In this document: piece by piece, positions 1 through 64,000 of the stretch
Layout: each line of letters starts with the position of its first letter
How positions within the stretch are numbered: the first letter of the stretch is position 1
Assembly (NCBI RefSeq): GCF_016405905.1
Contig: NZ_JAEFCB010000001.1
Coordinates: forward strand, 1,054,001-1,118,000
Length of the DNA: 64,000 bases
Direction of reading: 5' to 3'
Source: Variovorax sp. IB41
Lineage (GTDB): Bacteria; Pseudomonadota; Gammaproteobacteria; Burkholderiales; Burkholderiaceae_C
Made by a program: the position numbers and the translations under genes
The notes under the pieces: generated by a model
The model's database searches: none
What the model was told of the DNA's origin: nothing
What the model saw: only the letters and a program-made list of their open reading frames with translations

Positions 1-384
1 GCGGACGCCAGGGCGCGCGCCATCACGTGGATGTTCGCGGCGCTCAACACGGTCGAGCCTCCCATCCTCGAACTCGTCACCGTCAAGTTCATGGAAGGCG
101 ACAAGCCCTGGAAAGACGAGCGCCTGCCCCTCGTGCAGGACCGGATACGCGCCCGGCTCACCCTGCTCGCCACCCGCCTGGGCGACGCCGACTGGCTGGA
201 CGGCGGCTTCAGCGCGGGCGACCTGCTCATGGTGTCGGTGCTGCTGCGGCTGCGGCCGTCCGGCCTGCTGAACGAGTTTCCCAGCCTGGCCGCCTATGTC
301 GCTCGCGGCGAAGCGCGGCCGGCCTATCAGCGCGCGTTCGCCGCGCAACTGGCGATCAACGCCGCCCCCTTGCCGGCGGGCTGA
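1..384 (+). CDS. Glutathione S-transferase family protein, C-terminal part (5' end outside window)
   Basis: The frame is open from the first base of the window, so only the last 127 codons are present. They form an all-helical segment typical of a GST C-terminal domain, with the family-like stretch DADWLDGGFSAGDLLMVSVLLRL. In this family the conserved Asp of the 'S.AD' motif caps a helix of the C-domain. The family conjugates glutathione to electrophiles or acts as a glutathione-dependent reductase in the cytoplasm. Substrate cannot be inferred because the N-terminal thioredoxin-like domain lies upstream. The gene converges with the next one, 11 bp away. Confidence 0.75.
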   Translation, partial: ADARARAITWMFAALNTVEPPILELVTVKFMEGDKPWKDERLPLVQDRIRARLTLLATRLGDADWLDGGFSAGDLLMVSVLLRLRPSGLLNEFPSLAAYVARGEARPAYQRAFAAQLAINAAPLPAG

Positions 385-395
385 CGGGCGCTTGC

Positions 396-1157
396 CTACG
401 CCCCTGCCAAGGGAGCGCGTTGTTGCCGGAGCTTGTTCAACTCGCTCAGGTACGAGCCTGGAATCTGCGGCACTTCGCCGTCTGCCCCGAGCACGCCGAT
501 GCCGGCGCCGTCCACGACGACTTGCAATCCCGCTGGCACGGCGAAGAACTTGACCAGGTCCGGGCGGTCGACGCCGAGTTGATAAAGGGACGTCTTGACG
601 AAGCGAGCCGGGTCCTGGGAGCCCGCCTCGTCATCAAGGTCCGAGAGCCACCAGCCGGAGTCCGCCCCGTCGAGCGCATCGCTTCGGGTGAGCAGGACCC
701 GCGTTGCTTCCTTGTAATTCACGTGCACGACAGCGCTTTGGCGCAGCGACGGAAAGTCCGGCTCGGCCGGAAGCGAGAGGCTCCTGACAACGTCTTGCTG
801 GTTTCGCAGGTGCATCAGCGTGCTGTCTACCGAATCGACAAACTTCACCGGAACCGCCTTCATGTCAGGCTCCAGAACGCGCAGGAATCCCTCGGGTCCG
901 TCCTCGAGCATCGTGAACATCCAGCCGACCTGCAGGCTCTGGCCGCTTCGGAACTTCGCGCCCTCGGCCACGCGTTGCTCGAAGAACCGCAGGAGCCAGG
1001 AGATGTCTTCAGCCGGCACGGCGCTGTTGGAAACGCGAATCTGAAACTCGGGGTGGTCGTGGCGTTTGCAGCCGGACGTTGCGTGGACCGACGACATGCC
1101 CGATAGCACGGAGGGTGGGTTCCGGCCGAACTTCGAGAAGATGGAGCGCAGAGACAT
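396..1157 (-). CDS. Conserved hypothetical protein with a DUF2185/Imm33-like segment
   Basis: A 253-residue soluble protein with no signal peptide or membrane segment. The second half contains the run DSGWWLSDLDDEAG followed by a region rich in VDRPDLVKFF, which resembles the 'SGWRF..GDEDEEY' core of DUF2185 (also called Imm33), a fold common among toxin-immunity proteins and in immunity-gene clusters. That match is by eye only. The start beginning MSLRSIFSK is chosen because the open frame upstream overlaps the neighbouring NTF2-like gene and has a different, arginine-rich shadow composition. It lies 8 bp downstream of that NTF2-like gene, probably as a two-gene unit. No toxin gene is adjacent, so an immunity role is only a possibility. 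Confidence 0.6.
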   Translation of the reverse strand: MSLRSIFSKFGRNPPSVLSGMSSVHATSGCKRHDHPEFQIRVSNSAVPAEDISWLLRFFEQRVAEGAKFRSGQSLQVGWMFTMLEDGPEGFLRVLEPDMKAVPVKFVDSVDSTLMHLRNQQDVVRSLSLPAEPDFPSLRQSAVVHVNYKEATRVLLTRSDALDGADSGWWLSDLDDEAGSQDPARFVKTSLYQLGVDRPDLVKFFAVPAGLQVVVDGAGIGVLGADGEVPQIPGSYLSELNKLRQQRAPLAGA

Positions 1158-1165
1158 AGGCGGGA

Positions 1166-1519
1166 TCAAGGCGTGGTGGACGTTGCGGTGGTGGCTTGCG
1201 TCATGACGGTGGTCCATGCACCGTCGATGCGCTTCCAGACTTCCACGACCCAGAGCCCGCCGCTGAAGAAGCGAGTGACGACAAGGTCGCCTTGCTGTTC
1301 GTGCTGCTCGCGTTCGCGTGGGACATAGGGGCGGTGCTTTTGCGTTTGAAGGTTCTCGATCCGGTCGGCCCGGGACATGAACCGGCCGTTCTGCTGGACG
1401 GTCGTGAAGTCGCTCGCGGTGTACTTGGCCCACTGCGCCGCATCGACGGCGTAGAAGGCTTCGTCGCGTGCGCGCATGGCGGCTTGAAGGTCGGGAGGGA
1501 GTGGGTTTGTGCCGGTCAT
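1166..1519 (-). CDS. NTF2-like (DUF4440/SnoaL-type) small protein
   Basis: A 117-residue cytosolic protein with the usual DUF4440 pattern: an N-terminal helix (LQAAMRARDEAFYAVDAAQWAKY), then TASDFTTVQQNG and C-terminal strands (VEVWKRIDGAWTTVMTQ). The family folds as an NTF2-like cone with a hydrophobic pocket, and members include isomerases, dehydratases and binding proteins; this one cannot be assigned a reaction. It precedes the DUF2185-like gene on the same strand with an 8-bp gap, so the two are probably co-transcribed. No clear Shine-Dalgarno sequence is visible before the ATG. Confidence 0.7.
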   Translation of the reverse strand: MTGTNPLPPDLQAAMRARDEAFYAVDAAQWAKYTASDFTTVQQNGRFMSRADRIENLQTQKHRPYVPREREQHEQQGDLVVTRFFSGGLWVVEVWKRIDGAWTTVMTQATTATSTTP

Positions 1520-1708
1520 GAAGGGACTGTAGCGGCCATGCCGAGGTCTGCTGGGACCCGTGCTGCCGGAAGTGCCCGGCTACAGTCGGCCACGAGGAGC
1601 CCGTTCCTCGTGCCCCGCGCAACGCAGAGCAACGCCCGTTGAGCGCATACCTTGCGAGACGGGATGCGTCTTTCGCCTCGGGAAAATTTCGGAAAACGAG
1701 CCCAAATC

Positions 1709-2350
1709 ATGAGCCTGTCCAAACGACTGAATATTGAGCTTGCTCGTCTTGGATGCAAGCAGGTTGAGCCACTGGTATTCGACGTCCCGTCTTACGACGG
1801 CGCGATCGATTGGCGCCTCAGCTTCAAGACCCTCGGATTCACTAAAGGCCGAGTCGGCGGGGCACTCCGCTATCGCCATCGAATCGCAACGGACTTCGGC
1901 TGGCTGTGCCTGTCACAGCTGGGCGGGCCGCTCTTGAGCCGCGCTGAAGCGCCGCCTTGGGGATTCAGCGGCGGCGTTCCGTTCGGGCTGATGGCTGGAT
2001 GGCGAGCCGATTGGACGATCGACAGCCCGTCCTCTCAGCACGAAGCGACGGCCCAGAGAATCGCTGCGGACGTCCAGGCCAATGTTCTTCCTTTCGTTCT
2101 GAACATGCAGTCAGACGAAGATTTGTTTCGTCTGCTACTGCAAGATTCAGAGCCTTGGTCTTGGCAGCGATCGCAACCACTGAGTCGGTTCGCGGAAGTC
2201 GCTTGTATTGCGAAGATTTTGAACGTGCCGGCTTCAGTGTTCCTGCCTCTGGCAGAGAAGCATTCTTTTCAGATGCAAGACCAACTGGACAGCGTAGATT
2301 TGGCAACGTTCATCGACGGCGTGATGCAAAAGGTCGAAGACGTTGTTTGA
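1709..2350 (+). CDS. Hypothetical protein
   Basis: A 213-residue soluble protein of unknown function. It has no signal peptide or membrane segment and many aromatic residues in the first half (WRLSF, FGWLCLSQLGG, PPWGFSGGVPFG). The ATG beginning MSLSKRLN is preferred; an in-frame ATG lies 15 codons upstream but that extra segment looks non-coding. Base composition is lower in GC than the neighbours, which suggests accessory DNA. No family was recognised. Confidence 0.55.
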   Translation: MSLSKRLNIELARLGCKQVEPLVFDVPSYDGAIDWRLSFKTLGFTKGRVGGALRYRHRIATDFGWLCLSQLGGPLLSRAEAPPWGFSGGVPFGLMAGWRADWTIDSPSSQHEATAQRIAADVQANVLPFVLNMQSDEDLFRLLLQDSEPWSWQRSQPLSRFAEVACIAKILNVPASVFLPLAEKHSFQMQDQLDSVDLATFIDGVMQKVEDVV

Positions 2351-2590
2351 GCTGATCTGCATCAAGCGGCTTAGAAGCGGACATCGTGAACTGCCAGTTG
2401 CCTGGGCTGACGCTGCCTTCAGCTGGCGCGGCTGAAAGATTGCGACCCCATCAGGACAGCATCAATATCTGCAGGTCCTGCTCGAATTCTGTACGCACCT
2501 TGGAGGAAACGTAGAGCTACTTGTTTCGAGCCGAGCGGACAGATCAGGGGATGGTCAGTGATCGACTTCAACCGTCCGTTCAATGAGGGA

Positions 2591-2995
2591 TCAGGGCTTA
2601 CCCTTTTGCGTGTTGCGAACGGCAAGCAGCCAGAACACAAGGCCCCCAACTGCACCTGAGCCAAGGTAGTTGAGCGAGTCGAAAAACCCCGACTGGGCCC
2701 AGCGCACAGAGCCGAACGGCTGGGCAAGCTCATTCCAAAATGGAACGGCGAGCACGAAGCCGCCTAACGTGAATTGCCACCAACGATCGAGGTTCCAACG
2801 CCTCATTGCCGCGTATGCGGGCAGGCCAAGAACCAGGGCGCAAAGGATTGCCATTGGAAACCCTGCAATCCAATAAAAAGGCAGGCCACACCAAGTGAAT
2901 GTTCCCGCGAGCAGTCCGATCCCACAGGTACCGGCGGTCGCCAAGGCCACGCCGGCGCAGGCAGAAAAGCAGAGCAGTCCCAGGAATCGAAGCAT
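2591..2995 (-). CDS. Small integral membrane protein of unknown function
   Basis: A 134-residue hydrophobic protein with about four predicted membrane helices: LGLLCFSACAGVALATAG near the N-terminus, FYWIAGFPMAILCALVLGL, a WWQFTLGGFVLAVPFW helix, and a C-terminal GAVGGLVFWLLAV helix followed by a basic tail. The start MLRFLGLL is chosen because it places the first helix directly after the initiator region; a longer frame upstream runs through arginine-rich shadow sequence. No family is recognised. The gene stands alone; 2351-2590 holds no gene I can support. Confidence 0.5.
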   Translation of the reverse strand: MLRFLGLLCFSACAGVALATAGTCGIGLLAGTFTWCGLPFYWIAGFPMAILCALVLGLPAYAAMRRWNLDRWWQFTLGGFVLAVPFWNELAQPFGSVRWAQSGFFDSLNYLGSGAVGGLVFWLLAVRNTQKGKP

Positions 2996-3103
2996 CCGTA
3001 CGCCTTGAATGAAGGTGTGGGTGGAGGACGCGAGCAACGTCCGCAGCGGGCCGATAGTACCCATCCGCGCTTGTCGCGTGAAATCCCTTCTCCCCTCGCA
3101 AAC

Positions 3104-3131
3104 GGCAGGCCGCGAAAAATCGCAGCCTGCC
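3104..3131 (-). terminator. Hairpin downstream of the copy A small gene
   Basis: On the minus strand a 7-bp stem GGCAGGC/GCCTGCC, extended by GCG/CGC pairs, closes on a short T-rich loop. It lies 17 bp after the stop codon. The following T-run is short (GTTTG), so termination may be weak. The copy B cassette has the same stem. Confidence 0.6.
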
Positions 3132-3148
3132 AGACCAGCCATCCAGCG

Positions 3149-3409
3149 TTACTGGCCAGTCTCAGGCGCCTTGCGCAGCGCCGCCACACTCAACTGAAAC
3201 AACGCCACCGCCCTGCGCGTCAGGTCGGATGCGAGCCAATGCAGGTTGGCCAGCTGCGTAGGGCCATCGCCGCCGCTCCAGTCGATGTCTTCTCCGTGGC
3301 AGGTCCACATGAGCGCTTCGAGCTGTGCGAGGGTGGCTTCGAGCAAGTCCGTCGGGTCTTGATCGGGGGGTACCGGCGTGCGAGGCCGGGCTATAGTCTT
3401 GGTAGCCAT
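3149..3409 (-). CDS. Small conserved protein of duplicated cassette, copy A
   Basis: An 86-residue acidic, soluble protein beginning MATKTIARPRTPVPPDQDP. A proline-rich N-terminus is followed by helices (TDLLEATLAQLEALMWTC and TQLANLHWLASDLTRRA). A paralogue at 54.34-54.60 kb differs at only about ten positions, mostly in the N-terminal ten residues and the last twenty. Both copies share the leader RNA, the ribosome binding site (AAGGAG here) and the terminator. Pairs of conserved residues (W, C, H, GEDIDWSGGDG) suggest a binding function, but no family was recognised. Conservation of the whole cassette indicates that both copies are functional genes. Confidence 0.8.
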   Translation of the reverse strand: MATKTIARPRTPVPPDQDPTDLLEATLAQLEALMWTCHGEDIDWSGGDGPTQLANLHWLASDLTRRAVALFQLSVAALRKAPETGQ

Positions 3410-3451
3410 TTGGTGTGCACTCCTTCGAAAGATTGGGCACGTCTTTGGTTA

Positions 3452-3541
3452 GACGGCTGGGGTGCTCGTTACACCCCGGCCGTCGCCTTTTGATACCTCG
3501 CATTTGCATCGGTGCTTTCGCACCGACAACCCGCCGCGAGG
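3452..3541 (-). ncRNA. Structured 5' leader RNA of copy A (two hairpins)
   Basis: In transcript sense, an outer stem CCTCGC/GCGAGG encloses an inner 7-bp hairpin TCGGTGC/GCACCGA capped by a GAAA (GNRA) tetraloop. A second hairpin with stem GACGGC/GCCGTC, plus an inner GGGGTG/CACCCC stem, follows 11 nt later. The conserved single-stranded tail CCAAAGACGTGCCCAA then leads to the ribosome binding site. The same two hairpins occur in copy B, where the tetraloop is GCAA: the sequence changes but stays GNRA. This suggests selection on RNA structure, as in a cis-regulatory element or riboswitch. It matches no riboswitch class I know. Confidence 0.6.
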
Positions 3542-3737
3542 CGTAGCGGTTCTTCAATCATTGGGCTTGCTGTGTGTGTGGCGCCTTGCTGCTCCCCTTG
3601 GTGGGGCGCTGAGTGACAGGGGCATTCACTTTAAAGAAGAGCGGCTGCGATGTGGCCGCCACGTGTGGAACGAAGTCTCGATTCGCGCGAACAAATGCAG
3701 CTTCGGCCGTGCAACGCGAACGCGCGCCGAACTCGTG

Positions 3738-3792
3738 CCGATCACCTACCGATCGCGCACCGATCGCGCACCGATCACGCACCGATCACACA
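3738..3792. repeat. Five tandem 11-bp repeats containing GATC
   Basis: Five consecutive 11-bp units of consensus CCGATCRCGCA follow each other without gaps. Two are identical and the others differ at one to three positions. Each unit carries a GATC, so the GATC sites are spaced exactly 11 bp apart, about one helical turn. The array ends 96 bp upstream of the HAD lipoprotein gene, in a 478-bp gap between divergent genes. It could be an iteron-like protein-binding site or a simple slippage repeat. Confidence 0.8.
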
Positions 3793-3888
3793 GCCTGGCA
3801 CGGCTGATGCGTACGTCGATGCGGAAGTGTCACGAGCGCTGCATACGCTCGGCGCTTCTCGTCCACAACGCACAACAACAGGGAACGC

Positions 3889-5163
3889 ATGCAACGCCGC
3901 CTCGTCCTTCTCACGCCGCTCGCTGCCGCGCTCACGACCACGCTCGCCGCCACCGGCTGCGCCAGCCTCTCGCCCGGCAAGGGCCTGTCCCCCGCCCACT
4001 GGGACGCCTTCAACCGCGCGCAGATCGAAGGCCTCATCGCCGGCCTCGGCAAAGGCAGCGCGGGCTACAACGCCGCCAGGCCGCCCTACGTGGTGTTCGA
4101 CTGGGACAACACCAGCGTCTTCCTCGACATCGAGGAGGCCTCGCTCATCTACCAGTTGGAGAACCTCGCCTTCGGCGCGACGCCCGCGCAGCTCGAAGTG
4201 GCGCTGCGCAAGAACATTCCGAAGAAAGACTTCCTGCCCGCGTACAACAACGCGGCGGGCAAGCCGGTCAACATCGACCTCGTGGTGCCCGACATCGTGG
4301 CCAGCTACACCTGGCTCTACCAGAACTGCAGCGCCCTGAAGGGCAACAAGCCGCTGGCGGCCGTGAAGCTCGATCCGAACTACATCGCCTTCACCACCAA
4401 GGTGCGCTATCTCTACGAGGCCATCGGCGACACCTTCGACCACGACACGGCCTACCCGTGGGTCACATACCTCTTCGTCGGCATGACCGAGGCGCAGGTG
4501 CGCAAGCTCACGGCCGACACGGTGGCGTGGCAGTTGAAGGAGCCGGTGGCCAAGATCAAATGGACCTCGCCGGCCGCGCTGCCGGGCCAGGCGGGCGTGG
4601 TCTCGGTGAGCTGGAAGAACGGCCTCCGGCTGCAGCCCGAAATGCAGGCGCTGTATGCCGCCTTTCGCAACGCGGGCTTCGATGTGTGGGTGTGCTCGGC
4701 GTCGTTCGTGGATGTGATCAAGGAGATCTCGTCGAACCCCGCCTTCGGCTACAACAACCCGCCCGATCGCGTGCTCGCGATGGAGCTGGAGCGCGACGCC
4801 AACGGCCTGATCCAGCCCGAGTACCGCCGCGGCTACGACCAGACGCAGGGGCCGGGCAAGACCAAGAACATCCAGCGCTTCCTGGTCGCCAAGTACGGCT
4901 ACGGCCCGAGCTTCATCGCCGGGGACAGCGAGGGCGACCAGAACATGATGGCCGACTTCGCCGACACGAAGAAGGTGCTGATCGTCAACCGCCTGCGCGA
5001 TCCGAAGACCGACATCGGCAAGTTCTCGGCGATGGCCGTGCAGGGCTACGGCAAGCCCGACACGCGCTACCTGCTGCAGGGCCGCGACGACAACACCGGC
5101 CAGTGGGTGGCCTCGCAGCTGCACACGCCGCTGGGCGCGACGCAGGGCAAGGCGCTCAAGTAG
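3889..5163 (+). CDS. HAD-superfamily phosphatase lipoprotein
   Basis: A 424-residue exported protein. The N-terminal signal ends in the lipobox LAATGC, so Cys24 would be lipidated. HAD motif I is FDWDNT (Asp71 nucleophile and Asp73 acid/base). CSASF supplies the motif II Ser, and a basic region precedes motif IV GDSEGDQNMM, whose acidic residues bind Mg2+. These define a phosphotransferase/phosphatase of the HAD family. The periplasmic or outer-membrane location suggests a role in scavenging phosphate from organic phosphates, like bacterial lipoprotein acid phosphatases. The substrate is unknown. The gene stands alone; the 11-bp GATC repeat array lies upstream. Confidence 0.8.
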   Translation: MQRRLVLLTPLAAALTTTLAATGCASLSPGKGLSPAHWDAFNRAQIEGLIAGLGKGSAGYNAARPPYVVFDWDNTSVFLDIEEASLIYQLENLAFGATPAQLEVALRKNIPKKDFLPAYNNAAGKPVNIDLVVPDIVASYTWLYQNCSALKGNKPLAAVKLDPNYIAFTTKVRYLYEAIGDTFDHDTAYPWVTYLFVGMTEAQVRKLTADTVAWQLKEPVAKIKWTSPAALPGQAGVVSVSWKNGLRLQPEMQALYAAFRNAGFDVWVCSASFVDVIKEISSNPAFGYNNPPDRVLAMELERDANGLIQPEYRRGYDQTQGPGKTKNIQRFLVAKYGYGPSFIAGDSEGDQNMMADFADTKKVLIVNRLRDPKTDIGKFSAMAVQGYGKPDTRYLLQGRDDNTGQWVASQLHTPLGATQGKALK

Positions 5164-5236
5164 CGCCAGGGCCCGACAGCGAGAGCTGGATGGGTACGTG
5201 CCTATGATCCTGGCATCGAACACCAGGAGACAAACC

Positions 5237-5815
5237 ATGGCCGCCCGCTATCCCCTCGCCGAACTCAAGGACCTGCCCGAAGACATCCGCACCGCGATCC
5301 TCGCCGTGCAGGAGAAGGCGGGCTTCGTGCCCAACGTGTTCCTCGGCCTCGCGCGCCGCCCGGCCGAATGGCGCGCCTTCTTCGCGTACCACGACGCGCT
5401 GATGCTCAAGGAAGAAGGCTCGCTCACCAAGGGCGACCGCGAGATGATCGTCACCACCACCAGCGCGGCCAACCAGTGCCTCTATTGCGTGGTGGCGCAC
5501 GGCGCGCTCTTGCGCATCTACGAGAAGAAGCCGCTGGTCGCGGACCAGGTGGCGGTCAATTACCGCAAGGCCGACATCACGCCGCGCCAGCGCGCGATGC
5601 TCGACTTCGCGATGAAGGTGTGCGACCGCTCGCACGAAATCGACGACAGCGACTTCCCGCCGCTGCACGCGCACGGCTTCGATGACGAGGACATCTGGGA
5701 CATCGCGGCCATCACCGCCTTCTTCGGCCTGAGCAACCGCCTCGCGAGCTTCAGCGGCATGCAGCCGAACAACGAATTCTTCCTGATGGGAAGGCTGCCG
5801 CGCGAGAAGAAGTAA
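5237..5815 (+). CDS. Peroxidase-related protein, AhpD/carboxymuconolactone decarboxylase family
   Basis: A 192-residue cytosolic protein with the AhpD signature CLYCVVAHG (two Cys three residues apart plus a His), which in AhpD-like enzymes forms the thiol/disulfide relay for peroxide reduction. The length and the layout, a helical N-terminal half followed by a second helical half, fit the 'uncharacterised peroxidase-related' subfamily. The start MAARYPLAEL is preferred over an ATG 13 codons upstream because AGGAG lies at the right distance before it. The gene ends just before a palindromic repeat shared with the 19.4-kb region. Confidence 0.85.
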   Translation: MAARYPLAELKDLPEDIRTAILAVQEKAGFVPNVFLGLARRPAEWRAFFAYHDALMLKEEGSLTKGDREMIVTTTSAANQCLYCVVAHGALLRIYEKKPLVADQVAVNYRKADITPRQRAMLDFAMKVCDRSHEIDDSDFPPLHAHGFDDEDIWDIAAITAFFGLSNRLASFSGMQPNNEFFLMGRLPREKK

Positions 5816-5871
5816 AGGCCTGCGTCCGACAAGGCACGAACCGGTGTTCTCGGTTCTTGCCGAAGAAAAAT

Positions 5872-5931
5872 CCGTTCACGCTGAGCTTGTCGAAGCGCCG
5901 CGCAAGGCTTCGACAAGCTCAGCCCGAACGG
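5872..5931. repeat. REP-like palindromic element, copy 1
   Basis: A 60-bp element: CCGTTC, two bases, GCTGAGCTTGTCGAAGC, a 10-bp centre, then the complementary GCTTCGACAAGCTCAGC and GAACGG. It can fold into a stem of about 23 bp. It sits between the convergent AhpD-like and eptA genes, so it may act as a bidirectional terminator. A copy that differs at a single position lies at 19372-19431. Confidence 0.85.
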
Positions 5932-5938
5932 TTGGACA

Positions 5939-7708
5939 TCAGGCCTTCGCGCGGCACGTCGCCAGCGCGTCCAGCGCGGGCTTGTAGGTGGGCGTGTTCA
6001 CGTCCATCACGCCCAGCACCGTGTGATAGAGGTTGTCGTGCGTGAGCGGCGCATCCAGGCCCGCTTCCATGCACGCGCGCGAGAGCTTGCGGCGCTCGCT
6101 CAGGCCTTCGCCGAACCAGGTGACCATCGGCACGTGCTTCTGCGCTTCGGGCGCGAAGCTGTAGGGCACGCCGTGCAGGAACAGGCCGTATTCGCCGAGC
6201 GATTCGCCATGGTCGCTCACGTACAGCATGCCCGGGTCGTACTGCTTCGATTGGGCCTGGAGCCAGTCGATGGTGCGTGCGAGAAAGCGGTCGGTCTCGG
6301 CGATGGAGTTGTCGTAGACGTTCATCAGCTCGTTGTGCCCGCACTCGGCCAGCGCGTTGGTCTTGCACTCGGGCGTGAAGCGCTTCACGTCGGGCGCGGA
6401 ACGCTTGTAGTAGGCCGGGCCGTGGCTGCCCATCTGGTGCATGACCAGCACCACGCCCTTGGCGCGGCGCTCGGCCGGGAGCGCGGCGATGCGTGCGTCC
6501 AGGTTCTTCAACATCACGTCATCGAGGCACTCGTCGCCATCGCACAGCGCCTTCTTGGTGGCCGCATCGAGCCCGTCGAAGGCCGAGGCGTTGGGGATGC
6601 GCGTGCACACGTCCTTGCAGCCGGCCTGGTTGTCCAGCCACAGCACGGCCAGGCCCGAGGCCTGCAGCACGTCCACGAGGTTCTCGTAGTCGTCCTTGCG
6701 CGATTCGTAGCCTTGCTTCCCCAGCGGCGAGAACATGCAGGGCACCGAGGCCAGCGTGTTGGTGCCGCATGAGTGCACGTCGCGGTAGCTCAGCACGCCG
6801 CGCTTGGCCAGCTCGGGCGTGGTGTCGCGCGCATAGCCGTTGAGCGCGAAGTGGTCGGCCCGCGCCGTTTCGCCCACCACCACCACGAACATCGGCGGGC
6901 GCACCTGCGCCGCGTAGCTCGCGCCGAGCGAGGTGCCGGCGGTGATCGAGATGAGCTTGCCGCTGCGCTTGAAGAGCGGCTTGATGAACACCGCGCCCGT
7001 CGAATACAGGCTCGCGATCGGGTTCATCATGTAGCGCAGGTGGATGTTGTTGCGCATCAGCGGCGCGAGCTGCCGGTTCATCGCCACGCCCGTGCCTACC
7101 GCCACGAGCAAGGCCAGCACCAGCAGCGCCGCGTTGCGCCAGAGCTTCGACAGAAAGCCCATCCGCGCGATGCGCACGCGCCAGAGCAAGAGGCCCGCGG
7201 GCAGTGCGACCACCAGCACGTTGAAGGCCATGCGCCAGCTCAGCAAGTCGCGCGCTTCGTTGGGGTCGGTCTGCAGCGCGTTGGCGATCATGGTCGGGTC
7301 CATGACGACGCGGTATTCGAGCATGTAGTGCTGCGTCACCGCGGCCAGCACGACCACCGCGAACCACAGCGGCTTGAGCCAGCGCGACCAGGCCGTGAGC
7401 GAGAGCATCGCCACCGTGCCGCACAGCGTGAGCAGGCTCATGGCCATGACCGTCGGCAGGTAGGTGCTGGGCGCACCGCCGATGCGGGCCAACTCGTTCC
7501 ACAGCGGCCAGTTGGCGGTGAGCGCCAGGTACAGGCCGAGCCAGAGCACGACCTGCGCCGCGGAGCGCGGGCGGGCGAGCCACTGGTCGATACGTTGCCA
7601 CAGCGCGCCGGCCGAGGGAAGGTGTGGCGCCGATGCCTCGGGAGCCTCGGAAGCTCCGGGAAAAGGCACGCGATGCGCGGGTGCAGGCTCGATACGCGAA
7701 AACGACAT
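5939..7708 (-). CDS. eptA: Phosphoethanolamine--lipid A transferase
   Basis: A 589-residue inner-membrane enzyme. About five transmembrane helices lie between residues 50 and 215, and a periplasmic alkaline-phosphatase-fold domain follows. It begins with VVVVGETARADHFALNGY (metal-binding Glu near 280) and contains SCGTNTLASVPCMFS, where Thr316 is the likely phosphoethanolamine acceptor. It also has YVSDHGESLGE with the metal-binding Asp-His pair. The family transfers phosphoethanolamine from phosphatidylethanolamine to lipid A, lowering surface charge and polymyxin sensitivity. Upstream lie two PAP2 genes on the same strand and a divergent OmpR-type two-component system, the usual EptA regulatory context. 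Its control region contains phased CTGAA repeats. Confidence 0.92.
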   Translation of the reverse strand: MSFSRIEPAPAHRVPFPGASEAPEASAPHLPSAGALWQRIDQWLARPRSAAQVVLWLGLYLALTANWPLWNELARIGGAPSTYLPTVMAMSLLTLCGTVAMLSLTAWSRWLKPLWFAVVVLAAVTQHYMLEYRVVMDPTMIANALQTDPNEARDLLSWRMAFNVLVVALPAGLLLWRVRIARMGFLSKLWRNAALLVLALLVAVGTGVAMNRQLAPLMRNNIHLRYMMNPIASLYSTGAVFIKPLFKRSGKLISITAGTSLGASYAAQVRPPMFVVVVGETARADHFALNGYARDTTPELAKRGVLSYRDVHSCGTNTLASVPCMFSPLGKQGYESRKDDYENLVDVLQASGLAVLWLDNQAGCKDVCTRIPNASAFDGLDAATKKALCDGDECLDDVMLKNLDARIAALPAERRAKGVVLVMHQMGSHGPAYYKRSAPDVKRFTPECKTNALAECGHNELMNVYDNSIAETDRFLARTIDWLQAQSKQYDPGMLYVSDHGESLGEYGLFLHGVPYSFAPEAQKHVPMVTWFGEGLSERRKLSRACMEAGLDAPLTHDNLYHTVLGVMDVNTPTYKPALDALATCRAKA

Positions 7709-7730
7709 ACAACGAATGTAGGGACCGCGC

Positions 7731-7769
7731 CTGAAAGGAACCTGAACTCCCGGTTCAGGCCGTGTTCAG
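7731..7769. promoter_or_regulatory. Phased CTGAA/TTCAG repeats upstream of eptA
   Basis: Two CTGAA half-sites 11 bp apart are followed, 7 bp later, by two TTCAG half-sites (the same motif on the other strand), also 11 bp apart. Direct repeats at one-helical-turn spacing are typical of OmpR/PhoB-family binding sites. The same half-site recurs before the response regulator gene near 9.1 kb. The last half-site overlaps the 3' end of the PAP2 gene. Binding by the neighbouring regulator is inferred. Confidence 0.55.
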
Positions 7770-8335
7770 GCTCGCCGTGCGCGCGCCCGCCGGCGGCGGG
7801 CCGGCATCCTGGCCAGCGCGAGGTGCAGCGGACGGCTCACGCCGCGTTCCACCATGATCGACACCAGCGCGCCCAGCAGCACCGCCGCGGCCACGTCCGA
7901 GGGGAAATGCAGGCCCAGGTAGAGGCGGCTCCAGCCCACCACCGCCGCCACGGCGAGCGCCGCCAGCATGGGCGCGCGGCGCGGCAGGCACCACAACGAG
8001 AAGGCGGCGGCAAAGGTCGTGGCCGTGTGCAGGCTCGGAAAGCCGGGCCGCGCGCCCTGCGGCGCCCACTGGATGCCCAGGCCGTAGGCCGCGGGCCGGG
8101 GAAACGGCAGCGCCGAGCGGAACACGTTCACGACGATCCACGTCACCAGCACGCTCACCAACGCGGTGAAGAGCGCATAGCGCCAGCGCTTGTCGAACAT
8201 CGCGCCCGCGACGATCGTCAGGGCCAGCAGGGCCGGCAGCACCTCGGAGGCGAAACGGGCGAATTCGATGAGCCACAGCGGCGCCGAGACGTCCGCGTTG
8301 AGCCACGCGAACAGGGCGAAATCAAGAGCTTGCAT
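7766..8335 (-). CDS. PAP2-family membrane phosphatase (undecaprenyl-diphosphatase-like)
   Basis: A 189-residue protein with five or six membrane helices and the three PAP2 motifs: FRSALPFPRP (C1, with Arg in place of the usual Lys), PSLHTATTF (C2, catalytic His) and SRLYLGLHFPSDV (C3, nucleophilic His and Asp). The C-terminus is a highly basic arginine tail. Enzymes of this type remove phosphate from lipid diphosphates such as undecaprenyl-PP or act on lipid A. The gene overlaps the upstream PAP2 gene by 14 bp and ends 57 bp before eptA, suggesting one operon for envelope modification. The precise substrate cannot be told from sequence. Confidence 0.8.
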   Translation of the reverse strand: MQALDFALFAWLNADVSAPLWLIEFARFASEVLPALLALTIVAGAMFDKRWRYALFTALVSVLVTWIVVNVFRSALPFPRPAAYGLGIQWAPQGARPGFPSLHTATTFAAAFSLWCLPRRAPMLAALAVAAVVGWSRLYLGLHFPSDVAAAVLLGALVSIMVERGVSRPLHLALARMPARRRRARARRA

Positions 8336-9026
8336 GAAGGGGGGCTGATGGTTCGAGCAGGTTCTGTTTGCGCGGGGCCATCGCCATGTCGATGGCGAAC
8401 GCCACCGACCAGCAGATCCACGCGGTCCACAGCGTGTGGCTCATGTAGTGGGCGCCGCGCAGTTGCTGCGACAGCCCCAGCGTGAGGCCGGCGAGCACCG
8501 CCACGCCCAGCCAGATGAACGCCGCGCGGGCGGACACCCGGCGCAGCACGAAGTAGCCGCCGACATAGGCGAACGCGGCCGAGGCGTGCCCGGCCGGGAA
8601 GCACCCACCCGCCCCGCCGTCGCCGACGCCCCACGCCCAATGCGACACGTAGTGCGCGACACCGCCGAACTCCTTGAGGTCCCAAGGGCAGCTGGTGTCG
8701 CTGAAATGCTTGATGAGGCTCACGGCCAGCACCGAGGCCAGCACGGTCAGCGCCAGCTGCGCGCGGTCTCGCACGGGCAGCTTGCGCAGGATGCCCACCG
8801 GCCAGCGGATGGCGGCGAACAGGCCGATCACCAGCAGCCAGCTCAGGTTTCTGGCGCCCGCATGCATCACGTGGACCAGGAACGGGTTCTCGCGCCACGG
8901 AAAGCCCATCGGCGTGCCGGCCATGCGTGCGAGCCAGAGGTCGCCGCCGGAGGCGTCCCACGTCATCAACAAGGCCAGTGCGAGCAAGGTCAGGACTCCG
9001 GAACGGAGATTCGCGGTGCGTGTCAT
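8322..9026 (-). CDS. PAP2-family phosphatase (lipid A phosphatase-like)
   Basis: A 234-residue membrane protein with PAP2 motifs: KHFSDTSCPWDL (C1 variant), FPAGHASAAFAY (C2, catalytic His) and RGAHYMSHTLWTAWI (C3). The spacing and the CPWDL segment resemble the subgroup found beside eptA genes and two-component systems in Burkholderiales, whose members are thought to act on lipid A or other lipid phosphates. It is the first gene of the leftward operon that continues into the second PAP2 gene and eptA. It is divergent from the response regulator across a 144-bp control region with CTGAA repeats. Confidence 0.8.
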   Translation of the reverse strand: MTRTANLRSGVLTLLALALLMTWDASGGDLWLARMAGTPMGFPWRENPFLVHVMHAGARNLSWLLVIGLFAAIRWPVGILRKLPVRDRAQLALTVLASVLAVSLIKHFSDTSCPWDLKEFGGVAHYVSHWAWGVGDGGAGGCFPAGHASAAFAYVGGYFVLRRVSARAAFIWLGVAVLAGLTLGLSQQLRGAHYMSHTLWTAWICWSVAFAIDMAMAPRKQNLLEPSAPLHASS

Positions 9027-9076
9027 TTGAAAAAACCAGGCCTCGACAAAAACTGGCGCGAGCCTACGTTCGCGAA

Positions 9077-9113
9077 ATGAACCCAGTCTGAAGCGACCTG
9101 AACGAATCCTGAC
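9077..9113. promoter_or_regulatory. Phased CTGAA repeats between the PAP2 operon and the two-component system
   Basis: Four half-sites (ATGAA, CTGAA, CTGAA, CTGAC) start at 9077, 9088, 9098 and 9109, giving spacings of 11, 10 and 11 bp. The motif is the one found upstream of eptA. It lies in the shared 144-bp intergenic region, so one regulator could control both directions. This is a candidate box for the adjacent OmpR-type regulator, with autoregulation likely. Confidence 0.5.
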
Positions 9114-9170
9114 GCGGCCCTCCGGCCGCCCTGCGGCGCTAGACTTCGTGTTTTTTCAGAGACACACCGC

Positions 9171-9845
9171 GTGCGCATATTGCTCGTCGAAGATGACACT
9201 TCCTTGGCAGATGCCGTGTGCAGCTATCTGCTGGCCAAGGCGTTCGTCGTCGATGTGGCGCCCAGCCTGGCCGATGCGCGCGGCGCCCTGCTCTCGGTGC
9301 AGTACGCGGCGGTGCTGCTCGATCTGCACCTGGGCGACGGCGACGGCCTCTCGCTGCTGCCGCAGGTGCGCGCGTTGCGCGAGCCCCCGATCGTCATCGT
9401 GCTCACGGCGCGCGACCAGGTCACCGACCGCATCCGCGGCTTGGATGCCGGCGCCGACGACTACCTCATCAAGCCCTACGACCCCGCCGAATTGCTCGCA
9501 CGGCTGCGCGCGGTCGAGCGCCGGCGCAGCGCCAACACCTCGCCCGTGCTGCAGTTCGGCACGCTGGAGATCGACCTGGCCCACGACCGCGTGCGCAAGG
9601 ACGGCACGCCCGTCGTGCTCACGCAAAAGGAATGGGCGCTCTTGCGCGTGATGGCCACGCGCCCCGAGCGCATCCACACGCGCGAGAACCTGGCCGATGC
9701 GCTCTACGGCTTCGGCGACGAGGCCGACAGCAACACGCTCGAAGTCTTCATCAGCCGCCTGCGCCGCAAGCTCGGCAAGAGCCACATCCAGACGCTGCGG
9801 GGCCTGGGCTACCGGCTGTCGTTCTCGGCGGACGAGGACGAATGA
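9171..9845 (+). CDS. OmpR/PhoB-family response regulator (PmrA/QseB-like)
   Basis: A 224-residue two-domain regulator. The receiver domain has the acidic pocket EDD (residues 7-9), phospho-acceptor Asp51 in LLDLHLG and the conserved Lys in IKPYD. The C-terminal winged helix carries the usual HTRENLADALYG and FISRLRRKLG recognition segments. The start is GTG; no earlier in-frame start fits. The stop overlaps the ATG of the histidine kinase gene (ATGA). The position opposite eptA and two PAP2 genes suggests that it controls lipid A modification in response to cations or antimicrobial peptides, as PmrA does in enteric bacteria. Confidence 0.9.
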   Translation: MRILLVEDDTSLADAVCSYLLAKAFVVDVAPSLADARGALLSVQYAAVLLDLHLGDGDGLSLLPQVRALREPPIVIVLTARDQVTDRIRGLDAGADDYLIKPYDPAELLARLRAVERRRSANTSPVLQFGTLEIDLAHDRVRKDGTPVVLTQKEWALLRVMATRPERIHTRENLADALYGFGDEADSNTLEVFISRLRRKLGKSHIQTLRGLGYRLSFSADEDE

Positions 9846-11197
9846 GCGCGGCCCGCATCACCTACGGTCGCGACTCGCTGGCCGGGCGCCTCACGCGCAC
9901 GCTCATCCTGTGGGTCGGCGGCGTGTGGCTCCTGTGCGTGTTCGCCGTCGTCTGGTATGTGGACCGCGAGATCAACCACAACTTCGACAACGAACTGGTC
10001 GAGGTGTCGCACCGCATGTTCGACATGGCCGTGCAGGAGCTGGACAAGCTGCAGCACAAGGGCGGCGCCGTGCCGAGCACGCCGCTGGTGGCGCCCAAGC
10101 AACTCTTCTCCGAAGACGCGGTGATGTACCAGGTGGTCGACATCCACGAGCACGTGCTGCTGCGCTCGGCCGAGGCGCCCATCGATGCCTTCGATGTTCC
10201 GCTGGCCGCGGGCTTTGCGAACAACCAGACCTGGCGCATCTACACCGTGCGGCATCCGACGCTCGGGCTCTATTTCCAGGTGGCCGATCCGCTGGACGAG
10301 CGCCGGCGCGCGCTCAACCGCACATTGTTCGGCCTCATCATTCCGCTCGGCGCGGTGCTGCCGCTGCTCGCGCTGGTGCTGCGCAACGTGGCGCGCACCG
10401 AGCTGCGCGTGCTGCAGCAACTGGCCGGCGAGATCGAGAAGCGCAGCGGCACCGACCTGCGCCCGATCACCCTCCCCGGCCTGCCGCAGGAGCTGCGCTC
10501 GGTGGGCGACCACGTCAACAGCCTCCTGGAGCGCCTGGCGCAATCGCTCGACGTGGAGCGCGCGCTCGCCGCCAACGCGGCGCACGAGTTGCGCACCCCG
10601 CTGGCCGCCGCGCGCCTGCGCCTGCAGACCGCGCTGGACCATGACCTCAAGCGCGAGGACGTGCAAGGCGCGCTCCAGGCGCTGCAAATGCTGAGCCATC
10701 GCACCGAAAAGCTGCTGCAGCTCTCGCGCGCGGAATCGGGCGCATCGCTCACGCGCGCGCGGGTCGACCTGGTGCAGCTCGCGGGCACCGTGGCGCAGGA
10801 GTTCTGGCAAGACCCGCTCAACAGCGAGCGCCTGAAGCTCAAGGTGCCCGACAGCGCCGCGCCCGTGGCGTTCGGCGATGTCGATGCGCTGGCGATCGCG
10901 CTGCGCAACCTGGTGGAGAACGCGCTGCGCTATGGCGGTGGCGGGCGCGTGGTGATCGAAGTGGCGGCGCCCTGCACGCTGGTGGTGAGGGACTTCGGCG
11001 CGGGCGTGAGCGCGGTGCAGCTGAAGACGCTGCAGCAACGCCACGTGCGCCACGGCTCGGACCGCGCGGGCTACGGGCTGGGCCTGTCGATCGTGGGCAC
11101 GATCGTCGAGAAGCACAACGCGAAGCTCGAGCTCGCGTCGCCGCCTGCGGGTGCGGCGCAGGGGTTCGAGGCGCGGATCGTGTTGCGGCCGGCCTGA
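9842..11197 (+). CDS. Sensor histidine kinase (PmrB/QseC-like)
   Basis: A 451-residue membrane kinase. The first membrane helix spans residues ~20-40, a periplasmic sensor of ~115 residues follows, and the second helix is at ~160-180. HAMP-like and dimerisation segments lead to the H-box NAAHELRTPLAAARL (His248), the N-box NLVENALRYGG and the G-box GYGLGLSIV. The first residues overlap the response regulator stop codon, so the pair is translationally coupled. The periplasmic domain shows no obvious acidic Fe-binding ExxE cluster, so the signal is uncertain. Confidence 0.9.
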   Translation: MSAARITYGRDSLAGRLTRTLILWVGGVWLLCVFAVVWYVDREINHNFDNELVEVSHRMFDMAVQELDKLQHKGGAVPSTPLVAPKQLFSEDAVMYQVVDIHEHVLLRSAEAPIDAFDVPLAAGFANNQTWRIYTVRHPTLGLYFQVADPLDERRRALNRTLFGLIIPLGAVLPLLALVLRNVARTELRVLQQLAGEIEKRSGTDLRPITLPGLPQELRSVGDHVNSLLERLAQSLDVERALAANAAHELRTPLAAARLRLQTALDHDLKREDVQGALQALQMLSHRTEKLLQLSRAESGASLTRARVDLVQLAGTVAQEFWQDPLNSERLKLKVPDSAAPVAFGDVDALAIALRNLVENALRYGGGGRVVIEVAAPCTLVVRDFGAGVSAVQLKTLQQRHVRHGSDRAGYGLGLSIVGTIVEKHNAKLELASPPAGAAQGFEARIVLRPA

Positions 11198-11219
11198 GCG
11201 GGTCGCGCCGCGTGCGGCG

Positions 11220-11375
11220 CTACAGGGGCCGCCAGGGATAGTCAGAGACGAGCTTCATCGCCAACGCCATCATCGAAAAAGCGACGATGAGGTCGAGCGC
11301 CTGCCAGGCGCGCCGATCGCGGAACAAGGGCGCTGCCAGGCGGGCGCCGAAGCTCAGGAAAGTAAACCAGATGAA
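11220..11375 (-). pseudogene. 3' remnant of a LysE/ArgO-type amino-acid exporter gene
   Basis: The minus strand encodes about 51 residues resembling the end of LysE-family exporters: a WFTFLSFGARLAAPLF helix-loop, the family-like RRAWQALDLIVAFSMMALAMKLV helix, then a stop. No start codon or 5' part exists; upstream the frame meets a stop within about 20 codons, where base composition drops sharply. The missing 5' part is not seen elsewhere in the window. The gene appears to have been truncated by the insertion that brought in the adjacent AT-richer island. Confidence 0.55.
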
Positions 11376-11676
11376 GAAATCAATCGAGACAGTGGTGTAT
11401 TGATTTGGATTTTTGAAAACGGCTGTTCACGCAGCCGCCAGGGTCTGCGCGGCGCCCGGCAAGCCGGCGCACTCTTTCTCGCGCGGCCCTCTCATCAATC
11501 CCGCTGTCACCTTGTTAGTGTTTGGAAAATTGAAATAACAATTCAATCAAAAAAACCGCCGACCTGCTCAATTCCATCGTGTCTTTTGTGAAAAACTTCC
11601 ATATCGCGCTACGTTTAGGGACTAATCTAGTTCGTTCGCGCTTTGCGGACGATTTTTCAACAAAGGGAGTCGTTAA
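11376..11676 (+). promoter_or_regulatory. AT-rich leader of the MccB-like island
   Basis: This 300-bp stretch has no gene I can support. It marks the change from high-GC chromosome to AT-richer island. It contains an inverted repeat ATTGAA-N7-TTCAAT at 11529-11547, a possible operator. AT-rich sequence around 11585-11635 probably holds the promoter of the peptide gene; no perfect sigma-70 boxes were identified. The stretch ends with the strong ribosome binding site AAAGGGAG eight bases before the ATG. Confidence 0.45.
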
Positions 11677-11913
11677 ATGAAGAAGAAAATTTCAATCGGC
11701 CTTGCCTCATTTGTGTTCGGAATTGGCGCAGCCCAAGCATCCGTCCCTGCCGAGGAAATAATGGGCAATCGTGCGGTGGAGACGCAGCCTGTGATCAAGA
11801 TCTCTGTAGCGGAAAGGCCATCGAGCAGTATCACGACGACGGGGCCGTCCCGGATGACGGTGAATCGAGGATGCCACGTCGCGCCAGATCGGATGCAGGT
11901 TCTCTGCAACTGA
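11677..11913 (+). CDS. Putative secreted precursor peptide of a microcin-C-like system
   Basis: A 78-residue peptide. An N-terminal Sec-type signal (MKKKISIGLASFVFGIGAAQ, probable cleavage after AQA) is followed by a Ser/Thr-rich middle and the C-terminal tail MQVLCN. The last codon is Asn. In microcin C the MccB enzyme acts on the C-terminal Asn of the precursor MccA, and the next gene here encodes an MccB-like enzyme. An ATG 18 bases before the stop would give the hexapeptide MQVLCN, close in size to the heptapeptide MccA, but it lacks a good ribosome binding site. The strong AAAGGGAG site favours the full 78-residue product. The role as substrate is inferred from position and the C-terminal Asn; the peptide could instead be an unrelated secreted protein. 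Confidence 0.6.
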   Translation: MKKKISIGLASFVFGIGAAQASVPAEEIMGNRAVETQPVIKISVAERPSSSITTTGPSRMTVNRGCHVAPDRMQVLCN

Positions 11914-11938
11914 CAACACCGCAACTACAGAATGCACG

Positions 11939-11981
11939 GCCGCTATGCCTTCAAGCGTAGCGGCTTTTCTTTTTTATTTTT
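11939..11981 (+). terminator. Intercistronic terminator/attenuator between peptide and E1-RimL genes
   Basis: A 10-bp stem (GCCGCTATGC pairing with GCGTAGCGGC, one G-T pair) with a 6-base loop is followed directly by a 17-base T-rich tract, the pattern of a strong intrinsic terminator. It begins 26 bp after the peptide stop codon. It would give much more peptide mRNA than enzyme mRNA. The E. coli microcin C operon also has a terminator between mccA and mccB. Confidence 0.8.
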
Positions 11982-11991
11982 CATACTCGGC

Positions 11992-13506
11992 ATGGAAGAT
12001 CATATTTTTATAAACGACCATATCCTGAGCTACCGTGGCAAGCCCTTGGGAATTATTTTGCCGTCGACCTTTTTTGGCAATTCCGAGAATGGGAGCACCT
12101 TTGTTTGGAGCCCCAAAGGAACATGCCATTTCGATGGAAATTCCGAAGAAGACCTGCTCGAAGCGCTGGAAATGTCCGGCGCTTTGCTGAACGGGAGTTC
12201 CGAAGCACAAATTCAAACACAACGATTGCTGTCGAGCGCGCAGCACAGCAGAAATGCGAGCTTTTACTGCTGCAATGCGGAGACTTGCGAAGATGTGAAC
12301 TCGACCATGGAAACCATATCCCGAGTCAGAGTGATGATCGTCGGCTGCGGAGGTATCGGGAGCAACACGGCGATGATTCTGGCCGGAGCCGGGATCAGAA
12401 AATTCACTATCGCCGATGGCGATTCAATCGAGGAAAGCAACTTGAATCGCCAGCTTTTCTGGACCCGAAAGGACATCGGAAAATTCAAGACTCGCGCATT
12501 GGTCGAGAAACTGCACGAGCGATTCGACGGCTGCGATATTCAGGCGATCAATCAAAAAATCGACAAGGACTGGATAAAGGCAAATGCGCGGAACTCAGAA
12601 TGCATTGTGATCGCTGCGGACGAACCGGAAACCCTGGTCGGAAGCGGACCGGAAATTGCATTGGAATGCGGTGTTCACGTATTTGGTGCAGGCTATATGC
12701 ACCACATGGCGCATGTAATTCACAGTCCGCCCGACATGAAGAGCGATCAGCCGACCCCCAATCCATCGCCCCGGATTCAATGGCGGCGCTCACCGAATTC
12801 AATCATGCCGAGCTATGGACCGACCAATATGCTGCTTGCATCGCTCCTTTCATCGCGCCTCATTCAAGCGCTGATCGGCAAAGCCTCGATTGACCGTCCC
12901 CGGATTCAATCCTGGAATCCCATCGAATCATCGCTCGAGTCCCACGTCCCGGAAGCATTTCCGAAATTGCACAATGACGATTTGCGCGCCATGGCCGTCG
13001 GCACTTCGATCAAACTGAAAGCCATTTCGCAAAGCGATGGGCCGGCGCTTCACCAAATGATCGTGAGGGAAAAAGAGCGGCTTTCAAAATCCCTGCACTG
13101 GCCAAGATTCATCAACAGCTTCGAAGACACGGCCCGGTTTTGCGCAAACTCTGAAAAATCCTTTGGAAACTCCAATGCCATCTATATCGCGGAATTCAAT
13201 GGCGAGCTTGCCGGCGTCATATCTTTCAACCACCTCGATTTTTCCAACGGCATCGGCGATTTAGGGTATTGGCTGGCCAGCGATCACGAGAAGGAGGGCA
13301 TCGTTTCGAACTCGATCAAAGCGCTTGTCCAAGCCTACGCCGCAGCCCGCGAGATCCGGCGCTTCATCATCAAATGCGCTGCCAGAAACCGACAAAGTCG
13401 CGCCGTTGCCGAACGTCTGGGATTCCAGTTCGAAGGAACGCTCCGGCAGGCGGAAAAGATAGGCGACGAATATCTGGACCAGAGGATCTACGCCAGGATC
13501 GTCTGA
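11992..13506 (+). CDS. MccB-like E1 adenylating enzyme fused to a RimL-like acetyltransferase
   Basis: A 504-residue fusion. Residues ~1-105 match the position of the MccB peptide-clamp region. Residues ~110-320 form a ThiF/MoeB/MccB adenylation domain with MIVGCGGIGSN (118-125), TIADGDSIEESNLNRQ and DIGKFKT, which align well with MccB. The two CxxC zinc pairs of MccB are absent. Residues ~338-504 are a GNAT domain very like RimL: LGYWLASDHEKEGIVS, IRRFIIKCAARNRQS and a final YARIV. MccB converts the C-terminal Asn of a precursor into a nucleotide-linked warhead, and RimL or the MccE C-domain acetylates processed microcin C and detoxifies it. The fusion thus suggests synthesis plus self-protection. 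An in-frame ATG 20 codons upstream would place the terminator inside the gene, so the later ATG is preferred; neither has a good ribosome binding site. GC is markedly below that of the neighbours. Confidence 0.8.
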   Translation: MEDHIFINDHILSYRGKPLGIILPSTFFGNSENGSTFVWSPKGTCHFDGNSEEDLLEALEMSGALLNGSSEAQIQTQRLLSSAQHSRNASFYCCNAETCEDVNSTMETISRVRVMIVGCGGIGSNTAMILAGAGIRKFTIADGDSIEESNLNRQLFWTRKDIGKFKTRALVEKLHERFDGCDIQAINQKIDKDWIKANARNSECIVIAADEPETLVGSGPEIALECGVHVFGAGYMHHMAHVIHSPPDMKSDQPTPNPSPRIQWRRSPNSIMPSYGPTNMLLASLLSSRLIQALIGKASIDRPRIQSWNPIESSLESHVPEAFPKLHNDDLRAMAVGTSIKLKAISQSDGPALHQMIVREKERLSKSLHWPRFINSFEDTARFCANSEKSFGNSNAIYIAEFNGELAGVISFNHLDFSNGIGDLGYWLASDHEKEGIVSNSIKALVQAYAAAREIRRFIIKCAARNRQSRAVAERLGFQFEGTLRQAEKIGDEYLDQRIYARIV

Positions 13507-13543
13507 CCAGTCGCCTTCCCTTCGCCTGCTCGCTTTACCGGGC

Positions 13544-14239
13544 CTAGCGCGCCTTCGCCTTCTTCGGCATGAAGTCGTCGGAGTTGTCGAAGCCGAACTG
13601 GCCGGCCTTGTACATGCCGGCCATCTTCGCGACAAGGTGCGCGCGCACGGGCTTCGGCAGCGCGAAGAAGTCCGCGTTGGCCCTCGTGCTGCGATCGCCG
13701 TCCAGGTCGCCGGTGATGGCGTGGATCACCACCTTGCGCCCTTGGTGGAACGCGACGATCTTGATGGCGCCCGAGAAGTCGTCGCTGTCGAAGTTGTCCT
13801 TGTCGCTCGGGGCGAAGAAGCGGTAGACCAGGATCGGATCGATGAGCCCGTCCCCATCGAGATCGGCGAACTCGGAGAGCTTCGACCTGAAGTTGATGCC
13901 CGCATCGTCCTTGCCCGCGAAGTCGCGGATCGACCATTGCCGGGTGAGGCTGCCGTCGCTCCCTACCTTGAAGAGCGTGGCCTGGAGGGCGGAGGACAGC
14001 GTCTCCTTGGTGAAGGGCAGGTCTTGCTTCTCGGAGAGCAGCAAGGCGTAGCTGCCGGACTTGTCGGTGTAGCAATAGCGCTTGAACACCGGGAGTTCGA
14101 CGCCGGCTTTCTTCACCGCGTCCGCGTTCAGGAACGGCGCATCGGCCGGGCATGCGTTCGGCTCGGCCTTCGTCGTCTGGGCATGGCTCGCGGCGGCGAG
14201 CAGCGCGAACGCGGCGAGCGTCAACAGGTTGCGTTTCAT
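13544..14239 (-). CDS. Secreted conserved protein with an EF-hand-like loop
   Basis: A 231-residue protein with a clear signal peptide (MKRNLLTLAAFALLAAASHA, cleavage after SHA). The mature part contains FADLDGDGLIDP, a DxDxDG calcium-loop pattern, and a second acidic segment GDLDGDRST. It resembles a family of exported proteins sometimes annotated with surface polysaccharide biosynthesis, but that link is weak. It is the last gene of a leftward operon (SDR, EamA transporter, thioesterase, this gene) with a 6-bp gap to the thioesterase gene. Confidence 0.65.
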   Translation of the reverse strand: MKRNLLTLAAFALLAAASHAQTTKAEPNACPADAPFLNADAVKKAGVELPVFKRYCYTDKSGSYALLLSEKQDLPFTKETLSSALQATLFKVGSDGSLTRQWSIRDFAGKDDAGINFRSKLSEFADLDGDGLIDPILVYRFFAPSDKDNFDSDDFSGAIKIVAFHQGRKVVIHAITGDLDGDRSTRANADFFALPKPVRAHLVAKMAGMYKAGQFGFDNSDDFMPKKAKAR

Positions 14240-14245
14240 CGTGCG

Positions 14246-14668
14246 TTACTCGCTCACCAGCGTGCGCAGCCAGTCGGGCAGCGCCAACGCCTTCTGCTTC
14301 GGAAAATCCACCCAGATCGTTGTCGCCCCGCCGGCCGCGCAGATCACCTCGGGCGCTTCTTCGCGCGCCATCGTGCCCCAGCTCTCGAAGGTGGTGCGGC
14401 CCGGGTCGCTCACGTACATCTTGAGCAGCACGTTGCCCGGGTATTCGATCTGCCGGTAGAAATTGCAGAAGGCATTGACGATCACCATGCCCTCGCCGCC
14501 CGGCTCGGGCTCGAAGCCGATGGAGCGCATCCAGTCGATGCGCGCGGTTTCGAGATACCGGAAGTAGGTGCCGTTGTTCAGGTGGCCCATGGCGTCCATG
14601 TCGCCCCAGCGGATGGGGATGGACATCTCGTACACGAGCTTCTTCTTTTCGGGGATTTCGATTCTCAT
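14246..14668 (-). CDS. Hotdog-fold acyl-CoA thioesterase (4-hydroxybenzoyl-CoA thioesterase/YbgC type)
   Basis: A 140-residue single hotdog domain with the hallmark IRWGDMDAMGHLNNGTYFRYLETAR near the N-terminus. The Asp in this segment is the catalytic residue in 4-hydroxybenzoyl-CoA thioesterases. The family hydrolyses acyl- or aroyl-CoA thioesters in the cytoplasm. The ATG overlaps the stop codon of the transporter gene (ATGA), indicating translational coupling. With the SDR upstream and the divergent ETF-ubiquinone oxidoreductase, the group suggests acyl-CoA metabolism. Confidence 0.85.
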   Translation of the reverse strand: MRIEIPEKKKLVYEMSIPIRWGDMDAMGHLNNGTYFRYLETARIDWMRSIGFEPEPGGEGMVIVNAFCNFYRQIEYPGNVLLKMYVSDPGRTTFESWGTMAREEAPEVICAAGGATTIWVDFPKQKALALPDWLRTLVSE

Positions 14669-15579
14669 CGGTGCGCCTTGATGGATGCGAGGATGCCCAG
14701 CACGAACAGCAGTGCCGCCACCCATTCGGTGGCCTGCGGCCAGCGGCCGTCCCAGACGAAGGAATAGAGCAAGGCGAACAGCGTCTCGCTCACGATCAGT
14801 TGGCCGCACAGGCTCGCCGAGAGGCGCTGGCTGGCGACGTTCCAGAGGATGGTCGCGAGCCACGAGGAGCCGAAGCCGCCCGCCAATGCGATCCAGATGA
14901 AGAGCGTGCCGTCGGGCTGCGACTGCAGCGTGGTGAGGCTGCTGCCCGCCACCAGCCACAGCAGTAGTGCGCCCAGGCCCGTGGCGATGCCGAGCCAGTT
15001 GGCCCAGTCGGTCGCGTTCAGCTCGGTGTGGCGCTGCAGCCATTTGGCGTTGAGCAGTCCGTAGATGGTCCAGCTCACCATGGAACACAGCGCGAGCGCG
15101 ATGCCCCAGCCGAAGCGCGCGCCGCCATCGCCCGCCGTGCCATGCTGCGCCGACCATGCGCCCCAGATCATCAGCGCGATGCCCGCGCCCGTGAGCACGA
15201 GCCCGGGCAGCAGCGCGCGCATCTGCAGCCCCGCGGGCCGGCCGAGCAGCATCATCCAGACGGGAATCGTGCCGATGATGAGACTGGGCACCTCGGTGCC
15301 GGCCGCCGCGATGCCGAAGGCCAGCAGCAGGTAGTAGCCGCTGAAGCCCAGCACGCTCAGGCCCAGCGCCGCGAGCGCCTGCTGCCTATTCGGCCAGCGC
15401 ACGGCGGCAGGCCGCGCGAACAGCGCGAGCCCCGAGATCGCGCCGAACACCGCGAAGCGCGCGGCCGTGATGTCGACCATGCCGAAGTGCCCGACCATGC
15501 GCGGCGCCACGAACACCAGGCCCCAGAGCGCGCCCGCGCCGAGGCCTGCGGCAATGCCGATCGACGTGCGTGAATTCAG
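14665..15579 (-). CDS. EamA/DMT-family transporter, apparently with a non-ATG start
   Basis: About 304 residues with ten predicted membrane helices in two EamA repeats, the first beginning GIAAGLGAGALWGLVFVAPR. The family exports metabolites or amino acids across the inner membrane. No ATG, GTG or TTG lies in frame upstream of the first helix: the first ATG comes after it. The best candidate is a CTG that overlaps the stop codon of the SDR gene (CTGA), like the ATGA coupling at the other end of this gene. An ATT seven codons further on is a second possibility. The substrate is unknown. Confidence 0.75.
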   Translation of the reverse strand: MNSRTSIGIAAGLGAGALWGLVFVAPRMVGHFGMVDITAARFAVFGAISGLALFARPAAVRWPNRQQALAALGLSVLGFSGYYLLLAFGIAAAGTEVPSLIIGTIPVWMMLLGRPAGLQMRALLPGLVLTGAGIALMIWGAWSAQHGTAGDGGARFGWGIALALCSMVSWTIYGLLNAKWLQRHTELNATDWANWLGIATGLGALLLWLVAGSSLTTLQSQPDGTLFIWIALAGGFGSSWLATILWNVASQRLSASLCGQLIVSETLFALLYSFVWDGRWPQATEWVAALLFVLGILASIKAHR

Positions 15580-16358
15580 ACTGCGAACCCGTCGTCGGCC
15601 GCGATGACGGCGCCGTTCACGAAATGGCTCTGGCCGCTGGCCAGCAGCACGATCAGGCCGTCCAGGTCTTCGGCCTTGCCCACGCGCTTGCGCGGCAGGA
15701 TGCTGACCAGCTTCTCCCCGGCCTCGGTGCTCCAGAGCGCTTCGTTCAGTTCGGTGGCGATGTAGCCCGGGCACAGCGCGTTCACGTTGATGCCGAAGCG
15801 CCCCCACTCCAGCGCCATGGCCTTGGTCATCTGCACCACCGCGGCCTTGCTCATGCCGTAGGCGCCGATGTTGGCCACCGACTTGAGCGCGGCGACCGAG
15901 GCGATGTTGATGATGCGACCGCCGATGTAGGTGCCGGGCGCCGAGCCGTCGGCGCGCGCCAGCATGCGCTTGCCCACTTCCTGCGCGACGAAGAAGGCGC
16001 CCTTCAGGTTGGTGTCGAAGATGAAGTCGTAGTTGTCGGGCGTCACGTCCTGCAGGCGCTGGCGCACGTTGACGCCCGAGTTGTTGACCAGGACGTCGAT
16101 CGGGCCGACCTCGGTCTCGGCGCGCGCGACGGCGGCCTTGATGCTGCCGTGGTCGGTCACGTCGAGTTCGACGACGTGGGCATCGCCGCCTTCGCCTTCG
16201 ATGCGGGCGCGCAGTTCCTTGAGTTTTTCGACCCGGCGGCTGGCCAGGACGACCGCGGCGCCGGCGCGCGCCAGCGTTTTCGCGAACTGGGCCCCCAGGC
16301 CGCTGGAGGCGCCGGTGACGAAGGCCACGCGGCCCGAAAGATCGATGCTGTAAGCCAT
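15576..16358 (-). CDS. Short-chain dehydrogenase/reductase
   Basis: A 260-residue classical SDR. It has the NAD(P)-binding TGASSGLG motif (residues 15-22), the NNSG motif near residue 92, and the catalytic triad Ser154 and Tyr167-x3-Lys171 in YGMSKAA. Cofactor preference looks NADP-like because RR follows strand 2 (VVLASRRVEK). Such enzymes reduce 3-oxoacyl-CoA/ACP or oxidise secondary alcohols. It is the first gene of the four-gene leftward operon and is divergent from the ETF-ubiquinone oxidoreductase gene. The acyl-CoA theme suggests a hydroxyacyl substrate. Confidence 0.88.
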   Translation of the reverse strand: MAYSIDLSGRVAFVTGASSGLGAQFAKTLARAGAAVVLASRRVEKLKELRARIEGEGGDAHVVELDVTDHGSIKAAVARAETEVGPIDVLVNNSGVNVRQRLQDVTPDNYDFIFDTNLKGAFFVAQEVGKRMLARADGSAPGTYIGGRIINIASVAALKSVANIGAYGMSKAAVVQMTKAMALEWGRFGINVNALCPGYIATELNEALWSTEAGEKLVSILPRKRVGKAEDLDGLIVLLASGQSHFVNGAVIAADDGFAV

Positions 16359-16464
16359 GAAAAAGGGGTCCTGGTGAGTCGCGGAGGTGACGGGTTGCGC
16401 TCCCCCTAAAATGTTTCGCGCCCTCGTAGCGTCCGAGCCTCAAAACATTATCGACCAGACCCAC

Positions 16465-18162
16465 ATGACCCACGACGAAATCCTTGCCCAGTTCGGCCCT
16501 CGCGAAGCCATGGAATACGACGTGGTCGTGGTCGGCGGCGGCCCGGCGGGCCTCTCGACCGCGATCCGCCTGAAGCAGCTGGCTGCCCAGCACGAGAAAG
16601 AGATTTCGGTCGTGGTGCTGGAGAAGGGCTCCGAGCCCGGCGCGCACATCCTCTCGGGCGCCATCATGGACCCGCGCGCGCTCAACGAGCTCTTGCCCGA
16701 CTGGAAGCAACTGGGCGCCCCGCTGAACCAGCCCGTCACCGACGACGCGATGGTGTTCCTCGGCGAGAAGTCGGGCCTGCGCACCCCCAACGCGTTCCTG
16801 CCGGCGTGCTTCCAGAACCACGGCAACTACATCATCAGCCTGGGCGCCTTCACCAAGTGGCTCGCGCAGCAGGCCGAGAACCTGGGCGTGGAGATCTTCC
16901 CGGGCTTTCCGGCCGCCGAGGTGCTCTACAACGACAACGGCTCGGTGCGCGGCGTGGCCACCGGCAACATGGGTGTCGGCAAGGACGGCGAGCCGACCGA
17001 GAACTTCCAGCTCGGCATGGAGCTCCTGGGCAAGTACACGGTGTTCGCCGAAGGCTCGCGCGGCCACCTGGGCCGCCAGCTGATCAGCAAGTTCAAGCTC
17101 GACGAAGGCCGCGACCCGCAGACCTACGGCCTGGGCGTGAAGGAGGTGTGGGAAATCGACCCCCAGCGCCACCAGCCCGGCTTCGTGCTGCACACGGCCG
17201 GCTGGCCGATGAAGAGCGACACCTACGGCGGCGCGTTCCTCTATCACATGGAGGACAACAAGGTCACGATGGGCTTCATCACGGGCCTGGACTACAGCAA
17301 TCCGTACTTGAGCCCCTTCGAGGAAATGCAGCGCTGGAAGCTGCACCCCAACATCCGCTGGTACCTGGAAGGCGACGAGGCCAAGGGCATCAAGCCGGCC
17401 AAGCGCATCGGCTACGGCGCGCGTGCCATCACGGCGGGCGGCCTGCAGTCGCTGCCCAAGACGGTGTTCCCGGGCGGCGCGCTGGTGGGCTGCGAGGCCG
17501 GCTACCTGAACGTGAGCCGCATCAAGGGCAGCCACGCCGCGATCAAGACCGGCATGCTCTGCGCCGAAGCCGCCTTCGACGCGGTGCAGGCCGGCCGCCA
17601 GCACGACGAGCTCACCGCCTACCCGGCCGCGTTCGAGAAGAGCTGGCTGCACGCCGAGCTGAAGAAGTCGCGCAACTTCAAGGCCTGGTTCAAGAAGGGC
17701 CTGGGCGTCGCCACCCTCATGAACGGCATCGAGCAGTGGCTCCTGAAGGGCAACATCCCCTGGACCCTGCGCCGCACCAAGCCCGACCACCTGTACCTGA
17801 AGCCCGCAGCCGAGTGCAAGCCCATCGTCTATCCGAAACCGGACGGCAAGCTCACCTTCGACCGGCTCTCCAGCGTGTTCATCAGCAACACGAACCACGA
17901 AGAGCAGCAACCGGCGCACCTCACGCTCAAGGATGCGACGGTGCCGGTCAACATCAACCTGGCGAAGTTCGCGGGCCCCGAGAGCCGCTACTGCCCGGCC
18001 GGCGTGTACGAGTTCGTGGGCACCGAGGACGGCAAGCAGCGCCTGCAGATCAACGCGCAGAACTGCGTGCACTGCAAGACCTGCGACATCAAGGACCCGA
18101 CGCAGAACATCGTGTGGGTCACGCCCGAAGGCGGCGGCGGGCCGAACTACGTGGGCATGTAA
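16465..18162 (+). CDS. Electron transfer flavoprotein-ubiquinone oxidoreductase
   Basis: A 565-residue flavoprotein that passes electrons from ETF, reduced by acyl-CoA dehydrogenases, to ubiquinone at the membrane. It has an FAD-binding Rossmann motif (VVVVGGGPAGLSTAIRLK), the ETF-QO-typical segment GYGARAITAGGLQSLPK, and a C-terminal 4Fe-4S ligand set (CPAGVYEF, then CVHCKTCDIKDP). Full length for the family. The start MTHDEILAQFGP is chosen by comparison with family N-termini; a longer frame exists but starts in non-conserved sequence. A terminator hairpin follows. Confidence 0.95.
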   Translation: MTHDEILAQFGPREAMEYDVVVVGGGPAGLSTAIRLKQLAAQHEKEISVVVLEKGSEPGAHILSGAIMDPRALNELLPDWKQLGAPLNQPVTDDAMVFLGEKSGLRTPNAFLPACFQNHGNYIISLGAFTKWLAQQAENLGVEIFPGFPAAEVLYNDNGSVRGVATGNMGVGKDGEPTENFQLGMELLGKYTVFAEGSRGHLGRQLISKFKLDEGRDPQTYGLGVKEVWEIDPQRHQPGFVLHTAGWPMKSDTYGGAFLYHMEDNKVTMGFITGLDYSNPYLSPFEEMQRWKLHPNIRWYLEGDEAKGIKPAKRIGYGARAITAGGLQSLPKTVFPGGALVGCEAGYLNVSRIKGSHAAIKTGMLCAEAAFDAVQAGRQHDELTAYPAAFEKSWLHAELKKSRNFKAWFKKGLGVATLMNGIEQWLLKGNIPWTLRRTKPDHLYLKPAAECKPIVYPKPDGKLTFDRLSSVFISNTNHEEQQPAHLTLKDATVPVNINLAKFAGPESRYCPAGVYEFVGTEDGKQRLQINAQNCVHCKTCDIKDPTQNIVWVTPEGGGGPNYVGM

Positions 18163-18187
18163 GGCGCCCCGCCTGCTTGTTCCAAAG

Positions 18188-18210
18188 AGCCCTCTTCGGA
18201 GGGCTTTTTC
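18188..18210 (+). terminator. Intrinsic terminator after ETF-QO
   Basis: A 7-bp stem AGCCCTC/GAGGGCT with a stable TTCG tetraloop is followed by TTTTTC, 26 bp after the stop codon. Confidence 0.85.
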
Positions 18211-18327
18211 GTTTCTTGCGGGGTGTGCGTCCGTGAAACTCCCGACATGCCGAAGCCCCCGCATGCGGCATAGTCGAACGCGCCTGACGCTTTCCTGACC
18301 CCTGACAACATTCCCCCCGGAGACACC

Positions 18328-19302
18328 ATGAAACTCGGCCACATCGCCGCCGCCTGCCTTTCGCTCGCCCTGTGCACATCCGCCCTCGCCCAACAACCGA
18401 CGGTGCTGAAGATCGGCTACGCGACCTCCAAGGAGTCGCACTACGGCGTGGGCTCCACGGTGTTCTGCGACGAGGTCGCGAAGGGCACGCAAGGCCGCTT
18501 CAAGTGCCAGCACTTCGCCAACTCGGCGCTGGGCGGCGAGCGCGAGCAGATCGAGGCGATCCAGCTGGGCACGCAGGACCTGGTGAACACCTCCACCGGC
18601 CCCGTGGGCAACTTCGTGCCCGAAGTGAAGATCGTGGACATCCCCTTCCTCTTTCGCGACTACGACCACGCGCGCAAGGTGATGGACGGCCCCATCGGCC
18701 AGGACATCCTCACCAAGTTCCCGAGCAAGGGCATCATCGCGCTGGCCTGGACGGAGAACGGCTTTCGCCACATGACCAACAGCAAGCGCGACATCGTCAA
18801 GCCCGCCGATGCCGCGGGCCTGAAGATGCGCACCATGGAGAACAAGGTGCACATGGACGGCTACCGCACCTTCGGCATCCTGCCCACGCCCATGGCTTTC
18901 CCCGAGCTCTTCGGCGCGCTGCAGCAGGGCACGGTCGACGGGCAGGAGAACCCGATTCCGGTGATCCTGGCCTCCAAGTTCTCGCAGGTGCAAAAGCACC
19001 TCTCGCTCACCGGCCACGTGTATTCGCCCGCCCTGCTGCTGCTCTCGCCGAAGGTGTGGAACAAGCTGTCGGACGCGGACAAGAAGGTCTTCGTGGATGC
19101 CGCCAAGAAGGCGGCCGTGGCCCAGCGCAAGAAGGTCAACGACGACGAGAACAACGGCATCGCCCAGCTCGAAAAAGACGGCATGAAGGTCACCAAGGTC
19201 GTGGACGGCGCGGCCTTCCGCGAAGCCCTCAAGCCGGCCTATGCGGGCTACGCCAAGGAGTTCGGCGCGGACAACATCAAGAAGATCACGGACGTCCAGT
19301 AA
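18328..19302 (+). CDS. dctP: TRAP transporter solute-binding protein (DctP family)
   Basis: A 324-residue periplasmic protein with a signal peptide (LSLALCTSALA, cleavage before QQ). DctP-family features include the GGEREQIEAIQLGTQD segment and NGFRHMTNSKRDI. The key Arg of the RTMENKVHMDGYRTFG region in this family contacts the carboxylate of the bound organic acid. It delivers substrate to the small and large membrane subunits encoded downstream. A 203-bp gap containing a REP-like palindrome separates it from dctQ, which may allow higher expression of the binding protein. The substrate is probably a carboxylic acid. Confidence 0.92.
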   Translation: MKLGHIAAACLSLALCTSALAQQPTVLKIGYATSKESHYGVGSTVFCDEVAKGTQGRFKCQHFANSALGGEREQIEAIQLGTQDLVNTSTGPVGNFVPEVKIVDIPFLFRDYDHARKVMDGPIGQDILTKFPSKGIIALAWTENGFRHMTNSKRDIVKPADAAGLKMRTMENKVHMDGYRTFGILPTPMAFPELFGALQQGTVDGQENPIPVILASKFSQVQKHLSLTGHVYSPALLLLSPKVWNKLSDADKKVFVDAAKKAAVAQRKKVNDDENNGIAQLEKDGMKVTKVVDGAAFREALKPAYAGYAKEFGADNIKKITDVQ

Positions 19303-19371
19303 GCCATCCCGTCTTTCCGACGACGCGCCCGCACCACCGGGTACGGGGTGCTCTCGGAATGATCACCCCCA

Positions 19372-19431
19372 CCGTTCACGCTGAGCCTGTCGAAGCGCCG
19401 CGCAAGGCTTCGACAAGCTCAGCCCGAACGG
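19372..19431. repeat. REP-like palindromic element, copy 2
   Basis: Matches the 60-bp element at 5.87 kb with one difference in the left arm (GAGCCTGTC against GAGCTTGTC). It lies in the dctP-dctQ gap, where a stable hairpin could stabilise the upstream dctP mRNA or reduce read-through. Confidence 0.85.
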
Positions 19432-19505
19432 TTGTTTGGTTCAGGCCGAACGGTTTTTTGTCCGAGCCCATGGTTCTTTTTTGAGCTCAGTTTGAGAACA
19501 ACAAC

Positions 19506-20018
19506 GTGCAAGCCTTCGAGCGCTACTTTCTCGCCGCCAACCGCTGGGCGCTGATTCTTCTGCTGGCCGCCATGTCGGTCATCATCTTCACCAACGTCGT
19601 CATGCGCTACACCACGAGCAACTCGCTCGAGTGGGCCGAAGAGGTGTCGCGTCACATGATGATCTGGCTCACCTTCCTCGGGGCCGGGCCGGTGCTGCGC
19701 TACGGCGGCCACATCGCGGTGGAGAACCTGCAGGACGCGCTGCCGCGCGCGGGCGCCATCGCGGTGCGCGCCTTCGTCGCTGCGCTGCTCTTCGCCTTCT
19801 TCGGCTTCATGGTCTGGTACGGGTGGCTCTACATGCAGCGCACGATGTTCCAGCTCACGGCGGTGACGCAGATTCCGTTCGCCTACATCTACAGCGCGAT
19901 GCTGTTCGGCGGCATCCTGCTGATCGTGCATTGGCTGCTGGTGGTGCGGGGCTATGTGCTGCGGCGCGAGTTCGCATCGGACGCGCACTTCGATGCCAAC
20001 GCCTCGGCGTCGCTGTAA
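19506..20018 (+). CDS. dctQ: TRAP transporter small permease subunit (DctQ family)
   Basis: A 170-residue membrane protein with four helices, including LILLLAAMSVIIFTNVVMRY, the conserved WAEEVSRHMMIWLTFLGAG segment characteristic of DctQ, and a C-terminal helix pair. It bridges the binding protein and the large permease. The start is GTG; no ATG is available before the first helix. dctM follows after 11 bp, and AAGGAG lies in that gap. Confidence 0.92.
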   Translation: MQAFERYFLAANRWALILLLAAMSVIIFTNVVMRYTTSNSLEWAEEVSRHMMIWLTFLGAGPVLRYGGHIAVENLQDALPRAGAIAVRAFVAALLFAFFGFMVWYGWLYMQRTMFQLTAVTQIPFAYIYSAMLFGGILLIVHWLLVVRGYVLRREFASDAHFDANASASL

Positions 20019-20029
20019 GGAGAACGACC

Positions 20030-21322
20030 ATGGATGCCAGCATCGTTCTCATCGTCTCGGCCTGCATTTTCCTGGCCATCGGCGTGCCCGTGGCCTTTGC
20101 GCTCGGGCTCTCCACCGTCACCACGCTGATCCTCGCGGAAAACTATCCGCTCATGGTGCTCCTGAAGGAAACCTTCACCGGCATCGACAGCTTTCCGCTG
20201 ATGGCCGTGCCCTTCTTCATCCTGGCGGCCGAGCTCATGAGCGGCGGCTCGCTCACCGAGGTGCTGCTGCGTTTCGCGGGCCAGTTCGTGGGCCACCGGC
20301 GCGGGGGCCTGGGCTACACCAACGTGGTGTCGCTCACCTTCTTCTCGGGCATCTCGGGCTCGGCGCTGGCCGACGCGGCGGGGCCGGGCTCGATGCTCAT
20401 CAAGATGATGGACAAGGCCGGCTACGACCGCTCGTACGCGGCGGCGCTCACGGCTTCCACGGCCATCGTGGGGCCGATCATTCCGCCCTCGATCATCATG
20501 ATCATCTACGCGCTGCAGGATGAGAGCGTGTCGGTGGGCACGCTGTTCGCGGCCGGCATTTTTCCGGGCATCCTCATCGCGGTGGCGATGTGCGTGGTGA
20601 ACTTCCATGTCTCGAAGAAGCGCAACTACAAGGGCGACGGCCAGACGCCGCCGCTGCGCGAAATTCTCGTCACCACCTGGAAGGCGATTCCCGCGATCCT
20701 GTTGCCGGTGGTGATCCTGGGCGGCATGCGCGCCGGCTGGTTCACGCCCACCGAGGCGTCGGTGGTCGCGGTGTTCTATGCGCTGGTGTGCGGCAAGTTC
20801 ATCTACCGCACGCTCGAGTGGAAGATGCTGCCCGACATCCTCTCGCGCTCGGCCCTGCTCTCGGCCTCGGTGCTGATCATCATCGGCCTGTCGGCCTCGT
20901 TCGCGTGGGTGCTGACCATCGAGGGCATTCCGCAGCAGATGGCCGAATGGCTCATCAGCATGAACCTCTCCCCGTGGATGTTCCTGATCATCGTCAACGT
21001 GTTCCTGCTGCTCTTCGGCATCTTCATCGAGCCGCTGCCGGGGGTGATGGTGCTGGCGCCGATCCTGGCGCCCGTGGCGATCAAGCTGGGCGTGGACCCG
21101 GTGCACTTCGCGATGATCGTGATCTTCAACCTCACGCTCGGGATGATCACGCCGCCCGTGGGCGGCCTCTTGTTCGTGACCTGCAACGTGTCGAAGGTGC
21201 CGATGTCGGCGCTGGTGAAAGAGCTGGTGCCGTTCCTGTGGGCGCACGGCGCGGTGCTGATGATCCTGACCTTCGTGCCGGCGCTCAGCACCTGGCTGCC
21301 GCGGGCGCTCGGGTTCAAGTAG
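20030..21322 (+). CDS. dctM: TRAP transporter large permease subunit (DctM family)
   Basis: A 430-residue membrane protein with about twelve helices and DctM signatures: PVAFALGLS, SFPLMAVPFFILAAELM, SGSALADAAGPG, ASTAIVGPIIPPSI and GMITPPVGGLLF. It forms the sodium-coupled translocation channel of the TRAP system. Start ATG with AAGGAGA at the proper distance, 11 bp after dctQ. Length is typical. The substrate is set by DctP and is unknown here. Confidence 0.95.
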   Translation: MDASIVLIVSACIFLAIGVPVAFALGLSTVTTLILAENYPLMVLLKETFTGIDSFPLMAVPFFILAAELMSGGSLTEVLLRFAGQFVGHRRGGLGYTNVVSLTFFSGISGSALADAAGPGSMLIKMMDKAGYDRSYAAALTASTAIVGPIIPPSIIMIIYALQDESVSVGTLFAAGIFPGILIAVAMCVVNFHVSKKRNYKGDGQTPPLREILVTTWKAIPAILLPVVILGGMRAGWFTPTEASVVAVFYALVCGKFIYRTLEWKMLPDILSRSALLSASVLIIIGLSASFAWVLTIEGIPQQMAEWLISMNLSPWMFLIIVNVFLLLFGIFIEPLPGVMVLAPILAPVAIKLGVDPVHFAMIVIFNLTLGMITPPVGGLLFVTCNVSKVPMSALVKELVPFLWAHGAVLMILTFVPALSTWLPRALGFK

Positions 21323-21410
21323 CGGCGCCGTGCGCGCGGTTCTGCTCCCGCCACGGTTCGCTGCCAGAATCGGCGCCACGCCAACAATCGATACCCGAGG
21401 GAACCGCACC

Positions 21411-21920
21411 ATGAACCGACTCGTCGCCTGCCTGCTCGCCGCAGGGCTGCTGTCCACCGCCGCACTGGCCGCGCCACCTTCGGCATCGCCACCCGCTGCG
21501 GCGGCCTCCGCGGCCGCAGCGGCGCCGGCCCCCACGCCGGCGTCTGCGGCCGCTCCCGCCGCAGCAGCAGCGCCCTCCGCCGGCATCGCCGAAGTCGAAG
21601 CCGCCGTACGCGCCTGGGCCGCGGCCTGGTCGGCCCGCGACGTGGACCGCTACCTCGCGGCCTACGCCCCCGACTTCACGCCCGCGAAGAAGCAGGACAA
21701 GAAGCGCTGGGAGGCCGAGCGCCGCACCCGCATCGCCAACAAGTCGGCGATCAGCGTCGCGGTCGACGACCTCGTCATCAGCGTGAGCGGCCAGACCGCG
21801 AGCGCGCGCTTCAAGCAGGTCTACAGCGCCGACAAGCTCAAGAGCACCGACCGCAAGACGCTGGAACTGCAGCGCGTGGGCGACAAGTGGCTCATCCGCA
21901 AGGAAAGCACCGGCGGCTGA
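21411..21920 (+). CDS. Secreted NTF2-like protein
   Basis: A 169-residue exported protein: a signal peptide (LVACLLAAGLLSTAALA), a ~35-residue Ala/Pro-rich linker, and an NTF2-like domain starting IAEVEAAVRAWAAAWSARDVDRYLAAYAPDF, the standard opening helix of SnoaL/Cds6-type domains, and ending in strands RVGDKWLIRKE. Such domains accompany L,D-transpeptidases in some exported proteins, but no catalytic domain is present here. Probably a periplasmic binding or cell-wall accessory protein. No operon partner is evident. Confidence 0.75.
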   Translation: MNRLVACLLAAGLLSTAALAAPPSASPPAAAASAAAAAPAPTPASAAAPAAAAAPSAGIAEVEAAVRAWAAAWSARDVDRYLAAYAPDFTPAKKQDKKRWEAERRTRIANKSAISVAVDDLVISVSGQTASARFKQVYSADKLKSTDRKTLELQRVGDKWLIRKESTGG

Positions 21921-22040
21921 AGAATCGAGCGCCAGACGGCGCGGCGGCGGTGATATCCCCTGTAAGTCAAACAGGTTCATGAAGATGTCACCGCCTGCAA
22001 CGATGCTGCAGCCTTCGATCTTTCGAAAGCTGTGGCCGCC

Positions 22041-22607
22041 ATGTTTCCCACCAAGACCGACAAGGCACGCGACGAACTGCAGGGCGGGCAACGCACGCTC
22101 AGCCAGCGCGAGCGCGCGCTGCTGCTGATGGCTGATGGCCGGCGCTCGCTGACCGACTTCAGCCCGCTGTTCGCGAGCCGCATCGAGGCGGAGCAGGCGA
22201 TCCAGGCGCTGATGAGCAAGGGGTATCTGCAGGATGCGCGGCCGGCCGCTGCCGTGCCCGCAGCCCAGCCGGCACAGCCGCCCGCGGCAACTGCCCCGCC
22301 CGAGCCGGTGCCCACGTCCAACCCGATCCAGCTCACCGCCACGGCCGACAACTTCGACGGCAAGCGCTCTCTCGCCACCACGCGGATGTTCCTGTTCGAC
22401 ATCTGCGAGCGCATGTTCGTGCGGCGCGACCCCAAGTTCGCCCTGCAGATGCGCGACGCCCTGCGCGAGGCGCGCGACCGCGAGGCGATGCTCACCATCG
22501 CCGCGCTGATGCTCAGCGAAATCGAGAAGACGGCGGGTGTCGAGCGGGCCGAATCGCTGCGCGAGCGCATCGAGCGGCTGCTGCCGCCGGCCGAAATCGT
22601 GCACTGA
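22041..22607 (+). CDS. Conserved hypothetical protein
   Basis: A 188-residue cytosolic protein. The first 65 residues look like a small winged-helix domain (QRTLSQRERALLLMADGRRSLTDF and AIQALMSKGYLQ). A Pro/Ala linker at ~70-95 leads to a helical C-terminal domain (TTRMFLFDICERMFVRRDP and LRERIERLLPP). The layout fits a DNA- or signal-related adaptor protein, but no family was recognised. A GTG three codons upstream of the chosen ATG is an alternative start. It ends just before the glycine riboswitch. Confidence 0.7.
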   Translation: MFPTKTDKARDELQGGQRTLSQRERALLLMADGRRSLTDFSPLFASRIEAEQAIQALMSKGYLQDARPAAAVPAAQPAQPPAATAPPEPVPTSNPIQLTATADNFDGKRSLATTRMFLFDICERMFVRRDPKFALQMRDALREARDREAMLTIAALMLSEIEKTAGVERAESLRERIERLLPPAEIVH

Positions 22608-22647
22608 CCCCACGCGCTCCGGGCCCGCTCGATCCACTACACTCGGC

Positions 22648-22850
22648 GGGGTCAGGAGAGAGCCCCGCGCGACGGGGCCGCCGAAGGCGCAGGGGATTCC
22701 CGAACGCTCAGGCAAAAGGACTGACAAGACGCCGGTGCACACCGGCGTTTCCTTGCTGGAGAGAGGCTGTTGCACCATGTGCGCCGGCCCACCGAAGGAG
22801 CAAACCCCGATCGTGGGGCGAATCTCTCAGGTAAAGCGGACAGCAGGGGT
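22648..22850 (+). promoter_or_regulatory. Tandem glycine riboswitch upstream of gcvT
   Basis: Two consecutive gcvT-type aptamers. The first runs from GTCAGGAGAGAGCC to the conserved CTCAGGCAAAAGGACTGACAAG. After a linker hairpin (GCCGGTG/CACCGGC), the second runs from CTGGAGAGAGG to TCTCTCAGGTAAAGCGGACAGCAG. Both contain the invariant GGAGAG and CAGG.AAA..GAC segments of the class. Glycine binding normally switches on the glycine cleavage genes, which follow directly. The only odd point is that the second aptamer ends about 50 bp before the gcvT start. Confidence 0.95.
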
Positions 22851-22900
22851 GGCCCGTGGCGTTGCAGCCATGGATTTCGACTGCCCCTTTGGAGTGCCCC

Positions 22901-24073
22901 GTGGCCGCTTCTTCCGCTCCCGATACCCAACTTCTCAAGACGCCGCTGTACGACCTCCACGTGGAGCTCGGCGCACGCATGGTGCCCTTCGCGGGCTACT
23001 CGATGCCCGTGCAGTACCCCGCCGGTTTGATGGCCGAGCACAGGCACACGCGCGATGCGGCCGGCCTCTTCGACATCTCGCACATGGGCCAGTTGCGCCT
23101 CGTCGGCCCCGACGCCGCAGCCGCCTTCGAGACCCTGATGCCCGTCGACGTGATCGACCTCGCCCCCGGCAAGCAGCGCTACGGCCTGCTGCTGAACGAC
23201 GAGGGCGGCATCCTCGATGACCTGATGTTCTTCAACGAAGGCCACGGCTCGCTCTTCGTGATCGTGAACGGCGCCTGCAAGGTGGCGGACATCGCGCACA
23301 TCCAGCAGAAGATCGGCGCGCGCTGCGAGGTGCAGCCGCTGCCCGACCACGCGCTGCTCGCGCTGCAGGGCCCGCAGGCCGCGGCCACGCTGGCGCGACT
23401 GTCGCCCGGCATCGAGCGCTTCGTGTTCATGACGGGCGGCGCGGTGCAGATCGGCGGCATCGCGGCCTTCGTCACGCGCAGCGGCTACACGGGTGAAGAC
23501 GGCTTCGAGATCTCCGTGGCCGGCAAGGACGCCGACGCCCTCGCCCGCCTGCTGCTGGCCCAGCCCGAGGTCAAGCCCATCGGCCTGGGCGCACGCAACT
23601 CGCTGCGCCTGGAAGCCGGGCTCTGCCTCTACGGCAACGACATCGACACCACCACCACGCCGGTCGAGGCCTCGCTCAACTGGGCGATGCAGAAGGTGCG
23701 CCGCACGGGCGGTGCGCGCGAAGGCGGCTTTCCGGGCGCGGCCAAGATCCTTGCCCAACTCACAGCCGCGACCGTCGGCGCGGCCGGCCACACCGACCAC
23801 GACACCCTGAAACGCAAGCGCGTCGGCCTCGTCGCGCTGGAGCGCATTCCGGTGCGCGACGGCACGCTGCTGCAATCCTTCGAGGGCCAGGACATCGGCA
23901 TCGTCACCAGCGGCCTGCTCGGCCCGAGCGCCGACCGCTGCGTCGCGATGGGCTACGTGGCCACCGCCTTCTCCGAGCCCGGCACGCGCGTGCAGGCCAT
24001 CGTGCGCGGCAAGCCGGTGCCGATGGAAGTCTCGACCATGCCCTTTGTGCCGACCCGCTACTACCGCGGATGA
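22901..24073 (+). CDS. gcvT: Glycine cleavage system T protein (aminomethyltransferase)
   Basis: A 390-residue enzyme that transfers the methylene group from the aminomethyl-lipoyl H protein to tetrahydrofolate, releasing ammonia. It has the N-terminal LHVELGARMVPFAGYSMPVQYP typical of GcvT, GLFDISHMGQ, the folate-binding YTGEDGFEI segment and ARNSLRLEAGLCLYGND. The GTG start is chosen because GGAG lies at the right distance and the protein then begins like its relatives; an in-frame start 15 codons upstream adds non-conserved residues. Controlled by the glycine riboswitch; followed by gcvH after 72 bp. Confidence 0.95.
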   Translation: MAASSAPDTQLLKTPLYDLHVELGARMVPFAGYSMPVQYPAGLMAEHRHTRDAAGLFDISHMGQLRLVGPDAAAAFETLMPVDVIDLAPGKQRYGLLLNDEGGILDDLMFFNEGHGSLFVIVNGACKVADIAHIQQKIGARCEVQPLPDHALLALQGPQAAATLARLSPGIERFVFMTGGAVQIGGIAAFVTRSGYTGEDGFEISVAGKDADALARLLLAQPEVKPIGLGARNSLRLEAGLCLYGNDIDTTTTPVEASLNWAMQKVRRTGGAREGGFPGAAKILAQLTAATVGAAGHTDHDTLKRKRVGLVALERIPVRDGTLLQSFEGQDIGIVTSGLLGPSADRCVAMGYVATAFSEPGTRVQAIVRGKPVPMEVSTMPFVPTRYYRG

Positions 24074-24145
24074 CCGAGGCTGATCGCGGTTGACCGCGGC
24101 TAGGCTCTGCATCCCGATTCAATTTTTTCCACGAGGAGTTTTCCC

Positions 24146-24517
24146 ATGAGCATCAAGTACACCAAGGACCACGAGTGGGTCTCGGCCGAAGGCGGCGCGG
24201 CCACCGTCGGCATCACCGTGCATGCGCAGGACGCGCTGGGCGATGTCGTGTTCGTCGACCTGCCCGAAGTGGGCAAGACCTTTGCGCAGGGCGAAGTGGC
24301 CGGCGTCGTCGAATCGGTGAAGGCCGCGGCCGACGTGTTCATGCCCGTCTCGGGCGAGATCACCGAGGTGAACGAAGCGTTGCGCGCCGACCCCTCGCTC
24401 GCCAACAGCGACCCGCTGGCCACCGGCTGGTTCTTCAAGGTCAAGCTGAGCGAGCCCGCACAGCTCGACGCACTGCTCGACGCCGCAACGTACGACAAGT
24501 TCGCCGCCGAATCCTGA
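24146..24517 (+). CDS. gcvH: Glycine cleavage system H protein
   Basis: A 123-residue lipoyl carrier protein. The lipoylated lysine is Lys59 in VVESVKAAAD; the surrounding beta barrel is typical (HEWVSAEGGAATVGIT, GDVVFVDLPEVG). It shuttles the aminomethyl group between GcvP, GcvT and lipoamide dehydrogenase. A ribosome binding site (GAGG) precedes the ATG. A 128-bp spacer with GC-rich hairpins separates it from gcvP; read-through from the riboswitch promoter is likely but a weak internal promoter cannot be excluded. Confidence 0.96.
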   Translation: MSIKYTKDHEWVSAEGGAATVGITVHAQDALGDVVFVDLPEVGKTFAQGEVAGVVESVKAAADVFMPVSGEITEVNEALRADPSLANSDPLATGWFFKVKLSEPAQLDALLDAATYDKFAAES

Positions 24518-24645
24518 AAATGTTCGCCCCTCGGCTTGCCACTTCGTGTGCTTCGCCATCCCCCATGGGGAAGGCGCGGCCCGCCTTGGGGCGGCCCGGC
24601 GGCGACCGCTGAGCCTCTCTTCTTTTTTACGCCGATATCACCGCC

Positions 24646-27558
<2,913 letters not shown>

Positions 27559-27807
27559 TCAGCCTTCGCGGCGGTACATCGACCACTTCACGGTGAGGAT
27601 GTCCGCCGCGATCTTCGCGGCGTTCACGCCCGCGTAGGTCTCGGACGGGTTGAACTCGAAGCCCTCCTGGTACCGCTTGACCTGCGCGAAGTCGCGGTCG
27701 AAGGTCATCGGGCCCATGAGCTCCGCGGGGTTGACGCCCGCGGGGAGCGCGAGGAATTTCTCCGGATCGGTGGCACTCTGGTAGAGGTCGACGCTCATCT
27801 GGTTCAT
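27559..27807 (-). CDS. Small conserved hypothetical protein
   Basis: An 82-residue soluble, acidic protein with a repeated theme of short motifs (DLYQSATDPEKFLALP and FDRDFAQVKRYQEGF). The ATG beginning MNQMSVDLY is chosen because GAGGA precedes it at the proper distance; an earlier ATG nine codons upstream lacks a site. The stop codon directly abuts gcvP's stop, so the genes converge. No family was recognised. Confidence 0.7.
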   Translation of the reverse strand: MNQMSVDLYQSATDPEKFLALPAGVNPAELMGPMTFDRDFAQVKRYQEGFEFNPSETYAGVNAAKIAADILTVKWSMYRREG

Positions 27808-27922
27808 ATGCTTGTCCTCGTGATTGGAAAGCACATGGTCCCCGGCCCCGGCGCCGCGCGCAATCGGTCCGCGCCTACACGGCGCGCCGGATCAAGCCCG
27901 AAGGCCCGCCCTCGAAATTGCC

Positions 27923-28846
27923 TCAGGGCTGCTTCTTCCTGGCCAGCTCGCCCGTGGCGATCTGCTGGCGAAAGCCGCGCAGGCTGGCCTTCACCTTGCG
28001 CTCGTTCTCCGGCCCCATGCGCACCATGATCTTCTGGCCCGAGGACATCGACTCCAGCTTCGCGTCGACGTATTCGTAGCGCACCCATGGCCGCTGCGAA
28101 GGCACGTCGCCCTTCACCTCGACCAGCCGCACCTGCACCGGGCCGCTGGGCTCGGGCGCCTGCAGCAGGTGGTCGATGACGGCGATGAGCCGGTCATTGA
28201 AGTAGCGGCCCGGAAAGCCAAGCTCCTCGTACGCCTTCTGGAACAGCGGATAGAGCTTGGCGTACACCGTCGCCGCTTTGGCCGGATCGACTGTCTCGGC
28301 CAGCAGCACGATGCCGTTGTAGCGCGCCGCGTTGTTCGCGGCGATGGTCTGCGTGCCGCCCTGTTGCGGCCCGTCGGTGATGAAGCGCTGTCCCGTGGGC
28401 TGCACCGGCCAGGCGCTGGCGGGCGCCTGCTCGCGCGCGAGGTTGTCGACCGTGGCCACGAAGCGCCGCACGATGCCATCGGAGCGCAGGTAGGCCGAGG
28501 CGTTCTTGCCGCCGATCAGTTCGCTCAACGCCTTCATCACGCGCGAATCGGATTCCGCGAGCGCCGGCAAGGCCGCATCGGGCGGCGCGAGCGCATCGAC
28601 GGGGTTCTGCGGGCCCGTGGGCTCCGCGGCCGCGGGCGGCGCGGCGGGCCGGTCGTCGGGCGCCGCGGCCACGGGCGTGGGCTCGGGCGCTTTTTGCTGT
28701 TGCTGGTACCAGCGCCAGCCGAAGAACGCTGCGGCCAGCACCACGAGGCCGATGACGACGATCATGCCGATCGGCGTCTCGCGGCGGGGCCGGAATTCGG
28801 GGGTGTCCCTGGAGCCTGGGGAGTCCGAGGATGGGTGGTCGGTCAT
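27923..28846 (-). CDS. DUF3014-family single-pass membrane protein
   Basis: A 307-residue protein: a short cytoplasmic N-terminus, one membrane helix (PIGMIVVIGLVVLAAAFFGW, about residues 25-45), a Pro/Ala-rich linker (to ~90) and a large periplasmic domain. The domain carries the DUF3014 hallmarks ESDSRVMKALSELIGG and DGIVRRFVATVDNLARE. The family has no assigned function; the architecture suggests a periplasmic domain tethered to the inner membrane. The start MTDHPSS is chosen because the longer frame upstream is not conserved in style. Confidence 0.8.
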   Translation of the reverse strand: MTDHPSSDSPGSRDTPEFRPRRETPIGMIVVIGLVVLAAAFFGWRWYQQQQKAPEPTPVAAAPDDRPAAPPAAAEPTGPQNPVDALAPPDAALPALAESDSRVMKALSELIGGKNASAYLRSDGIVRRFVATVDNLAREQAPASAWPVQPTGQRFITDGPQQGGTQTIAANNAARYNGIVLLAETVDPAKAATVYAKLYPLFQKAYEELGFPGRYFNDRLIAVIDHLLQAPEPSGPVQVRLVEVKGDVPSQRPWVRYEYVDAKLESMSSGQKIMVRMGPENERKVKASLRGFRQQIATGELARKKQP

Positions 28847-28993
28847 GGCGGCACGTTCCTTTTTGCTGAAGGCTGTGTGATGCAACAGGTCGGTCGATGT
28901 TGCATCAATCGGTACCCCATTCACGCCTGAGCTCGTAACGCCTTGTGACGCGGGGCACCGTCCACGCATCGCCCACGCACCGCGCCCGAAGGT

Positions 28994-29662
28994 TCAGGCC
29001 GGCGCGCTGAGCGACTGCAGCCACGCGACCGTGCCCTGCAGTTCGGCCGGGCGCAGCTCGTGCGCGCCCGGAAAGTCCGAGCCCGACAGCGCCAGCGGCA
29101 GCGTGCGCGCCAGCTCGCGCGTGACCTCGGCCGCGCTCGGCGGAATCACGTTGTCGGCGCTGCCATGGCTCACCCACAGCGCCTTGCCCTCGAAGGCCTC
29201 GGCGGGCGCGATGTGCGGCACCACCTGCGACAACAGCCGGCTGTGCCACACCATCGCGGCGCGCAGCTTCGCGGGCTGCGTGAGCAAGAGCGACAGCGCC
29301 ATGATCCCGCCCTGGCTGAAGCCGCCCACCACGACGCGCTCGGGCGGAACGCCCAGCTGCTGCGCGGCCGAGTCGATCATCTCGCCGACCAGGAAGCGGC
29401 TCTCGCGCTCCTGTTCTTCGTCGATCTGCCGCTCGCCGTTGGGGAGCACGCCGAACTCGAACCACGCGTAGGCATCGGGCGACAGCACATAGGGCGCGCG
29501 CAGGCTCAGCACGTGGAACTGCGGCGGCATCAGCCGCGCGAGGCCGAACAGGTCCTGCTCGTTGCTGCCCACGCCGTGCATCAGCACCAGCAGCCAGGGC
29601 TCGCGCACGTTGGCCTGTGCGCTGTGTTCGAGAAACTTGAGGGGCAGGTGAAGTTGGGTCAT
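28994..29662 (-). CDS. Phospholipase/carboxylesterase-family alpha/beta hydrolase
   Basis: A 222-residue cytosolic hydrolase with the nucleophile elbow GFSQGG (Ser ~117), an oxyanion segment LMHGVGSNEQDLFGLA, a catalytic Asp in HGSADNVIP and a C-terminal His in FPGAHEL. This is the arrangement of the acyl-protein thioesterase/carboxylesterase group. It hydrolyses short-chain esters; the natural substrate is unknown. It follows the nitronate monooxygenase-like gene after 12 bp, probably as an operon. Confidence 0.88.
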   Translation of the reverse strand: MTQLHLPLKFLEHSAQANVREPWLLVLMHGVGSNEQDLFGLARLMPPQFHVLSLRAPYVLSPDAYAWFEFGVLPNGERQIDEEQERESRFLVGEMIDSAAQQLGVPPERVVVGGFSQGGIMALSLLLTQPAKLRAAMVWHSRLLSQVVPHIAPAEAFEGKALWVSHGSADNVIPPSAAEVTRELARTLPLALSGSDFPGAHELRPAELQGTVAWLQSLSAPA

Positions 29663-29674
29663 GAATGCGTTCGT

Positions 29675-30727
29675 TCAGAGGGATGCGTGAAAACCTTGGG
29701 CGAGCGCGCGCGTCACTTCGGCGGCCGACACCTCGCGGCAGCCGGTTGCGTTCTGCCCCGACCACAGCGGCGAGAAGTCGCCGCTGCCCTGCGCCTCGGC
29801 CTTCGTGCGCAGCGGCGCGATGCCCGAGGTGGCGAGCGGAAACTCGGGCGCCGCCGCGCCGATGGGGCCCAGCTCGCGCATCACACGATTGACGATGCCG
29901 CGCGCCGGGCGTCCCGTGAAGAGGTTGGTGAGCGCGGTGTGGCGCGCCGCTTCGCTCTTGAGCGCCGCGCGATGGATCGCGCTGGTCGTGGCCTCGGGCG
30001 TCAGCATGTAGGCGGTGCCTACCTGCACGCCCGCGGCGCCCAATGCCATGGCCGCGGCCACGCCGTTGGCATCGGCGATGCCGCCGGCCGCGATCACCGG
30101 CACCTTCACCGCGCGCACCAACTGCGGCAGCAGCGCGAAGGTGCCGAGCTGCCTGGTCAAGTCGTGCGACAGGAAGTGCCCGCGATGCCCGCCCGCCTCG
30201 AGCCCCTGCGCAATCACCGCATCGGCGCCATGCGCCTCGAGCCACAGCGCCTCTTCGACCGTCGTGGCCGAGGCCAGCACCTTCGCGCCCCAGCCATGTA
30301 CCCGCGCGAGCAGCTCAGCGGAAGGCAGCCCGAAATGAAAGCTCACCACCGGCGGCTTGAACTCGGCCAGAACATCTGCCACGTCGGCGCTGAAGGGGTT
30401 GCGGCCCGGGCCGGTGGGGATGCTCGCCGCGTCGATGCCGAATTCGGCGTAGTACGGCGCGAGCGCGGCGCGCCACGTTGCTTCGCGTTCGGTGCTCGGC
30501 GCGGGCGGCGTGTGGCAGAAGAAGTTGACGTTGTAAGGCTTGTCGGTTCCGGCGCGGATGGCGGTGAGTTCACTGCGCATCACGTCGGGGCTCAGCATCG
30601 CGCAAGGCAGCGATCCGAGCCCGCCTGCGTTGCTCACCGCGATGGCCATCGCGCTGACCTGGATGCCGGCCATCGGCGCCTGGATGAGGGGAAGTTCGGT
30701 GCCGAGAATCTGCTGCAGCGTGGCCAT
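29675..30727 (-). CDS. Nitronate monooxygenase-like flavoprotein
   Basis: A 350-residue TIM-barrel FMN enzyme with the family N-terminus LGTELPLIQAPMAG, a phosphate/flavin site PVIAAGGIADANGVAAAMALGAAGVQVGTAY and GAKVLASATTVEEALWLE. Enzymes of this family oxidise nitronates such as propionate 3-nitronate. The start MATLQQIL is chosen for the AAGGAG site before it. It heads a short operon with the downstream esterase gene. Confidence 0.88.
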   Translation of the reverse strand: MATLQQILGTELPLIQAPMAGIQVSAMAIAVSNAGGLGSLPCAMLSPDVMRSELTAIRAGTDKPYNVNFFCHTPPAPSTEREATWRAALAPYYAEFGIDAASIPTGPGRNPFSADVADVLAEFKPPVVSFHFGLPSAELLARVHGWGAKVLASATTVEEALWLEAHGADAVIAQGLEAGGHRGHFLSHDLTRQLGTFALLPQLVRAVKVPVIAAGGIADANGVAAAMALGAAGVQVGTAYMLTPEATTSAIHRAALKSEAARHTALTNLFTGRPARGIVNRVMRELGPIGAAAPEFPLATSGIAPLRTKAEAQGSGDFSPLWSGQNATGCREVSAAEVTRALAQGFHASL

Positions 30728-30814
30728 TCGGGTGCTCCTTCTTGATCGAATGGCGCGATTGTCCCGCCAAGCCGGGCGGCGCTGCGCCCGCGGGGTCATC
30801 GCAGGGCTCGGCGA

Positions 30815-31195
30815 TCAAGCGGCTCGCTTGCCCGGCGCATGCTTGGGGTCGTGCCCCCAGTTCATCAACGAGTAGCGCCACGGCGTCTCGGTGATGTCGC
30901 CTTCGGGCCGCTGGGCCAGGTGGCGCTTGACGTAGCCCACGACCTTGCGCATGTGCGCGATGTCGCCTGCGGTGAGCTCGCCGCGGGCCTTCGCGAGCAG
31001 GCGCACGATGCGCCGCCCCGAACGATGGCCGACCGATTCGCCGCCTTCTCTGCCCTTGGCGCCCTTGAAGCCGACCGCGCGCGAGTCGTCGGTTTCGAGC
31101 CAGTCGCCCAACTGCCGCGGCGTCATGTTGACCGCGCGCTTGAATGCGCGCACGGTGTCCGCATCGGCCGCGGCGGGCGGGCGTGCGCTATCCAT
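30815..31195 (-). CDS. DUF3140-family protein
   Basis: A 126-residue soluble protein matching DUF3140 closely: FKRAVNMTPRQLGDWLETDDSRAVG, GGESVGHRSGRRIVRLL, AHMRKVVGYVKRHLAQRP and a C-terminal WRYSLMNWGHDPKH. The family is uncharacterised but occurs next to DUF2945 genes, as here, where the two coding regions overlap by 8 bp. That pairing suggests the products work together, perhaps in DNA or stress biology. Confidence 0.85.
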   Translation of the reverse strand: MDSARPPAAADADTVRAFKRAVNMTPRQLGDWLETDDSRAVGFKGAKGREGGESVGHRSGRRIVRLLAKARGELTAGDIAHMRKVVGYVKRHLAQRPEGDITETPWRYSLMNWGHDPKHAPGKRAA

Positions 31196-31400
31196 TTTTC
31201 TGAAGCGCGCCCGTCTTGTGGATCGCCTTCTTGCCCGACTTGCTGCTCTTGACCTCGAACTCGGGATGGGCCTTGGTCGCCTTGGCGGTGTGCCCCTTCA
31301 CGCTCGCGGTGCCCATCACCTTGCGGGTCACCACGCCCGTAGTTTTGCCTTGGGAGGTGCTCCAGGCGACCTTGTCGCCCACCTTCGGTTCGGTCTTCAT
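31188..31400 (-). CDS. DUF2945 (hypervirulence-associated Tudor-like) protein
   Basis: A 70-residue basic protein starting MKTEPKVGDKVAWSTSQGKTTGVVTRK, the standard DUF2945 pattern of short beta strands forming a Tudor-like barrel. The lysine-rich strands (TAKATKAHPEFEVKSSKSGKKA) suggest nucleic-acid binding. It is upstream of, and overlaps, the DUF3140 gene. Function in the family is unknown despite the name, which comes from fungal homologues. Confidence 0.88.
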   Translation of the reverse strand: MKTEPKVGDKVAWSTSQGKTTGVVTRKVMGTASVKGHTAKATKAHPEFEVKSSKSGKKAIHKTGALQKNG

Positions 31401-31564
31401 GTGCGTTGCCCCGTGGAAGTCTGCGAATGGCCCAGTCTCTCCAGGCACGCGCGAGGACGGCGTTGCGATGGCCGACGAAAGGCGTAGGACGGTGCCGTCA
31501 CCGCCTTGGCGACGGGCGCTGCGGCAGCGGGGGCATCGCGGCGTGGCTTGGCACAATCGCGCGC

Positions 31565-32278
31565 ATGCCCTCCCCGACCGCGCCCGCCCCGCATTGCAGC
31601 ATCCGCAGCTACAGCGGCGAGTACCTGGGCCACGACCATGACCACGCGCAGATCATGTATGCGCTGGACGGCCGCATGGAGCTGGAGATCGGCGGGCGCG
31701 CCGCCTTCACCGACAGCTCGTGCGGCATGATCATTCCGGCCGGCATGGCCCACACCTTCATGGCGCCGCGCGGCGTGCGCATGGTGGTCATCGACACGCC
31801 CGACGACGCCGGCGTGGACCGCCTGCGGCGCTTCGCGGTCACGGCCGCCTGCCGCAACGGCATCGACGCATCGAACGCCGCGCGGCAACTGGCGAAGGTG
31901 CTCGAGGCGCCCTCGATCCTCGCGCGCCGCAGCATCGAGCTCGCCCGCCTGGACGACGCCCTCGGCCGCGCGCTGCACGCGCCGTGGGACACCGCGCGCA
32001 TGGCCGCGCTCTTCTTCCTGAGCCCGCAGCGTTTTCATGCGCGGCTGCTCGAGCTGACCGGCCTCTCCCCGCAGGCGTACCTGCGCGCGCGGCGGCTCGA
32101 TGCGGCCGAGCGCTGGCTGCGCGGCGGCATGCCGCTGGAGGCGACCGCGCTGCGCGTGGGCTACCGCTCGGCAAGCGCGCTGGGCTTTGCGCTGCGGCGC
32201 GAACGCCAGCTGGGGGCGAGGCAGCTGCGCGCACTTTCCGCGTCTTCCGCACCCTCGGCATCTTCGGCATCCTCCTGA
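31565..32278 (+). CDS. AraC-family transcriptional regulator with cupin sensor domain
   Basis: A 237-residue regulator. The N-terminal cupin half (YLGHDHDHAQIMYALDGRMELEIGG, with His-rich metal- or ligand-binding residues) is followed by two helix-turn-helix motifs of AraC type at the C-terminus (RMAALFFLSPQRFHARLLELTGLSPQAYLRARRLDAAERWL and ALRVGYRSASALGFALRRERQLG). Such proteins with short cupins often control the next gene. Here an EamA exporter gene follows on the same strand after 54 bp, the likely target. Confidence 0.85.
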   Translation: MPSPTAPAPHCSIRSYSGEYLGHDHDHAQIMYALDGRMELEIGGRAAFTDSSCGMIIPAGMAHTFMAPRGVRMVVIDTPDDAGVDRLRRFAVTAACRNGIDASNAARQLAKVLEAPSILARRSIELARLDDALGRALHAPWDTARMAALFFLSPQRFHARLLELTGLSPQAYLRARRLDAAERWLRGGMPLEATALRVGYRSASALGFALRRERQLGARQLRALSASSAPSASSASS

Positions 32279-32332
32279 AGGTCGAGAGTCTCTCGACATT
32301 CGGGCGCCCCGTCTCGCCCGAGCATTCGGGGC

Positions 32333-33232
32333 ATGAAGAACGCATCCATCGTCGGCGCCTGCATGGTGCTGGCCGCCGCCGCCCTGTGGGGCACCACCGG
32401 AACCGCGCAGACTTTCATGCCCGCGCACACCTCGCCCTACTGGGTGGGCACCTTGCGCATGGCGATCGCCACGCTGTTCTTCGCGGCCTTCATCGCCTGG
32501 CGCCGGCGCGGCGGCGATCGCCCGACGCTCGCCCTGCCTGCCACCGCATGGCGATGGGTGCTGCTCGCGGGCCTGTGCATGGCCGGCTACAACCTGAGCT
32601 TCTTCGCGGGCGTCAAGGCCACGGGCATCGCCATCGGCACCGCGGTGGCGGTGGGCAGCGGGCCGGCATGGGCAGGGCTGCTGCAGTCGCTGGTCTCGCG
32701 CAGGCCGCCCGCGCCGGTGTGGTGGGTGGGCACGCTGCTGGCCATCGGCGGCGGGTGCCTGATGGTCATGCCGGCCGGCGCCGCCGGCCTGCAGGCAGAG
32801 CCGGCGGGACTCGCGCTGTGCCTGGCATCGGGTTTTTGCTATGCGGTCTACACGCTGGTGAGCCAGCGCCTCGTGCGCCACTCGCCGCCCGCGACGGTCA
32901 CGCTCTGGGTCTTCGGCGTGGCCTCTGCGGCGGCGATACCGGTGGCGTTCCTCCTCTCGGGCCCCTTCACTGCCCCGCCATCGGGATGGGCCATCGTGGC
33001 GTACCTGGGCCTGGTCTCCACGGGCGTCTCGTACCTGCTCTTCAGCCATGCGCTGCGGCACATCTCCGGCGCCTCGGGCGTCACGCTGGCGCTGGCGGAA
33101 CCGGTCACCGCGTTCGCGCTGGCCCTGCTCGTGGTGCACGAGCGCCCGGCCCCGGCAGCCTTTGCCGGACTGGCGATGGTGCTCGCGGGCCTGGTGGTCG
33201 TCGTGTGGACCGAAGCGCGCAGCGCCCGGTGA
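32333..33232 (+). CDS. EamA/DMT-family transporter
   Basis: A 299-residue membrane protein with ten helices in two EamA repeats (MVLAAAALWGTTGTAQTF at the start; a second repeat opening GLALCLASGFCYAVYTLVSQ). It probably exports a metabolite or drug. The preceding AraC-type gene, 54 bp upstream on the same strand, is a likely regulator. It converges with the next gene. Confidence 0.88.
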   Translation: MKNASIVGACMVLAAAALWGTTGTAQTFMPAHTSPYWVGTLRMAIATLFFAAFIAWRRRGGDRPTLALPATAWRWVLLAGLCMAGYNLSFFAGVKATGIAIGTAVAVGSGPAWAGLLQSLVSRRPPAPVWWVGTLLAIGGGCLMVMPAGAAGLQAEPAGLALCLASGFCYAVYTLVSQRLVRHSPPATVTLWVFGVASAAAIPVAFLLSGPFTAPPSGWAIVAYLGLVSTGVSYLLFSHALRHISGASGVTLALAEPVTAFALALLVVHERPAPAAFAGLAMVLAGLVVVVWTEARSAR

Positions 33233-33256
33233 TGCAAGCCCCGCTGGCAGCAGGAC

Positions 33257-33790
33257 CTAGCGCGGCGCGCCGAATTCCTTCAGCTTGAAATCCGTCTCGT
33301 CCTTGTAGCCATGCAGGCGGCACGCGGCGCGAAAGTCTTCCTCGGAAAAACCCGTCCAGGCGTAGTTCCTCACGTTGCGCCCCGTCGCGCGGTTCTGCAC
33401 GTAGAACGACAGCGTCGCCTTCGACTCGGAGATGCTGATCGTCTTGTGCAGGTTCGGCACGAACCTGAATTGCTGCGCATCGAAGGTCTTGGCAAAACCC
33501 AGCGCCGTGCGCACGACGATGCGCTCCGGGGTGAATTCGAACTTCGTCACGAAGAGATAGTCTCGGCGAAGGATCACGATGGCCACGAGCCCCAGCCCGA
33601 TCGTTGCCGCGTAGAACAGCGGCGAGTTGATCGTCCGGTCGACCAGGAACCGGTACGCGTAGTTGAAGACCAGCGAGGCCAGCCCGACCATCAACACCAG
33701 CTGTCCGACCTGGCTGAGCAGCCACTTGCCCTTGTTCGATACCGAAACGATCACGATCTTTCTCCCTCTTTCTTCTTTGTTGAAAATCAT
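33257..33790 (-). CDS. Membrane protein of unknown function
   Basis: A 177-residue protein with two membrane helices in the first half (VGQLVLMVGLASLVFNYAYRFL and FYAATIGLGLVAIVILRR) and a C-terminal soluble part (ISESKATLSFYVQNRATGRNVRNYAWTGF). The layout is like bacterial PH-domain membrane proteins. The start is uncertain: an in-frame ATG lies seven codons upstream. No family was recognised. It lies downstream of the MurA-like gene, 48 bp away. Confidence 0.55.
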   Translation of the reverse strand: MIFNKEERGRKIVIVSVSNKGKWLLSQVGQLVLMVGLASLVFNYAYRFLVDRTINSPLFYAATIGLGLVAIVILRRDYLFVTKFEFTPERIVVRTALGFAKTFDAQQFRFVPNLHKTISISESKATLSFYVQNRATGRNVRNYAWTGFSEEDFRAACRLHGYKDETDFKLKEFGAPR

Positions 33791-33838
33791 GCGGCGGCGA
33801 TGGCGGCGCACAGCCGCCTCGCGCCCTCTGCCGTCTTT

Positions 33839-35140
33839 TTATTCCTCGCTCGTCCACTCCACCTGCACGCCCAGGCTGCGCAGGTTCTCCACGAAGCGCG
33901 GATGCGCGCGGCGAATGGGCGTCGCGTTGCGGATCTCCGAGCGCCCCTCGATGCTCGCGGCCACCATGAAGAGCGCGATCGCCACGCGGATGATGTACGG
34001 GCTCTCCACCACCGCCGGCGTCAGCGGATTGCCGCCGAAGGTGATGAGCCGGTGCGGGTCCGACGAGAACACGTGCGCGCCGAACTTGGAGAGCTCGCCG
34101 GTCCAGCCGAGCGCGCCGTCGTACACCTTGTTCCAGAACATCGCGTTGCCCTGCGCGCGCACGCCCAGCGCAATGAAGATGGGCAACAGGTCCACCGGAA
34201 AGTAAGGCCACGGCGCCGCCTCCACCTTGGTGAGCACGTTGCTCGTGAACGGCGTCTGCACCTTCAGCGGGCCGGTGCGGATGGCGCGCGACCAGCCATC
34301 CGCGTGCTCGATGCGCACGCCGAATTTCGCGAAGGTGCGGTCCAGCAGCGGAAAGTTCGCGGGCGCGCTGTTGCGCACGATCACGTCGCCGTCGGTGATC
34401 GCGCCCAGCGCGAGAAAGGTCGTGATCTCGTGGAAGTCTTCGTCGAAGCGGAACTCGCCGCCCGTGAGCGCGCTGCCGCCATGCACCGTCACGCGCGAGG
34501 TGCCGATGCCTTCGATGCGCACGCCGATCATCGCCATGAAGCGGCAGAACTCCTGCACGTGCGGCTCCGAGGCAGCGTTGGTGAGCGTCGAGGTGCCGTC
34601 GGCCGCGGCCGCGCACAGGACGAAGTTCTCGGTGGTCGTGACCGAGGCGTAGTCGAGCCAGTGATCGTTGGGCGTCAGGCGCCCGGCGCTGCGCACGAGC
34701 AGCGACCCCTCGGTGCGCTCCACCTGGCCGCCGAAGCGCTGGAACACCTCCACATGCGGATCGATCTCGCGCACGCCCAGTGTGCAGCCCTTGACGTTGT
34801 CCTCCAGCCGCGCGACGCCAAAGCGCGCCAAGAGCGGCGGCACCAGCATGATCGACGAGCGCATCTCCTCGGGCAGGCGATGCCGCGCGGCGTCGAACGC
34901 GGTTTCGCGGTGGTGCAACTCGAGCGTGCCGGTGGCGTGGTCCATCTGCACGTCGCTGCCGAGGGTGCGGAAGATGTCCAGGATCTTGCGCACGTCGGTG
35001 ATGTCGGGCACGCCGAGCAATCGCAGCGGCTCGTTGGTGAGCAAGGTGGCGCAGAGCACCGGCAGCACGGCGTTCTTGTTGGCGGAGGGGGTGATGCGGC
35101 CGCGAAGCGGCGTGCCGCCGTGCACGATGAGGTTGGACAT
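33839..35140 (-). CDS. MurA-like UDP-N-acetylglucosamine 1-carboxyvinyltransferase paralogue
   Basis: A 433-residue EPT-fold enzyme beginning MSNLIVHGGTPLRGRITPSANKNAVLPVL. It keeps the MurA-type KN pair (ANKNAVLP), the catalytic-loop Cys in VKGCTLGVREID and the Asp in YFPVDLLPIF. MurA adds enolpyruvate to UDP-GlcNAc in peptidoglycan synthesis. The sequence around the Cys loop and the C-terminus (RSEIRNATPIRRAHPRF) departs from typical MurA. Housekeeping murA usually sits in a different neighbourhood in these bacteria, so this may be a second, specialised copy. Confidence 0.75.
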   Translation of the reverse strand: MSNLIVHGGTPLRGRITPSANKNAVLPVLCATLLTNEPLRLLGVPDITDVRKILDIFRTLGSDVQMDHATGTLELHHRETAFDAARHRLPEEMRSSIMLVPPLLARFGVARLEDNVKGCTLGVREIDPHVEVFQRFGGQVERTEGSLLVRSAGRLTPNDHWLDYASVTTTENFVLCAAAADGTSTLTNAASEPHVQEFCRFMAMIGVRIEGIGTSRVTVHGGSALTGGEFRFDEDFHEITTFLALGAITDGDVIVRNSAPANFPLLDRTFAKFGVRIEHADGWSRAIRTGPLKVQTPFTSNVLTKVEAAPWPYFPVDLLPIFIALGVRAQGNAMFWNKVYDGALGWTGELSKFGAHVFSSDPHRLITFGGNPLTPAVVESPYIIRVAIALFMVAASIEGRSEIRNATPIRRAHPRFVENLRSLGVQVEWTSEE

Positions 35141-35682
35141 GGAGGTGCGGAAAAGCGGAGAAAGCGAGCGGAAAACCGGAGAGCCCGGGGGCGGGAAAAG
35201 GTCGCGGACCATCCGCGACCGGGTGAGGGGACTTTAGCCTCGGCGGACGGCAATTTCGAATCGGGAAACTGTAAGAACTTGGTTTGACACCGAGCAATTG
35301 GCGCCGTCTCGCCCTCCCCACAACGACAAATTCGGGGAAATGTCCTATCGCCTTGACATGTGGCAAGTTGTACGATTTCGTATCTCTCGTGACAAGACAA
35401 TGCCTCGCCATGCCCAGGCTCAGTGAAACGGGCGGACTGCGCGCTTCGCGCAGGCACGCCACACCGCCGGCGGGCTGCATCGCCAAGCCGCACAAAACAT
35501 GACCTCTGACCCACGGAGCGTCACGCCTCGAGCGCCAGCTGCGCGCAGAGGCGAACCAAGTCCCGGACCTCGCGCAAGCGGTCGATATCTCTCGCCGAGG
35601 TCCTGACACGGGCTCATGACGAGGTGCGGATTTCGTTCGCTCCTCATTGGGCAATTTATATTTTTTGATGAGGAGCGACAGG
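35141..35682 (+). other. 542-bp intergenic region upstream of the autotransporter
   Basis: No gene is supported here. It is the control region between the divergent MurA-like and autotransporter genes. It contains a 19-bp direct repeat (35469-35487) that recurs just after the autotransporter. The stretch TTTATATTTTTTGATGAGG near 35655 is AT-rich and sits next to the AGGAG ribosome binding site. A GC-rich inverted repeat (CGCGCTTCGCGCAGG) lies at about 35438. Promoter boxes were not resolved. Confidence 0.5.
35469..35487 (+). repeat. 19-bp direct repeat, left of autotransporter gene
   Basis: GGCGGGCTGCATCGCCAAG, identical to 38895-38913. Similarity continues more loosely for ~40 bp downstream of each copy (CGCAC, TGACCT and CGGAGCG occur in both, with small gaps). 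The two copies bracket the autotransporter gene. Confidence 0.8.
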
Positions 35683-38600
35683 ATGAACCTGCATTACAGA
35701 ACAGTGTGGAATGAAGGATTGGGCTGCTGCGTGGCGGCAGCCGAAAACACGAAGGCACCGCGAAGCGGCGGCGCGCAGGGTTCGCGCGGTTCGCGGCGCA
35801 CCGCCACCGCGAGCGCGGCCCTGGCACTCGTTGCAGTGGCCGTCGGCGGCGCAGCGCAGGCCGCGACCTTCAGCGTCGCCAACGAAGCCCAGTTGATCGC
35901 GGCCATCGATGCCGCCAACGCCAGCGCGGACCCGACCTCGGTCATCACCGTCACCAAGGCCTTCACGGTCACGACGCTGCTCCCGCAGATCAAGGCGAAC
36001 GTGACGGTCAATGCCGGCGCCATCGCCACCACCATCGGTTCGGCCGCCGGCGCGTCGCTGGACGTCCAGGCCGGCGCAAGCTACCAGAGCACCGGTGCGA
36101 TACGCGTGGGCAACGCGGCCAACACGAGCGGCACCCTCGTCGCCCAGGGCAGCGGCGCTTCGGTCGCGGGCTCCGTGCTGCAGACCGGGCCCGGGCTGGC
36201 CACCCTCCGCGTGCTGGACGGGGCGAGCGTTGTCACCGCCGGCAACGCGGAGCTGGGCGGCAACAACGCGGCATCCAACAAGGGCGTCACGAACGTGGTG
36301 GTCAGCGGCACCGGCTCCACGCTGAACATCGGCACGGGCTACTACCAGCACGACGGTTCGCTCCAGGCGTCCGGCGGCGCCAAGGTCGAGGCCAACGTGA
36401 TGCAGCTGGGCCTGAGCGTGGGCGATGTGTTCACGGGCGTGGTGACGGGCCCGGGCACCGTCGTCGGAACCCGGTCCGGCATCCTCACGCTGGGCGGCTA
36501 CGGCACGGCGAACGTGACCGTGGGAGACGGCGCGACCATCAAGTCGAACAATGGCGGCTCCATGCTCGTCTTGGCCAGCCAGCCGGGCAGCACCGCCACG
36601 CTGAACATCGGGGCAGCGGCGGGCGACGCACCCGTCGCTCCAGGCCTCGTGAACGCGTTGAGCCTCAACGGCGGCAGCGGCAAGGCGACGCTGAACTTCA
36701 ACCACAACGCCAGCGCCTATGAGTTCGCGGTGCCGATCACCGGATCGGTCGCGGTCAACCAGGTCGGCAGCGGCACGACGGTGCTCACGGGCGCCAACAC
36801 CTACGGCGGCGGCACCAACATCGCCGCGGGCACCCTGCAGGTGGGCAATGGCGGCACCACCGGCTCGTTCTTCGGCAACGTCGCCAACAACGCCGCACTG
36901 GTCGTCAATCGCAAGGATGCCCTCACCCTCTCGGTCAACATCAGCGGCACCGGCACCGTCCAGCAGGTGGGCGCGGGCACCACGACGCTGAACGGAACCA
37001 GCACCTACACCGGCGGCACCACCGTCGAGGCCGGCCGCCTCGTGGCGGGCAGCGCGGGCGCTTTCGCGCAGAACACCGCCTATACGGTCAACGGCGGCAC
37101 GCTGGACCTGGGCACCTGGGACCTCACCACCTCCAACCTCTCGGGCACCGGCGGCACCGTGGCGCTGAACGCCCGGACCCTCACGGCCAACCAGGCCGGC
37201 GACAGCACCTATACGGGCGCCATCACCGGCACGGGCGGCCTCGTCAAGACCGGCGCCGGCGCGCTCACGCTCTCGGGCGGCAGCAAGTACAGCGGCGCCA
37301 CCAACGTGGCCGGCGGCACCTTGCGCGCCGGCGCGGCGAACGTGCTCGCCGGCGCGAGCGCGTTCACCGTCGCCGCGGGCGCCACGCTCGACCTGGCCGG
37401 CAACAGCCAGACCGTCGCCTCGGTGGCCAACGGCGGCACCGTCTCGCTCGCGGGCGCCGCGCCGGGCACCACGCTCACCGTCACCGGCCCATGGGCGGGC
37501 AACGGCGGCACGCTGCGCCTGGGCACGGCGCTCGGCGGCAGCACGAGCGCGAGCGACCGCCTCGTGCTCGACGGCGCCACGGCCATCGCCAGCGGCACGA
37601 CGAACGTGCAGGTCTCCAACCTGGGCGGCCTGGGCGCGCTCACCAGCGGCAACGGCATCGAGGTGATCAGCGCGATCAACGGCGCCACCACCACCGCGCA
37701 GACCAGCAAGAGCGCCTTCGCGCTGGCCGGCGGCCACGTGGACGCGGGCGCCTACGAGTACCGGCTGCACGCGGCCGATGCGAGCGGCGCGGGCGAGAAC
37801 TGGTACCTGCGCTCGACGATCACCGTCACGCCGCCGGTGGACCCGGGCAATCCGGGCTCGCCCGACACGCCCGTTTCACCCGTTTCGCCGGTTTCGCCGG
37901 TTTCGCCCATCGTCATCCCGACCTACCGCGCCGAAGCCTCGCTCTACGCGGCGCTGCCAAGCCAATTGCGCCAGGGGAACCTCGCGATGCTGGGCGATTT
38001 GCGCAAGCGCGTGGGCGATGACGACGTGAAAGGCACCGCCGCGACATCGACCGGTTCGGACCGCCGCGCATGGGCGCGCGTGCTCTCGACCGACATCGAC
38101 ATCCAGCAAGGCGGCACCGTCTCGCCGACCAGCAAAGGTCGTCTCACGGGCTTCCAAGCGGGCACGGATCTGCTGGCCACGTCGAACGTGCGCGCCGGCC
38201 TCTACGTCGGCCAGCTCGATGGCGATGCAACGGTCAACGGCTTCGCGAGCGGCGTGAGCAACCTTCGCACCGGCCGCAACGACCTGCGCAGCCAGTACGT
38301 CGGTGTCTACGGCACCTTCACCGCCGACAGCGGCCTCTATGCCGACGTCGTGGTGCAGTCCGGCCGCCATCGCTACACGGTCGAGCCGATGCTCGGCGCG
38401 GGTGTTGGCGGCAAGGGCAACAGCTTGCTGGGCTCCATCGAAGTCGGCCAGGCGTTCGCATTGGGCGGAACCGGTTGGAGCATCGAGCCGCAACTGCAGC
38501 TGATCCACCAGCACATGGACCTGAGCGATTCCGCCATCCTCGGCGCGGTCGTGCAGCCCGATGCCGACAGCGGCTGGATCGCGCGCGCAGGCGTTCGCGT

Positions 38601-38889
38601 CAAGGGCCAGATCGACACCGGCATGGGCGCCCTTCAGCCCTACGGCCGCTTCAATGTCTACAGGACATCGAGCGGCGCGGACATCGCCCGTTTCGTCAAC
38701 GGCGCGACGCGCACCGACATCGCAGCACCCACCGGCGGCACCAGCACCGAGCTGGCCGGCGGCTTCACGCTGGCGCTCGGCCAGACGACCAGCCTCTACG
38801 GCGAAGTCGGCAAGCTGTGGTCCTCGGGCGGCGACGCCAAGGTCAAGAGCTCGATCAACGGCTCGCTGGGCGTTCGCGTGAAGTGGTGA
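35683..38889 (+). CDS. Type Va autotransporter (large outer-membrane/secreted adhesin-like protein)
   Basis: A 1068-residue autotransporter. The N-terminus starts with an extended signal region (MNLHYRTVWNEGLGCCVAA), the ESPR type typical of large beta- and gamma-proteobacterial autotransporters, followed by a hydrophobic signal. The passenger (residues ~60-720) is built of autotransporter-associated beta-strand repeats (GGTNIAAGTLQVGNGG and YTGGTTVEAGRLVAGSAG). A Pro/Ser linker (PVSPVSPVSP) precedes a ~300-residue beta barrel ending in VRVKW. Start chosen for AGGAG and the ESPR motif. It likely forms a surface adhesin; the ligand is unknown. A 19-bp direct repeat flanks the gene. Confidence 0.93.
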   Translation: MNLHYRTVWNEGLGCCVAAAENTKAPRSGGAQGSRGSRRTATASAALALVAVAVGGAAQAATFSVANEAQLIAAIDAANASADPTSVITVTKAFTVTTLLPQIKANVTVNAGAIATTIGSAAGASLDVQAGASYQSTGAIRVGNAANTSGTLVAQGSGASVAGSVLQTGPGLATLRVLDGASVVTAGNAELGGNNAASNKGVTNVVVSGTGSTLNIGTGYYQHDGSLQASGGAKVEANVMQLGLSVGDVFTGVVTGPGTVVGTRSGILTLGGYGTANVTVGDGATIKSNNGGSMLVLASQPGSTATLNIGAAAGDAPVAPGLVNALSLNGGSGKATLNFNHNASAYEFAVPITGSVAVNQVGSGTTVLTGANTYGGGTNIAAGTLQVGNGGTTGSFFGNVANNAALVVNRKDALTLSVNISGTGTVQQVGAGTTTLNGTSTYTGGTTVEAGRLVAGSAGAFAQNTAYTVNGGTLDLGTWDLTTSNLSGTGGTVALNARTLTANQAGDSTYTGAITGTGGLVKTGAGALTLSGGSKYSGATNVAGGTLRAGAANVLAGASAFTVAAGATLDLAGNSQTVASVANGGTVSLAGAAPGTTLTVTGPWAGNGGTLRLGTALGGSTSASDRLVLDGATAIASGTTNVQVSNLGGLGALTSGNGIEVISAINGATTTAQTSKSAFALAGGHVDAGAYEYRLHAADASGAGENWYLRSTITVTPPVDPGNPGSPDTPVSPVSPVSPVSPIVIPTYRAEASLYAALPSQLRQGNLAMLGDLRKRVGDDDVKGTAATSTGSDRRAWARVLSTDIDIQQGGTVSPTSKGRLTGFQAGTDLLATSNVRAGLYVGQLDGDATVNGFASGVSNLRTGRNDLRSQYVGVYGTFTADSGLYADVVVQSGRHRYTVEPMLGAGVGGKGNSLLGSIEVGQAFALGGTGWSIEPQLQLIHQHMDLSDSAILGAVVQPDADSGWIARAGVRVKGQIDTGMGALQPYGRFNVYRTSSGADIARFVNGATRTDIAAPTGGTSTELAGGFTLALGQTTSLYGEVGKLWSSGGDAKVKSSINGSLGVRVKW

Positions 38890-38894
38890 ACGCA

Positions 38895-38913
38895 GGCGGG
38901 CTGCATCGCCAAG
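38895..38913 (+). repeat. 19-bp direct repeat, right of autotransporter gene
   Basis: Identical to the 19 bp at 35469-35487. It starts 5 bp after the autotransporter stop codon. Confidence 0.8.
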
Positions 38914-38980
38914 GCGCACTGCAGCACGCCTGACCTGCGGAGCGCGCGGCCCCTGGCGCGAGCGCTTGCAGGTCTACGGC

Positions 38981-39259
38981 CTACGAATGGCAGGCCCGAT
39001 GCCCCGCTTCGGAATCGGGGCCTGCACTCACGAGTTCCCGCGCCTGCGATTGGCGCGCCGGCGTCACCGTGTCGCGCCGCAAGCTCCAGATGCATGCGCA
39101 AAGCCGGAGCAATCCCTCGACCTGGACGGCGTACAGATCGTCCTGCGGGTCTTGCTCGGCGATCAGTTTGGCGATGTGGTCGATGGCGTCTCCGGGATGA
39201 AAGCCGAGCCCTGAGCGCGCCATGTCCATGGCGGTAACTAGTACTTCTGTTTTTTGCAT
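38981..39259 (-). CDS. Small hypothetical protein
   Basis: A 92-residue protein beginning MQKTEVLVTAMDMARSG, with a coherent amphipathic composition (HPGDAIDHIAKLIAEQDPQDDLYAVQVEGLLRL). Codon positions look coding, unlike the arginine-rich shadows around it. No family was recognised and no partner gene is evident. A longer upstream frame is not supported because it runs through low-complexity shadow sequence and the next gene. Confidence 0.5.
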   Translation of the reverse strand: MQKTEVLVTAMDMARSGLGFHPGDAIDHIAKLIAEQDPQDDLYAVQVEGLLRLCACIWSLRRDTVTPARQSQARELVSAGPDSEAGHRACHS

Positions 39260-39439
39260 GCGCAAGTGTGGTTTCCGGAATGAAACAGCATTGGTACTCA
39301 AATTCGCAGAGGCTGTACTAATTTGCGATTTCAGGCGGCAACTGCCCCGTTCCGAGGTCGTACGTCGTAGCACGAACGCGGTATTGCAGGGAACCCACCC
39401 CCTGGGATGTACTGGCCACCAAGATACAAGGAGTGTTCG

Positions 39440-39685
39440 ATGACCAGGGCTACCTTTCACAAAGCAACGGCAACCTTGAAAGTGCCGTTCCACACCGACC
39501 CGGACACCGAGTTGGCGGCCCTGCGCATCGCAGGCATCCCGGTCGACGACCGGGGCCTCGCGACCACGGGCTTTCTGCACATGAGGACCACCGCGGGCTA
39601 CCGTTCCCGCATCTTCCGGTGGTTTGCCGATGCCGATGCCAAAGGCTTGCGCGCAAGCCCCGCGACCCTGGGAGACGGTCGCTGA
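39440..39685 (+). CDS. Small hypothetical protein
   Basis: An 81-residue, mildly basic, soluble protein (FHKATATLKVPFHTDPDTELAALRIAGIPVDD and GYRSRIFRWFADADAKG). It has a good ribosome binding site (AGGAG) and codon positions that look coding. It is divergent from the previous small gene with a 180-bp gap. No family was recognised. Confidence 0.5.
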   Translation: MTRATFHKATATLKVPFHTDPDTELAALRIAGIPVDDRGLATTGFLHMRTTAGYRSRIFRWFADADAKGLRASPATLGDGR

Positions 39686-39807
39686 AACCTGCAGACTGTC
39701 CATGCAGGTGGACAGTCATGACAGGGATTCGGGCTTTTTCTTCTTCTTTCGTCTCCCTATCATTGGCATCTGATTTATGCCATTGATCATCGATATTGGA
39801 GAGAAAA

Positions 39808-40209
39808 GTGAGCAAACCCGAATTCTTCGTCACCCCTGGCTATGGACAGCAATTCCGAGACAGGTTGCATTATTCCCAAGCCGTCAAGATCGGCAATCGC
39901 GTGGAAATTTCAGGCCAGGGCGGCTGGAATGACGAGCTGCAATTCCCCGAATCCCTCGAAGAAGAAATTGCGCAGACATTCCGAAATGTGGAACGGACGC
40001 TGGCCGCCGCCGGCGCCAGCTGGGAGCATGTCGTTCACGTCAATTCGTACCACGTCGGCGGATTTCCTGACGAGGTGAACGAGACGATTTCCAGGCTTTA
40101 TCGCCTATACATGCCCAACCATGCGCCCATCTGGACGGAATTGGGCGTCGAGGCCCTCGCACACCCGGACATGCACATTGAAATTCGCGTGACCGCAATT
40201 ATTCCGTAA
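39808..40209 (+). CDS. RidA-family protein
   Basis: A 133-residue protein of the Rid/YjgF family: trimeric proteins that deaminate reactive enamine/imine intermediates or bind small molecules. Family segments include YSQAVKIGNRVEISGQGGWND, FRNVERTLAAAGASWEHVVHVNSY and a C-terminal EIRVTAIIP. The start is GTG with GGAGAG at the right distance; a TTG four codons upstream is possible. The gene is lower in GC than most neighbours. It converges with the LysR gene and their ends overlap by 11 bp. Confidence 0.85.
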   Translation: MSKPEFFVTPGYGQQFRDRLHYSQAVKIGNRVEISGQGGWNDELQFPESLEEEIAQTFRNVERTLAAAGASWEHVVHVNSYHVGGFPDEVNETISRLYRLYMPNHAPIWTELGVEALAHPDMHIEIRVTAIIP

Positions 40210-41107
40210 TAAGCAGATCGCCTCCGAATTTCTGAATCACCCAATCGGCGAACGCCTTCAACCGGGCGTTCTGATGCCGGTTGGGTGGATAAAGAACATG
40301 AAAAGGCATTGCCGGCCGTGACCAATCTTCCAGCACCGGGACCAATTGGCCCGCGTCCAGATAGGGCTGGACGACGCGCCTGAAATGCTGCCCGACGCCC
40401 AGGCCCGCGAGCAGCATCTCCTTCAGGCCCTCGCCCTCGTTGGCCGAGAATACGCAATTGCCGATTTCGAATCGCTCATTGCCGCGCTCGAATACCAATA
40501 GCTCCGGCTTCCCGGTCGCGGCAAAGAAATAACACGCCGCGTCGTGATGCGATTGAAGATCTTCGGGAGAAGACGGAATTCCCTTGCGCTCCAAATAGGC
40601 CGGCGCTGCGCAGGTCAGGTATTGAAGCTCGGTCACCTTGCGCCCGATCATCGCCATATCGCCCAACTTGCCAGCGCGAATGACGCAATCCACGCCCTCT
40701 TCCACGATATTCAAGGGCCGGTCGCTGATTCCCACGGCGACGGTGATATCCGGGTATTGGTGGTGAAAATCCGCTAGTTCTGGAATCAGCAGGCCATTGG
40801 CAAATGATGCGGGCACGTCGATTCTCAAATGCCCGCTCGGGTTGAGTTTTTTTCCCCGTACCGCACTTTCCACCGAATCCATTTTGGCAATCCAGCGCAT
40901 GGCGTGCTCGTAATATTCCAGACCGTCCGACGTGGGCGCCACGGCGCGCGTGGTCCGCTGCATCAATTTGATGCCCAGGTGCTTTTCAAGATCGGTGATC
41001 AGCTTGCTGACCGTGGAGCGCGGCAGCGCCAATTGATCGGCGGTCCGGCTGAAGGAGCCGGTCTCCACGACGCGCACAAAGGCCCGCATGGCCAGAAGTT
41101 GATTCAC
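40199..41107 (-). CDS. LysR-family transcriptional regulator
   Basis: A 302-residue regulator. The N-terminal helix-turn-helix (MNQLLAMRAFVRVVETGSFSRTADQLALPRSTVSKLITDLEKHLG) and periplasmic-binding-protein-like effector domain are of the usual LysR type. The subfamily resembles the CrgA/AaeR group with an R at 'MQRTTRAVAPTSDG'. It converges with the RidA gene rather than facing it, so its target is not obvious. GC is moderate. Confidence 0.9.
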   Translation of the reverse strand: MNQLLAMRAFVRVVETGSFSRTADQLALPRSTVSKLITDLEKHLGIKLMQRTTRAVAPTSDGLEYYEHAMRWIAKMDSVESAVRGKKLNPSGHLRIDVPASFANGLLIPELADFHHQYPDITVAVGISDRPLNIVEEGVDCVIRAGKLGDMAMIGRKVTELQYLTCAAPAYLERKGIPSSPEDLQSHHDAACYFFAATGKPELLVFERGNERFEIGNCVFSANEGEGLKEMLLAGLGVGQHFRRVVQPYLDAGQLVPVLEDWSRPAMPFHVLYPPNRHQNARLKAFADWVIQKFGGDLLITE

Positions 41108-41163
41108 CGTCGCCCGCCTGTTTCATTGTTCACAGGCCTGCACAGTACCTCATCGGCGCGGAT

Positions 41164-41490
41164 TCACCGAGCTTCCCATTCGGCCATCCACGATTCGACG
41201 CGCAGCTTGACGCGCCGCAGGGCTTCGGTGCGCTCGTTCGCGAGGCTGGCCAGCGTGAGATGGCACATGTCCACGCCGTGGCGCCGCAGCAAGCCGATGC
41301 CGCCGAAATCGCCGTCGGTGTTGCGGCTCAGGCGGAGTTCGAAAACCCAGCCGATCGGCAGCAACGGGCCGCATTCCAGCCCCAGGTCTGTGTTCAAGAA
41401 GTCCCTTTCGCCGTCCGTGGGACTGTTGTGCGGTCCAGCATAGGCCGCAAGTGCGCCGCATGTCTCGGGGAAACCCCTTCGGCGGTCCAT
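41164..41490 (-). CDS. Hypothetical protein
   Basis: A 108-residue soluble protein with a plausible codon pattern (TDLGLECGPLLPIGWVFELRLSRNTDGDFGGIGLLRRHGVDMCHLTLASLANERTEALRRVK is spread over residues ~34-95). No signal peptide or membrane helix. It overlaps no other supported gene and is divergent from the repressor gene. No family was recognised, so it may be a small conserved accessory gene. Confidence 0.45.
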   Translation of the reverse strand: MDRRRGFPETCGALAAYAGPHNSPTDGERDFLNTDLGLECGPLLPIGWVFELRLSRNTDGDFGGIGLLRRHGVDMCHLTLASLANERTEALRRVKLRVESWMAEWEAR

Positions 41491-41504
41491 CTTTGCTTGC
41501 CAGA

Positions 41505-41532
41505 TTTCCTATCCCGGATTTATTTTCTATCT
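41505..41532. promoter_or_regulatory. TTTCTATC motifs upstream of the LexA/CI-like gene
   Basis: TTTCCTATCC and TTTTCTATCT occur 18 bp apart just upstream of the repressor gene. The motif recurs downstream at 42215-42252. An operator for the repressor is inferred. Confidence 0.4.
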
Positions 41533-41556
41533 GTTCGTGAGCCTAGCCTCTGCACG

Positions 41557-42174
41557 ATGAGCATCCACAGACTTATCCGAGAAGGGCGCCGGCGACTCGG
41601 ATTGAGCGAGCAGCAATTCGCTGACGCTGTCGGGGTCAGCCGGGGTGCCGTCCAGCAATGGGAAAAACCGGGCGGCACAGCGCCCAAGCGCAGCAACCAG
41701 CCGCGGGTTGCCGAACTGCTCGGCGTGTCCGTGGTGGAGCTTCTGTCCGGCGGCTCCAACACCAGCCCGGGCGTGGACGTGCGCGCCGAGGTGCCGCTGG
41801 TCTCCGAGGTGGAGGCCGGCAACTACACCGTCATCGACAACTTCAAGCCCAAGGGCCAGTTCGAGACCGTGCCCGTCACGGTGCCCATCAAGCGCCACAC
41901 CTACGCGCTGCGCGTGCACGGGGACAGCATGGTGAGCGAGACCGGCGACTCGTTTCCCGACGGCTCGATCGTCATCGTGGAGCCCGAGATGGAGGCGCTG
42001 CCGGGCGACTACGTCATTGCCCTGAACGACAGCAACCAGACCACCTTCAAGCAGCTGGTGAAAGACGGCGGCGAGTACTACCTGCGGCCGCTGAACAGCC
42101 GCTACCCCATCAAGCCGCTGGGCAAGGCCTTCGTCATCGGCGTCGTGCGCGAGTTCACCAAGCGATTTCGCTGA
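41557..42174 (+). CDS. LexA/CI-like repressor (XRE helix-turn-helix plus S24 peptidase domain)
   Basis: A 205-residue regulator. The N-terminal XRE motif (REGRRRLGLSEQQFADAVGVSRGAVQQWEK) is followed by an S24 domain: a cleavage-region segment, the catalytic Ser in VHGDSMVSE and the Lys in the TTFKQLV strand. Such proteins repress until self-cleavage or a ligand signal relieves them. TTTCTATC motifs lie on both sides. No phage genes are near, so it may be a chromosomal or element-borne regulator, possibly of the next small gene. Confidence 0.85.
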   Translation: MSIHRLIREGRRRLGLSEQQFADAVGVSRGAVQQWEKPGGTAPKRSNQPRVAELLGVSVVELLSGGSNTSPGVDVRAEVPLVSEVEAGNYTVIDNFKPKGQFETVPVTVPIKRHTYALRVHGDSMVSETGDSFPDGSIVIVEPEMEALPGDYVIALNDSNQTTFKQLVKDGGEYYLRPLNSRYPIKPLGKAFVIGVVREFTKRFR

Positions 42175-42214
42175 CCTCGCCTGCAAGGGTTTTGGATTGC
42201 GATGCCGTTCTTTT

Positions 42215-42252
42215 GGGGATAGATTCATCCGAGGGGGAATATTTTTCTATCC
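42215..42252. promoter_or_regulatory. Inverted pair of TTTCTATC motifs downstream of the repressor gene
   Basis: GGGGATAGAT and TTTTCTATCC face each other, with 18 bp between them. The motif is the one upstream of the repressor gene. This dyad lies 52 bp before a small hypothetical gene and could be its operator. Confidence 0.4.
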
Positions 42253-42303
42253 AGAGCCCATCGAATCGCGGTCGCAACCTCAGGTCCGCCGCGGCGGCAC
42301 CAC

Positions 42304-42567
42304 ATGGCCATTCAGAGCGAAGAGCACAGGATCAGCTATCTCTCCTGGGACATCGTGATCCGGTTGACGGTGGTCCGGGCAGGCGAATGTGTCGCCGGCC
42401 ACGCCGACCTGCATCGGGACGGAGACCACCGGTGCCGGCTGGTCCTGGCGACCATCCTTTCCGACCCGGCTGAAATGATCGTCCAGCTCGAGGCCAAGGC
42501 CCGGGGCTATGTTGACGATTGGCAGAACAGGCCTTCGGCGAGCGGTACGCCGGCCGGCCTGCCCTGA
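42304..42567 (+). CDS. Small hypothetical protein downstream of the repressor
   Basis: An 87-residue protein with a beta-strand-rich start (RISYLSWDIVIRLTVVRAGECVAGHADLHRDGDHR) and a helical end (EMIVQLEAKARGYVDDWQN). No ribosome binding site is clear. A possible operator lies upstream. Uncertain; the codon pattern is moderately coding-like. Confidence 0.4.
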   Translation: MAIQSEEHRISYLSWDIVIRLTVVRAGECVAGHADLHRDGDHRCRLVLATILSDPAEMIVQLEAKARGYVDDWQNRPSASGTPAGLP

Positions 42568-42649
42568 ACTTGCCGGGCGCGGACGCTCCCGCTTCACCTG
42601 ACCTTGCTGAATTGATCTGGAGCGGGCGCACGCACGCCCCCTTCGGCCC

Positions 42650-42703
42650 GACCATTTACATCCATAAACCAACCAATATGGTTGGCAACCATATGAAATG
42701 GTC
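42650..42703. promoter_or_regulatory. Nested dyad upstream of the TetR gene
   Basis: A perfect inverted repeat CCAACC-N5-GGTTGG (42669-42685) lies inside an outer pair GACCATTT/AAATGGTC (42650-42657 and 42696-42703). The two dyads share almost the same centre. This resembles a TetR-family operator that binds two dimers. The site is 115 bp before the TetR gene. Confidence 0.55.
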
Positions 42704-42817
42704 TATGATCGCGCCGACCGCGACGCACGGCACAGCCGCCGCCGCTGGCGGTAGGCGTTATCTGCGAAGCCATCGAAGCCGCCCCTTTCATGCCATTGCT
42801 TCCTGCGAGTTAAGCCC

Positions 42818-43384
42818 ATGCCCAAACCCACCAAATCGGAGATCGATGCCGACATCATCGACAGCGCCGCGGCCCTGTTCGCGCGGCACGGTTTCGACCA
42901 CACCTCGCTCCAGCAGATAGCGGACGCGGTCAACTACTCAAAGGCGGGGCTGCTGCATCACTTTCCGAGCAAGCTCTCGATCTATGCGGCCGCCATCGAC
43001 GCCCTGCGCGAGCACGTGGTGGCAGTGCGCGAGCGCGTGAAAGCCATGCCCGTCGGCATCGAGCGCGACCGCGCGAATGTCGAGGCGGCGCTGCAGTTCA
43101 CCTACGACTGGCCGGGCGTTTCCGCGCTCTCGCACCGCATCGCCGAGAACGAGCCCGACGGCGATCCGCAGCTGATCGAGATCGGCCTCATCCTCTACGA
43201 GGCGCTGGGCATCGACCTGAAGAACCCGAAGGACCTGAGCATGGAGCGCATCGTTCGCGTGACCAGCGCCTTCACGGGCCTGGGCATCTCGGCCCTGCAG
43301 GCGGTGCGCACCGACCTCAAGCGCGAATGGCGCGATCACATCGCACAGGCGGCGATGGATGCGCTGGGCCACGGCACGCGCTGA
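42818..43384 (+). CDS. TetR/AcrR-family transcriptional regulator
   Basis: A 188-residue repressor. The N-terminal HTH (IIDSAAALFARHGFDHTSLQQIADAVNYSKAGLLHHFPSKLSIY) matches the TetR consensus, followed by a helical ligand domain. The nested dyad upstream is a likely autoregulatory site. An orphan response regulator gene follows after 27 bp on the same strand, possibly in one operon. Confidence 0.88.
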   Translation: MPKPTKSEIDADIIDSAAALFARHGFDHTSLQQIADAVNYSKAGLLHHFPSKLSIYAAAIDALREHVVAVRERVKAMPVGIERDRANVEAALQFTYDWPGVSALSHRIAENEPDGDPQLIEIGLILYEALGIDLKNPKDLSMERIVRVTSAFTGLGISALQAVRTDLKREWRDHIAQAAMDALGHGTR

Positions 43385-43411
43385 GGCGCAAACTTCTGCA
43401 GCACCCGCACC

Positions 43412-44092
43412 ATGCGCGTACTCCTGGTCGACGACGAGCCCGATCTGGCCAACGCCCTCGCAGCGGCCCTGCGCCGGCATCACATGCTGGTCGACGTGGC
43501 GCGGTCGCTGCGTGCGGCCGAACACGCCGCGTTCGATGCCGCGTACGACGTGATCCTGCTCGACCGCCGCCTGCCCGATGGCGACGGCATGGCGCTGCTC
43601 GACCTGCTCGCGCACACCGAGCCGCGCGCGGCCGTGGTGATGCTGTCCGCGATGGCCGGCATCGCCGATCGCGTGGCCGGCCTGGACCGGGGCGCCGACG
43701 ACTACCTCGCCAAGCCCTTCGCGCTGGACGAACTGCTGGCCCGCATGCGCGCCGTCGTCCGCCGCCCGAGCGCGCGCAGGCCCCGCACGCTGCAACTGGG
43801 CCGGCTGCGGTTCGACACCGACATGCGCCACGCCTTCGTCAACGGCACGCCCCTCGCGCTGCCGCGCCGCGAACTGCTGGCGCTGGAGGTGCTGCTGCGC
43901 AACAAGCAATGCACGGTGCTGCGCTCGGCCTTGCTCGAGCGCGTGTACGAAGAAGGCAACGATCCGAAGTCCAACTCGCTCGACGCCAATCTCTCGCGCC
44001 TGCGATCAAGGCTCGACGGCGCGGATGCGGGCGTGGAGATCCACGCGATCCGGGGGGTCGGGTATCTGATGCGGGAGACGATTTCGTGCTGA
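43412..44092 (+). CDS. OmpR-family response regulator without adjacent kinase
   Basis: A 226-residue two-domain regulator: receiver with DDE (residues 7-9), phospho-acceptor Asp51 in LLDRRLPDG, Lys in AKPFALDE; C-terminal winged helix (NSLDANLSRLRSRLDGADAGVEIHAIRGVGYLM). No histidine kinase gene is adjacent, which is unusual for this family. It follows the TetR gene with a 27-bp gap. Confidence 0.9.
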   Translation: MRVLLVDDEPDLANALAAALRRHHMLVDVARSLRAAEHAAFDAAYDVILLDRRLPDGDGMALLDLLAHTEPRAAVVMLSAMAGIADRVAGLDRGADDYLAKPFALDELLARMRAVVRRPSARRPRTLQLGRLRFDTDMRHAFVNGTPLALPRRELLALEVLLRNKQCTVLRSALLERVYEEGNDPKSNSLDANLSRLRSRLDGADAGVEIHAIRGVGYLMRETISC

Positions 44093-44170
44093 CCCGGCAC
44101 TGCGCAATGCACGCCCGAATGTTTGAAGGACAGGGCCATGGTCCGCTTCGGTCGCGAGTTTCCGTGCGCG

Positions 44171-44488
44171 CTAATAGCCGGACAGCCAGGGCTCCTGCTC
44201 GATGGCGGCAAGGTTTCCCTCGGCAAGATGGCGCCACAGTTCGAGAATCCTGGGAACCGGTACCGCCTCCATGTGCCGCGCGGTCCCTGCATCGGCTTCG
44301 AGATTCTCGAAGGCGATGTAACCACCGCGCGATACGGACAAGCTCCACCCGGATTCATGGGTGACGGCCACGGTACCGTGCTCGGTGTCTTCCGGACGAT
44401 CTTCAAGTTCGCGAAGCAGCGCGAGGAAATCGGAGTCGGCGTTGCCCGGTTCCATGCTGCCGTAGCGGTGGGTCAGACTAAAGGTCAT
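44171..44488 (-). CDS. Small hypothetical protein, last gene of a three-gene cluster
   Basis: A 105-residue soluble protein (MTFSLTHRYGSMEPGNADSDFLALLRELEDRPEDTEHGTVAV is the N-terminal half; the C-terminal half has LELWRHLAEGNLAAIEQEPW). The pattern resembles small immunity-type proteins paired with contact-dependent or deaminase toxins, but no toxin is adjacent. It overlaps the previous small gene by 11 bp, which supports an operon. Confidence 0.5.
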   Translation of the reverse strand: MTFSLTHRYGSMEPGNADSDFLALLRELEDRPEDTEHGTVAVTHESGWSLSVSRGGYIAFENLEADAGTARHMEAVPVPRILELWRHLAEGNLAAIEQEPWLSGY

Positions 44489-44663
44489 GGTCAACGGTGG
44501 ACTGCTGCACGAGTTGCAGCTCATTGCCGGCGGGGACGCGAAGCGTGGCAAGAACACCGCCGCACGGCTGCTGCTCGGGAAGCCCGTTGAACACGACGCC
44601 GAGCGATGAAAGCTCCTGGTGCGAGCCCATGATGGCCTCGAAATTTCGGCCTTGAATGTTCAT
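44478..44663 (-). CDS. Very small hypothetical protein
   Basis: A 61-residue protein (MNIQGRNFEAIMGSHQELSS at the N-terminus). It lies 31 bp after the first gene of the cluster and overlaps the third by 11 bp. Short and unrecognised; it could be a truncated reading frame. Confidence 0.35.
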   Translation of the reverse strand: MNIQGRNFEAIMGSHQELSSLGVVFNGLPEQQPCGGVLATLRVPAGNELQLVQQSTVDHDL

Positions 44664-44694
44664 CGTTCTTCCCATCTGGGGTGCCGCAACAGGT

Positions 44695-45036
44695 TCAGAC
44701 AACGTCTTGAACCGGCACCGCCGAGTCCCAGTGGTAGAGCTGAGCATAGTCATCCCAGCCGTCTTCGCTGGACAGCATCACCATCGCGGCGGCGGACATG
44801 TGCTTTCCGCAGGTCGCGCTCTCGAAAACCGCGAGCTTCAGCGCGCGCCATAACGGGAGGGGCGTTTTCGTTTCAAAGACGAAATTGAAGTAAGAGCCTT
44901 GATCGTCACCGGTATCGAAGCTGTGGCTCAGTACCAAGTCAGGACGTTGGGCAATTTGCAGCAGCAGCGCCGAAAGGCCTTCGAGGTCGATGCCTGGCGA
45001 TCTTTCCGGCTGCACCTGAATGGCGATGGATCTCAT
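44695..45036 (-). CDS. Small hypothetical protein, first gene of a three-gene cluster
   Basis: A 113-residue soluble protein beginning MRSIAIQVQPERSPGIDLEG. The start has a GGAGGA ribosome binding site at the right distance; a start 14 codons upstream is less likely. It contains a helical middle (LEGLSALLLQIAQRPDLVL) and an acidic tail (SSEDGWDDYAQLYHWD). No family was recognised; its composition is like immunity-type proteins. Confidence 0.5.
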   Translation of the reverse strand: MRSIAIQVQPERSPGIDLEGLSALLLQIAQRPDLVLSHSFDTGDDQGSYFNFVFETKTPLPLWRALKLAVFESATCGKHMSAAAMVMLSSEDGWDDYAQLYHWDSAVPVQDVV

Positions 45037-45109
45037 GCCTTGTCCTCCGGTTGTGATGTCTGTTTCTGGCTTGCTCAAGGCGTTCTACCGGGCCTCTTCG
45101 ATGAAGGGG

Positions 45110-45700
45110 TCAGGTCTCCTGGGACAAGCGCCAATACGGTTGAAAGCCTCGACCTGCAATCACGCATCCCGAAGGCAACCACCACATCGGCAAGGCCAGC
45201 ACGACATTGGCGCCAAACGATGCGGCAGCCAGGCACGAGCAGAAGATGAGCCAGCCGGAACTGATATGAAGGACCGCGGCAATCAGCAGCGGCAGCACGG
45301 CCAACACGAGGAATGGCAAGAGTGAGGCTGCAATGGCGTTGCGCTTGGTAGCTTTGGAAAGACAAGCGCAGTAGAGCAAGAGCCTCGATGGCCAGAACCC
45401 TAGAAACGTTTGGGTTGAAAGGCCTCTCCTCGGGTGTGCACTCATCTGCAGGAAAGCGCCAGCAAGCTCTATCGATACATACGCAACGATGAATCGATAA
45501 CCCGGCCCGGAAGATGACATGTCAAAGCGTGGCGTCAAGAGCACCCACATGAAAAAAACCGTGAGTGCCATGACTAAGCCAAGCGGCAAGGACATCACCC
45601 GCAACGCCCAAAGTGGTGGGTACGGCAGGCGTTGCCATTCGCCAGACGCCAGTTCAGCGTCGCTCAAGGAATTCGGTGGCGGGCCTAGGCGAAACAGCAT
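45110..45700 (-). CDS. DUF3267-like membrane protein with a degenerate metallopeptidase motif
   Basis: A 196-residue protein with four membrane helices. The middle segment SAHPRRGLSTQTFLGFWPSRLLLYCA and the following helices match DUF3267, a family related to membrane zinc peptidases. Family members normally carry HELxH just before the AHP segment; here the corresponding stretch is YVSIELAGAFLQM, so the first His is Ile and the second is absent. Zinc peptidase activity is therefore unlikely. The ATG beginning MLFRLGPPPNS is chosen for a fit to family N-termini. Confidence 0.7.
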   Translation of the reverse strand: MLFRLGPPPNSLSDAELASGEWQRLPYPPLWALRVMSLPLGLVMALTVFFMWVLLTPRFDMSSSGPGYRFIVAYVSIELAGAFLQMSAHPRRGLSTQTFLGFWPSRLLLYCACLSKATKRNAIAASLLPFLVLAVLPLLIAAVLHISSGWLIFCSCLAAASFGANVVLALPMWWLPSGCVIAGRGFQPYWRLSQET

Positions 45701-45785
45701 GGAATGTTGGACCTGTCTATTTATTGCTCGCCGCATTCTGCCCTCGCCTCGCAGCCAACCCCATCGCATTCCCTAAACTGCCGGC

Positions 45786-46469
45786 ATGTCCGATCCCAAC
45801 ACCGCTTTCAGCAACGCCTCGGCCCTCGCCAACTACGCCGAGAAAACCGCCCGCATCGTCCCCGGCCTGCACGACCTGCAGACCATGGCCGCGCTCCTCG
45901 TCGCGGAGCACGCGCCCGAATCGGCGAATGTGCTGGTCATCGGCGCCGGCGGCGGCATGGAGTTGAAGGCGCTCGCAGAGGCGCACTCGCAATGGCACTT
46001 CGTCGGTGTCGATCCGTCGCAACCCATGCTCGACCTGGCGGCCGCGGCGCTCGGCCCGCTCGCCGAGCGTGTGCAGCTGCACCACGGCTACACCGACACC
46101 GCGCCCACCGGTCCGTTCGATGCCGCGACCTGCCTGCTGACGATGCACTTCGTGGCCGTCGAAGAAAGAAGATCGACGTTGAAGGAAATCCATCGCCGTC
46201 TCCAACCCGGTGCGCCGTTCGTCATGGCGCATCTGAGTTTTCCTCAAGCGCCTGAGGAGCGGGAGCTGTGGCTCTCGCGCTATGCGGCTTTCGCCGTGGC
46301 TTCAGGCGTCGATCCCGAGAACGCGCGCAAGGCGGCGTCTGCCATCGGCGCGACGCTGCCGTTGCAGAGCCCGGAGCGCGAAGAAGAATTGCTGGAAGAA
46401 GCGGGCTTCACGAACGTGCGCCTGTTCTACGCGGGCTTGGCCTTCCGGGGCTGGGTGGCGCGGGCCTGA
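45786..46469 (+). CDS. Class I SAM-dependent methyltransferase
   Basis: A 227-residue Rossmann-fold enzyme. Motif I is NVLVIGAGGGMELKALAEAHSQWHFVGVDPS, binding SAM, and an acidic residue ends the second strand. The post-motif CLLTMHFVAVEER fits small-molecule methyltransferases of the UbiE/Trm type. The substrate is unknown. It is convergent with the LysR gene and they overlap by 43 bp. Confidence 0.85.
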   Translation: MSDPNTAFSNASALANYAEKTARIVPGLHDLQTMAALLVAEHAPESANVLVIGAGGGMELKALAEAHSQWHFVGVDPSQPMLDLAAAALGPLAERVQLHHGYTDTAPTGPFDAATCLLTMHFVAVEERRSTLKEIHRRLQPGAPFVMAHLSFPQAPEERELWLSRYAAFAVASGVDPENARKAASAIGATLPLQSPEREEELLEEAGFTNVRLFYAGLAFRGWVARA

Positions 46470-47371
46470 GCACCTTCATCGCTGGGCATCCGCTCCGCAA
46501 TCACCTCCCTGAGCAACGGCAACGTCGGCGCCTCGCTGCGCCCGGCCAGCGTGACGAGGCCGAAGCGCGCGGCGCCCAGCGGCGGGTGCACCGGTAGCGC
46601 CACGAGGTCGGACGCGACCGCGCGCACGGCCAGCAAAATTGCATCCGTGTTGCGTGTGAGCTCGACCAGGTTCGAGATCTCCGAGCAGCGCAAGGTCACG
46701 CACTGGTCGGGGTGCGCCTCGGGGCCGTAGGCATCGACCATCGCGCGCATCACGTCGCGGCCCAGGCCGGTGGAAGCCATCGGGTAGTCCAGCAGGCGCC
46801 CGAAACGCAAGGGCCCGCGCTTCTTCGCGAGCGGATGGCCGCGGCGGCACATGAAGGCGCCGCGCATCTCCACGAGCGGCTCGATCTTCAGGTCGACGCT
46901 CGGCGTCACGGTACGGAACTCGACCACCACCGCATCGAGCGCGCGCTCCCGCAGCGCCTGCAGCAAGCGGTCGGTGTCGCCGCGCAGGATGTCGATGCGC
47001 ACCGGCGCATCGCGAAAGGCCATGCGCTCGAGCAGCGGCGTGGCCAGCAGCGCGCCGGGGCCTGCGCCCAATCCGACCCGCAAGGTGTTGCTGCCCTTGC
47101 CCCGTGCGGCGGCCACGAGATCGTCCGCATCGCAGACCAGGTGGCGCACGCGCTCGCGCACGTCGCGCCCGAAGTGCGTGAGCTCGCTGCGCCGCCCCAC
47201 GCGGTCGAACAGCGCGCGCTGGAAGCCGCCCTCCAGCGCGTGGATGCTGCGGCTCAGGGCCGGCTGCGTGATCGACAGCGCCTTGGCCGAACGGGTGAAA
47301 GACCCCGTCTCGGCCACCGACAGGAAGTGCCGCAGCTGCACGAACGTCATGGTGTGGATGGGCTTGTTCAT
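46427..47371 (-). CDS. LysR-family transcriptional regulator
   Basis: A 314-residue regulator with the LysR HTH (MTFVQLRHFLSVAETGSFTRSAKALSITQPALSRSIHALEGG) and an effector-binding domain. It is divergent from the M20 peptidase gene across 156 bp, the usual arrangement for a LysR regulator and its target. The substrate of that enzyme may be the co-inducer. Its 3' end overlaps the methyltransferase gene. Confidence 0.92.
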   Translation of the reverse strand: MNKPIHTMTFVQLRHFLSVAETGSFTRSAKALSITQPALSRSIHALEGGFQRALFDRVGRRSELTHFGRDVRERVRHLVCDADDLVAAARGKGSNTLRVGLGAGPGALLATPLLERMAFRDAPVRIDILRGDTDRLLQALRERALDAVVVEFRTVTPSVDLKIEPLVEMRGAFMCRRGHPLAKKRGPLRFGRLLDYPMASTGLGRDVMRAMVDAYGPEAHPDQCVTLRCSEISNLVELTRNTDAILLAVRAVASDLVALPVHPPLGAARFGLVTLAGRSEAPTLPLLREVIAERMPSDEGAQARATQPRKAKPA

Positions 47372-47527
47372 GCATTCGAATTATTGCAGCGCATAGAACA
47401 ATGCATTGGACGCCTGGCAAAACTTTCCCTAGATTCACGCTCGCCGTGCAACAGCACGTCAAGGCACACACCGATGCGCCGCACGGCCCACCCCGTTCGA
47501 CACCCCTCCCCGGAGACACGCCCTCTC

Positions 47528-48868
47528 ATGTTTTCTCTTCGCCAGCTTTCTCTCTCGCTGTCCTGCCTGTCCTTCTTCTGCGCGGCCGTGCCGGTGGCCA
47601 TGGCGCAGAACGCGACGCCCGCCGCGCAACGCATCGAGCCGCTGGTGCGCGAGATGTACCCGCAGCTCGATGCGCTCTACAAGGACATCCACGCGCACCC
47701 CGAGCTCGGCTTCCAGGAGGTGCGCACCGCCGCCAAGCTCGCGGCCGAGATGCGCGCCCTCGGCTTCGAGGTGACCGAGCATGTGAACCGCACGGGCGTG
47801 GTCGCGGTCTTGCGCAACGGCGCAGGCCCCACCGTGATGGTGCGCACCGAGCTCGACGCGCTGCCGATGGAAGAGAAGACCGGCCTGCCCTACGCGAGCA
47901 AGGCCAAGGCCCTGTGGCAGGGCAAGGAAACCTTCGTTGCGCACAGCTGCGGCCACGACATCCACATGGCGAGCTGGGCCGGCACCGCGCGCACGCTGCT
48001 CGCACTCAAGGACCAATGGCACGGCACGCTGGTGTTCATCGCGCAGCCCGCCGAAGAGAGCAGCGGCGGCGCCAAGGGCATGATCAACGAGGGCCTCTAC
48101 AAGCGCTTTCCCAAGCCCGACTTCGCCTTCGCGCTGCACACGGCGGCATCACCCTACGGCTACGTGGGCTACCGCGCGGGGCCGATCACCTCGGCGTCGG
48201 ACGGCATGGAGATCGTCTTCAAGGGCCGCGGCGGACACGGCTCCGCGCCGCACAGGGCGATCGATCCGATCATGATGGCCGCGCGCTTCGTCACCGACGT
48301 GCAGGCCGTGGTGAGCCGCGAGAAGGACCCGAGCGAATTCGGCGTCGTCACGATCGGCGCGATCCAGGCGGGCACGGCCGGCAACATCATCCCCGACGAG
48401 GCGCTGCTGCGCGGGACCATCCGCAGCTACGACCCGAAGGTGCGCGATGGCCTGATCGACGGGGTGCGCCGCACCGCCAAGGCCACGGCCGCGATGGCCG
48501 GCGCGCCCGAGCCGGTGATCGGCCTCGACCCATCGAAGGGCAACGCCGCGGTGATCAACGACCAGGCGCTGGTGCAACGCACGGTGGCCGCGCTGAAGGC
48601 GCAGCTGGGCGATGCGAAGGTCTTGCCGGTGCCGCCGATCACGGCGAGCGAAGACTTCTCGGAGTTCGCCGTCGAAGGCGTGCCGACGATGTTCTTCTTC
48701 ATCGGCGTGAACGATCCGAAGGAGGTGGCGGATTCGCAGAAGCCGGGCGGCAAGCCGCTGCCGTTCAATCACTCGCCGTACTTCGCGCCGGTGCCGGAGC
48801 CGTCGATCACGACGGGCGTGCGGGCGATGACGGCGGCGGTGTTGAGTGCGTTGGGAGCGAAGAGCTGA
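47528..48868 (+). CDS. Exported M20-family amidohydrolase (hippurate hydrolase-like)
   Basis: A 446-residue enzyme with a signal peptide (CLSFFCAAVPVAMA, cleavage before QN), so it is periplasmic. Metal-site motifs: HAHPELGFQE, HSCGHDIHMA (two metal ligands), QPAEESSGGAKGM and a GHGSAPH segment. This is the M20D amidohydrolase pattern, cleaving N-acyl amino acids or hippurate-like amides. Export is less common than in cytosolic M20D enzymes. It is divergent from a LysR gene, likely its regulator. Confidence 0.9.
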   Translation: MFSLRQLSLSLSCLSFFCAAVPVAMAQNATPAAQRIEPLVREMYPQLDALYKDIHAHPELGFQEVRTAAKLAAEMRALGFEVTEHVNRTGVVAVLRNGAGPTVMVRTELDALPMEEKTGLPYASKAKALWQGKETFVAHSCGHDIHMASWAGTARTLLALKDQWHGTLVFIAQPAEESSGGAKGMINEGLYKRFPKPDFAFALHTAASPYGYVGYRAGPITSASDGMEIVFKGRGGHGSAPHRAIDPIMMAARFVTDVQAVVSREKDPSEFGVVTIGAIQAGTAGNIIPDEALLRGTIRSYDPKVRDGLIDGVRRTAKATAAMAGAPEPVIGLDPSKGNAAVINDQALVQRTVAALKAQLGDAKVLPVPPITASEDFSEFAVEGVPTMFFFIGVNDPKEVADSQKPGGKPLPFNHSPYFAPVPEPSITTGVRAMTAAVLSALGAKS

Positions 48869-48960
48869 GGGCTTGGGCCGGCTTCATCCGAAGCATGGCG
48901 ATCAACGATGACCTATCGCGTGTCGCCAGGAAAACCGGATGAGGCCAATTGGAGGAAGCG

Positions 48961-49575
48961 TCAGGTCTCGATGACGAGTTCGATGCGCGCTGCGTGCTCG
49001 AAGTAGTGAAGGAAGACTTCCTCTCCCTCACTTCGATTCATGATTTCGCGGAGCGAAGTTTTCGACAGACTTGCTCGCATGCGGTGCGCTCGCATCTCGT
49101 TCCACAAGATGTGGAGGCTGAGGTTCTGGCGGTCGTCGTCTGGTGTCACAAGAATTTCTTGTGCGTTCGGCACGAGGAATCGCCACCTGCAATCCGGGTT
49201 TGATTTCGGTCGCACTTCCATCCTGGCGATCTCTTCCTCTGAAGCAACGAGGTCATTTCTCTCGTCTTCGCCCGAATCCTCGTCGTCAATGACGGAACCC
49301 TTCGGGGAGGACTCCGCGCCGTCCTCGAACGAGAAGGCAAGGTGATCGCCCTTGTGCAGTTCATGCGCCATTTCCCAGATCAGGAAATCCGAGGCGCCAT
49401 CAGGCCGCCGCTTTCCGCTGCCCGTGACGGTGAGCTGGGCGCAAGCCGGTCCCCAGATATCGGCTTGGACGTCGGCGGAGAACATCCACACATCGTTCGA
49501 GCCGACGGTGCACAGATGAGTGCCGTTCTTGGTGATGCGCAGTGCGGGCATTGAGGCCTGGCGTGATGTGGTCAT
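48961..49575 (-). CDS. Hypothetical protein
   Basis: A 204-residue soluble protein with an acidic middle (DDEDSGEDERND). It begins MTTSRQASMPALRITKNG and ends with FLHYFEHAARIELVIET. GGAG lies at a proper distance before the start. No family was recognised. It is in the same class of moderately sized accessory proteins as those at 0.4 and 44-45 kb. Confidence 0.5.
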   Translation of the reverse strand: MTTSRQASMPALRITKNGTHLCTVGSNDVWMFSADVQADIWGPACAQLTVTGSGKRRPDGASDFLIWEMAHELHKGDHLAFSFEDGAESSPKGSVIDDEDSGEDERNDLVASEEEIARMEVRPKSNPDCRWRFLVPNAQEILVTPDDDRQNLSLHILWNEMRAHRMRASLSKTSLREIMNRSEGEEVFLHYFEHAARIELVIET

Positions 49576-49754
49576 CGAATATCTCCGCAGGGCACGTGCT
49601 CATCCATTTTCGTGAACACGGCGCGCTTCGAAGGAAGTCCCGGGCTGGCCTCGTTGCTGGCTGCCCGGGCCCGAATCTTCCCCCAACCTTGACCCAGGTC
49701 AAGCGCCATCCCCTCCCCTCGTGGCTAGCATCGAAGGCAACACGAGGAGACACC

Positions 49755-51428
49755 GTGGAACTCGAGATACCGGAGATGCTGGCCGCCGCACTGCAGGGCG
49801 AGGTCGGCGCGCAGTCGCCGCTGGGCCTGCAGCTGGGTGGGCATGGCGGCGGCAGTGGTGTGCGCATCGTGTCCAGCCGCCACTTCGACGGGCACGCGCT
49901 CAACCTGCTCTTTCAACTGGGCATGGGCACCGGCGCGCGCGACCTGGTGTTTCAGCTGCTGGCGCTGGACAACCTCAACGGCGAGCCGCAGGCGCGGCCC
50001 ATCGCCAGCCTGGAGCTGATGGTGCCGGCGCTGATCGAATGGCTGCAGCGCGACCTGATCGACGGCTGGCTCTACCAGCGCGGCAAGGACGGCGTGCTGC
50101 TGCCCTGGCTGGTGCACACGGTGCGCCTGGTGAAGCCGACGGATGGCGAGTCTTACGTGCTCGTGGGTCTCCTGGCCAACACGCTGCAGGCGGCCAACCG
50201 CGAGCCGCCTTCGGAGCCGCGCCTTCGTTTCGCGGGCATGACCTGGGGCCTGAGCTTTCATGCGGAAGACCTGCCGGGCCGCACGCTGGCCGGCCTCTTC
50301 GCGGACCACGGCTTTCACAAGGAGTGCCCCGAGTTCAAGCGCGAGTACGACAAGCAGGTGGCCGCCTTCTCGCGGCTGCAGCCGCAGTTCGGCGCGCAGT
50401 TCACCATCGGCGGCAGCGCGTGGACGGCCGGCGAAGGCCCGCGCGCGAACATGGCCTGTCACCGCCTGCCCGAGGGCGCCGCGGCGCGCTGCGTGAACGA
50501 CGAAGAGCTGCTGCAGCGCCGCTTCGACCTGGCCGCCGATCCGCACTACTGGCGCGAGAGCGGCATCGCGACCGGTTTCGACCGCATTCCGCAGCACTGC
50601 TACCTGCACCTGTTTCACCTGGACTGGCATCGCAACATCTGGGTCCACGCACAGCACGTGCAGGACTACAAGTACCAGCCCGGCCTGCGCGAGCGGCTGG
50701 TGCTGCCGCAGGCGCACCGCGACCTGATCGACATCCTCACGGCCGACCGCTGCTTCCTGGTGGAAGACGTGGTGCCCGGCAAGTCGGGCGGCACCACCAT
50801 CCTGTGCAAGGGCGCGCCGGGCCTGGGCAAGACGCTCACGGCCGAGGTGTATGCGGAGGTCGTCGGCAAGCCGCTGTACCGCGTGCATTCGGGTCAGCTG
50901 GGCGTGACGGCGAATTCGGTGGAAGCGAGCCTCACGAAGATCCTGCAGCGCGCCGCGCGCTGGGACTGCGTGCTGCTGCTGGACGAGGCCGACGTGTACA
51001 TCCGCCGCCGCGACAACGACCTGCAGCACAACGCGATCGTGGCGGAGTTCTTGCGCACGCTCGAATACTTCAGGGGCCTGCTGTTCATGACGACCAACCG
51101 CGTGGGCGACATCGACGAGGCCATCCTCTCGCGCTGCATCGCGGTCATCGACTACCAGCCGCCGGGGCCCGACGATGCGCGGCGATTGTGGTCCACGCTG
51201 TCGGCGCAACTGGGCGTGGCGCTGCCGGGCGCGGTGATCGACCGGCTGGTGGTGGACTATGCCGGCGCGAGCGGCCGCGACATCAAGGAGCTGCTCAAGC
51301 TCACGAGCAAGTACTGCCGCCGCAAGGACGTGCCGCTGTCGACGCAGTCGTTCGCGCAGTGCGCGGTGTTCCGCGGCATCGCGTGCGCGTCGTCGCAGTC
51401 CAGCGTGCAGCCGGAGGCGAGCGAATGA
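49755..51428 (+). CDS. AAA+ ATPase with a novel N-terminal domain
   Basis: A 557-residue protein. The C-terminal AAA+ module has Walker A GAPGLGKT at ~353-360, Walker B LLLLDEAD at ~409, sensor 1 TTNR and sensor 2-like segment ASGRDIKELLK. The first ~320 residues form an unfamiliar domain. The architecture resembles bacterial BCS1/Vps4-like ATPases that remodel proteins. GTG start with GAGGAGA. The stop overlaps the start of the next gene (ATGA), so the AAA+ protein and the esterase are co-translated. Confidence 0.75.
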   Translation: MELEIPEMLAAALQGEVGAQSPLGLQLGGHGGGSGVRIVSSRHFDGHALNLLFQLGMGTGARDLVFQLLALDNLNGEPQARPIASLELMVPALIEWLQRDLIDGWLYQRGKDGVLLPWLVHTVRLVKPTDGESYVLVGLLANTLQAANREPPSEPRLRFAGMTWGLSFHAEDLPGRTLAGLFADHGFHKECPEFKREYDKQVAAFSRLQPQFGAQFTIGGSAWTAGEGPRANMACHRLPEGAAARCVNDEELLQRRFDLAADPHYWRESGIATGFDRIPQHCYLHLFHLDWHRNIWVHAQHVQDYKYQPGLRERLVLPQAHRDLIDILTADRCFLVEDVVPGKSGGTTILCKGAPGLGKTLTAEVYAEVVGKPLYRVHSGQLGVTANSVEASLTKILQRAARWDCVLLLDEADVYIRRRDNDLQHNAIVAEFLRTLEYFRGLLFMTTNRVGDIDEAILSRCIAVIDYQPPGPDDARRLWSTLSAQLGVALPGAVIDRLVVDYAGASGRDIKELLKLTSKYCRRKDVPLSTQSFAQCAVFRGIACASSQSSVQPEASE

Positions 51429-52132
51429 TCGACGCCAGCCTGCTCGGCGGCGCGCTCACCGGCCGCCTCGCCTTCCGGCCGGGCACCCTGCCCGTTTCGC
51501 CGCAACTGCCGCCGGGGCGCCATGGCCTCTCGTTCGCCGAAGGGCGCGAGGCGGTGCTGGTGGTGCCCGAGGGCCTGCCCGCGGATGCGCCGGTGCCGCT
51601 TTTGGTGATGTTTCACGGCGCGGGCGGCGAGGCCAACCGGGTGCTGCCGCATTTCGTGGCGCATGCGCGGGCGCGGCGCTTTCTGCTGCTCGCGCCGCAG
51701 TCGATGTACCCGACGTGGGACATCGTGGTCGGTGGGCATGGGCCCGATCTCGAACGGCTCGACGGTGCGCTCGCGCGCGTGGCCGAGCATTTCCGCATCG
51801 ACGCGGCGCACCTCGCGTTCGCGGGCTTCTCCGATGGCGGCAGCTATGCCCTGTCGCTCGGTACGACCAACGGCGACGTGGCAAGCCACGTGATCGGGCT
51901 GTCGGCCGGCTTCATGAACGCCTTCACACAGACGGGCAAGCCGCGCGTGTTTCTCGCGCATGGGCGGTCGGACAGCCAGCTGCCCATCGAGACCAGCGCG
52001 CACCCGCATGCGCGGCGGCTGCTGGAAAGCGGCTACGACCTGACGCTGCAGCCCTTCGATGGCGACCACGTCATCGTGCCGTGGGTGGTGGCACGCGCGG
52101 TCGAGTTCTTCATGGGGCGGCAAGAGCTGTAG
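51425..52132 (+). CDS. Alpha/beta-hydrolase (esterase/phospholipase-like)
   Basis: A 235-residue hydrolase with oxyanion motif MFHGAGGEAN, nucleophile elbow GFSDGG (Ser), catalytic Asp in HGRSDSQLP and His in GDHVIVPW. It belongs to the esterase D/PHB-depolymerase-like group. Coupled by ATGA to the AAA+ gene, which implies a joint function; such a pair is not a well-known one. Confidence 0.85.
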   Translation: MIDASLLGGALTGRLAFRPGTLPVSPQLPPGRHGLSFAEGREAVLVVPEGLPADAPVPLLVMFHGAGGEANRVLPHFVAHARARRFLLLAPQSMYPTWDIVVGGHGPDLERLDGALARVAEHFRIDAAHLAFAGFSDGGSYALSLGTTNGDVASHVIGLSAGFMNAFTQTGKPRVFLAHGRSDSQLPIETSAHPHARRLLESGYDLTLQPFDGDHVIVPWVVARAVEFFMGRQEL

Positions 52133-52883
52133 CGCCGGCCTTCTCCTGGCGCAGCACCTCGCGCAGCCGCTGGTGCGCATCGCCATCCCACACGATGGGC
52201 TGCTGGTTCTTCGCGCGCAGGTAGTGGTGCGTGAACACCGCGAGGTAGGCCTCCAGCGTTTGCTCGGCGACGTGTTCGCCCGCGAGGTTCATGCAAAGCG
52301 CCGCCACCTCGCTGGTGCAGAAGTGATCGTCGCGCCCGGAGCGGCGCAGCTTGTACTGCGATATCTGCTCGGGCGCCAGGCTCAGCACCGGCAGCGCGTC
52401 CAGATACGGGCTTCGGCTGAACATCTTGCGCGCCTCGCCCCAGGTTCCGTCGAGCAGGATGAAGAGCGGGCGTTTCGCAATCGCACCGTCCGATGATTCG
52501 AGTGATGACGGCACGGTGTGCACCACGCGCTCCGGCGCCGCGTACTGCCCCGGAAACACCACATACGGTTGCCACTGCGGATCGCTCAACAGCGCCAGCA
52601 ACGCAGGGTCGGTTTCCGTGCGCGCCCAGCCGAAGGCGAAGGTATCGGCCACCACATCGGCGATCAGCCAGCCCGTGTTGGTCGGCTTGAGCGGCTCGAT
52701 GTCTGCCATGAGCAGGCAAACGCCCGCGCGCGTGGGCACCGACGGGCGCAGCGCGCACATGCAGTGGCTGGGCAGCAGCCGGCAGCCCGCGCAGCGCTCG
52801 CGCTTGAAACCGCCGCGGGCAAGAAAGGGCTTGGCACTTCGCGCGAGACGTGCGGCGCGAAGAAGGGAAACGGCGTGAGGCAT
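52110..52883 (-). CDS. DTW-domain tRNA-uridine aminocarboxypropyltransferase
   Basis: A 257-residue enzyme. It has the DTW-family Cys cluster ERCAGCRLLPSHCMCA near the N-terminus and the family motif LDGTWGEARKM (DGTW core). It transfers the 3-amino-3-carboxypropyl group of SAM to uridine in tRNA (acp3U). The 3' end overlaps the esterase gene by 23 bp (convergent). It is probably monocistronic. Confidence 0.9.
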   Translation of the reverse strand: MPHAVSLLRAARLARSAKPFLARGGFKRERCAGCRLLPSHCMCALRPSVPTRAGVCLLMADIEPLKPTNTGWLIADVVADTFAFGWARTETDPALLALLSDPQWQPYVVFPGQYAAPERVVHTVPSSLESSDGAIAKRPLFILLDGTWGEARKMFSRSPYLDALPVLSLAPEQISQYKLRRSGRDDHFCTSEVAALCMNLAGEHVAEQTLEAYLAVFTHHYLRAKNQQPIVWDGDAHQRLREVLRQEKAGATALAAP

Positions 52884-52898
52884 GCGGGGATTTTCAGC

Positions 52899-53348
52899 TC
52901 AACGCGGCGCCTCGGAAATCATCTTGTACTGGCCGGGCTTTCCGGCCTCGATGGTGACCTCGCTGTCGTCGGACGAATAAGGGTTTGCGGCACGCAGCTG
53001 AATCCGCAGCCCGCTGAACGTCTCGCGCCGAGGGTCCAGCCGAACGACCGCGAAGCCCGAAGACAACTCCTTGACCAGCACCCGTGCGGCGAGCCGCGAC
53101 TTTCCGCGTTCGTCGACGGTCAGCCACTCGAGCCAGAGCTTCGAATGCACATGCTCGAAGCCCTGGTTGACGATGATGAGGCGAAGCGTGCCACCGGCTC
53201 GTGCGGAAGACCACTCGCCGCCGGTCGCCACAGTGCTCACCTGCGGCGGCACAGCGGGCCCGTTGGCTTGGGCATGCACCGCAGCCGCACCCGAGATGGC
53301 GCTTGCGATCGTGAAGGCGGCGACTAACGTCCGTGGAAACGACTTCAT
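52899..53348 (-). CDS. Secreted hypothetical protein
   Basis: A 149-residue protein with a signal peptide (LVAAFTIASAISGAAAVHA, cleavage before QA) and a beta-rich mature domain (GGTLRLIIVNQGFEHVHSKLWLEWLT). The second of two nearby ATGs is preferred because GAGGG lies 9 bp before it. It lies 15 bp upstream of the DTW gene on the same strand. No family was recognised. Confidence 0.65.
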   Translation of the reverse strand: MKSFPRTLVAAFTIASAISGAAAVHAQANGPAVPPQVSTVATGGEWSSARAGGTLRLIIVNQGFEHVHSKLWLEWLTVDERGKSRLAARVLVKELSSGFAVVRLDPRRETFSGLRIQLRAANPYSSDDSEVTIEAGKPGQYKMISEAPR

Positions 53349-53458
53349 GGTCTTCATCCCTCGCTGGTGGATTGGGGGCGGTGCAGGCAACTGTGCGGAC
53401 TGTATCCGTCCACGTTGCCGCCGCCCGGCGAGCGATGCGCGCAAGCGCGTTCAGCAAC

Positions 53459-53869
53459 TCACTTGCTCACCACGAGCGGCTTGCCCTTCTGCACCAGATA
53501 GGTCGCAAGCTCGGCCGCGTTGCCGCTGCCGACGTTCTTCGCCGAGTGCACCGCGCCGGCCGGAATGAACAGCGAATCGCCGACCTTCAACGTGACGGGC
53601 GGCTTGCCCTCGAACTGATATTCGACCGTGCCTTCGAGCACATAGGCGATCTCTTCGCCCGGATGCGAGTGAAAGCCGAAGGCCGCGCCCTGCGCGAAAT
53701 CGACGCGCACCTGGATCACTTCGCGGCCCGGCTCGGCCAGGTCGTGTTTCAGCGATTGCGTGCGGCCGATGCCCGCGGGCTGCTGCGCGAATGCGAAGTG
53801 CGGCGCCAGCGTGCTGCCGGCGACCAGCAATGCCGCGGCCATCGTTCGGATGTTCAGTGTCTTCGTCAT
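53459..53869 (-). CDS. Secreted cupin-domain protein
   Basis: A 136-residue protein with a signal peptide (MAAALLVAGSTLAPHFAFA) and one cupin domain: FGFHSHPGEEIAYVLEGTVEYQFEGKP (metal ligands His, His, Glu), then GDSLFIPAGAVHSAKNVG (His). Such single-domain, exported cupins often bind metals or act as dioxygenase-like proteins; the substrate is unknown. Probably transcribed leftward with the next secreted gene. Confidence 0.82.
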   Translation of the reverse strand: MTKTLNIRTMAAALLVAGSTLAPHFAFAQQPAGIGRTQSLKHDLAEPGREVIQVRVDFAQGAAFGFHSHPGEEIAYVLEGTVEYQFEGKPPVTLKVGDSLFIPAGAVHSAKNVGSGNAAELATYLVQKGKPLVVSK

Positions 53870-54205
53870 GAGAACTTTCAGAGGGTGTGTGTGGATGACG
53901 AAGGCGATTCTTGGGGGCGAACGCCATGCGGGCCGCGCGATCGGTATGCCTGTGTATCCGGGGGCGGTTTCGCGACACTAAATTTCACTGTCGCCGGAGA
54001 AGGCGCACACCGCGAAATAATCTGGAAAAGGTTCCGCACGACATAAGCGGCATTTGTTGGCGCGAATCGAAACATCCTCATGCGCCAAGGCGCTCACATC
54101 GCGCCGCACGTCCCTAAAGTGAATGCCCCTCTCACCCAATACCCCGCCAAGGGACTATGGAAGGCATCGCACCCACAGCACTCAGATGAATCGAAGGCCG
54201 CTTCG

Positions 54206-54294
54206 CCTCGCGGCGGGTTGTCGGTGCGCAAGCACCGATGCAAAAGCGAGGTATCAAAAGGCGACGGCCGGAGTGCGTTAACACCCCAGCCGTC
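54206..54294 (+). ncRNA. Structured 5' leader RNA of copy B (two hairpins)
   Basis: Outer stem CCTCGC/GCGAGG, inner stem TCGGTGC/GCACCGA with a GCAA tetraloop, and a second hairpin GACGGC/GCCGTC with inner GGAGTG/CACCCC (one mismatch). Copy A has GAAA and GGGGTG at these places. The conserved tail CCAAAGACGTGCCCAA leads to the ribosome binding site. Confidence 0.6.
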
Positions 54295-54334
54295 TAACCA
54301 AAGACGTGCCCAACTTCAAAAAGGAAGCACACCA

Positions 54335-54595
54335 ATGGCTACCAAGACTATAGCCGGGCATCCCACGCCCCTACCCCCCGACCAAGACCCGACGGACTTG
54401 CTCGAAGCCACCCTCGCTCAACTCGAAGCGCTGATGTGGACCTGCCACGGAGAAGACATCGACTGGAGCGGCGGCGATGGGCCCACGCAACTGGCCAACC
54501 TGCATTGGCTGGCGTCCGACCTGACGCGCCGGGCCAACGAGTTGTTCCAGTTGAGTGCGATGGCGCGCCGCAAGGCGCCTGAGACTGGCCAGTAA
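54335..54595 (+). CDS. Small conserved protein of duplicated cassette, copy B
   Basis: An 86-residue paralogue of the copy A protein: the core DLLEATLAQLEALMWTC and GEDIDWSGGDGPTQLANLHW is identical. It begins MATKTIAGHPTPLPPDQDP. Start ATG with AAAAAGGAAG upstream. Differences cluster near residues 8-13 and 67-77. The function is unknown; strong conservation of both copies with their leaders suggests real selection. Confidence 0.8.
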   Translation: MATKTIAGHPTPLPPDQDPTDLLEATLAQLEALMWTCHGEDIDWSGGDGPTQLANLHWLASDLTRRANELFQLSAMARRKAPETGQ

Positions 54596-54605
54596 GGGCC
54601 GGTTT

Positions 54606-54634
54606 GGCAGGCTGCGGTTTCGCGGCCTGCCTTT
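54606..54634 (+). terminator. Intrinsic terminator of copy B
   Basis: The stem GGCAGGC/GCCTGCC, extended by inner pairs around a GTTT loop, is followed by TTT. It lies 10 bp after the stop codon. Confidence 0.7.
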
Positions 54635-54663
54635 ATGCGAATGACCCCGGCGCCATCACCCCA

Positions 54664-55557
54664 CTAGCCAGTAATGATCGGTTTGAGCGCATCGATCTCC
54701 GTGGCGATGAAGTCGAAGAATGCGCTGACGCGCGCCGTCTTCCGTATCTCGGGCATTGCAAGGAGCCGCCAGTCCCGCGCGAGCGCCGGGATGGGGCCGA
54801 GAACCCGGACCAGCTCCGCTTCGGAATCCCCCAGCGCCGTGGGCAGCGGCGCGATGCCAACACCCGCCTTCACCGACAGCAGGAGCCCGAGCACGCTGCC
54901 GCTTCGCGCCACGATGTTCGCGTGCGGTGCAACCTCGCGCAGCCACTGGCTTGCGCGGTGGCCCGCCATGCTCTCTTCAAAGCCCGCCAGCGGGTGCGCC
55001 TCGATTTCCTCGATGCACGATGGTTGGCCGTGGCGCGCCACGTATTCGCGGCTCGCATAGACGGCCCACAGCGAATCGCCGACCTTGCGCCCGACCAGCA
55101 CGGCGTCGTCGGTGTCGCCTGAGCGCAGCGCGACGTCGGCCTCGCCGGTGCGCAGGTCGACGTACTTGTCGCTCATCACGAATTCCACATGCAGATCGGG
55201 GTGCAGCGCATGGAAGCGGTCCAGCAGCCCGGAATGCGTCAGGCGATTCACGAGCGGCTCCGGGCAGGTAAGCCGGATCACACCGGACGCATTGCGCTTG
55301 GAGACCACCAGCACCTGTTCGAATTCGCCCACGGCCCGCTCGACCTCGCGCGCGGCTTGCAACACCTCGGTGCCGAAGTCGGTGAGCCTGTAGCCGGTGG
55401 TATGACGCTGGACCAGCGCACGGCCGATGTGCCGCTCCAGTGCCGTGAGGCGCCGCTGCACCGTGGACTGATCGACATCGAGGGCCCGGCCCGCCGCCAA
55501 CGTGCTGCCGTGCTGCGCCACAGCCACGAAGTACTTCAGGTCGTTCCAGTCGAGCAT
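54664..55557 (-). CDS. LysR-family transcriptional regulator
   Basis: A 297-residue regulator with the HTH MLDWNDLKYFVAVAQHGSTLAAGRALDVDQSTVQRRLTALERHIG and a LysR effector domain. It is divergent from the Bug-type receptor gene across ~100 bp, so control of the Bug-methyltransferase unit is likely. Confidence 0.9.
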   Translation of the reverse strand: MLDWNDLKYFVAVAQHGSTLAAGRALDVDQSTVQRRLTALERHIGRALVQRHTTGYRLTDFGTEVLQAAREVERAVGEFEQVLVVSKRNASGVIRLTCPEPLVNRLTHSGLLDRFHALHPDLHVEFVMSDKYVDLRTGEADVALRSGDTDDAVLVGRKVGDSLWAVYASREYVARHGQPSCIEEIEAHPLAGFEESMAGHRASQWLREVAPHANIVARSGSVLGLLLSVKAGVGIAPLPTALGDSEAELVRVLGPIPALARDWRLLAMPEIRKTARVSAFFDFIATEIDALKPIITG

Positions 55558-55659
55558 CGCCCGTTATGCACTATTGCGGCCCCGTTCTGCAAGTCCGCGC
55601 CTTGTGGCCCATGGCGCGCCGGCCTACGCTGGTGCCGCCACATCACTTGGAGGCCGCCC

Positions 55660-56694
55660 ATGACGACAAGCCCACTCACGAATGGCCGCATGCCGCGGCG
55701 GCGCGTGCTGATGGCCGGTGCCGCCGCAGCGACTGCGGCCGTTTGCGGCTCGGCCGCCCTCGGGCAAACGACGTCATCGGCCTCCTCGGCGAAGCAGGAA
55801 CGTCTTCGCATCCTCTGCACCGGTCCCGCAGGCAGCGTGCCGGACATCGTTGCGCGAGCCTTCGGCGAGGCGCTTGCCGGTGTCTTCGCACAGCAGGTCG
55901 TCGTCGACAACCGGCCCGGTGCGGCGGGCCAGATCGCGGTGCAGGCGCTGAAGTCGGCGCCGCCCGATGGCGCGACCTGGCTGCTGGGCCAGGGCGCGAT
56001 CGCCAGCCTCTACCCCACGCTGTACGCAAAGCTCGGCTACGACCCCGCGCGGGACCTCGTGCCCGTGTCGCTCGCGGCAGAAATGAATCTTGGCGTGGCC
56101 GTGGGCAAGGCCGTGCCGGCGGAGGTCGCCGACACCCGGATGCTGGTCGAGTGGATGCGGCGCCATCCCGGCGAGGCCAATGCCGCATCGCCGGGCACGG
56201 GCACCCTGCCGCACATTCTGGAGGTCATGCTGTTCGACCAGGCCGGGCTGGACTGGCGCCATGTGCCCTACCCGGGTGGCCCGCCCGCCATGGCGGCGCT
56301 CCTTGGCGGGCAGGTCGCCGTGCTCGTGCTTCCGGAAGGCCTCTTGCTGCCGCAACTGGCCAGCGGTCGCCTGCGCTTGCTCGGCACCTCGGGACGCGAG
56401 CGCAGCCGCTTTTCGCCGGCAGTGCCCACGCTCGCCGAACAGGGCCACGCGCGATCGGTGATGCGCGAGTGGTTCGCCTTCTTCGCGCCGGCTGGCACGC
56501 CGGCACGGATCACTGAACAGGCGTCGGAGGCGATCGGCCACGTCGCGGCGAGCGCCGGGCTGGCACGCCGGCTCGAGGACGCGGCCATGACGGCGGCGCA
56601 AAGCTCGCCCGCACAACTGGCCGCGAAGATCGAGGACGACCGCCGGGCCTGGGCGCCCCTGCTGGTCGACGCCGGCATCCGGGGGGACGCATGA
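55660..56694 (+). CDS. Bug-family periplasmic solute receptor (tripartite tricarboxylate type)
   Basis: A 344-residue periplasmic binding protein. The N-terminus carries RRRVLMAGAAAATAAVCG, a twin-arginine-type signal. The mature part has the Bug pattern: LRILCTGPAGSVPDIVARAFGEAL, VVVDNRPGAAGQIAVQALKSAPPDGATWL and GQVAVLVLPEGLLLPQL. Bug proteins bind carboxylates or other small molecules. No membrane subunits (TctA/TctB) lie nearby, as is common for orphan Bug genes in Burkholderiales. GGAGG precedes the start. The methyltransferase gene follows with an ATGA overlap. Confidence 0.88.
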   Translation: MTTSPLTNGRMPRRRVLMAGAAAATAAVCGSAALGQTTSSASSAKQERLRILCTGPAGSVPDIVARAFGEALAGVFAQQVVVDNRPGAAGQIAVQALKSAPPDGATWLLGQGAIASLYPTLYAKLGYDPARDLVPVSLAAEMNLGVAVGKAVPAEVADTRMLVEWMRRHPGEANAASPGTGTLPHILEVMLFDQAGLDWRHVPYPGGPPAMAALLGGQVAVLVLPEGLLLPQLASGRLRLLGTSGRERSRFSPAVPTLAEQGHARSVMREWFAFFAPAGTPARITEQASEAIGHVAASAGLARRLEDAAMTAAQSSPAQLAAKIEDDRRAWAPLLVDAGIRGDA

Positions 56695-57536
56695 CGGACG
56701 CGGCCGCGAGGGCCTGGGACCAGGCCGCAGAAGGCTGGTCCAGCAGCACGCCGATCGTTCATGCGTGGTTGCGGGCGGCCACCGCGGCGATGCTCTCCGA
56801 GGCGCGCCTCTGGCCCGGTGCACGCGTGCTCGACATGGCCGCGGGCGCGGGCGACCAGACGATGGACATCGCACTGGCCGTCGGGCCGGCGGGCCACGTG
56901 CTGGCGACCGACATCTCACCGAAGATCCTGGACTTCGCGCGCGAGCGCATCGAAGGGGCCGGCCTCGCCAACGTGCGCTTCGCCGTCGCAGACGCGCAGC
57001 AGCCGCTTCATGGGGAGGCGCCTTTCGATGCGGTGATGTGCAGGCTCGGGCTCATGTTCTGCATGAACCCGGCCGCTGCGCTGGCCGCGGCATTCGACGT
57101 GCTGCGGCCGGGTGGTCGCTTCGTCGCGCTGGTGTTCGGTGACCCCGCGAACAACCCTTGCATCACGACCATGATGAAGGTGGCCCGCAAGTACCGGGGG
57201 TTGGGCGGCAGCGTCCCGCCCTATGCCGATGGCGGTCTGTTCAGCCTTGCGGCACCGGGCAGGCTGGCGAGCCTCTTGACGGCGGCTGGCTACGCCGAGA
57301 TTGCTGTGGAGCCGCTTGCAGCGCCATTCGAACTCCCCGATGCCGCCGCCTACGTCGCCTTCGTTCGAAGTTCGGGCTCACCGATCATGGAAGTGCTCGC
57401 GCCGCTGGATGCAAAGGCCAGGGAGTCGGCGTGGGGAGAAATGGTAGCGGCGCTTGGGCAATTTCAGGGCGATCGCGGCTGGGTGGGGCCCAACGAACTC
57501 TTGCTGGCCTCTGGCACGCGAGCGGGCGGCGCCTAA
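56691..57536 (+). CDS. Class I SAM-dependent methyltransferase (UbiE-like)
   Basis: A 281-residue enzyme. Motif I RVLDMAAGAGDQTMDIALAVGPAGHVLATDIS and motif III-IV region (FDAVMCRLGLMFCMN, then VLRPGGRFVALVFG) define a UbiE-type fold. It is coupled by ATGA to the Bug gene. The combination suggests uptake plus methylation of one class of compound, but this is a guess. Confidence 0.88.
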   Translation: MTDAAARAWDQAAEGWSSSTPIVHAWLRAATAAMLSEARLWPGARVLDMAAGAGDQTMDIALAVGPAGHVLATDISPKILDFARERIEGAGLANVRFAVADAQQPLHGEAPFDAVMCRLGLMFCMNPAAALAAAFDVLRPGGRFVALVFGDPANNPCITTMMKVARKYRGLGGSVPPYADGGLFSLAAPGRLASLLTAAGYAEIAVEPLAAPFELPDAAAYVAFVRSSGSPIMEVLAPLDAKARESAWGEMVAALGQFQGDRGWVGPNELLLASGTRAGGA

Positions 57537-57571
57537 GATGCTGGGGTCGGATCAGCCCCGGAGTGCCACTC

Positions 57572-58117
57572 ATGCCAAGCGAACTCACGCCAGTAACGAC
57601 TGTTGCGCTCCCCACGCAGTCTGCCGTCGCGACGATCTATGAATCGACGAATCTCGCGGACGCGTTCGCGGTTCAACTTCCCCTTGGTACCTCCAGCGAT
57701 CCGGATGTGCTGTGGCGATTCCTCATTGCGCACCAGCCATCGTGGATCGGATGGCTCACCAACATCCGCGATGCCATCGTTGCCTGCTTTGGCCTGAAGA
57801 CCGCCAAGCACCTTGCGACGCTCTCCGGCGAAGCCGACGCCGACCGCATCGGCATCTTCAAGGTCTACGGCAGAAGCGACACCGAGATCGTTTTGGGCGA
57901 GGACGACAAGCACCTTGATTTCAGACTGTCGGTGCTCCACACGCCCGACTTGTCGCCAGCGCGCGGTGGCCAACTGACTGTCTCGACCGTCGTTCACTGC
58001 AACAACCTTTTGGGCCGGGCCTATCTGTTGGTGATCGCTCCTTTTCATCGCCAGGTCGTGAAAGCCAGTCTTCGCCGCGCTGCGCATATCGGGTGGCCCA
58101 AGGCAACTGCGAGATAG
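57572..58117 (+). CDS. DUF2867-family protein
   Basis: A 181-residue soluble protein of DUF2867 type. Segments VLWRFLIAHQPSWIGWLTNIRDAIVACFGLKTAK, RIGIFKVYGRSDTEIVLGEDDKHLDFRLSV and TVVHCNNLLGRAYLLVIAPFHRQVVKASLRRA match the usual layout. No function is known for the family. It is 35 bp after the methyltransferase gene on the same strand. Confidence 0.82.
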   Translation: MPSELTPVTTVALPTQSAVATIYESTNLADAFAVQLPLGTSSDPDVLWRFLIAHQPSWIGWLTNIRDAIVACFGLKTAKHLATLSGEADADRIGIFKVYGRSDTEIVLGEDDKHLDFRLSVLHTPDLSPARGGQLTVSTVVHCNNLLGRAYLLVIAPFHRQVVKASLRRAAHIGWPKATAR

Positions 58118-58153
58118 TCCGCGCGAGCAAGCCGTTGCCGCGCCGTGAATGGC

Positions 58154-60127
58154 TCAGGCAGCCTCGTCATCCACCACCGCACCGCGGTCCTTGATGCGCG
58201 TGACCTGCGAGAGCACGGCGTCCTCAGCCGTCATGTCCGGCCGCTGCCCCTTGTAGACCGGCTGCTCGAACTTGCCGCCCGCATAGCGGTAGAGATAGCG
58301 CACCTCGACCAGCGTGCCCGCCGCCGGCAGCGCCTCATTCGGCGGCACGGTCACGTTGCCCATGTCGACCATCGCGCCCGTCTCGTCGCGCAGCCCCACG
58401 GCCACCGAGCGCTGCGCGTTCACGCGGATCACCTCGCAGGTCGCGCTCTGGTTGAACTTGAACTTCAGGCTCGTGGTGCTGCGCCCCGCCGCGAACGGCG
58501 CGGCGAGGGCCTTGAGCACATAGCCTTCGCCATGCGCGGCCAGCAGTTGCGCGGCGCGGCGGCGCTTGCCTTCGGCGGTGGTTTCGAGGTCGATCACCAC
58601 CATCCACGGCAGGCGCGCCACTGCCTTTTGCAGATGGCCGAAGCGTTCGATGAAGGGCGCGCCGCGCAGGTCCTGGCCATCGAGTTCCAGCAGGTCGAAG
58701 GCCTTGAAGGCATCGCCCACATGCTCGCCCGCGATGACTGTGCGGCCCGCCGATGCGCCCGCCCCGCCGACCCAGGCCTGCGGGATGTCGACGAAGAGCC
58801 CGCGGCGGTTGGTGCCGCGCACGGTCTCGCCCTCGATCAGCAGGATGCGGTTCTCGCCATCGGCCTTTTCCTGCAGGCCCCAGCCCGCGTCGTCGAAGTA
58901 GCGCGCCACCTGCTCCTCGAGGATCAGCGTGGGCAGTTGCGGCAGCTCGCCGCTGATGCGGCCGGCCAGTTCGGTCGAGGTGTAGAGCGCGCCGGATTGG
59001 TCGGGCGTGTAGCCCTTGGAGGTCTTCTCCTTCACGACCTTCTCGTAGATCTTCAGCGCGGCCTCGAAGGCGACGGGGCTGCTGGTCTTGGTGCCGGTGG
59101 CGAGCGTGCCGCCGCGGCGGCCGTTGCCGTAGTCGACGACCCAGCCATCGTCCTTCGCGCGCAGGTGGACCTGGTAGACCTTGTCGGAGCCCTGGCCCGT
59201 GAAATAGAGAAAGCTCGATTGCGATGCCTGCGTGCCGGCCATTTGTTCGCCAGCCGCTTGTTCGACGGGCGCGGCGGAAGGCGTCGGCTTGTTGGGTGGC
59301 TCCGCCTGCGGGCTCGCCTGACGCAGATCGACCTCCGGCCGCATCGACGCGGCGCCGTTCCATCGCACCTCGAAGCCCGCCGTGCGGAAGCGACCGACGA
59401 TGAGTTCACCCACGCGCAGCATGTCGGCGTCGGCGCCCTGCGGCGCGCCCCAGTACGCGAGCGAGAGCTGGCTCGTGCGCTTCGCGCGGTTCAGGTCCTG
59501 CCGCGTGTAGAAGCAGAAGCCGTGCACCCCGGCCGCCTCGCCGCCGCGCTCGTGGAATGCCTCGGTGCAGTCGGAGAAACCGTCGGACTGCGTTTGCCCC
59601 GCGTCCTGCAGCGCGACGAGCCCGGCCTTCGTCAGCGCCTCGAAGACGGCGTCGATCCTCGCCTTCGTCACACGCCATTGCGCGGTCGTCATCTTCACCG
59701 GGTCGGGCTCGGGCGGCGGCGGTTCGGGAATGGGCTTGCCGGTGACGCGCGCGAGCAGCGCGACCACCTCTTCCATCATCGCGTTCACCGTGATGTGGTT
59801 GCCATGTCCGTCGCTGATGTCGGCCTTCGCGCCGGCGTCCAGGAGCAGTTGCACCGCATCGGTCGTGGGCGCGAATTCGGCGGCGAGGTAGAGCGCGGTG
59901 CGGCCATCGGTGCCGGTGTATTCGAGCGGGCTCGCGGCATCGAGCAGGAGGCGCAGCACGGCGATGTTCGGCGCGACCTCTGTCTGGTTCGAGCCCATCG
60001 CGGCGCACTGCAGCGCGGTGAAGCCCTGCGCGTTCACCGCGGCCATGTCGGCCCCGGCGGCGATGCATGCGCGCACCGTCTCGACATCGGCTTCGCGCGC
60101 CGCTTCGAAAATCTTCTTCGGATCCAT
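58154..60127 (-). CDS. Ankyrin-repeat, WGR and ATP-dependent polynucleotide ligase-like protein
   Basis: A 657-residue protein with an unusual series of domains. Residues ~1-128 are ankyrin repeats (NAQGFTALQCAAMGSN and TDGRTALYLAAEFAP). A middle domain (~150-265; HERGGEAAGVHGFCFYTRQD) may be DUF6891-like. Residues ~303-370 are a WGR domain (WVVDYGNGRRGG). Residues ~395-560 look like a nucleotidyltransferase ligase core: Lys421 in EKADGEN is the candidate AMP-linked lysine, with EGYVLK (534-539) and LKFKF (554-558) as motifs IV and V. The last ~90 residues resemble an OB-fold ligase C-domain. It may seal or sense DNA/RNA ends. AGGGAG precedes the start. Confidence 0.75.
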   Translation of the reverse strand: MDPKKIFEAAREADVETVRACIAAGADMAAVNAQGFTALQCAAMGSNQTEVAPNIAVLRLLLDAASPLEYTGTDGRTALYLAAEFAPTTDAVQLLLDAGAKADISDGHGNHITVNAMMEEVVALLARVTGKPIPEPPPPEPDPVKMTTAQWRVTKARIDAVFEALTKAGLVALQDAGQTQSDGFSDCTEAFHERGGEAAGVHGFCFYTRQDLNRAKRTSQLSLAYWGAPQGADADMLRVGELIVGRFRTAGFEVRWNGAASMRPEVDLRQASPQAEPPNKPTPSAAPVEQAAGEQMAGTQASQSSFLYFTGQGSDKVYQVHLRAKDDGWVVDYGNGRRGGTLATGTKTSSPVAFEAALKIYEKVVKEKTSKGYTPDQSGALYTSTELAGRISGELPQLPTLILEEQVARYFDDAGWGLQEKADGENRILLIEGETVRGTNRRGLFVDIPQAWVGGAGASAGRTVIAGEHVGDAFKAFDLLELDGQDLRGAPFIERFGHLQKAVARLPWMVVIDLETTAEGKRRRAAQLLAAHGEGYVLKALAAPFAAGRSTTSLKFKFNQSATCEVIRVNAQRSVAVGLRDETGAMVDMGNVTVPPNEALPAAGTLVEVRYLYRYAGGKFEQPVYKGQRPDMTAEDAVLSQVTRIKDRGAVVDDEAA

Positions 60128-60262
60128 GGCACTCCCTGTCTGCTGGTTTTTGGATTCTGCCGCAGGCCCATGGCGCGACGTGACGCCACATGGCACTTCA
60201 CAGCCCGGGCGAACCTCGCTACATTCGACCCCTCGATCCACAACACAGACCGGAGGTGCGCG

Positions 60263-60334
60263 ATGGAAGACACTGCTATTCATTCCCCCACCCCTCTACG
60301 GTTTGTTGTCGGGTCGATCAAGAACTGCTGCTGA
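60263..60334 (+). CDS. Possible 23-residue leader peptide
   Basis: A short frame starting MEDTAIHSPTPLRFVV and ending Cys-Cys, with a strong CGGAGG site 7 bp before the ATG. It lies 153 bp before the GNAT gene in a 360-bp gap. Between them are a small hairpin GGCAC/GTGCC with a GCAA loop (60435-60448) and a T-run (60461-60468). The arrangement resembles an attenuator leader, but no regulatory amino-acid run is obvious. The rest of this intergenic stretch shows nothing else. Confidence 0.35.
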   Translation: MEDTAIHSPTPLRFVVGSIKNCC

Positions 60335-60487
60335 CGCGCTCCCTGCGCAGCCTGTGCCCCTGAAGGCATAGCAGCCGGTTCGACCATCGCGGCCTTCCGC
60401 CGCGACACAACCGCCCGATTCAAACGCCGCCGCTGGCACGCAAGTGCCGCGCGCGATCCGTTCTTTTTTTCGAATCAAGGCTTACCC

Positions 60488-61585
60488 ATGCTTGAAACCC
60501 GTGCCGCCGATGCGCGGCCGTTCGCGATTTCCCGTTTCGATCCGCACCTCGCGTCCGCCGCGGAGTGGGTGCAGTACGTTGCCTACTGGCGTCTTCGCAA
60601 CGAGGAAGACTTTCCGCACGAGCCGCTGCCCAGCGACGCCCACGCCCAGCAGTTCATGCAGCAGCACATGCCGTTGCATGAGATGCACCGAATCGTTGCG
60701 CGCGACGCGCATGGCCACATCGCAGGCAGCATCAACATGAGCGTTCGCCGCGAAGGCACGCCCGACTGCGAAGCCCATGCGCCCTTCGTCAATGTCGCGG
60801 GCGGCGTGCGGCAATCCCACCGGCGGCAAGGCGTCGGCAGCCTCCTGTTGCGGGAACTGCTGGCGCTGATGGACACGCAGGGCAAGACCACCGCCACCTT
60901 CAACGTCCACCTGCCCGAGAGCCACGCTTTCCTTGCCGTGATCGGTGCCACCGAAAAGCACCGCAGCATGGAGAACCGCATGGCCTTCGCAGGTCTGGAC
61001 AACGCCGCCCTCGCCCGCTGGCGCGCCGAGGCGCTCGCGCCGGCGCACGGCCTCTGCCTGGAGATCCACGCGGGCCGCGTGCCCTTCGAGCGGCTCGCCA
61101 CGCTGATGGCGCCGCTGTCGGCGCTGCTCGAAGACGCGCCCACCACCGGCCTCGCCCGCGCGCCGATGCGCTTCGAGCTCGCGGACTTTCGCGCCTGGTA
61201 CGCCGAGATCGACCGCCGCGGCGGCGAGCACTTCCTCGTGCTGCTGCGTGAGGGCGACGAGGTGGCCGCGGTGTGCGATGCGAGCTGGAACCGGCTCTAC
61301 CCCGACCGCATGTTCCAGCGCCTGACCGCCGTGGCCCGCCGCTGGCGCGGCAAGGGCCTGGCCAAGGGCGTGAAGGCGGTGATGCTGCAGCTGGTGCGGG
61401 AGCGCCACCCCGGGGTGGTGATGGCCGTAACGCAGAACGCGGAGGTCAACGCGCCCATGCTGGCCATCAACCGGCAGCTGGGCTTTGCGCCGCACAGGCA
61501 TGATGGGGCCTACCAGATCGGCACGGAAAGCCTGAGGGCCTTCCTCTCGACCCGACCACTGACTTCGCGGGAGGCACGCACATGA
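60488..61585 (+). CDS. Tandem GNAT-family acetyltransferase
   Basis: A 365-residue protein with two GNAT domains. The first carries the acetyl-CoA loop SHRRQGVGSLLLRELL (Q/RxxGxG/A type), the second RRWRGKGLAKGVKAVML. The final LAINRQLGF is typical of the last GNAT strand. The acceptor is unknown. The stop codon overlaps the start of the RIO kinase gene (ATGA), indicating coupled expression. Confidence 0.85.
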   Translation: MLETRAADARPFAISRFDPHLASAAEWVQYVAYWRLRNEEDFPHEPLPSDAHAQQFMQQHMPLHEMHRIVARDAHGHIAGSINMSVRREGTPDCEAHAPFVNVAGGVRQSHRRQGVGSLLLRELLALMDTQGKTTATFNVHLPESHAFLAVIGATEKHRSMENRMAFAGLDNAALARWRAEALAPAHGLCLEIHAGRVPFERLATLMAPLSALLEDAPTTGLARAPMRFELADFRAWYAEIDRRGGEHFLVLLREGDEVAAVCDASWNRLYPDRMFQRLTAVARRWRGKGLAKGVKAVMLQLVRERHPGVVMAVTQNAEVNAPMLAINRQLGFAPHRHDGAYQIGTESLRAFLSTRPLTSREART

Positions 61586-62433
61586 AGACACCCCAGAGAC
61601 TGCAGACCCTCGTGGACGAAGGCCTCGTCGACTCGGTCGTGCGCCAGCTGATGAGCGGCAAGGAGGCCATGGTGTACGTCGTTCGCTGCGGCGAGGAAAC
61701 GCGCTGCGCCAAGGTCTACAAGGAGGCCGACAAGCGCAGCTTCCGCCAGGCCGTGGACTACACCGAGAACCGGCGCGTGAAGAACACCCGCGAGGCCCGC
61801 GCCATGGCCAAGGGCACCAAATTCGGCCGCAAGGTGACCGAGGCCATCTGGCAGAGCGCCGAGGTCGATGCGCTCTACCGCCTGGCCGCGGCCGGCGTGC
61901 GGGTGCCCACGCCGCACAACTTTCTGGAAGGCGTGCTGCTGATGGACCTGGTGACCGACGCCAACGGCGACGCCGCCCCGCGCCTGAACGACGTGGCCTT
62001 CTCGCCCGAAGACGCCCTGCGCCACCACGCGAGCCTGCTGCGCGAGGTGATGCGCATGCTGTGCGCGGGCGTGGTGCACGGCGACCTTTCGGAGTTCAAC
62101 GTGCTGCTGGCCGAGGACGGCCCGGTGATCATCGACCTGCCCCAGGCCGTGGATGCCGCGGGCAACAACCACGCCAGGCGCATGCTGCTGCGCGACGTGG
62201 AGAACCTGCGCAACTTCTTCGGCCAGTTCGCGCCCGCGCTGCTGAAGACGCACTACGGCGAGGAGATCTGGCAGCTCTACGAGCGCGGCCTGCTCAGGCC
62301 CGAGACGGAGCTCGCGGGCACTTTCGTGCGCGAGACCGGCCCGGTCGATCTGAGCAACGTACTGCGTGAGGTGGACGACGCGCGCGCGGAAGAAGCGGCG
62401 CGGCTCGTGCGCATGCAGGCGCCACGACAATAG
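61582..62433 (+). CDS. RIO-type serine/threonine protein kinase
   Basis: A 283-residue RIO1-like kinase: SGKEAMVYVVRCG forms the nucleotide-binding loop, CAKVYKEADKRSFR the ATP lysine, HGDLSEFNVLL the catalytic loop (Asp acting as base) and IIDLPQ the metal Asp. Similar PA4780-type proteins occur in pseudomonads and Burkholderiales; targets are unknown. It is coupled to the GNAT gene upstream by an ATGA overlap; the BtuF-like gene follows after 22 bp. Confidence 0.88.
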   Translation: MKTPQRLQTLVDEGLVDSVVRQLMSGKEAMVYVVRCGEETRCAKVYKEADKRSFRQAVDYTENRRVKNTREARAMAKGTKFGRKVTEAIWQSAEVDALYRLAAAGVRVPTPHNFLEGVLLMDLVTDANGDAAPRLNDVAFSPEDALRHHASLLREVMRMLCAGVVHGDLSEFNVLLAEDGPVIIDLPQAVDAAGNNHARRMLLRDVENLRNFFGQFAPALLKTHYGEEIWQLYERGLLRPETELAGTFVRETGPVDLSNVLREVDDARAEEAARLVRMQAPRQ

Positions 62434-62455
62434 CGGGCCGACCACGCCCGCTCCG

Positions 62456-63400
62456 ATGACTTCCAACGCCCTCCCCCAGCGCCAGCCCTTCTCGACCGCC
62501 GCCACCGCCGTTCGCCACATCGCCAGGGCCGCGGCCTTCGTGGCGCTGGGCGTCGGCTCGGCGGCCCATGTGGCCCATGCCGGCGGCATTCGCCTCGAAG
62601 ACGACCGCGGCACCACGCTCGAACTGCAGGCGCCGGCCAAACGCATCGTCTCGCTGATGCCCTCGCTCACCGAGACCGTCTGCGCGCTGGACGCCTGCGA
62701 CCGGCTGGTGGGCATCGATCGCCACGCCAACTGGCCGGCCTCGGTGAAGGGCCTGCCGCAGGTCGGCGGCATGGACGACGCGAACATCGAGCGCATCGTC
62801 GCGCTCAAGCCCGACCTGGTGCTGCTGCGCCCGCGCAGCCGCGTGGCCGAGCCGCTGGAGCGGCTGGGCATCAAGGTGCTGGCCCTGGACGCCAAGACCC
62901 ATGCCGACATGCGGCGGGTGATGGAAACGGTGGCCCGCGCCACCGGCAAGCCCGGCGCGGGCGAGACCTTCTGGCGCCGGCTCGATGCCGGGCTCGACGC
63001 GGCGCGCGCCCGCGTGCCGGCGGGCTGGCAGGGGCGGCGCGTCTATTTCGAGGTGCACGGCGGCGTGGCGGCAGCAAGCGAAAGCTCCTTCATCGGCGAG
63101 ACGCTCGCGCGCCTGGGCCTGGCCAACGCGGTGCCGGGCACGCTCGGCCCCTTTCCCAAGATGAGCCCCGAATTCGTGGTGCGCGCCGACCCCGACGTGC
63201 TGATGGTCTCGGCGCTGGGCGAGATCTCGGCGATGGCGGCGCGGCCCGGCTGGTCGGCCATGGCCGCGATCCAGCGCGGGCGCGTCTGCAGCTTCGCCTC
63301 GGCGCGCTTCGACCTCATGATGCGCCCCGGACCCCGGCTGGACGAGGCGGCCGATGCCATCGTGGGCTGCCTCGCTTCGCTGGGCGACCCGCGGCGCTGA
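62456..63400 (+). CDS. BtuF-like cobalamin/siderophore-binding periplasmic protein
   Basis: A 314-residue protein with a signal peptide (AAFVALGVGSAAHVAHA) and the class III binding-protein pattern: RIVSLMPSLTETVCALDACDRLVGIDRHANWP and a C-terminal lobe with RVCSFASARFDLMMRPGPR. It is most like BtuF, binding corrinoids for import, or a metal-siderophore. No BtuCD genes are in the window. It follows the RIO kinase gene by 22 bp. Confidence 0.85.
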   Translation: MTSNALPQRQPFSTAATAVRHIARAAAFVALGVGSAAHVAHAGGIRLEDDRGTTLELQAPAKRIVSLMPSLTETVCALDACDRLVGIDRHANWPASVKGLPQVGGMDDANIERIVALKPDLVLLRPRSRVAEPLERLGIKVLALDAKTHADMRRVMETVARATGKPGAGETFWRRLDAGLDAARARVPAGWQGRRVYFEVHGGVAAASESSFIGETLARLGLANAVPGTLGPFPKMSPEFVVRADPDVLMVSALGEISAMAARPGWSAMAAIQRGRVCSFASARFDLMMRPGPRLDEAADAIVGCLASLGDPRR

Positions 63401-63436
63401 ACCCGGGCACGTCACACGACACTGGGCGCTGGCTGA

Positions 63437-64000
63437 GTGCTGTCGTACCATCCAGACACCTTGACGCCTGCACCGAACCCTGCCACCCCCACCGCCCCTG
63501 ATGCGCTCGAGGACAGCGCAGAAGCCATCGCGCGGGACGTGTCCGCCGTCGGCCGCATCAGCGCGGTGCCCTCGCTGCTGAAGATCATCTGCCAGAACAC
63601 CGGCATGGGCTTCGCCGCCGTGGCCCGCGTGACCGACGGCACCTGGACCGCCTGCGCGGTGGAAGACACCATCCAGTTCGGCCTGCTGCCCGGCGGCCAG
63701 CTCGAGGTGGGAACCACGCTCTGCAAGGAATCGCGCGCCGTGCGGCTGCCAGTGGTCATCGACCACGCCAGCACCGACCCCACCTACCGCGACCACCACA
63801 CGCCCCGGCTCTACAACATCGAGAGCTACATCTCGGTGCCGATCGTCTACACCAACGGCGACTACTTCGGCAACCTGTGCGCCATCGACCCCCGGCCGGC
63901 GAACGTGTCCGACCCGCGCACCGTGGCGATGTTCACCGCCTTCGCCGACCTGATCGCGCGCCAGCTGGAGAACGAAGCCCACCGGGAGCGCGCCGAAGTC
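63437..64000 (+). CDS. GAF-domain sensor protein, N-terminal part (3' end outside window)
   Basis: The frame is open to the end of the window, so 188 codons are seen. A short N-terminus is followed by a helical linker (EDSAEAIARDVSAVGRISAVPSLLK) and a GAF domain: MGFAAVARVTDGTWTACAVED, RLPVVIDHASTDPTYRDHHTP and SVPIVYTNGDYFGNLCAIDPRP. Such proteins are usually histidine kinases or diguanylate cyclases. GTG is the likeliest start; a TTG eight codons later is an alternative. Confidence 0.8.
   Translation, partial: MLSYHPDTLTPAPNPATPTAPDALEDSAEAIARDVSAVGRISAVPSLLKIICQNTGMGFAAVARVTDGTWTACAVEDTIQFGLLPGGQLEVGTTLCKESRAVRLPVVIDHASTDPTYRDHHTPRLYNIESYISVPIVYTNGDYFGNLCAIDPRPANVSDPRTVAMFTAFADLIARQLENEAHRERAEV

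Follow-up and report, generated by a model that had tools for sequence, protein, structure and literature searches.

A 64,000-nucleotide stretch of the genome of Variovorax sp. IB41 (hereafter the window) harbors a two-gene locus in which a small gene, encoding a peptide that ends in asparagine, precedes a gene encoding an enzyme with MccB-like and acetyltransferase domains. This raises the question of whether so small a locus directs the synthesis of a microcin C-like compound and, if so, how its product would be exported and its producer protected. The DNA itself shows how the genes are ordered, that the precursor ends in Asn, that the two domains are fused and that the plan recurs in sister loci. 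The locus probably makes a microcin C-type peptidyl-nucleotide, with predicted Sec export and self-protection by the fused acetyltransferase. The original prediction, made from the DNA letters alone, is thus supported overall, with the chemistry and role of the product argued by analogy to characterized systems.

Architecture of the locus and its fusion enzyme

The locus is situated in a 2.3 kb islet of low GC content (11201..13540; 53%, versus 66.5% for the window), between a sensor-kinase gene and an FG-GAP-like gene. In five of the six same-genus genomes compared (L141, L143-L146; L147 and L148 were left out) the site is empty, with the flanking genes at most about 60 bases apart. The low GC content and the empty sites in relatives indicate that the locus is a compact, horizontally acquired arrival in this lineage.

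The sixth genome, L142, harbors about 590 bases at the same junction, including a different small gene (L142:2188-2777) for an apparently secreted protein of about 150 amino acids, and the junction may represent a variable spot. At the left islet end (11220-11400, reverse strand), a short frame resembles by eye the C-terminal end of an exporter of the LysE type and looks like a remnant.

The mccA-like precursor gene (11677..11913, forward strand) follows a candidate ribosome-binding site (AAAGGGAG; forward strand, 5′ of 11677) and encodes 78 amino acids, starting with MKKK and ending in QVLCN, with the Asn codon AAC ahead of TGA. A 21 amino acid Sec signal peptide (11677..11739) with cleavage after AQA is predicted by our own heuristic rather than SignalP, its score being equalled by 3/500 shuffles. 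The 78-codon frame, its AAC-TGA end and a signal score above that of nearly all shuffled sequences confirm the predicted Asn-terminated, Sec-type peptide gene; the original prediction recognized the terminal Asn, but missed the conserved Cys beside it (Cys77-Asn78; 11905..11910). The first cysteine, C66 (11872..11874), could close a 10-residue loop with C77.

Between the two genes lies an intrinsic-terminator-like hairpin with a T-run (11938..11975, forward strand; hairpin: 11938-11965). A second terminator-like hairpin (11632-11652, forward strand) is located immediately 5′ of the precursor ribosome-binding site, the total count of such hairpins in the scan being no higher than in shuffles.

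The downstream gene (11992..13506, forward strand) encodes a fusion enzyme of 504 amino acids with no visible export signal. Its longest frame spans 11932-13506, but the ATG at 11992 is the likelier start, since the homologs P0002 and P0003 begin at the equivalent position; it falls directly past the hairpin. The N-terminal region (11992..12303), which in the predicted structure matches the MccB peptide clamp from residue 18, is followed by a ThiF/MccB adenylation domain (12304..12933; motifs GCGGIGS, NLNRQ and ADEP; Pfam ThiF, e-value: 1.8e-30) and a GNAT domain of the RimL/MccE type (12991..13503; Pfam Acetyltransf_3, e-value: 9.7e-16). The ThiF half has MccB as its nearest solved structure (3.5e-15), and the GNAT half has RimL (2.4e-34), followed by MccE (1.1e-29). 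Two other homologs, with 73% and 62% identity, share the fusion, which is thus no accident of sequencing or assembly and, together with the Pfam and structural relatives, bears out the prediction of an MccB-like E1 enzyme and a RimL-like GNAT in one polypeptide. A fourth fusion protein (P0001; 99% identity to the window enzyme) may come from the same organism. The same ThiF domain is joined to a SAM transferase in two other proteins, while most of the closer relatives among the matches listed comprise ThiF alone.

A second kind of fusion, of an MccB-like ThiF domain with a homolog of MccD (37% identity to E. coli MccD), is apparent in P0004 and P0005. Their branch is nearest to that of the window in the ThiF tree (support: 92/78).

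The window GNAT shares 39% amino acid identity with E. coli RimL and 32% with E. coli MccE, and retains the equivalents of MccE W453, F466, Y510, W511, S553 and E572, while RimL has Thr at position 466 in the same alignment. In MccE, W453 and F466 are described as sandwiching the adenine, and the Ser and Glu as catalytic (PMC4964394, PMC4363471); residue 453 is given as T in the former source and as W in the latter and in the sequence itself. The window domain hence possesses both the catalytic and the nucleotide-stacking residues of the RimL/MccE type, and RimL itself is described as showing MccE activity (PMC4964394, PMC4363471). As the GNAT half of the predicted model is of low confidence, this assignment rests on sequence; GNAT fragments misaligned in a first structure alignment (13% identity) were left out, and the fold comparisons bear on the MccB-like part.

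Placement of the ThiF domain and the precursors of its clade

The window ThiF domain belongs to a clade of 34 members on a single branch (support: 100/100), the sister of which is the pair of E. coli MccB and P0035 (join: 95/81; pair: 95/74; long branches). It clusters with MccB, as predicted, and apart from the sulfur-carrier enzymes, and the candidate assignment as a MoeB/ThiF housekeeping enzyme was rejected. The predicted structure matches MccB over model residues 18 to 316, including the clamp residues, where MoeB and ThiF fail to align, and only MccB and PaaA align from residue 18 among the small bacterial E1-like enzymes listed. Tree and predicted structure thus both indicate an MccB-type ThiF with an N-terminal peptide clamp. 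Another proposal, in which the enzyme would act as an E1 of housekeeping type (MoeB/ThiF/TcdA) or serve in an E1-E2 antiphage system, with the peptide being either an exported protein of unrelated function or a substrate with a ubiquitin-like tail, could draw on matches to PADLOC E1-E2 models (best e-value: 2.8e-16; window enzyme and one HIT protein scanned, adjacent ORFs judged by eye) and to NCBIfam ThiF models, the latter below their own cut-offs. Both sets of matches are limited to the ThiF part, the tree also parts the clade from TcdA, the precursor ends in Cys-Asn and not Gly-Gly, and peptide and enzyme clade co-occur, such that this proposal is scarcely credible.

Sixteen clade loci were compared, namely the window, L001-L007 and L125-L132. 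From at least 466 candidate loci, 80 were kept, among which L001-L007 were set apart by e-values of 4e-38 or better (next: 9e-18); the other 73, together with L087-L114, served as 101 ThiF/MoeB-type controls. L131 replaced the shorter L124, L132 replaced L086, and L125-L130 replaced L115, L117-L119, L122 and L123. Duplicates of other loci (L116, L120, L121 and L085) were not counted, L149 and L150 stood outside all comparisons, and P0002-P0005, which have no genomic placement, stood outside the upstream-peptide counts.

Reading of the upstream frames revealed an intact Asn-terminated peptide in 15/16 clade loci, and homologous loci therefore carry the candidate substrate that the original prediction had called for. 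In the exception, L132, a stop codon breaks the precursor frame, with mccB and the HIT gene both retaining open frames; this locus may be decaying. A blind rule, under which the closest ORF on the same strand with 50 amino acids or more and an end within 300 nt upstream was chosen regardless of its last residue, gave an Asn end in 14/16 clade loci, compared to 1/61 controls having such an ORF (101 given). An Asn-ended peptide beside the clade enzyme exceeds chance. The blind rule failed for L132 and for the window, where a 105 amino acid out-of-frame ORF ends nearer, with the Sec-type ORF next.

A Sec-like start was detected by our heuristic in 14/15 intact precursors (in L003 only when a longer n-region was allowed), and a Cys one or two residues ahead of the Asn likewise in 14/15, the locus of an actinobacterium, L007, being the sole exception to both. 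The 14 starts combine a mostly positive n-region, a hydrophobic core and small residues at -1 and -3, and twelve have scores equalled by fewer than 10/500 shuffles, those of L128 and L130 being weaker (24 and 33). When 14 precursors were aligned, this Cys and the Asn formed the only invariant columns. With starts as chosen here, the precursors are 61-78 amino acids long in the 14 signal-bearing loci and 53 in L007. Published precursors are described as 7-8 or, in the longer forms, 17-56 amino acids (PMC6495379), a range that the full precursors of the 14 signal-bearing loci exceed; the mature portions predicted here lie within or close to it.

Fifteen precursors emerged when 5.8 billion proteins were searched with a profile, five of them identical to members of the known set. 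Across the resulting 25 distinct precursors, the Asn end is present in 25/25, a Cys near the end in 24/25 and exactly two Cys in 23/25, the ten new sequences not being an independent test as the search profile already contains the Cys and Asn columns. The C-terminal comparison suggested with the original prediction thus came out in favor of Asn conservation. One precursor, P0142, occurs on 165 contigs and is annotated merely as a 'hypothetical protein'. A terminator between mccA and mccB, as described for E. coli (PMC6495379), was found in 3/16 loci by strict criteria and 4/15 by a looser criterion, and was rejected as a conserved family trait given this minority.

Putative self-immunity genes (ARRANGEMENTS) and other neighbors

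Tblastn and Pfam searches identified homologs representing a known type of microcin C self-immunity, with one family per locus, in 15/16 loci, and no known immunity family in L007. A HIT gene lies directly behind mccB in 11/16 loci, L004 and L006 encode MccD and full-length MccE, L130 encodes an S51 peptidase (Pfam e-value: 3.2e-42), and the window alone has the fused GNAT. As judged by gene family, self-immunity is thus represented in the window and in 15/16 loci overall, and the two-gene layout that was originally described is real in the window, but the wider family shows several ways of arranging immunity, of which this is one. All eleven HIT proteins contain the ExxxxxHxHxK motif, reported as the signature of MccH, in which Lys103 is essential (PMC7157772). 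The S51 peptidase MccG is described as cleaving the processed form of microcin C (PMC9239234). HIT and MccD never occur together in the 16 loci, which with two MccD loci could be due to chance; their separation accords with the reported inability of MccH to cleave aminopropylated microcin C (PMC7157772).

This complement bears on a further explanation, namely that the enzyme is a macrocycle maker, in which the adenylated carboxylate would be attacked by an internal Cys or the backbone, as in the GrcB thiolactone and the EnfB imide, to yield a signalling peptide. ThiF-like RiPP enzymes are described as doing so elsewhere (PMC12250964), and a second Cys lies 10-16 residues inside the last in most precursors. 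The L006 precursor has no second Cys, however, the terminal Asn would be needless yet is invariant, and 15/16 loci encode families associated with processed peptidyl-nucleotides (HIT with the MccH motif, MccD, MccE, S51 or GNAT), making macrocycle formation highly improbable.

No MccC homolog was found in the 16 loci by tblastn with E. coli MccC (e-value: 1e-4 or 1e-3), a search directed specifically at pumps of the MccC type, and no MccF homolog was found by tblastn. Homologs of MccD and the MccE decarboxylase are absent from the window and present in two sister loci. The earlier statement that the window has no visible MccC, MccD or MccF homolog holds, and for MccC and MccF extends to all 16 loci. 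An export gene belongs to the minimal microcin C set as published (PMC9239234), and although the MccC search recovered none in these loci, the locus likely works like microcin C.

In L004 and L006, a small protein is encoded between mccB and mccD (L004:9215-11272; L006:8958-11084), along with a protein resembling cytochrome c and a flavoprotein of FCSD-like type, the latter two identified by Pfam from the L004 copies; the small L006 protein has no Pfam hit. These proteins may act on the exported peptide.

Proposed mechanism, related systems and distribution

By analogy with E. coli MccB, which is described as activating Asn with ATP and joining the nucleotide via an N-P bond (PMC12250964), the MccB-like half would bind the 78 amino acid precursor through its clamp, activate the C-terminal Asn with ATP and, by the same succinimide/N-P chemistry, attach a nucleotide to it in the cytoplasm. 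As the enzyme shows no export signal and its chemistry depends on ATP, nucleotide addition would take place before or along with export. The tagged peptide would then be carried out by its Sec signal, with signal cleavage and Sec translocation replacing the MccC pump; this is the simplest reading, given that MccC and MccF were not found and nearly all precursors have a Sec-like start. Most members are predicted to form a disulfide loop beside the Asn, and paired cysteines suit the periplasm, an oxidizing compartment. In the producer, the fused acetyltransferase would acetylate processed aminoacyl-nucleotide left behind, conferring self-immunity as MccE and RimL do and sparing the cell its own poison. 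The product would be antibacterial, its toxic core presumably directed at aspartyl-tRNA synthetase.

A nucleotidylated peptide that is not exported by Sec is a further possibility, in which the hydrophobic N-terminus would act as a leader recognized by the enzyme or as a membrane anchor, and a shorter C-terminal piece would be set free by a protease or by an exporter encoded elsewhere. The long MccA of Yersinia is described as being processed to an 11-residue peptide-nucleotide, which the authors suspect is common for long precursors (PMC6495379), and any genome has other transporters elsewhere. The cleavable-signal appearance of 14/15 intact N-termini argues against this, as do the Cys pairs, which fit an oxidizing compartment, and the cytochrome-c-like and FCSD-like genes of L004 and, similarly, L006, the starts of which resemble export signals by eye. 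Non-Sec export is therefore unlikely.

The balance is even on whether the members form a family of Sec-exported, disulfide-looped peptidyl-nucleotides, with SecYEG in place of the microcin pump and immunity modules swapped between loci. In such a family, a nucleotide warhead would be added to the C-terminal Asn in the cytoplasm and the tagged preprotein passed through SecYEG; after cleavage by signal peptidase, oxidation would form a Cys-Cys loop with the warhead at its end, while HIT, MccE, S51 or a GNAT welded to the maker enzyme would be interchangeable immunity modules. If so, unannotated antibiotics of Pseudomonas and relatives in the Burkholderiales would send a nucleotide-bearing peptide out through the general secretory pathway, an export route so far unrecognized for the microcin C class, and Sec would be able to carry a nucleotide-capped preprotein. 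A signal peptide, a Cys-(x)-Asn end and a ThiF domain of the window clade would provide a search signature, and a single polypeptide for toxin making and self-protection would offer a test of immunity-synthesis coupling.

The locus shares a clamp-bearing MccB-type enzyme, an Asn-ended precursor and GNAT immunity with the E. coli microcin C operon (mccABCDE/F; NZ_CP009074.1), as well as MccD and full-length MccE in two sister loci and, in the window, the terminator between the first two genes. It differs in its precursors of 53-78 amino acids, as opposed to the seven without a signal sequence described for microcin C (PMC10233263), in the predicted Sec signal and Cys near Asn of 14/15 intact loci, in that MccC and MccF were not found, and in that the window MccB is fused to GNAT. 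The acetyltransferase forms the C-terminal half of a nucleotidyltransferase-like enzyme here, unlike RimL and the C-terminal acetyltransferase of MccE. Long precursors and MccB are also described for the Hyalangium minutum mcc operon with MccH, the motif of which recurs in the HIT proteins of 11 sister loci; that operon differs in its transporter, of ABC type with a C39-like peptidase, and in its two precursors, which are 36 and 46 amino acids long, and the accessible text mentions no Sec signal (PMC7157772). The Nocardia vaccinii mcc operon with MccG has an S51 peptidase beside mccB, as does L130, whereas its product is described as cytidylated and carboxymethylated, and its larger cluster includes mccC and an mccX homolog (PMC9239234). 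Clusters of mcc-like type that include proteins of the MccH clade were already mentioned for Pseudomonas in 2020. In the accessible portions of the literature searched (including PMC7680869, PMC10233263 and PMC7136475), neither microcin C precursors of the Sec-type, Cys-Asn kind nor an MccB-acetyltransferase fusion are mentioned, although supplementary tables may list some of the loci earlier.

Plasmid or phage cargo was not borne out, as the L001 DNA matched no phage record and no plasmid record covered 80% of the ThiF queries in the collections searched. Matches to E. coli plasmids (identity: 40%, query coverage: 41%; 15 of 75 records listed) include the mcc plasmid NZ_CP009074.1.

The window ThiF clade is rare. 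In overlapping samples, it was detected at e-values under 1e-45 in 2/299 genomes of the family (G232 besides the window's own; 221 matched at 1e-20, all but two at 6.9e-30 or weaker), 1/369 of the class and 1/300 of the order (in both cases the window's own), and 2/101 of its own genus (the window's own and G1109, the locus of which, L131, has the HIT layout). Within Pseudomonas, the clade is present in 9/398 genomes, three of these loci being already among those compared. One compared locus, L003, is labelled Pantoea sp. Cy-639, yet its genome appeared in the genus sample built on a Pseudomonas genome, and this name may be wrong.
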